Source of the DNA: Pigoraptor vietnamica
Taxonomy: Eukaryota > Opisthokonta > Filasterea
DNA length: 26,284 nucleotides
Direction of reading: 5' to 3'
NCBI GenBank assembly: GCA_943704525.1
Contig: CALSCQ010002545.1
Span: 1 to 26,284, forward strand
Shown here piece by piece: positions 1 through 26,284 of this stretch (the first letter of the stretch is position 1; the number at the start of each line of letters is the position of its first letter). The notes beneath the pieces were generated by a model, which worked only from the letters and a program-made list of their open reading frames with translations, searched no databases and was not told the origin of the DNA. The position numbers and the translations under genes were made by a program.

Positions 1-1054
1 GGGGGGGGTGGAGGGGGAAGGGGGCTGTAGACGAAACAGACGGAAACGAAGGAGCAACAATCGTCGAGAGGCAATCAACCGTCACAAAGTCGCAACGCAC
101 CGCCACAGCGCGAAGGAGCACGTCGATGCCGTCCAGCTCGCCGAGTTTGAGCCGGTTCTCTGAGATCCAAAAGAACACCGTAAGGAACACGCACACACAA
201 GCTGTATTACAATACGGTACGGGGACCGAATGGGTGCTCTGCACGTGTTCTCAGAACACAATAACAGGCCGCAGTCGGCACTCGCCTTCCGTGTTCTGGA
301 GGAGAATTGCGAGCACTTCGCTGCAGTAGAGCCGCACGGCATCGAACGCAACGCCCGCGCGAAGGCGATGCAGCATCCACGGCAGAAGGCGCGTCCGCTC
401 CACAAGAGTACCCGCAATCGACGGGCGGATCTCGACCAAGTTCTCAACGACGGCTATGACCGGGGTCGATAGTAAGCATGCATGGTAAGCAAGGAGGAAG
501 CGCGCAGGTACCAAGACGATAATTAGCATGCGTAGAAGACTGTCTTATGCTTCGCATACGTGAATTGAGGAAGAACAGCACAAAGGCATACCGAGCGTGT
601 TGTGCGCCCCGTCGTCGTCCTCACGCACACCCTCGTTGAGCCGCTCCAAGTTGCCCACGAGAGCCTCCAGCGCACTGCTCTCCATCTGCGCGAGTGTATG
701 TGTGTATGTGTGTGTGTGTGAGTGTGTGCACGTGAGCATGCATGAGTGTGTAGAGGGATGCATGCGCCAGGGGACTGTTGACAGCCACGTTCGACTGTAG
801 GGACTCTAAAGTGCAGCGGAAAGAGCCACGATGCGCGCGCACCAGTGCGTCGATGAGGGCGTCCACTTCCTCCTGGCATGACTCGATCGACTCGACGTCC
901 GTCATCTCTTGCAAGAGGTCCACAACGGCAATGCTAATATGTGCGTCACAGTCAAGGGGGCAACAGAAGAAGGCATCTCATCCAACGCACAAAGCACGCG
1001 AATGCATGCGCGCACAGACATATAGGTACACATACACATGCATACACACGCACG

Positions 1055-1097
<43 letters not shown>

Positions 1098-1993
1098 CAC
1101 ACACACACACACACGCGCGCGCGCACGGAAATGGCGGATATCGGTGTTGTCGTGCGACAAGAGCCCAATAATCGACGGAACGACGTTAAGCTGCACTAGC
1201 TCGCCGTAGAGCTCAGGCGCGGTCGAAATGACGTGCAGCCGCTGAATTTCCTCGTGCAACTCAACCTCGCTCTCCATAAATCTGATAAATGCCATCCATC
1301 ACGCACACCATTAGGACATCTCTGATAACATCAGCAGGCCACGGCAGCTCGTTATGTTAAACAGCGAAGCGCCGACCATGCGCGCACTGCCACTTGCTTG
1401 TGCGTGATGCAGCTGCGACACAACACCCACTTTTCCGGCTGATCCATGTACTTGACGCGCATCTCTTGGTTGCGGTACATCTTCTTCTCAAACGCAAGAA
1501 CGGCGCGTTTCATCGAAGCAGAGTCGAGTGCCTCGCCCTACGTGCGACACGAATGCATGCGAGGGATGTCTTCATGAGAGGCCACACAAAGGCACAGGCA
1601 TGGCGAGAAAACCAATAGAGGCGCGGCACGTGAACACACGCAACTCCATCGTCTATGAACGTTGAGAAGAGCTCAGCGAGAGCCCAAAAACCGCTTCGCC
1701 GTTCACTACAGAGTCATGCCCACCTCGGTCTCCTCCGTCTCGACCATCGCGAGGATGCGACGCCGCTCCTCCTCGCTGATGCCCGTGTCCTCCCCATGAC
1801 CGTCGTCCACCGCCGCGCGCTTGCGAGACGCGCCGTTGAGGTCTTCCACGTCGTCCTCTGCGCGGCGCTTTCCCTTGCTGCGCGTGGGTATGCCAATGGG
1901 CACCTGTGTGTGCGCGTGCGTCACTCAGTCCGACTGTGAGCACGATGCGAACGAAACACAATAAATGCCCACCGCAAACACCTCTTCCTCCAT
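1..1993 (-). CDS. CTNNBL1: Beta-catenin-like protein 1 (CTNNBL1), 3' part missing
   Basis: This is an armadillo-repeat nuclear protein of the Prp19/CDC5L spliceosome-associated complex. Exons, read leftwards: 1982-1993, 1724-1903, 1431-1537, 1142-1281, 843-940, 592-685, 286-453 and about 101-159; the rest lies off the left edge. The spliced product follows the family from its start: an acidic, basic NLS-like N-terminus (GKRRAEDD), then EKFMESEVELHEE, LLSHDNTDISIAVVDLL, NLERLNEGVREDDDGAHNTL, LYCSEVLAILLQ and GELDGIDVLL. Every junction keeps frame. The 1142/940 junction works only as an AT-AC intron, and the one after 286 as a GC-AG intron (GAAG/GCGAGT). The first exon holds only four codons (MEEE). 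The last exon's lower border is tentative. The gene is divergent from CTF8. The identity is clear from several conserved blocks in order. Confidence 0.94.
941..1141 (-). other. AT-AC, U12-type intron in CTNNBL1
   Basis: On the minus strand this 201-nt intron starts ATATCCGCC (from 1141) and ends GCAC (at 941). A CCCCTTGAC motif, matching the U12 branch-point pattern TTCCTTRAC, lies at 951-959, with its branch A 11 nt before the 3' end. Splicing G/AT restores ...HDNTD-ISIAVVD..., as in the CTNNBL1 family. No GT-AG pair I tried gives this frame. The intron also carries an (AC)n tract. Confidence 0.85.
1059..1117. repeat. (AC)n microsatellite inside the CTNNBL1 AT-AC intron
   Basis: Two AC runs (about 1059-1094 and 1100-1117) are split by a short TATC interruption and followed by a CG-rich alternating stretch. 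The tract is alternating purine-pyrimidine throughout. It lies wholly within the intron. Confidence 0.9.
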
Positions 1994-2408
1994 TTTGCAC
2001 GTCCTGCGTCTCCTGCAACACACGCACGCAAGACAAGCCGCGAGAAGATTTAAGTCCGGTTTGAAACAGCTGAGTGGCGCCCTCTTTATCGGAGAAAAAA
2101 AAATCACGAAAATGTAACGCATCGGAAACTGCGTTACAAAAAGCGCGCCAAACTCCAAATCACCTATCGGCTTTCCCGCGAAGTGAAACCCAAGCGACTC
2201 AGAGTACTGCCGCAACTCGAAGAGAGGAGGCACAGCCAATGTGCAGCAGCCCAACCGCAACAGCTCTTGCAGCCAACACCCGCTCTCCCACTCGACTGGA
2301 CGCGACAACGTCCTGCGCGCTCACCCGAAGCGCATCACCACTTTTCACCATTACTTTCGTTCGCTCGTTAACGGGACGGTCGAGGCCTTCCCGCACGCAC
2401 AAGGCGAC
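1994..2408. promoter_or_regulatory. Divergent intergenic region CTNNBL1/CTF8
   Basis: These 415 bp separate two start codons pointing outwards, so the region must carry both promoters and 5' UTRs. A CCAAT pentamer lies at 2236-2240 (+) and an A-run at 2095-2102. I see no TATA box. The promoter role is inferred from gene layout. Confidence 0.6.
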
Positions 2409-2896
2409 ATGCATATCCCGTTGCAATACGGCGCGAGTCCGTCCGACTGGTGCCTGATTGAGCTCCAGGGCGCCATCGAAACGCGCGAGGGGAGCGTTCG
2501 CGGCCTTGATCTCGGGACGTTTTCGCTTGACGAGACGGTGGGCACTTACGGTTCTCTCTACGAACCACACTGTTGACGCACGCAAAGGCAGAACGTTGTG
2601 CTTGTATGCCTTTTCTTCATATTATCAGCCTTGTGCATGCGCATCTAATTCGCAGCGCGTGTGTGCGTGCGTAGGGCGCTCCGCGGCTGGTCATTGGCAG
2701 CCACGAGTTGGTGGGGAAGAAGATGGACCTCAAGAAGCCCTTTGCCGTCGTGCGCAAGACGCGGGTGCGCAATGACGCCGCAATGGACGTGGACGGGGAG
2801 GAGGGTGACCGCGGACAGACGGCGTACAGTGTGGTCGCTGTGGTGCGGCAAAAGTATGTGTTCAAGACGCGGCCAAAGCCGATCGTGTCGCAATAG
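2409..2896 (+). CDS. CTF8: Chromosome transmission fidelity protein 8 (CTF8)
   Basis: CTF8 is the small subunit that joins DCC1 and CTF18 in the alternative RFC clamp loader, which acts on PCNA at forks and supports sister-chromatid cohesion. Two exons, 2409-2537 and 2675-2896, give 116 aa (human about 121). The intron is GTGGGC...GCGTAG, phase 0. Family marks in order: MHIPLQYG start, DWCLIELQGAIETREG (family pattern W-IELQG-IE), LVIGSHELVGKKMDLKKPF (family IGHH-L-GK--L-KP-AV), and the C-terminal QKYVFKTRPKPIV. I chose the ATG at 2409 because it gives the family-length N-terminus; upstream in-frame ATGs (from 2241) would add a tail with no similarity I can see. An acidic insert (DVDGEEGD) lies before the last strand. 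The symbol rests on motif order and length. Confidence 0.92.
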
Positions 2897-2927
2897 TGCG
2901 CGTTCGTGTGCTTGCCTGCTGCGTTGC

Positions 2928-2966
<39 letters not shown>

Positions 2967-3463
2967 TTTGTAAGAGGAGGCCATAGAAGATAATTGGAGG
3001 CACTTGTGTAGCTCTTCTGCTTGCACGTGACACTCTCAAGCACAAGGCGAGTCGTCGCTTCATTGAGGCTCACACCAGCGCCCACGCACACACTCTCTAT
3101 TGCGCGTAGTGGCGAAAGAAACCAACAGAAAGTAGTTACTCCCCAGTACAGAGGACGCCCACAATAAGACGCGCCTTCAGCCGACACATGTGTTCGTTTG
3201 CACGCTGACCGTCGCAACATTGGCCTCCTAATGCGACCCGCTCAAGCGATTCGGTCTCTCATCCATTGGCAGCAGAGTGCGCGGCTCGGTGCGAGATCGC
3301 CAAAGACGCAGCCGATATACGGGGCACTGGGTGCGCTGGCTGGACAATGCCCTCTTGCGCCTCCGTCGTCGCTTGAGGGTTTTGCTGGCACTCGCCCGAG
3401 TAAGTGGTGATGGCTTGCAAATGTCGCCGCAAATTACGACTCCTCGCGGTGGCAGCTGGACGC
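2897..3463. other. Convergent intergenic gap with (TGCG)n tract
   Basis: This gap lies between the tail-to-tail ends of CTF8 and the armadillo-repeat gene. It holds a TGCG tetranucleotide run of about nine units at 2930-2967. I found no coding similarity, tRNA or other RNA in the rest. Confidence 0.75.
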
Positions 3464-5398
3464 TCAGTCAAACGCCATGGCCGCGTAACCGGCGCGCATT
3501 TCGCCCAAGAAGTGGCGCGAAAGCGAGCCCACACGCGACGACCGCTCAGACGAGTCCGTACACACATAGAGAAGGCGCTGTTCGACCAGCGCGCGCCACG
3601 CCGACTCCCCTGCCCCCCTCGGAGTTCCCTTCACAGCACCGACCAGGAACGAGAGCGCCTTCGCAGAGTCTCTTGCAGGCTTTAGGCGACGCGTCCGCGT
3701 ATTCTTCTTGTCCGCCACCAGCGTCAACAGGCACCGCAGTCTGCGCAGAAGAAGCAGGCGGCCGTCGTCATTCAAGGAGCCCGGCACGGAACCAAGCGCG
3801 CCACGGTCGAGCGCGTCGGCGACCATGTCACGTGAGAGGACCATCAGAGCGACGAGCAGCGCCTCGTCCGGTGACAGGCGGTTGCCGAGCGCGCGGACGC
3901 CGTCGCGATCAAGGCGCGACAGGAAGCGCCCGCTGAATGATTTAAATGCCTCTAGCGCACGCGCCGACTTGGACCCTTCTGCCAGCGCCGTAGCGAGAGT
4001 GATGCCGAGAAACCCGGCTGCGTCGTCGAGGGAGTCCGGGCCAAGACCGCGCGCCAGTATCGCGATGAGCTTGCAGCCCGTGTCCTTCATGAACGGCGAC
4101 GCAACGTGCGCGCGCATGGGTGCATGGAGCTGCCCCGCAACAGAAAGGAAGGCGCCGTGTGCGAAAACGGAGATCTCACTCATGCTGTACATGGCCCACT
4201 GCGGGACGTCCTCGTCGGCGACGTGCGTGCGAAAGGCAGCGGCGATCAACGGCACCGCGCCGCGGTCGCATATGGCCGCCGTTGTGCTCTTGTACGCGAG
4301 CGTACCGAGCGCCGCGCACACGGACGACTGCACGTCGGCGTCGCCGGGAAACCTTGCCGCCGCCGTGAAGAGCACGTCGACGCCGCCGTTTGCAAACAGA
4401 AACTGCGCCGCTGCTTCCCCGTTGTACGCCACGTTGCACAGCGCATCGCAGCCGGTCGACTGGACGTCCGAGTCCCCCGGATGCGCGCGCATTGCCGCGA
4501 TAAGCGCGAGACAGAGCATGCCTTCCCTCTCGCCGCTCTCGAACCTCGGCGCTGCCCTCTTCGAAGCATCGACCATGTACCCGGTGACATACGCGCAGAC
4601 GGTGCGAGCGACCAGTGCGTCTCGAGCATAGCGGCGCATTGCACCAAGCACGGCGTCCGCGCCCTCGCCCGACACAACGGCGTCTACAGACGAATACACG
4701 TCCAGCACTTCGCGTAATGCGATGCAGCCGTGGGCCTGGACAAATCTTCTCCACGTGTGCCTCTTCATAGCCTCGACCGTCGCCGCGGCAAACTCGAGGG
4801 CCTCTGCCTCTTCGACGATTTTTTTCTTGGATAGCGCGTACTCTTGGAGATAACAGTCGTCCCGTACCTTCGTGAACTTCAGCGCCTTTGAAACGGCACG
4901 CATGGCGCAAGCGAGCGTGATGTCGTCGTCGCCATACTTGCGAACGATGCCCAAAACAGCAACGACGCACTGTCGCCGCACGCTCAACTGATCCGTAACG
5001 TGGATTAGTATCGCGGCCACGACAGCGCACGCGCCGCGCAGGATCTCCGTACGCTTGTCGTACAGGTTAAGAGCCTCGAGTGCCGCGTTAATGCAACCAG
5101 AGTCAAACGCATGCCGCGCTGATGGTACGTCTCGGACCAGAACGGCCAACGCCCAACACGCGGCTTCAGTCGCAGACGCGTCCGAGAGCCGCGAAGTCAA
5201 CACGCGCGCAACTTCCGCGACCGCCGCCAGCGCTGTTTCAGGTTCGCACTTGCGCGTGTCCAGCGAGAGAAATCGGTCGCTGTCGAGTGCCGTTCGGATG
5301 GCATTACAGGCGTCCCTCTGCGCGTCCGCCTCTGTTGCCTCCCGAAGCGCAGTCGTGGCCGCGTGGACGGCGCTGTCCGTGCGGCTCGAATGGGCCAT
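3464..5398 (-). CDS. Armadillo-repeat protein, single exon
   Basis: An intact 644-aa reading frame without introns, unlike nearly all its neighbours. The protein is alpha-helical and alanine-rich. The clearest ARM repeats lie at about residues 310-400, where two successive copies read VQSTGCDALCNVAYN...GGVDVL and VQSSVCAALGTLAYK...GAVPLI, the classic AL-NLA-N...GA---L pattern. Weaker copies flank them. There is no signal peptide, no clear membrane segment and no other domain I can name. ARM proteins serve as binding scaffolds; I cannot name the partner. The start MAHSSRTD has a good context (GACGCCATGG), and a 115-bp CA/TG repeat lies 18 bp upstream. An out-of-frame ATG 14 bases upstream (5410-5412) opens a 71-codon frame that overlaps the start. 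An orthologue cannot be assigned from sequence alone. Confidence 0.85.
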   Translation of the reverse strand: MAHSSRTDSAVHAATTALREATEADAQRDACNAIRTALDSDRFLSLDTRKCEPETALAAVAEVARVLTSRLSDASATEAACWALAVLVRDVPSARHAFDSGCINAALEALNLYDKRTEILRGACAVVAAILIHVTDQLSVRRQCVVAVLGIVRKYGDDDITLACAMRAVSKALKFTKVRDDCYLQEYALSKKKIVEEAEALEFAAATVEAMKRHTWRRFVQAHGCIALREVLDVYSSVDAVVSGEGADAVLGAMRRYARDALVARTVCAYVTGYMVDASKRAAPRFESGEREGMLCLALIAAMRAHPGDSDVQSTGCDALCNVAYNGEAAAQFLFANGGVDVLFTAAARFPGDADVQSSVCAALGTLAYKSTTAAICDRGAVPLIAAAFRTHVADEDVPQWAMYSMSEISVFAHGAFLSVAGQLHAPMRAHVASPFMKDTGCKLIAILARGLGPDSLDDAAGFLGITLATALAEGSKSARALEAFKSFSGRFLSRLDRDGVRALGNRLSPDEALLVALMVLSRDMVADALDRGALGSVPGSLNDDGRLLLLRRLRCLLTLVADKKNTRTRRLKPARDSAKALSFLVGAVKGTPRGAGESAWRALVEQRLLYVCTDSSERSSRVGSLSRHFLGEMRAGYAAMAFD

Positions 5399-9760
<4,362 letters not shown>

Positions 9761-9985
9761 TTCTGTTGCACACACAGCGCCAAACACGAAGATTCAGTCG
9801 CTGTTTGAAACAAAGGGGATTAACTGTCCACTTGACTGGTGTGGTTGATCTTTGCTAAGTGCGGAGGCGTGGTTTGCTGCATGCAGAGTGTGGTTACAGT
9901 ACAGACGTGAGTGAGTCACTCACCAACGGAGAGAGAGAGAGGGAGGGAATACGCAACGACGCCCACTGGCACACGTACGCAATAC

Positions 9986-10025
<40 letters not shown>

Positions 10026-10035
10026 ACTACACACA

Positions 10036-10070
<35 letters not shown>

Positions 10071-10263
10071 AAGCAAAGACCGCCATGTGCGCCCGTCACC
10101 GCGGGTAACTGCGTCAGTTATTGCGCACACGTATTTGTATGAAAAATGTACCGCAATCGCATTTATTACATTCGCTGTCGCTATTGCACACCCCGGATGA
10201 CGAGACCGCAAAATACCGGCTGCCGAGCTTTCGGTGTTGACGCAACGGCGTAACACCCCCTTC
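9761..10263. promoter_or_regulatory. Upstream region of alanyl-tRNA synthetase, with GA and AC repeats
   Basis: This 503-bp gap lies between the LST8 stop and the synthetase start, both on the minus strand. It holds an (AG)n run and an (AC)n run in series near its middle. I find no CCAAT or TATA element and no RNA gene. The 5' part should carry the synthetase promoter by position. Confidence 0.5.
9989..10068. repeat. Compound (AG)n-(AC)n microsatellite
   Basis: An AG run of about 18 units at 9989-10024 is followed, after a short CACTACACACACGTAC spacer, by an AC run of about 15 units ending near 10068. The compound tract is intergenic. Confidence 0.95.
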
Positions 10264-12082
10264 TCAGTCGTGGAGTGCGAGGGCAACGACGGGCTTTTGG
10301 TGGCCAGAAAAAGTCCGAATGCTCTCGCCTTGCACAATATCCCACAGCCGCGCAGTGTTGTCGGAGGATGCTGAGAAGCAGGGACGAAAGGGAGATTAGA
10401 AACAGAAAACAGAAGTTCCACAGCTGGAGGCTGACGACCGCCCCACCTGTGACAAGGTATGCCGAGTCTGACGAGAACGCGCAGTCCCACACCCATCGCG
10501 AGTGCCCTGTCAGTGTCTTGCTCAGCGAATAGTTGGTTGTGCTCCAGATCTTCACAGTCATGTCCGAACTTGTCGTCGCGAGAAGGCTGTACGTTCAACG
10601 CAATGACGGTAAGAAATTGCGACAACAATTAAAGATGCACAATAACAGCGCAAGCCGTGGTCGTACCTGATGTCTGGGCTGTAAAGCACTTTGAGAATGT
10701 AGCCCTTGTGTGCGGCTATTCGCTGCAGGGGCGTCAGCGTTGTCGGCTCCGAGGCATAGTTGTTGAGGCGCCATATATAGCAGTTGCCCTGCACGTGTGC
10801 GTGCACGACCGCGACACGTGAGCAATCGAGCAATATAGCACGCCAGTTTAGCAAGGTGCGAGCCACGAAGCGTGGATGAGAAGTTCTAAAAAAGACAACT
10901 GCGGGCACGAGACTTCCACCAATAGAGTGAAGACGCTCACCGCATCATTGGAGGCGACCATTTGGGACGCGTCGGCGGCAATGTTGACTGCGCGAATGGC
11001 CGAGTCCCCTTCCGGGATCTGACGTATGAACAGCATCAGAACGTGCCTGTCTTTCATAGCGTGCGCACACATCGTGCCATCAACAAGTACGCGAACGGAT
11101 TTGTGCGTGAACCAACCAGCTGTTCGATGCATCGGTTTGCCCGCAAGTCCCACACTTTGAGACGACCGAGCTGGTCGCCAGACACAAGTTCGCCCTGCAG
11201 CACAACACACGTGTAAGCGAAACATTGCGCACGCCCCAGCAACTAGCACTAGTGCGATCGAATTGAACCGCACCTGATTCGGATGGAGAGCGACGCAATT
11301 CACTGCGCTTCCGTGCTCGTAATCGCGTTGGCAGCCGGGAGTCCTATCGTTGAGACCGACGTCAGCCACGAAAACGATAACGTGAATGTGTCGACCGATA
11401 AAGTGGCAACAACTGCTACACTACCTGAGGTCCCAAATCTTCACGGTGCCGTCCTCGCTCCCCGAGAACATCCACTTCCCGTCCTTCTGAAACCCGACTG
11501 TTGTTACGTTGCCCGTGTGCCCATCGTACGTGAGCGTCTGTGATTGTACAGGCGCAGGTCAGCGCTGCGTGGCTGCTTAAGGATAGGAAAGTGTGAGAGT
11601 GGGACATCACAGTACCGGTGTCGCTGCGCTCGAGTTGATCTCGTAAAAGCGAATGTGTGGGTTGCCTGCGTTAAAAACATGGGCGCGCGCAAGTGAGCCA
11701 CTCCTAGCACATCATGGCAAATTCGCGAGTCGCAAAGCCGAGCCGACGAGGGCTCACCTCCCGCGGCAATGTACTGCTTGTCGGGGGTAATTCGCAGGCA
11801 GTTCACTTGCTGCAGAACGAAGCATAAAAAAACTGAGTAACAAAGCCACCACACATGCATGCGGGCATAGACACATGTATCACGGACACAAGCCTGCAAT
11901 TTACGTCCACGATAGACGCAGACACGGCACATGCGTAGACCACACAGGCAACACGATGGATTCCCACGCACCGATTCGGGATGCTGCACAGAGCGATACG
12001 ACGTTCCATGGTGCGGCTCCCAGAAGCGAATTGTGTGGTCATATCCCGCCGTGGCGAGGATGACGGCGTTCGCGTCGGCCAT
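10264..12082 (-). CDS. LST8: LST8, WD40 subunit of the TOR complexes
   Basis: A seven-bladed WD40 propeller that binds and stabilises the TOR kinase domain in TORC1 and TORC2. Ten short exons, read leftwards: 11972-12082, 11758-11809, 11616-11665, 11425-11537, 11274-11343, 11117-11194, 10941-11018, 10667-10788, 10447-10586 and 10264-10370. They give 306 aa (human 326), with all phases consistent. Marks: N-terminal [48 protein letters not shown]...[44 protein letters not shown], and the last blade [16 protein letters not shown] ending [13 protein letters not shown]. The start [17 protein letters not shown] agrees with the family start. LST8 is divergent from the uL1 gene, so a TOR subunit and a ribosomal protein share one intergenic region. 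The family match is direct over nearly the whole length. Confidence 0.97.
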
Positions 12083-12513
12083 GACTCACACAAACACACA
12101 CACGCCGCCCACTGGGCGAGCGGGTTTGCGTGCGCAGTCGTTGCAGATAAGTAGCTTCAACTGAGCTTCTTCAGCCCCACTACACAATGAACGTTCTGTA
12201 TGCGAATGTCACCGCATGCCCAACGCCCAAAATCAGGACATAAAGTGGAGCCGAAACTTTGTGTGAAAACGTTTGGCGCGGTGAAAAGCTTCAAACAATC
12301 GTCACTGGTACGTCATCCTGCAATGACGTCCCAAAACATCACGTGCAGATCATCCGGGGTGTGCAGTCCAATTTACCATTGCAGGCTCGCTGTGCTCTCA
12401 ATCTCTCCCTCTCTCTCGCCTTCATCTGCGCATCCCCACTCGCGGGCATCGCCCTCTTCCTCTTTCATTTGTACCTCTGACTTCCCGAGGGCGCAAGGCG
12501 AAACCCCACGAAA
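12083..12513. promoter_or_regulatory. Divergent intergenic region LST8/RPL10A with pyrimidine-rich tract
   Basis: These 431 bp separate the LST8 ATG (minus) from the uL1 ATG (plus). A CCAAT lies at 12368-12372. From about 12398 to 12485 the plus strand is strikingly C/T-rich (for example CTCTCCCTCTCTCTCGCC), ending about 30 nt before the uL1 start. Ribosomal protein mRNAs often begin in such tracts (5' TOP); that role is an inference here. Confidence 0.6.
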
Positions 12514-13716
12514 ATGAGGTGATTGTCTCTGGCAGAGTGAGGATGAGGAGGATGGATTGATGTCCAATAGAAGACTCTAGCGGTCGTCGATTTGCTTTGA
12601 CGATTACGCGGTTGAATTCCGCGGCCAATTTGTCCGTTTGGGAGCACATGGGAGTTTCTTCGTAGTGTTGGGTCCGCCACGAGTGATTCTTTCATAGTAT
12701 GTGGTTGCATTCGTCTCGTCATGAGTTGCTATGTGGGTTGTCGCACGTGCTGACGGCCCTTGTGTGTGCCGTGCGAATCCGCAGCAAGATCACGCGTGAT
12801 GCTCTGTACGAGGCTGTCCGCGATGTCCTCAAGGGCTCGCAGGACAAGAAGCGCAAGTTCACGGAGACGGTCGAGCTCCAGATCGGCCTCAAGAACTACG
12901 ACCCCCAGAAGGACAAGCGTTTCAGCGGCACTGTTGCGTGAGTGTCGCGCGTGGGATGCGGTTCTATTCGTGCATGAGGTTGTCATATACGTCTAGCCTG
13001 TGTGGGGAGTTGCACTTGCGGGTTGGCATTGCGTTCCGTTATTGAATGTGCAATGTGTGGGTTTGTTTGTTATCGTGTATGCGCACTGGCACAACGCACC
13101 CCAAACGCCTGTGCGCAGCGTTCGCTCTTTGCAATGTTTTCCTCACGGAAATGGACTGTTGAACTCTGTCGTGTATATGTCGAACTGCTCGTTGACCGTT
13201 GCGTCGTGTTGCCAACTCGGCAGGCTCGCCAACGTCCCCAAGCCCAAGATGCGCATCTGCGTGATGGGCGACCAGGCGCACTGCGACGAGGCCAAGGCGC
13301 TCGACGTGCCCTTCATGAACGTGGAGGACCTCAAGAAGCTCAACAAGAACAAGAAGCTCATTAAGAAGCTCGCCAAGAAGTACGACGCCTTCCTCGCGTC
13401 CGAGTCGATCATCAAGCAGATCCCGCGTCTCCTCGGCCCCGGCCTCAACAAGGCCGGCAAGTTCCCCTCGCTCCTCACGCACAGCGAGAGCCTCGCCGAC
13501 AAGATCCGCGAGACGAAGAGCACGATCAAGTTCCAGATGAAGAAGGTGCTCTGCCTCGGCGTCGCCGTCGGCCACGTCGGCATGAGCGAGGACGAGCTCG
13601 CCCAGAACACGCTCCTCTCGGTCAACTTCCTCGTCTCGCTCCTCAAGAAGAACTGGCAGAACATCCGCTCGCTCTACATCAAGAGCACGATGGGCAAGCC
13701 CCAGCGCCTCTACTAA
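12514..13716 (+). CDS. RPL10A: 60S ribosomal protein uL1 (L10a)
   Basis: A component of the L1 stalk of the large ribosomal subunit, which moves with the E-site tRNA. Three exons, 12514-12518, 12785-12937 and 13224-13716, give 216 aa (human 217). Exon 1 codes only ATG-AG; the split serine codon is completed by exon 2 to read [13 protein letters not shown], as in the family. Splice sites: AG/GTGATT...CCGCAG/C and GC/GTGAGT...GGCAG/G. Conserved blocks: [79 protein letters not shown] and the terminal [13 protein letters not shown]. Exon 3 is strongly biased to C-ending codons, as in highly expressed genes. An ATG at 12699 could also be spliced in frame (MCKITRD) but fits the family start less well. 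Confidence 0.97.
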
Positions 13717-14057
13717 GCGCCGGGTTGCCGCGCGCGCGCGACGCCTCGCGGAGTGCGACGCCGTGCTTCTCGCTCGTTCTTTTTTGTGTGTAGTGTTGCG
13801 CGTCGTGTGCGGGACCCCCCTGTGTTCTGCATGCGGCGTGCGAGTGCGCCCTTGGGGTGACTCCGCGGCCTCGTCCATTTCGCCATGTACCAATGCCGTG
13901 CGGTGCGCCGGCCTGCGTGCCGCCGCGGTCCTTTGGGAGCGGAGAAGTCGTATCCAGAGCGATTTAAAAAAAAAAAAAAAAAAGAAAAACACCATGCGCA
14001 GTACGGTGTGGTTCAAGTTCAATTTTTATGTACAACCTTAAAAAGCCACAGCACGCC
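13717..14057. other. Convergent 3' region with A-run
   Basis: These 341 bp lie between the tail-to-tail uL1 and Rabex-5-like genes. They hold a CG-rich alternating stretch at 13729-13740 and an A-run (13968-13983) followed by GAAAAAC. No coding or RNA feature is visible. The A-run is genomic and too short to show retroposition. Confidence 0.7.
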
Positions 14058-15764
14058 TCATAACTCAGTGCCCACGAGCCCCGCCAGAAGCGGCGTGTCC
14101 AAAGGGGGCGAGGGTGACGCTGCCATTGCCTGCTGCGAGCCGTCCCCCTCGAGCGATCGCGCCGGCGATTGCGACTGCGACGACGTCCCAGCGATGCTCC
14201 CTCTTCGCTTTGCGGGCGATACCATGTCGGCCACCGACGAGTCCTCGTTGAGCTGCTGGGCGGCGGAGTACAACTGCGCCGCGCACCGCAGAAGGAGATC
14301 CTGTCGCTCTCGCAGCGTGCGAATGGCCGTGCTGTTGCGTCGCATTAGGGCGAGACTTGGGGGCACGACATTCCCGGAGCCCGCTGCGGGCGGCGCAACC
14401 GGCAGAGAAGCGGCCATGTGCCTGGATATCGCACGCGCGAAATTTAGACGTGTGGTCACGCCTTACGCCATACCCGGCGGACACACGCGAAGCACACGCA
14501 CACACTACCCGCGCGCGTGTGCGCAGCTCAATACAAGCGACTGCACGGCAGAGATCTCTACGCACCTGTCGAACTCTTCTTGCGTGAGGGAGAGCGCCGT
14601 CGCGTCCATCTTTTCGATGAACGCCACAGCGCAGCACTGCCAAAGAGTACCGCAATTACATGTCAGAAATGAAATTAAACAGCCCAGCAAGTCAATGTAG
14701 CCGAGTTGTGTGGTATGTGTGTGTGTGTCTGTGTGTGTGCGTGTGTGTGCGTGCGTGTGTGTCGTGCACAGCAGAGAATGATACTTATATGCAAGCCGAG
14801 GCACCCACCAAATTTGTGAAGTGGTAGCCGGCCTCGCCACTGAGGAGGCGAGAGGGGTTTGCAAAGCGCGAAATGTACTGCAGGTTCGACTGGAGCTTCG
14901 GCGGATTCGAGCGCAGTGTCACAAAAATGAGCATGGGAAGAAACTCGTCCGCGCTCGCGGGGTGGGAGCCAGAGTGACACAGCTGCAGCAAATGTACGCA
15001 CGGCCAATTGCAGAGACGAGTTAAGGGGAACACGAACATACAGACCACCGAGATGACCACACACTAGTGTGCAGGAGGTGCTGAGCACACAAGGCCCCCC
15101 TAATTGGCTAACTGGACAGCACACGGCAACTCTCTCACAGCCACTGTCATGCGATTGAGCGGATATCGAAGATGGACTTGCTGCACCGCACAATCGACGA
15201 CAGCTTGTCTTGGGGGGCCTTCCGCGTGTGCATGATGCGGAGCTCTGAAACAGAGAGCATTCGGACATCAGACCAAACAACTACGGCTTCTCATAACAGC
15301 ACCAAACTACGACTCTAAAATGTGTGTGCACGCACACCCCAACAATCCACACGAGTGCGCATAGGCGGGAACCGACCTTCAATCGCCTGCGACAAGAGCA
15401 TCTCGCGGTCCTCGCTTCCCGTCGTCACCGTAATGTCAAGACCGAGATGACGCGGCATCACCCACTGAAAGCGGCCAATGCGTTCGGCGAGGAAGGCGTC
15501 CTTCACGGCGTCGTCCGTGTCGGGTGGCGAAAAGACGACGTCGTAGATCTTTCCAAGGACGTACTTTTCGATGCCGTCGATTGCGTTGGAGAACTCCTCG
15601 TCGCTGCAGCCGCGCCACAGCTGGTGCGACGACATGCGATTGGCCATCGTCTGCCGCAGCACGTGATGGAGCGAATGAGTGGACCGAGACCCATCGCCAG
15701 CGAAGCAGACTACTCCGACGCCAACTGAGCTATTGACAGTCCCCTCCCAACACAAACACGCACG

Positions 15765-15846
<82 letters not shown>

Positions 15847-17150
15847 CCACTGCAACACGCACACATCAAAAGTCAACATTCACCTGCAGCATGCTCTGCA
15901 CCGACTCGACCTTTTCTTCAATGACAAGGTCCTTGTTCGCGAGGAACCGCTCGACAAAACTGCAGCGAACAATCCGGAATCAATGAACGCACTCAAAAGC
16001 ACAGCGGGCGCTAGGATAAAATGCGCAGGCGTGCATGTGTGCATGTGTAGTGTCGCGCGCGTAGGGATGTGCTTGTGCCTCTGCCTGCGCGCGTGTGTGC
16101 GTTTGTGTATGTGTGTGTGCGTGCGCGTATTTCTTCGCTCAGAAATAGACACCCACGCCTTTGTCTTTGCCACAATGTCGTGCGCCCCTGGATCGCGCAT
16201 TTTGCCGAGGAAATCCTCAAACGAATACGCGCGCGGACGAGTGCCCTGCGGGTCGACCGTCGGCGTGCCATCGATGACCTTGCGAAACAGCGTCCGAAAG
16301 CGCTTGCTGCAATGGGACAACATAATGTAAACATTTGAGAGGCACGGGCGCACACTAATTGTTGGGAGTGTGCCGTAGTTGCTCTGAGTGCGGGCATGCT
16401 ACGGCGGCAATTCCGGCCCTGACCGCAAGGGTAGGGGAAGGGGTCTCGTCCACTATGTTCAACGCCAACACACACGCACACTCAAAAGCACAGGCAAAAG
16501 AACATCAAACATGGCCCACCTCGTGGTTGCCTCAGGCCTCCGCGCATCCGACGTGTCTGCGAACACGACCAATTAGAAAGCAAGAAACGCGCAAACACGC
16601 ACAACACGCGCATTCAGACGGACGGGCGCACAGAATTACAAGCCGACCCACAACATGACGCCACACCCCCGCCCAGCAACAGAAACTCGCACACGCGTTA
16701 TTGCACACAAACGAAGAGCCACAACAAACACACACACACACACGCACGCCCGCCCGCGCGCACATACACCACACCACACACACACCACAGCGCGACACAC
16801 ACCTCCGCGAGTGACCTCCTGGATGAAGTTTGTGAGTGCATCGTTGGCGGGCGACGGTTCCCTCGGCCCACTCGGCGCGCCTTGCTTGCGCGCTTGGATG
16901 TCCTGAGCACATTCGCGCAGCAGATTTTCAATGGTGGATAGACTGACAGGAGCAACACAAGCACGCATAGCGCGCCCCCAACTCTGGACCAGTAAGACGT
17001 GAGCGCACAACGCACCCTGTAGCATTTTGAGCAATAGCCCTGCCACGCTGGATTTCCAAAGAACGAGCAGCCGTTTCTGCAGTGGTACGCTGGGTTGTTC
17101 GCCCGCTTTGCGACCGTCACAAGCGGCGCAGGAGACTCGTTCGTCGCCAT
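14058..17150 (-). CDS. RABGEF1: Rabex-5-like Rab5 guanine-nucleotide exchange factor (A20 ZnF + VPS9)
   Basis: A protein that activates Rab5-type GTPases on early endosomes and probably binds ubiquitin. Ten exons, read leftwards: 17016-17150, 16803-16902, 16520-16556, 16157-16306, 15884-15959, 15377-15650, 15167-15244, 14809-14993, 14566-14636 and 14058-14421. They give 489 aa (human 491). Residues 24-44 form an A20-type zinc finger, CRNGC-x11-CSKC. The helical bundle and VPS9 domain follow: [37 protein letters not shown], then [13 protein letters not shown] and [27 protein letters not shown]. The conserved catalytic Asp (SADEF) and Tyr (QYISRF) are present. [24 protein letters not shown] matches the end of the Rabex-5 VPS9 region. 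The C-terminal 120 residues are low-complexity Ser/Ala/Pro. Intron 7 is AT-AC. The acceptor of exon 2 was chosen because it alone keeps frame. Confidence 0.94.
14706..14763. repeat. Imperfect (GT)n tract in Rabex-5-like intron 8
   Basis: A GT-rich tract broken by CT and GC units. It lies in the intron between exons 14809-14993 and 14566-14636. Confidence 0.85.
14994..15166 (-). other. AT-AC, U12-type intron in the Rabex-5-like gene
   Basis: On the minus strand this 173-nt intron starts ATATCCGCTC (from 15166) and ends GCGTAC (at 14994). A CCCCTTAAC motif, a near match to the U12 branch point TTCCTTAAC, lies at 15020-15028, with its branch A 27 nt before the 3' end. The first AC or AG after it is the one used. 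Splicing G/AT gives [15 protein letters not shown]...ASADEFLP, continuous with the VPS9 domain. No GT donor exists in frame before the stop that would follow. Confidence 0.83.
15766..15842. repeat. (AC)38 microsatellite in Rabex-5-like intron 5
   Basis: An essentially perfect AC tract of about 77 bp. It lies in the intron between exons 15884-15959 and 15377-15650 and reads as GT in the coding sense. Confidence 0.96.
16027..16130. repeat. Imperfect GT/GCGT-rich tract in Rabex-5-like intron 4
   Basis: A plus-strand GTGT/GCGC-rich tract that fills most of the intron between exons 16157-16306 and 15884-15959. Confidence 0.75.
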
Positions 17151-17849
17151 AACACACACTCACAACACACTCGAATGAGACGCGCGATATCCAGCAAATC
17201 GAGAGCGCGCAAAATGGGGTGTCACGCCATCGAGAGCGAGAGATGCCCGCACGGACCTCTCGCCTCTCGCTCACAACGAGGGACCTAGACAGGCCCACGC
17301 AGAGACCCGCCCCTCTCTCCCTCTTGAGAAATTTACGAACGAAATCTAAACGGCGTGGGTGATAGAAGAGAGTCACCTCTCGCAGTGAGGGAGAATGTCC
17401 TCGAAACAATGAAGAACACTGAATCCTGTCTGTGTCTGTGCGTGTGTGAGAGAGAGAGAGTGTGTGTGTGTGAAGAGGACGGAGAAAGATCGCATCATCC
17501 AAGTATCTCTGACGCAACCAAAGGGGTCGCCCAGCAGCATTATTTATTTGACAAAACTTCAAATCTATCACAAAAATTAATTATTTTCAAATCGACGTTA
17601 CCCGAATTGACGTTCCGCCGACTTGTTCGGTTGCCGAAATCTCGGCAGTTCGCCGAGTCTTTGCCTATTTTTTTTTTTTTTCCCCTCCAGTTTTTCTCTC
17701 AGCGCCGGCTGCGGACCATTCGCAGTGCTCTACACTCCTACAACAACCGGCCATGCCTTCGCATGCTGTAATAGACCAAGCCACGGAAGGGTGTGCGCAT
17801 CCTACACTTCATTCGTCGTTCAGTGTGAGTCGCGCTTCACAAAAATGGC
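17151..17849. promoter_or_regulatory. Upstream region of the Rabex-5-like gene; hairpins and T-run
   Basis: A 699-bp gap between the geranylgeranyl-reductase-family stop and the Rabex-5-like start, both on the minus strand. It contains a GA/GT mixed repeat (about 17449-17472), an AT-rich stretch (17535-17590), two adjacent small inverted repeats (TTCGG-TTG-CCGAA at 17626-17638; CTCGGC-AGTTC-GCCGAG at 17641-17657) and a 14-nt T-run at 17668-17681. No protein similarity or tRNA is visible. The part nearest 17150 should hold the Rabex-5-like promoter by position. Confidence 0.5.
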
Positions 17850-19930
17850 TCAGTCGGACTTGATCTTGCGGCCGAGAAGGCGCTTGCCGATCAGAATAAA
17901 GAGCTCAAACGTAATCACAATCACGAACTCGGGGCGGAGGAGGTGCACCTTGGGGACGCGGCCCGTCATGATGTCAGCCCAGCGCGCGAGGAACTTGTCG
18001 CCCTTGCGGATAACGGCGGCCGTCGCGGCGTCGATGAGGATGGGGAAGCGGTAGAGGAACTGGCAGATCGACATCGACCTGAAAATTGTCAAGGGGAAAG
18101 GGAACAGTTAGGTGAGGCGACGAAAGTGACGACAAGAGGGCCTTTTCTTCCTATACACGTACTCGACACGAACACAGACAGACAGACAGACACAACATAT
18201 GCACCACAACCACTCACCACTGGAAGTCGTGGCCAAACGTGGCCATCCAGTCGTCGTGGTACTGCTTCATGAACTCGCGCGAGTAGTTGCCAGCCTTGAC
18301 GGCGTTGAGGAGGTGCTTGGCCGCAATGCGACCGCCGTCCATGGCGTGGTGGATGCCCTCGCCCGTGAGCGGGTCGATCATGCCGGCGGCGTCGCCCACA
18401 ATAATGAGGTGGCGGTCGTAGCTGACGGGGATGCCACCGAGCCGGAGGCTGCCGGCGCGCATCTTCTCGATCTTGTAGCGGTTGCCGAGGGCCTGCGCCA
18501 TGGCGGGGTCGCGCTTGAGCATGTACTCGTGCCAGTAGGCGAGGTCCTCGTTGCGGACGTTCGGGTTGCCGGGGATGAGGTAGACGCACGCGTTGAGCTC
18601 GCCGTTGGGGTGCGCAAAGAGCGCTGCGGGTTTGAATTCGAAGGCGTGAGGGCACGCGCAGACATAAGCTTAGAACGAGCGCAACACACAGACGCTCACA
18701 CCCACGCACACATACCAGTGCGCGACGCCACAACAGTACATCGTAAGACACGCACCGGCGTATCCAGGGAGCAGCTCGCGGTTGTAGTAGACGACACCGT
18801 CGGCCTTGAGGTTGTGGGTGCCGCCCTCGACAAACGCGCGCGAGCAGCTGCCCTGGGGAGGGGTGTTGACGTACCCGAGGTGCGTGGCGAGCTTCGAGGG
18901 AGCGCCGTCCGCGCACACAAGCGTGCGGGCGGTGAACGTCGTCTTCTTCTCGTCGTCAATGTACACGGTCCACATGCCGGTCTTCTCGTCAAACTTGGCG
19001 TCGACGACGTCCATGTTCTCGCGGAGGTCGGCACCGGCCTTCTGCGCCGCGCGCGCAATCGCCTCGTCGAGGTGCGTGCGCTTTACGGCAATCGCCGCGG
19101 GGATCTCACCGAGCTGCTCGTGGCTGCGGCCAATGAAGCGCAGGCCGCTGGGGCTCACCATGCCGCCGGAGTCGGCCTGCGGGAGGGAGTGCATGTGAGT
19201 CGGAGTGTGAGTGTGTGCGTGAGTGAGTGAGTGAGTGAGTGAGTGTGTGTGTGTGCGTGTGTGAGAGGCGAGGGGCACAAGTCATCGATATCGACAACAA
19301 GTCGTTGCGTGCGGAGACTGTGCCAATCGCCGATTAACACCCACGACTTTGGCCTTGTTCTCGCGGATGAGCTGGTCGTAGACGTCCATGTCCTTCAAAA
19401 TCTCAATCGCCGTCTTGCACACGGCATCGCCACAGTACTTGTCGCGAGGGAACTGCTTGCGCTCGAGAAGGAGCACCTTGGCCTTGCCCTTGGCGGCATA
19501 GTACGCGCACGTGGCGCCCGAGGGACCGGCACCGACGATGGCAATGTCGTAGTACCCGGGAGCGTTGCGCTGCGGATGAAAGTCCGAATTGTACCGAGAT
19601 GAGAAAGAGATCCCAACACGGAAGGATCGCCACGCACAGGATTAGCCAACATGTTGGAAAAATGAAAGGATAAACGAGAGCGAAACCTACCGTCTCCTCC
19701 TTGTAGATGCGCGAGAAGCGGCGCGGACGGCGGAAGAGCGCCTTGAGGATCCGGACAAAGAGGTAGAGCCCGAGAAGAGCGGCGCCCGCAAGAACGAGCG
19801 GGTGCTGGTCAGCGATGAGCGGGTGGGAGAGCACCTGCTTCACGGTGGGGTGGGCGAGGACTTCCTGCACGCGCGGGTGCGCGGTGACCTGCGCGGCGTA
19901 CTCGCGCGCCTGGTCGACGACGGCCTCCAT
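17850..19930 (-). CDS. Membrane-anchored geranylgeranyl reductase family FAD oxidoreductase
   Basis: A FAD-dependent reductase of the family that saturates isoprenoid chains; the substrate here is unknown. Five exons, read leftwards: 19691-19930, 19345-19569, 18756-19176, 18218-18623 and 17850-18078. They give 506 aa, with all phases consistent. Residues 17-44 hold spaced HP-x-V-x-x-VL units, and residues 45-62 are a hydrophobic anchor. The FAD fold follows: YDIAIVGAGPSGATCAYYAA, KVLLLERKQFPRDKYCGDAVC, and the second FAD motif IIVGDAAGMIDPLTGEGIHHA. A second hydrophobic segment near the C-terminus (FVIVITFELFILIG) precedes a KIKSD tail, a KxKxx dilysine ER-retrieval signal, so ER residence is likely. 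The gene is divergent from an ER-type diflavin reductase. I chose the ATG at 19930; no upstream in-frame ATG is close. The family is sure, the substrate is not. Confidence 0.9.
19193..19262. repeat. GTGA/GT repeat in intron 2 of the reductase gene
   Basis: On the plus strand a run of GTGA tetranucleotides (about 19218-19242) is followed by GT units. It lies just upstream, in the coding sense, of the acceptor of exon 18756-19176. Confidence 0.85.
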
Positions 19931-20522
19931 CTTCAGTTGTGACACTGATGCGAAAGACGGGTGTCGAGGAGAGAATTCACGGAGGTGGGGTCTTATGCTG
20001 TTAGAGGAGAGAGGGGCCAGGAGAGAGAGAGAGGAATGCGCGTGTGCGTGTGTGTGCGTGTGTGTGTGCGTGTGCGGCTATGCGCACATGCGTTTCAGTG
20101 GCTGGCGCTCCACTTCGATGCCGCATTTATTTTGCGTCCCAATTACTATGGCTTAAGTACCGAACATCGCGTTATTTTATCGCGTTTGTCCGTCAGCTGA
20201 GAACGGCCGACCAATCGCATCCACCGGCGCTTCTGCCGCGCCAACACAGCGCCCAATCACACACACACACACGCACCGCCCTCTCCTCTCTCGCTCTCTC
20301 CACGCCGTTCCAATTCTCCCTCTGCGTTACGGTGGGAGTCACGACGCCGGCGCCGTGCTTCACTCCGATCGCCACTGAATCGACTGCAATCCAGAGTTGA
20401 GGGCGATCGACTTCGCGACAATTAACATGTAACAGTGTCAGCGGCTGAAACGGCAAAGAGGCAGCCGTGCGCTCGCGAGCTCGTCCCGTCGCGTGTAGTC
20501 CTTCGCGCGGCAGACAGCAACC
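19931..20522. promoter_or_regulatory. Divergent promoter region with four CCAAT motifs
   Basis: These 592 bp separate the reductase ATG (minus) from the diflavin reductase ATG (plus). CCAAT pentamers lie at 20139-20143, 20211-20215, 20253-20257 and 20310-20314, all on the plus strand. A GT-rich tract (20041-20080) and a CT-rich stretch (about 20280-20303) flank them. CCAAT is the core site of NF-Y; that it is used here is an inference from the cluster and the layout. Confidence 0.6.
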
Positions 20523-21059
20523 ATGTGGCTGTACGCGATTCTCTTCGTCGTTGTTGTGTACCTGGGCATCCTTCTCTGGCCCACGCCGCAACACAAGGCG
20601 ACATCGCTCGACAACTACATTGCCGACCCCAACAGCACGGCCGCGGATGCCGAGCCGGACGATGACGACGACGCGGGTGAGTGCCGATCTCTTATGTTTG
20701 GGCAGCAGTTGCGTTTGAATCTGTTCTGCCAGTCGCATCGTTCGGTTGTTACGTGTCGGTATGCTCTTTATTTTCATTAATCTGGCTAATTCGATCCCTC
20801 CAGAGCTGGCCAAGTACCGGCGCGTGTTCACCACGCCCGGCAAGCAGGTGCTCATTCTCTTTGGGACCGAGTACGGCTTCTCGGAGGACGTTGCGCGCCG
20901 CCTGCACGACGCCATGGAGCCCCTCGAGGCGGACGGCGTTCAGCCGCGCATTGTTAACATGAAGAACTTCTCGATCGTCGACTTCAAGCGCGAGCAGGTG
21001 CGTGCATCACGAAAGCGCGTGCATTCAAGCGGCACACTTTACTTACTGCCATGTCTGTA

Positions 21060-21112
<53 letters not shown>

Positions 21113-23021
21113 GTGTGTGTGTGTGCGTGTGTGTGTCGCAGGCCGTTCTCATCGTGTGCTCCACGACCGGCGACGGCGTCCCACCGACCGACGCGCGCGA
21201 TTTCTTCGCCGCAGTGACGTCACGCAAGATCGGCAACCTGTCCCACATCTCTTATTCTGTCCTTGCGCTCGGCGACAAGGGCTACCCGCACTACTGCCGC
21301 GCGGGTCGCCTGCTTGACGAGAAGTTGGAGGGCCTCGGGGCGCGCCGGCTTGCGAAGCGCGTGGACGTCGACCAGGAAGACTTTGCGGCGATCGACGCGT
21401 GGGCTTCGACCGTCGTCGCCGCGCTCCCCTCGCTTGGCCTTTCTGAGCGCATCGATTATATGGACGTCGGCGCGTGTGCGGACGAGTCCGGGTGGGGACG
21501 GACCAACCCGTTCTGGGCGAAGATTGCCGTCAAGCGGGATCTCTGCACGGCGGGCGAGGAACGGCAGGTCGTGCACGTGGAATTTGAGCTTGCGGAGAGC
21601 GGGATCGAGTACACTCCCGGCGACTCGCTGGGCATTTATCCGGAGAACAACCCGCCGGAGGTGGACGCGCTGCTGCGTGCGATGAAGGCCACGGGGGACG
21701 AGACGGTCTCGGCGCCCACGAACTGCTACGACCCGCGGATTGGACGGAAGGAGAAGATGCCGCTGCGCACGGCCCTCACGCGCTTTTACGACCTCAAGAC
21801 GGTCAAGCCCGAGCTGATCCGCATGCTCACGCCCATGTCGCGTGACAGGAGGGACAGCGACAAGGGCCGCGCGCTGCTCGCCGACGGGCAGTCGGTCGCG
21901 TCGAACGCTACCCTCCGCGATTACCTCGAAGTCCGCGAGGTGCGTTTGGGATTGTGATGATCTGTTCGGTTTTATATATATATTTTAGACCATTCGGGGA
22001 TGATATGTATAATTTATCGTTCCTTCAGCCACACGTGTGGCCATACCTTACCTGTTCCAAGCGTTGCTCTCACACGCTTCCGTTTACCTCACAGGTTGCC
22101 GACGTGCTCTGCGATTTCCCGAGCGCTCGCGCCGACCACACGGATGTCCTTCCCAACATGCGGCTCTTGCAGCCGCGCTACTACAGCATTTCCTCGGCGC
22201 AGTCGGTCTGCGGCACGCGTGTCTCCGTCACGGCCGCCGTCGTGCGCTATGAGACGCTCGGCAAGCCCCGCACGGGCGTGTGCACGACGCACATGCAGGA
22301 CAGGCGCGCCGTGGGCGACGAGTGCCCCGTGTTTGTGGGCAAGAACCCCGAGTTTCGCCTGCCGGTCGACGGCACCATCCCCATCATCATGGTCGGTCCA
22401 GGCACGGGCCTGGCGCCGTTCCGCGCATTCCTGCAGGAGCGCAAGGTGCGCGGCGCGACGGGAGAGAACCTCCTGTACTTTGGATGCCGCGACCGCAACA
22501 AGGACTTTCTGTACCGGTCGGAGCTGGAGGCCCTCGAGCGGGTGAGTGGGAGTATGGGCGTGGTGTGTGCTTCCTTCAGCTGATCCCGATGGTCCCTCTC
22601 CCTCGCAGGAGGGCAAGGTGATTTTGAGGACGGCATTTTCGCGGGAGGCTGGGCAGAAGAAGGTGTACGTGCAGCATCTGCTCAAGCAGGACGGCGAGCG
22701 CGTGTGGTCGCTCCTCCAGGTGCGGCGCTTTGGGATCCGCTTGCCTTTTCTGCCATTTGTTTGACGATTTTCATGGCGTCTGTCGTGTTTTCTTTGCTCG
22801 ATTCCCTCGTATGCTGATCGGTTCCTTTTCCCCTGGCTCTTTTGTAGCGCGGGGCGCACTTTTACGTGTGCGGCGACGCCAAGAACATGGCGGGCGACGT
22901 CCACGAGGCACTGATCGAGCTCGTCGTGGCAAAGAAGGGGTGCTCGCGGGAACACGCTGAGGCCTTCATCGACGATCTGGAAAGCAACAAGCGCTACCAG
23001 CGGGACGTGTGGGTCACATAA
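20523..23021 (+). CDS. NADPH-cytochrome P450 reductase-like diflavin reductase
   Basis: A protein that carries electrons from NADPH through FAD and FMN to haem or other acceptors. Six exons: 20523-20676, 20804-20997, 21142-21939, 22095-22541, 22609-22719 and 22848-23021. They give 625 aa. Residues 2-19 are an N-terminal membrane anchor, followed by an acidic hinge (DDDDD). The FMN domain has LFGTEYGFSEDVA (70-82), VLIVCSTTGDGVPP and LALGDKGYPHYC. The FAD site is RYYSISSA (410-417). NADPH motifs are VGPGTGLAPFRAFLQER, LYFGCRDRNKDFLY and FYVCGDAKNMAGDVHEAL. The tail RYQRDVWVT keeps the aromatic Trp that stacks on FAD. The membrane anchor favours cytochrome P450 reductase over sulfite or methionine-synthase reductases, though the FMN domain is compact. 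It is head to head with an ER flavoprotein. Confidence 0.92.
21062..21136. repeat. (GT)n microsatellite in intron 2 of the diflavin reductase gene
   Basis: A GT tract of about 75 bp with two GC interruptions. It runs to the 3' splice site (GTGTGTGTCGCAG/GCC), replacing most of a usual polypyrimidine tract. Confidence 0.96.
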
Positions 23022-23590
23022 ATTCGAGAGTTGCTCCAGCTGCAGCGCAATTCCTGCCGGCAGTTGGTTCCCAGAGTGCTGGGCGCAGCGGGAGTCCGTC
23101 ACTGCTTCGCACACATGCCTCTCTCTACTCGGCTCCGAAGCGTCGCTATCAACCCATAGTCCGGCATGTCACCGCCCTATCCACCCTTGACGGCACACAC
23201 TCGTTTACTAACATACCATCCATAATAATGCTACTGCTGGAGGAACAAATTTACATTAGAGCGAGCCTTTACCGTCACTCGTCAAGCTTACAGTTCCGAT
23301 CGGGTGGGTGACTCAGAGTCCGCCCAGCGTGAGGACAGCTGACGGCCCGGCTGGTTAGAAGTCCGAGGCTGTAACATGATGGGACTTTTGATACTCACGG
23401 TGAGTGTCACTGTTGTTAGCGATTCGTCGCAGGTGCCAATGGCGCAATTCCAGGGCACGCCTGCAAGTGAGCTGGATAGCCCACCCCGCCGTTCGAGCAC
23501 ACTCGTTGGGGGTGGGTGCATGAGTGCTTTGCTTCGAGATAGCTAGATTTTATGCGAAGCCGTCCGTCGTACCGGTAACAGTTTCACGAG
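23022..23590. other. Intergenic gap, nothing recognised
   Basis: This stretch of about 570 bp follows the diflavin reductase stop. I see no open frame with family similarity, no RNA gene and no repeat of note. It should hold the reductase 3' UTR. Confidence 0.6.
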
Positions 23591-23596
23591 TGATGA

Positions 23597-25311
23597 GACG
23601 CTCTGCTACCAAACCCGAAATCGCACTCGGCATGGCGCCGAGCTGTTATCCTCGCCATCATCAAGGTGGTCGCGGACGAATCCATACCTCCTCCGGGCGA
23701 CCACGCCGCAGTCGAACTTCTCGTTCGTGCCTGGTCGCGCGCGGAAGAGTTGCGCGCCGTGGACGAGCTGCGGCGGGTGGTCTCGGGCGCATCCGTGAGA
23801 CATGCTGACGCTCTGAAGAGCTTGCGCATGGAACAATGCCGTCTCTCTACGGGTGCAGCGCGATCATCGGCGCTTGCGGGCGAGCCCCTTCTCTTTTCCG
23901 TCCGTGCGTGTCTCGCCGATCGCGCGTCTGGGCCATTGGCCGTCTTGGTGTGCGTGGTGCACGCGGAGGTTAAAGCGGGAACCGCGCGTGACCGATGCGT
24001 TGCAGCGATCGTTGCCGCGACTGGAGGAGAGCTCGCTGCCGAGCGCGTTCTTCTCGTCGCTGTCCAGGACCGGTACGCTCGCGTTTTCCATCCGATAGTT
24101 GAGGGTGAGACGTTCCCGACGGTGGAGGGTGATCGGCGTCTCGGCCACAAGGACTATCGGCCGGGCGAGTGCGAAGTACACATGCAACAAATCGTTGCCT
24201 GCGTCGGCGAGTATTTGATGCGGAACCATCGTAATCTCCAGCTCATTCTACCGTCGGGCGTCGCCCTTCGCCGCGGTAAATGGACGAACGAGGCCGTGTT
24301 CGCGTGCTACGTGCACCACAGTGGCTTTATTCCGGAGGGCGAGTGTCGACTGCCTTTCCAAGCGAGGTTCGAAGGCCGCACATACGACTTTGACGTTCGT
24401 TGCGTGGCACGTTCGAGGAATACGGTCGTTACGAGCGGACGATCGTGCACCCTGCGAAATCCTCGTCGGACCCCACTGTCCGTATTGGCCGGGCACCCAT
24501 CGCGCCGAACCCGGCTGAAGCCTATGGCACTGCGTGACGTTTCGACAAACGCGTGGTCAGTCCGGCGAGTTTCACCTCTCTAACGAGACTGCTACCGAAG
24601 ACGAACGCACGACCGATGTGGAGTACATCCTCACGTGTGGACACGTCGTTGCGTGCAAACAAACGCTCTTCCTCGACCGCGGGTATCAGCCTGTCGGTCG
24701 CTGCGTCGAAGCGCTGAACGAGAATGTCCTCTGCTCGTTGAGCGGTCGGCCCGAGTCATATCGCGTGGACGCCGCTGTCATTCGTCTCGAATCGGCCTGG
24801 CGGTACCGTCGAAGTCGCGCCCGAACCAACCGATTTTCCTCAAAAGAGGCTTGCATCCGCACAAGATCCTGACGCAGCGGCTCGGCGGGCGCTTGCCGGA
24901 ACTCAAGCGAGCGTTGGACATCGACCCTCTCTCGGCGCCGATGCCCGGCGAGATTTACTTCAAGCTTGGCGCGAGAACGAATGTGACAGTGATGGGCATC
25001 GTGCCTGCGGGCTACGCTCGTAAACGTGACCGACAGGGGAGAACGAAAAGACGGAAGGACGATGGTGGACGCTTTACGTGACGACCCGCGCAACGACAAC
25101 ACCGCCGGCCATCACCTATTGGTGTTTGTTCCCCTGGACAACGACTACCGGCCCGGGAAACACGGCGACTCTGGTTCGCCCATATTCGACGAACGGCGGG
25201 GACGTCATCGGTTTGCTGTGTGCGGGAAGCTCGATCGACTGGGCGGTCACAGTTGCCGCACTTCCCATGTGTGTGCTCAAGCTAACGCTCGGCATCGACT
25301 TGTGTGAATGA
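23597..25311 (+). pseudogene. Trypsin-like (Nal1-like) serine protease, frame-broken
   Basis: Pieces of one protein lie in order in different frames, so the gene looks broken in about five places. The longest open stretch covers an unrecognised N-terminal region ending in GKWTNEAVFACYVHHSGFIP and RFEGRTYDFDVR, which resembles the domain found before the protease in Nal1-like proteins. Downstream come the three parts of a chymotrypsin-fold active site: YILTCGHVVA (His), YRVDAAVIRLESA (Asp) and GKHGDSGSPIFDE (Ser, oxyanion loop), then GDVIGLLCAGSS. No ATG starts the first frame in the right place. More than 12 kb of coding sequence elsewhere in the window shows no such breaks. Alternatives are unrecognised introns or poor base quality near a contig end. 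The protease assignment is good; the Nal1-like assignment rests on layout. Confidence 0.7.
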
Positions 25312-25819
25312 ATAACATTTCCAATTCAGAGTCAGGCGCCCGTTCAACGCGGCTTTAAATGGTGGCCGCGTAATGACTTTCAGTTGAAGGGTAACTGCGA
25401 ACGCGGGTTCCCGCCAGTCGTAACCCTAACCCTAACTCAACCCAACCGCAATTTCGCGTCATCCGCGATCTTTTTATCCAAATTAGGGATTTGTTTTCCA
25501 AATAGTTACTAATATGGAAATAAACATCTATGTATTTCCGCAATGGGCCGGGTGCGTCACGGAAATTCGTTCACACGGCCGGCAAACCACTCTTGCATCT
25601 TGCGTTGAGCTCGCTACTCTACCTCAGCGAATTCGTCGAGACAGACGCACATTTTTTGGCCGTCACTCGTGGGAACATTTTCGGTCGCTCACGTAGGACT
25701 TCGCGTGCGCGCTGCCTTTCCTTCCGCGGCCATGTCCGCGCGCGTGCTTTGGGAGGCGTTGTAATCTGCGCGTTGAAGCGAACCACTCTTTGCTTTATTA
25801 GCGTAATCGCCCGTGAACC
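25312..25819. other. Intergenic gap with interstitial telomere-type repeat
   Basis: About 500 bp, AT-richer than its surroundings around 25470-25530, with a short CCCTAA repeat. No coding similarity is seen. It should hold the promoter of the small downstream gene. Confidence 0.55.
25421..25436. repeat. Interstitial (CCCTAA)n telomere-type repeat
   Basis: TAACCCTAACCCTAAC is 2.7 units of the C-rich strand of a TTAGGG telomere repeat, followed by degenerate TCAACCCAACC. It is too short to be a telomere. Confidence 0.7.
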
Positions 25820-26152
25820 ATGGGACAGAAGCAGTCGACGGGGATTGGCGATGAGTCGCCTACTCGCGCGACGGTGCGCTTCTCAACGGGCTCTTCGCCG
25901 TCGTCCGCGACCACAATTGGCCCCTCTGCCACTCATGTGACGCGGCCGTCGTCCGCTCAACGACAGGTCATGCGCGCAGCAACGGTCGCCTATCGGTCGC
26001 GCGCGACGACGACGCCGGGAATTTTTGGGACGATGGCGGCAGGGCCGTCCGATCTGAGCCGAGCCGACGCGCTTTTCTTTGGGTATCCGCCTCCGGAGCG
26101 CGCCATGAGCATGCACAGCAAGCCCACTCACGGTGGGTGTTGCTTCGCGTAG
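25820..26152 (+). CDS. Small Ser/Thr-rich protein with predicted myristoylation and CaaX-like end
   Basis: An intact 110-aa frame with a strong start context (GAACCATGG). I do not recognise a family. The start MGQKQSTG fits the N-myristoylation pattern: Gly2, a permitted residue 3, and Ser at position 6. The last four residues, CCFA, have Cys at -4 and a small X, as in a CaaX or double-cysteine prenylation box; the neighbouring Cys could be palmitoylated. The middle is Ser/Thr/Ala/Pro-rich and probably disordered, and RADALFFGYPPP is the only hydrophobic patch. If real, the protein should be membrane-bound without a membrane helix. Low complexity and short length leave room for a chance frame, but N- and C-terminal lipid signals together in one short frame argue for a gene. 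Confidence 0.55.
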   Translation: MGQKQSTGIGDESPTRATVRFSTGSSPSSATTIGPSATHVTRPSSAQRQVMRAATVAYRSRATTTPGIFGTMAAGPSDLSRADALFFGYPPPERAMSMHSKPTHGGCCFA

Positions 26153-26221
26153 AAGAGGAAATTGCTTCGGATGGGAGGAGTGTTTGGAGCGCACATCATT
26201 ATATTCCGCCGGACTTAGCGT

Positions 26222-26225
<4 letters not shown>

Positions 26226-26277
<52 letters not shown>
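26226..26277. repeat. (CT)26 microsatellite at the window end
   Basis: A perfect CT run that ends 7 bp before the end of the window. Low-complexity sequence at both ends suggests the window stops where assembly stopped. Confidence 0.95.
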
Positions 26278-26278
<1 letters not shown>

Positions 26279-26284
26279 GATCGG

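Follow-up and report, generated by a model that had tools for sequence, protein, structure and literature searches.

A U12-type AT-AC intron in CTNNBL1 of Pigoraptor vietnamica with an unusual donor and a partly matching U6atac

Introduction

In the filasterean Pigoraptor vietnamica the CTNNBL1 gene is interrupted by a 201-nt segment that begins with AT and ends with AC, which raises the question of which spliceosome would remove it and why its donor reads ATATCCGCC instead of ATATCCTTT, a departure at +7 to +9 from the general consensus. The signals of U12-type introns are described as more conserved than their U2 counterparts, with a consensus given as RTATCCTTT / TCCTTAAC and a RTATCCTT rule (PMC2846911). 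Since human CTNNBL1 is already known to carry a U12-type intron (PMC3564746, PMC8329584), the intron by itself would be of a known kind. We analysed the segment within a window of 26,284 nt (the whole of the stretch examined, positions 1 to 26,284 of contig CALSCQ010002545.1 in assembly GCA_943704525.1) and followed its signals through the genome of about 32.5 Mb (32,526,649 bases in 1395 contigs).

Results

The AT-AC segment of CTNNBL1

The identification of the gene, proposed in an initial annotation made from the sequence alone, was borne out by a Pfam CTNNBL match of 220.3 bits (cut-off 27) in its reconstructed central part and by a match of the reconstructed protein to solved beta-catenin-like protein 1 chains in the PDB (1.9e-59), which we take to be human. 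The features of the gene are as follows.

101..1993, minus strand: CTNNBL1 from the start codon to the last exon present; the gene continues past the window edge, and borders besides those of the U12-type intron were set mostly by eye
1142..1281, minus strand: upstream exon, ...FMESEVELHEEIQ...SHDNT+D; exon start set by eye
941..1141, minus strand: almost certainly a U12-type AT-AC intron, 201 nt, phase 1; from sequence, frame and protein match
1133..1141, minus strand: 5' splice site ATATCCGCC, with AT at 1141-1140
1041..1126, minus strand: GT-rich run within the intron, a source of in-frame GT donors; limits by eye
951..959, minus strand: branch-site motif CCCCTTGAC, whose A (952) lies 11 nt from the end of the intron; from sequence
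941..942, minus strand: 3' splice site AC; from sequence
843..940, minus strand: downstream exon, ISIAVVDLLQEMTD...LIDAL; from sequence and protein match

With position 1142 spliced to 940 the protein reads HDNTD-ISIAVVDLLQEMTD, and its alignment to HDNTDVSIAVVDLLQELTD of the beta-catenin-like protein 1 chains is ungapped at the junction, so that the proposed borders (AT at 1141-1140, AC at 942-941) are exactly in frame. The accompanying claim that no GT-AG pair keeps the frame proved wrong: our enumeration of intron borders found 25 GT-AG pairs, 11 GC-AG pairs and 14 AT-AC pairs, 1141/941 among the latter, that keep the frame and are free of stops, many of the in-frame GT donors coming from the GT-rich run. 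Only 1141/941 inserts no residues, whereas the GT-AG pairs each add at least 8, the GC-AG pairs at least 4 and the other AT-AC pairs at least 2. The in-frame GT-AG and GC-AG pairs would allow the segment to be spliced as a U2-type intron, or as a twintron with both, adding residues to an armadillo repeat, and nested U2/U12 use has been reported for human CTNNBL1 (PMC3564746, PMC8329584). Every such product, however, adds at least 4 residues in a conserved stretch, and the shortest GT-AG product, the one that we tested, scores 91.4 bits against Pfam CTNNBL compared with 103.8 bits when 1141/941 is removed; we therefore consider U2-type or twintron splicing very improbable.

The signals of the segment point to the minor class. 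The termini and core (ATATCC...AC) follow the AT-AC and RTATCC pattern, and a branch motif resembling TCCTTRAC lies at the expected spacing: CCCCTTGAC matches TTCCTTRAC at 7 of 9 positions, has a predicted pairing with U12 of -6.2 kcal/mol, and places its A at a distance of 11 nt from the last base of the intron, as first annotated. The branch A of U12-type introns typically precedes the 3' end by about 10-13 nt. The full donor RTATCCTTT is not found, GCC standing at +7 to +9, a difference on which the initial annotation is silent; as that consensus comes from other species, the intron was kept as a variant and not excluded. The signals had been called independent of one another and of the protein alignment, and this holds only in part, as an ATAT repeat serves donor and reading frame alike. 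ATAT at both intron ends leaves five equivalent cuts by sequence alone, and known termini result from the AT-AC cut only. Motifs by themselves are weak evidence, TTCCTTRAC followed by AC occurring at 81 places in the genome versus 121 for a reversed control, and it is their combination with frame and homology that carries the case. On these grounds we regard the minus-strand segment from 1141 to 941, with near certainty, as a U12-type AT-AC intron.

Several other features were observed in the window. A neighbouring CTNNBL1 intron (285-160, minus strand) is apparently GC-AG, with the donor GCGAGT (by eye). Pfam matches identify an ARM-repeat protein (3467-5530, minus strand), a class II (alanyl) tRNA synthetase (7540-9189, minus strand), a member of the ribosomal protein L1 family (12997-13713, plus strand) and a flavodoxin/FAD/NAD-binding reductase (20719-22580, plus strand). 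Long GT/CA runs occur in many places.

Further U12-type introns in the genome

With YAG in place of AC, the strict branch motif occurs at 39 places versus 67 for the reversed control, and because the controls outnumber the motif for both endings, motif counts alone show no excess. At all 81 and 39 places we looked for an RTATC donor such that coding sequence flanked the putative intron on either side; the scan ignored bases after +5, and the shorter stretches cover at most about 700 nt upstream. Among 40 pairs with an RTATC donor and the strict branch motif, 18 scored above 1.5, of which 12 were accepted and 6 dropped. Permuted donor motifs also yielded candidates (4 to 15 above 1.5 out of 17 to 82 pairs, on coding score only, the homology test being applied to the RTATC set), which makes the coding score weak by itself. 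The accepted set comprises 16 introns, namely that of CTNNBL1, which has a weaker branch motif and entered as the starting finding, and 15 further ones. A Pfam or PDB alignment spans the junction in 15 of the 16, the exception being L021, and length differences at the junction range from none to 5 residues as given here.

L022: SGF29; alignment spans the junction, no length difference
L023: PIH1; score 0.9, accepted on homology across the junction
L033: cation ATPase; alignment spans the junction, no length difference
L060: PDE; Pfam or PDB alignment spans the junction
L092: SHQ1; Pfam or PDB alignment spans the junction
L043: CSL4; Pfam or PDB alignment spans the junction
L082: urocanase; alignment spans the junction, no length difference
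L089: RasGEF; alignment spans the junction, no length difference
L112: CNH-domain protein; alignment spans the junction, no length difference
L037: LSG1; Pfam or PDB alignment spans the junction
L049: CYFIP; Pfam or PDB alignment spans the junction
L070: UBL5; supported by the PDB, Pfam match under its cut-off
L183: RFWD3; score -1.8, Pfam or PDB match over the junction
L040: MCM-binding protein; score 0.1, Pfam or PDB match over the junction with a length difference of 5 residues, the largest in the set
L021: weakly AMTP2-like; PDB match gapped (E 0.046), donor ATATCCTTT

The gene at L021 shows a weak similarity to the PDB chains AMTP2/Ptep2, presumably a subunit of a DNA adenine methyltransferase found in ciliates. 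When L040 and L183 were tested, the GC pattern described below was already known, and L041 and L111, tested alongside, both failed; this late testing leans towards GC, so counts are also given without them. L029 (donor ATATCCTTT) and L041 were dropped as they matched no family, and L111 failed the homology test. Of the six dropped, the homology search covered L029 and L041; the other four were two candidates in L035, one in L083 and one in L070 that came from a second pairing. Rows with longer introns or weaker branch motifs, as well as L081, were left out of the accepted set.

The shifted donor

Across the 16 accepted introns the donor has A (7) or G (9) at +1, C at +5 in all, C (15) or T (1) at +6, G (13), T (2) or C (1) at +7, C (15) or T (1) at +8 and C (8), T (5), G (2) or A (1) at +9. 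Of the 16 introns, 13 have GC at +7/+8, whereas among the remaining 165 distinct RTATCY contexts 33 do (Fisher 1.3e-6), which makes 46 of 181 in total in the DNA examined; the background loci were chosen by branch motif or promoter element and may include more true donors. Without L040 and L183 the proportions are 11 of 14 versus 35 of 167 (p 2.1e-5), and with the dropped L029 included the figure would be 13 of 17. TT at +7/+8 occurs among the accepted introns in L021 alone, which keeps ATATCCTTT. The unusual donor of CTNNBL1 is thus common to most U12-type introns found in this genome.

Such a shift could have arisen around true U12-type introns by independent drift of the donors at +7 to +9 and of U6atac in a GC-rich genome in which their pairing is no longer important. 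The GC content of about 59% (mean over the window rows) and the GC following RTATCY at 33 of 165 background sites agree with drift, but the change is base-specific, with G over C by 13 to 1 at +7 (p 0.002) and C over G by 15 to 0 at +8 (p 6e-5).

Minor spliceosomal snRNA genes

Rfam model searches of the genome identified one gene each for U12 (73.8 bits, cut-off 53), which retains the stretch GAGTAAGGAAAA, U4atac (64.0 bits, cut-off 53) and U6atac (81.4 bits, cut-off 33), and none of the three models matched in any of 14 control genomes. A DNA search of the genome gave no second U6atac. The element GTCCCAYAAG lies 67-72 nt upstream of all three genes and also precedes U2, U1 and U5, which were reached through it (125.7, 100.1 and 78.3 bits, respectively). 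U4atac and U6atac can form an unbroken predicted duplex of 17 bp (-31.1 kcal/mol) and, given this duplex and the promoter element common with U12, U2, U1 and U5, both genes look functional.

The element occurs at 78 sites in the genome versus 49 for its reversed control, and the RNAs recognised there with Rfam are U1, U2, U5, U12, U4atac, U6atac and two Y-like RNAs. The latter are small RNAs with the promoter element and a TATATAAGG box: one (L097, 278-351, minus strand) matches nematode sb-RNA RF01656 with 41.4 bits (cut-off 38), and the other (L103, 270-350, minus strand) scores 28.5 bits against RF01656 and 29.7 bits against Y RNA RF00019, under the cut-off of 38. A further match behind the element, to Afu_182 (L120, 24-240, minus strand), has 36 bits, under the cut-off of 65.

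U6atac and its pairing with the donors

Relative to the Rfam consensus, U6atac carries A12G, A13C and G14C, changing GUGUUGUAUGAAAGGAGAGAAGG to GUGUUGUAUGAGCCGAGAGAAGG, so that its 5'-site-binding stretch is AGCCGA, not AAAGGA. In a register that we assume from the known interaction, with +4U opposite A16, C13 and G12 of U6atac complement +7G and +8C of the donor, and C14 opposes the kept +6C. Over the 16 donors, Watson-Crick pairs at +4 to +9 in this assumed register number 65 of 96 with the species' own U6atac and 55 of 96 with the consensus U6atac. At +6, C would face C14 and is paired in none of the 16 donors, G14C being anti-complementary. Duplex energy was discarded as support for co-evolution, since of the 14 donors compared no more than 6 had a better RNAduplex energy with the own than with the consensus U6atac, no improvement overall.

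The misfit of G14C and the duplex energies both speak for drift. Against it, positions 12-14 are written in capitals in the Rfam U6atac consensus, and two of the three substitutions there match the shifted donor; together with the choice of bases at +7 and +8 this makes independent drift, to our minds, unlikely. The pairing argument is partial, with 2 of 3 substitutions fitting, and co-evolution of the donors with U6atac appears likely, though not proven.

U11

The Rfam U11 model matched nothing in the genome at E<=0.001 or E<=10 (39 of 1226 first-look candidates scored), which does not show that the RNA is absent because at E<=0.001 the model matched in no genome at all. No U11 RNA was found among the 78 GTCCCAYAAG sites compared with Rfam, 77 of them in full and one in part, or among 14 stretches with the promoter element and a predicted 5' end GCGG, and TTTTTG behind the element gave U2 and U4atac. 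A candidate for a U11 protein was found as follows.

L184, 1294-2745, plus strand: U11-48K-like open reading frame, 483 aa, with a CHHC zinc finger and RDYKRRRQ further on

The zinc finger scores 28.2 bits (cut-off 21.1; 2 of 14 prokaryote control genomes matched, 1 of them over the cut-off). In the PDB the U11-48K chain 8r7n_F matches best (2.7e-4 for the entire sequence, both motifs in order); taken singly, the zinc finger and RDYKRRRQ match it weakly (i-E 43 and 0.13, respectively). The second match is gametocyte-specific factor 1 (0.0041), and a PWI match lies under its cut-off. On this weaker evidence we call the protein U11-48K-like.

These data also bear on whether the shift was driven by U11, its 5' end having changed to pair with CCGCC and U6atac having followed or tolerating the result. 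The donors keep +5C and +6C though +6C has no partner in C14 of U6atac, as though these bases were held by a different RNA, and a U11-48K-like protein is present. The genome searches did not find a U11 RNA, however, and hence provide no 5' end to compare. A shift led by U11 is thus a possible account but a doubtful one.

Discussion

The CTNNBL1 intron is a real instance of a known intron class whose donor is unusual and whose U6atac partly matches. We propose, with a probability of roughly 0.78, that the segment is a minor-class intron and that the donors of this lineage moved from RTATCCTTT to RTATCCGCC with U6atac changed alongside. The borders and motifs, the continuity of the protein, the donor counts over the 16 introns, the substitutions in U6atac and the genes for three minor snRNAs, all from one species, support this explanation. 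The intron would be removed by the U11/U12-U4atac/U6atac.U5 spliceosome, with donor and branch site recognised by U11/U12 and U11 then replaced by U6atac, in the order that has been described (PMC3584512). On this proposal A13C of U6atac would pair with +7G and A12G with +8C, and +4U and +5C would still pair with A16 and G15. As +5C and +6C are kept while U6atac cannot pair with +6C, we infer that U11 pairs with CC, its 5' end having changed to suit CCGCC and holding +6C. We lean, with less confidence, towards the broader reading that the lineage rewrote its minor 5' splice-site code to RTATCCGCC by concerted change of the donors throughout the genome and of U6atac (12G and 13C), probably with a matching U11, the pair at +6 being given up.

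A donor of the RTATCCGCC type does not appear in the available text of a pan-eukaryotic survey (PMC10639083), nor was it reported in the titles and abstract openings among the matches listed in our literature search (supplements and figures lay outside its scope), and six spellings of the donor as whole words gave no literature match. Programs that find U12-type introns use rules or matrices akin to RTATCCTT and would probably undercount the introns of an RTATCCGCC lineage. Such a lineage would also be a natural test of which 5'-site pairs are needed, with +7 and +8 re-paired and +6 apparently unpaired with U6atac. Incorvaia and Padgett, in 1998, reportedly tested the base pairing of U6atac with the 5' site in cells; the logic is the same, but the changes there were engineered and here they would be natural.

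Compared with known systems, vertebrate CTNNBL1 has a U12-type intron in the same gene (PMC3564746), while at +7 to +9 the donor here departs from the general consensus. Textbook U12-type introns are alike in the RTATCC core, the branch motif, its spacing and the AT-AC or GT-AG ends, but the RTATCCTT rule (PMC2846911) is broken by 15 of the 16 donors described here. The U12 introns of Acanthamoeba castellanii likewise show a species-specific C-rich stretch beside the 5' consensus, although there it lies downstream of a consensus donor and the available part of that account describes no snRNA change (PMC2846911). A possibly transformed minor system has been noted in Cyanophora, with Physarum regarded as exceptional (PMC10639083). 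Physarum polycephalum, too, is a protist whose minor splicing system is altered (PMC10639083, PMC8329584), but it has more than 20,000 minor introns (PMC8329584).
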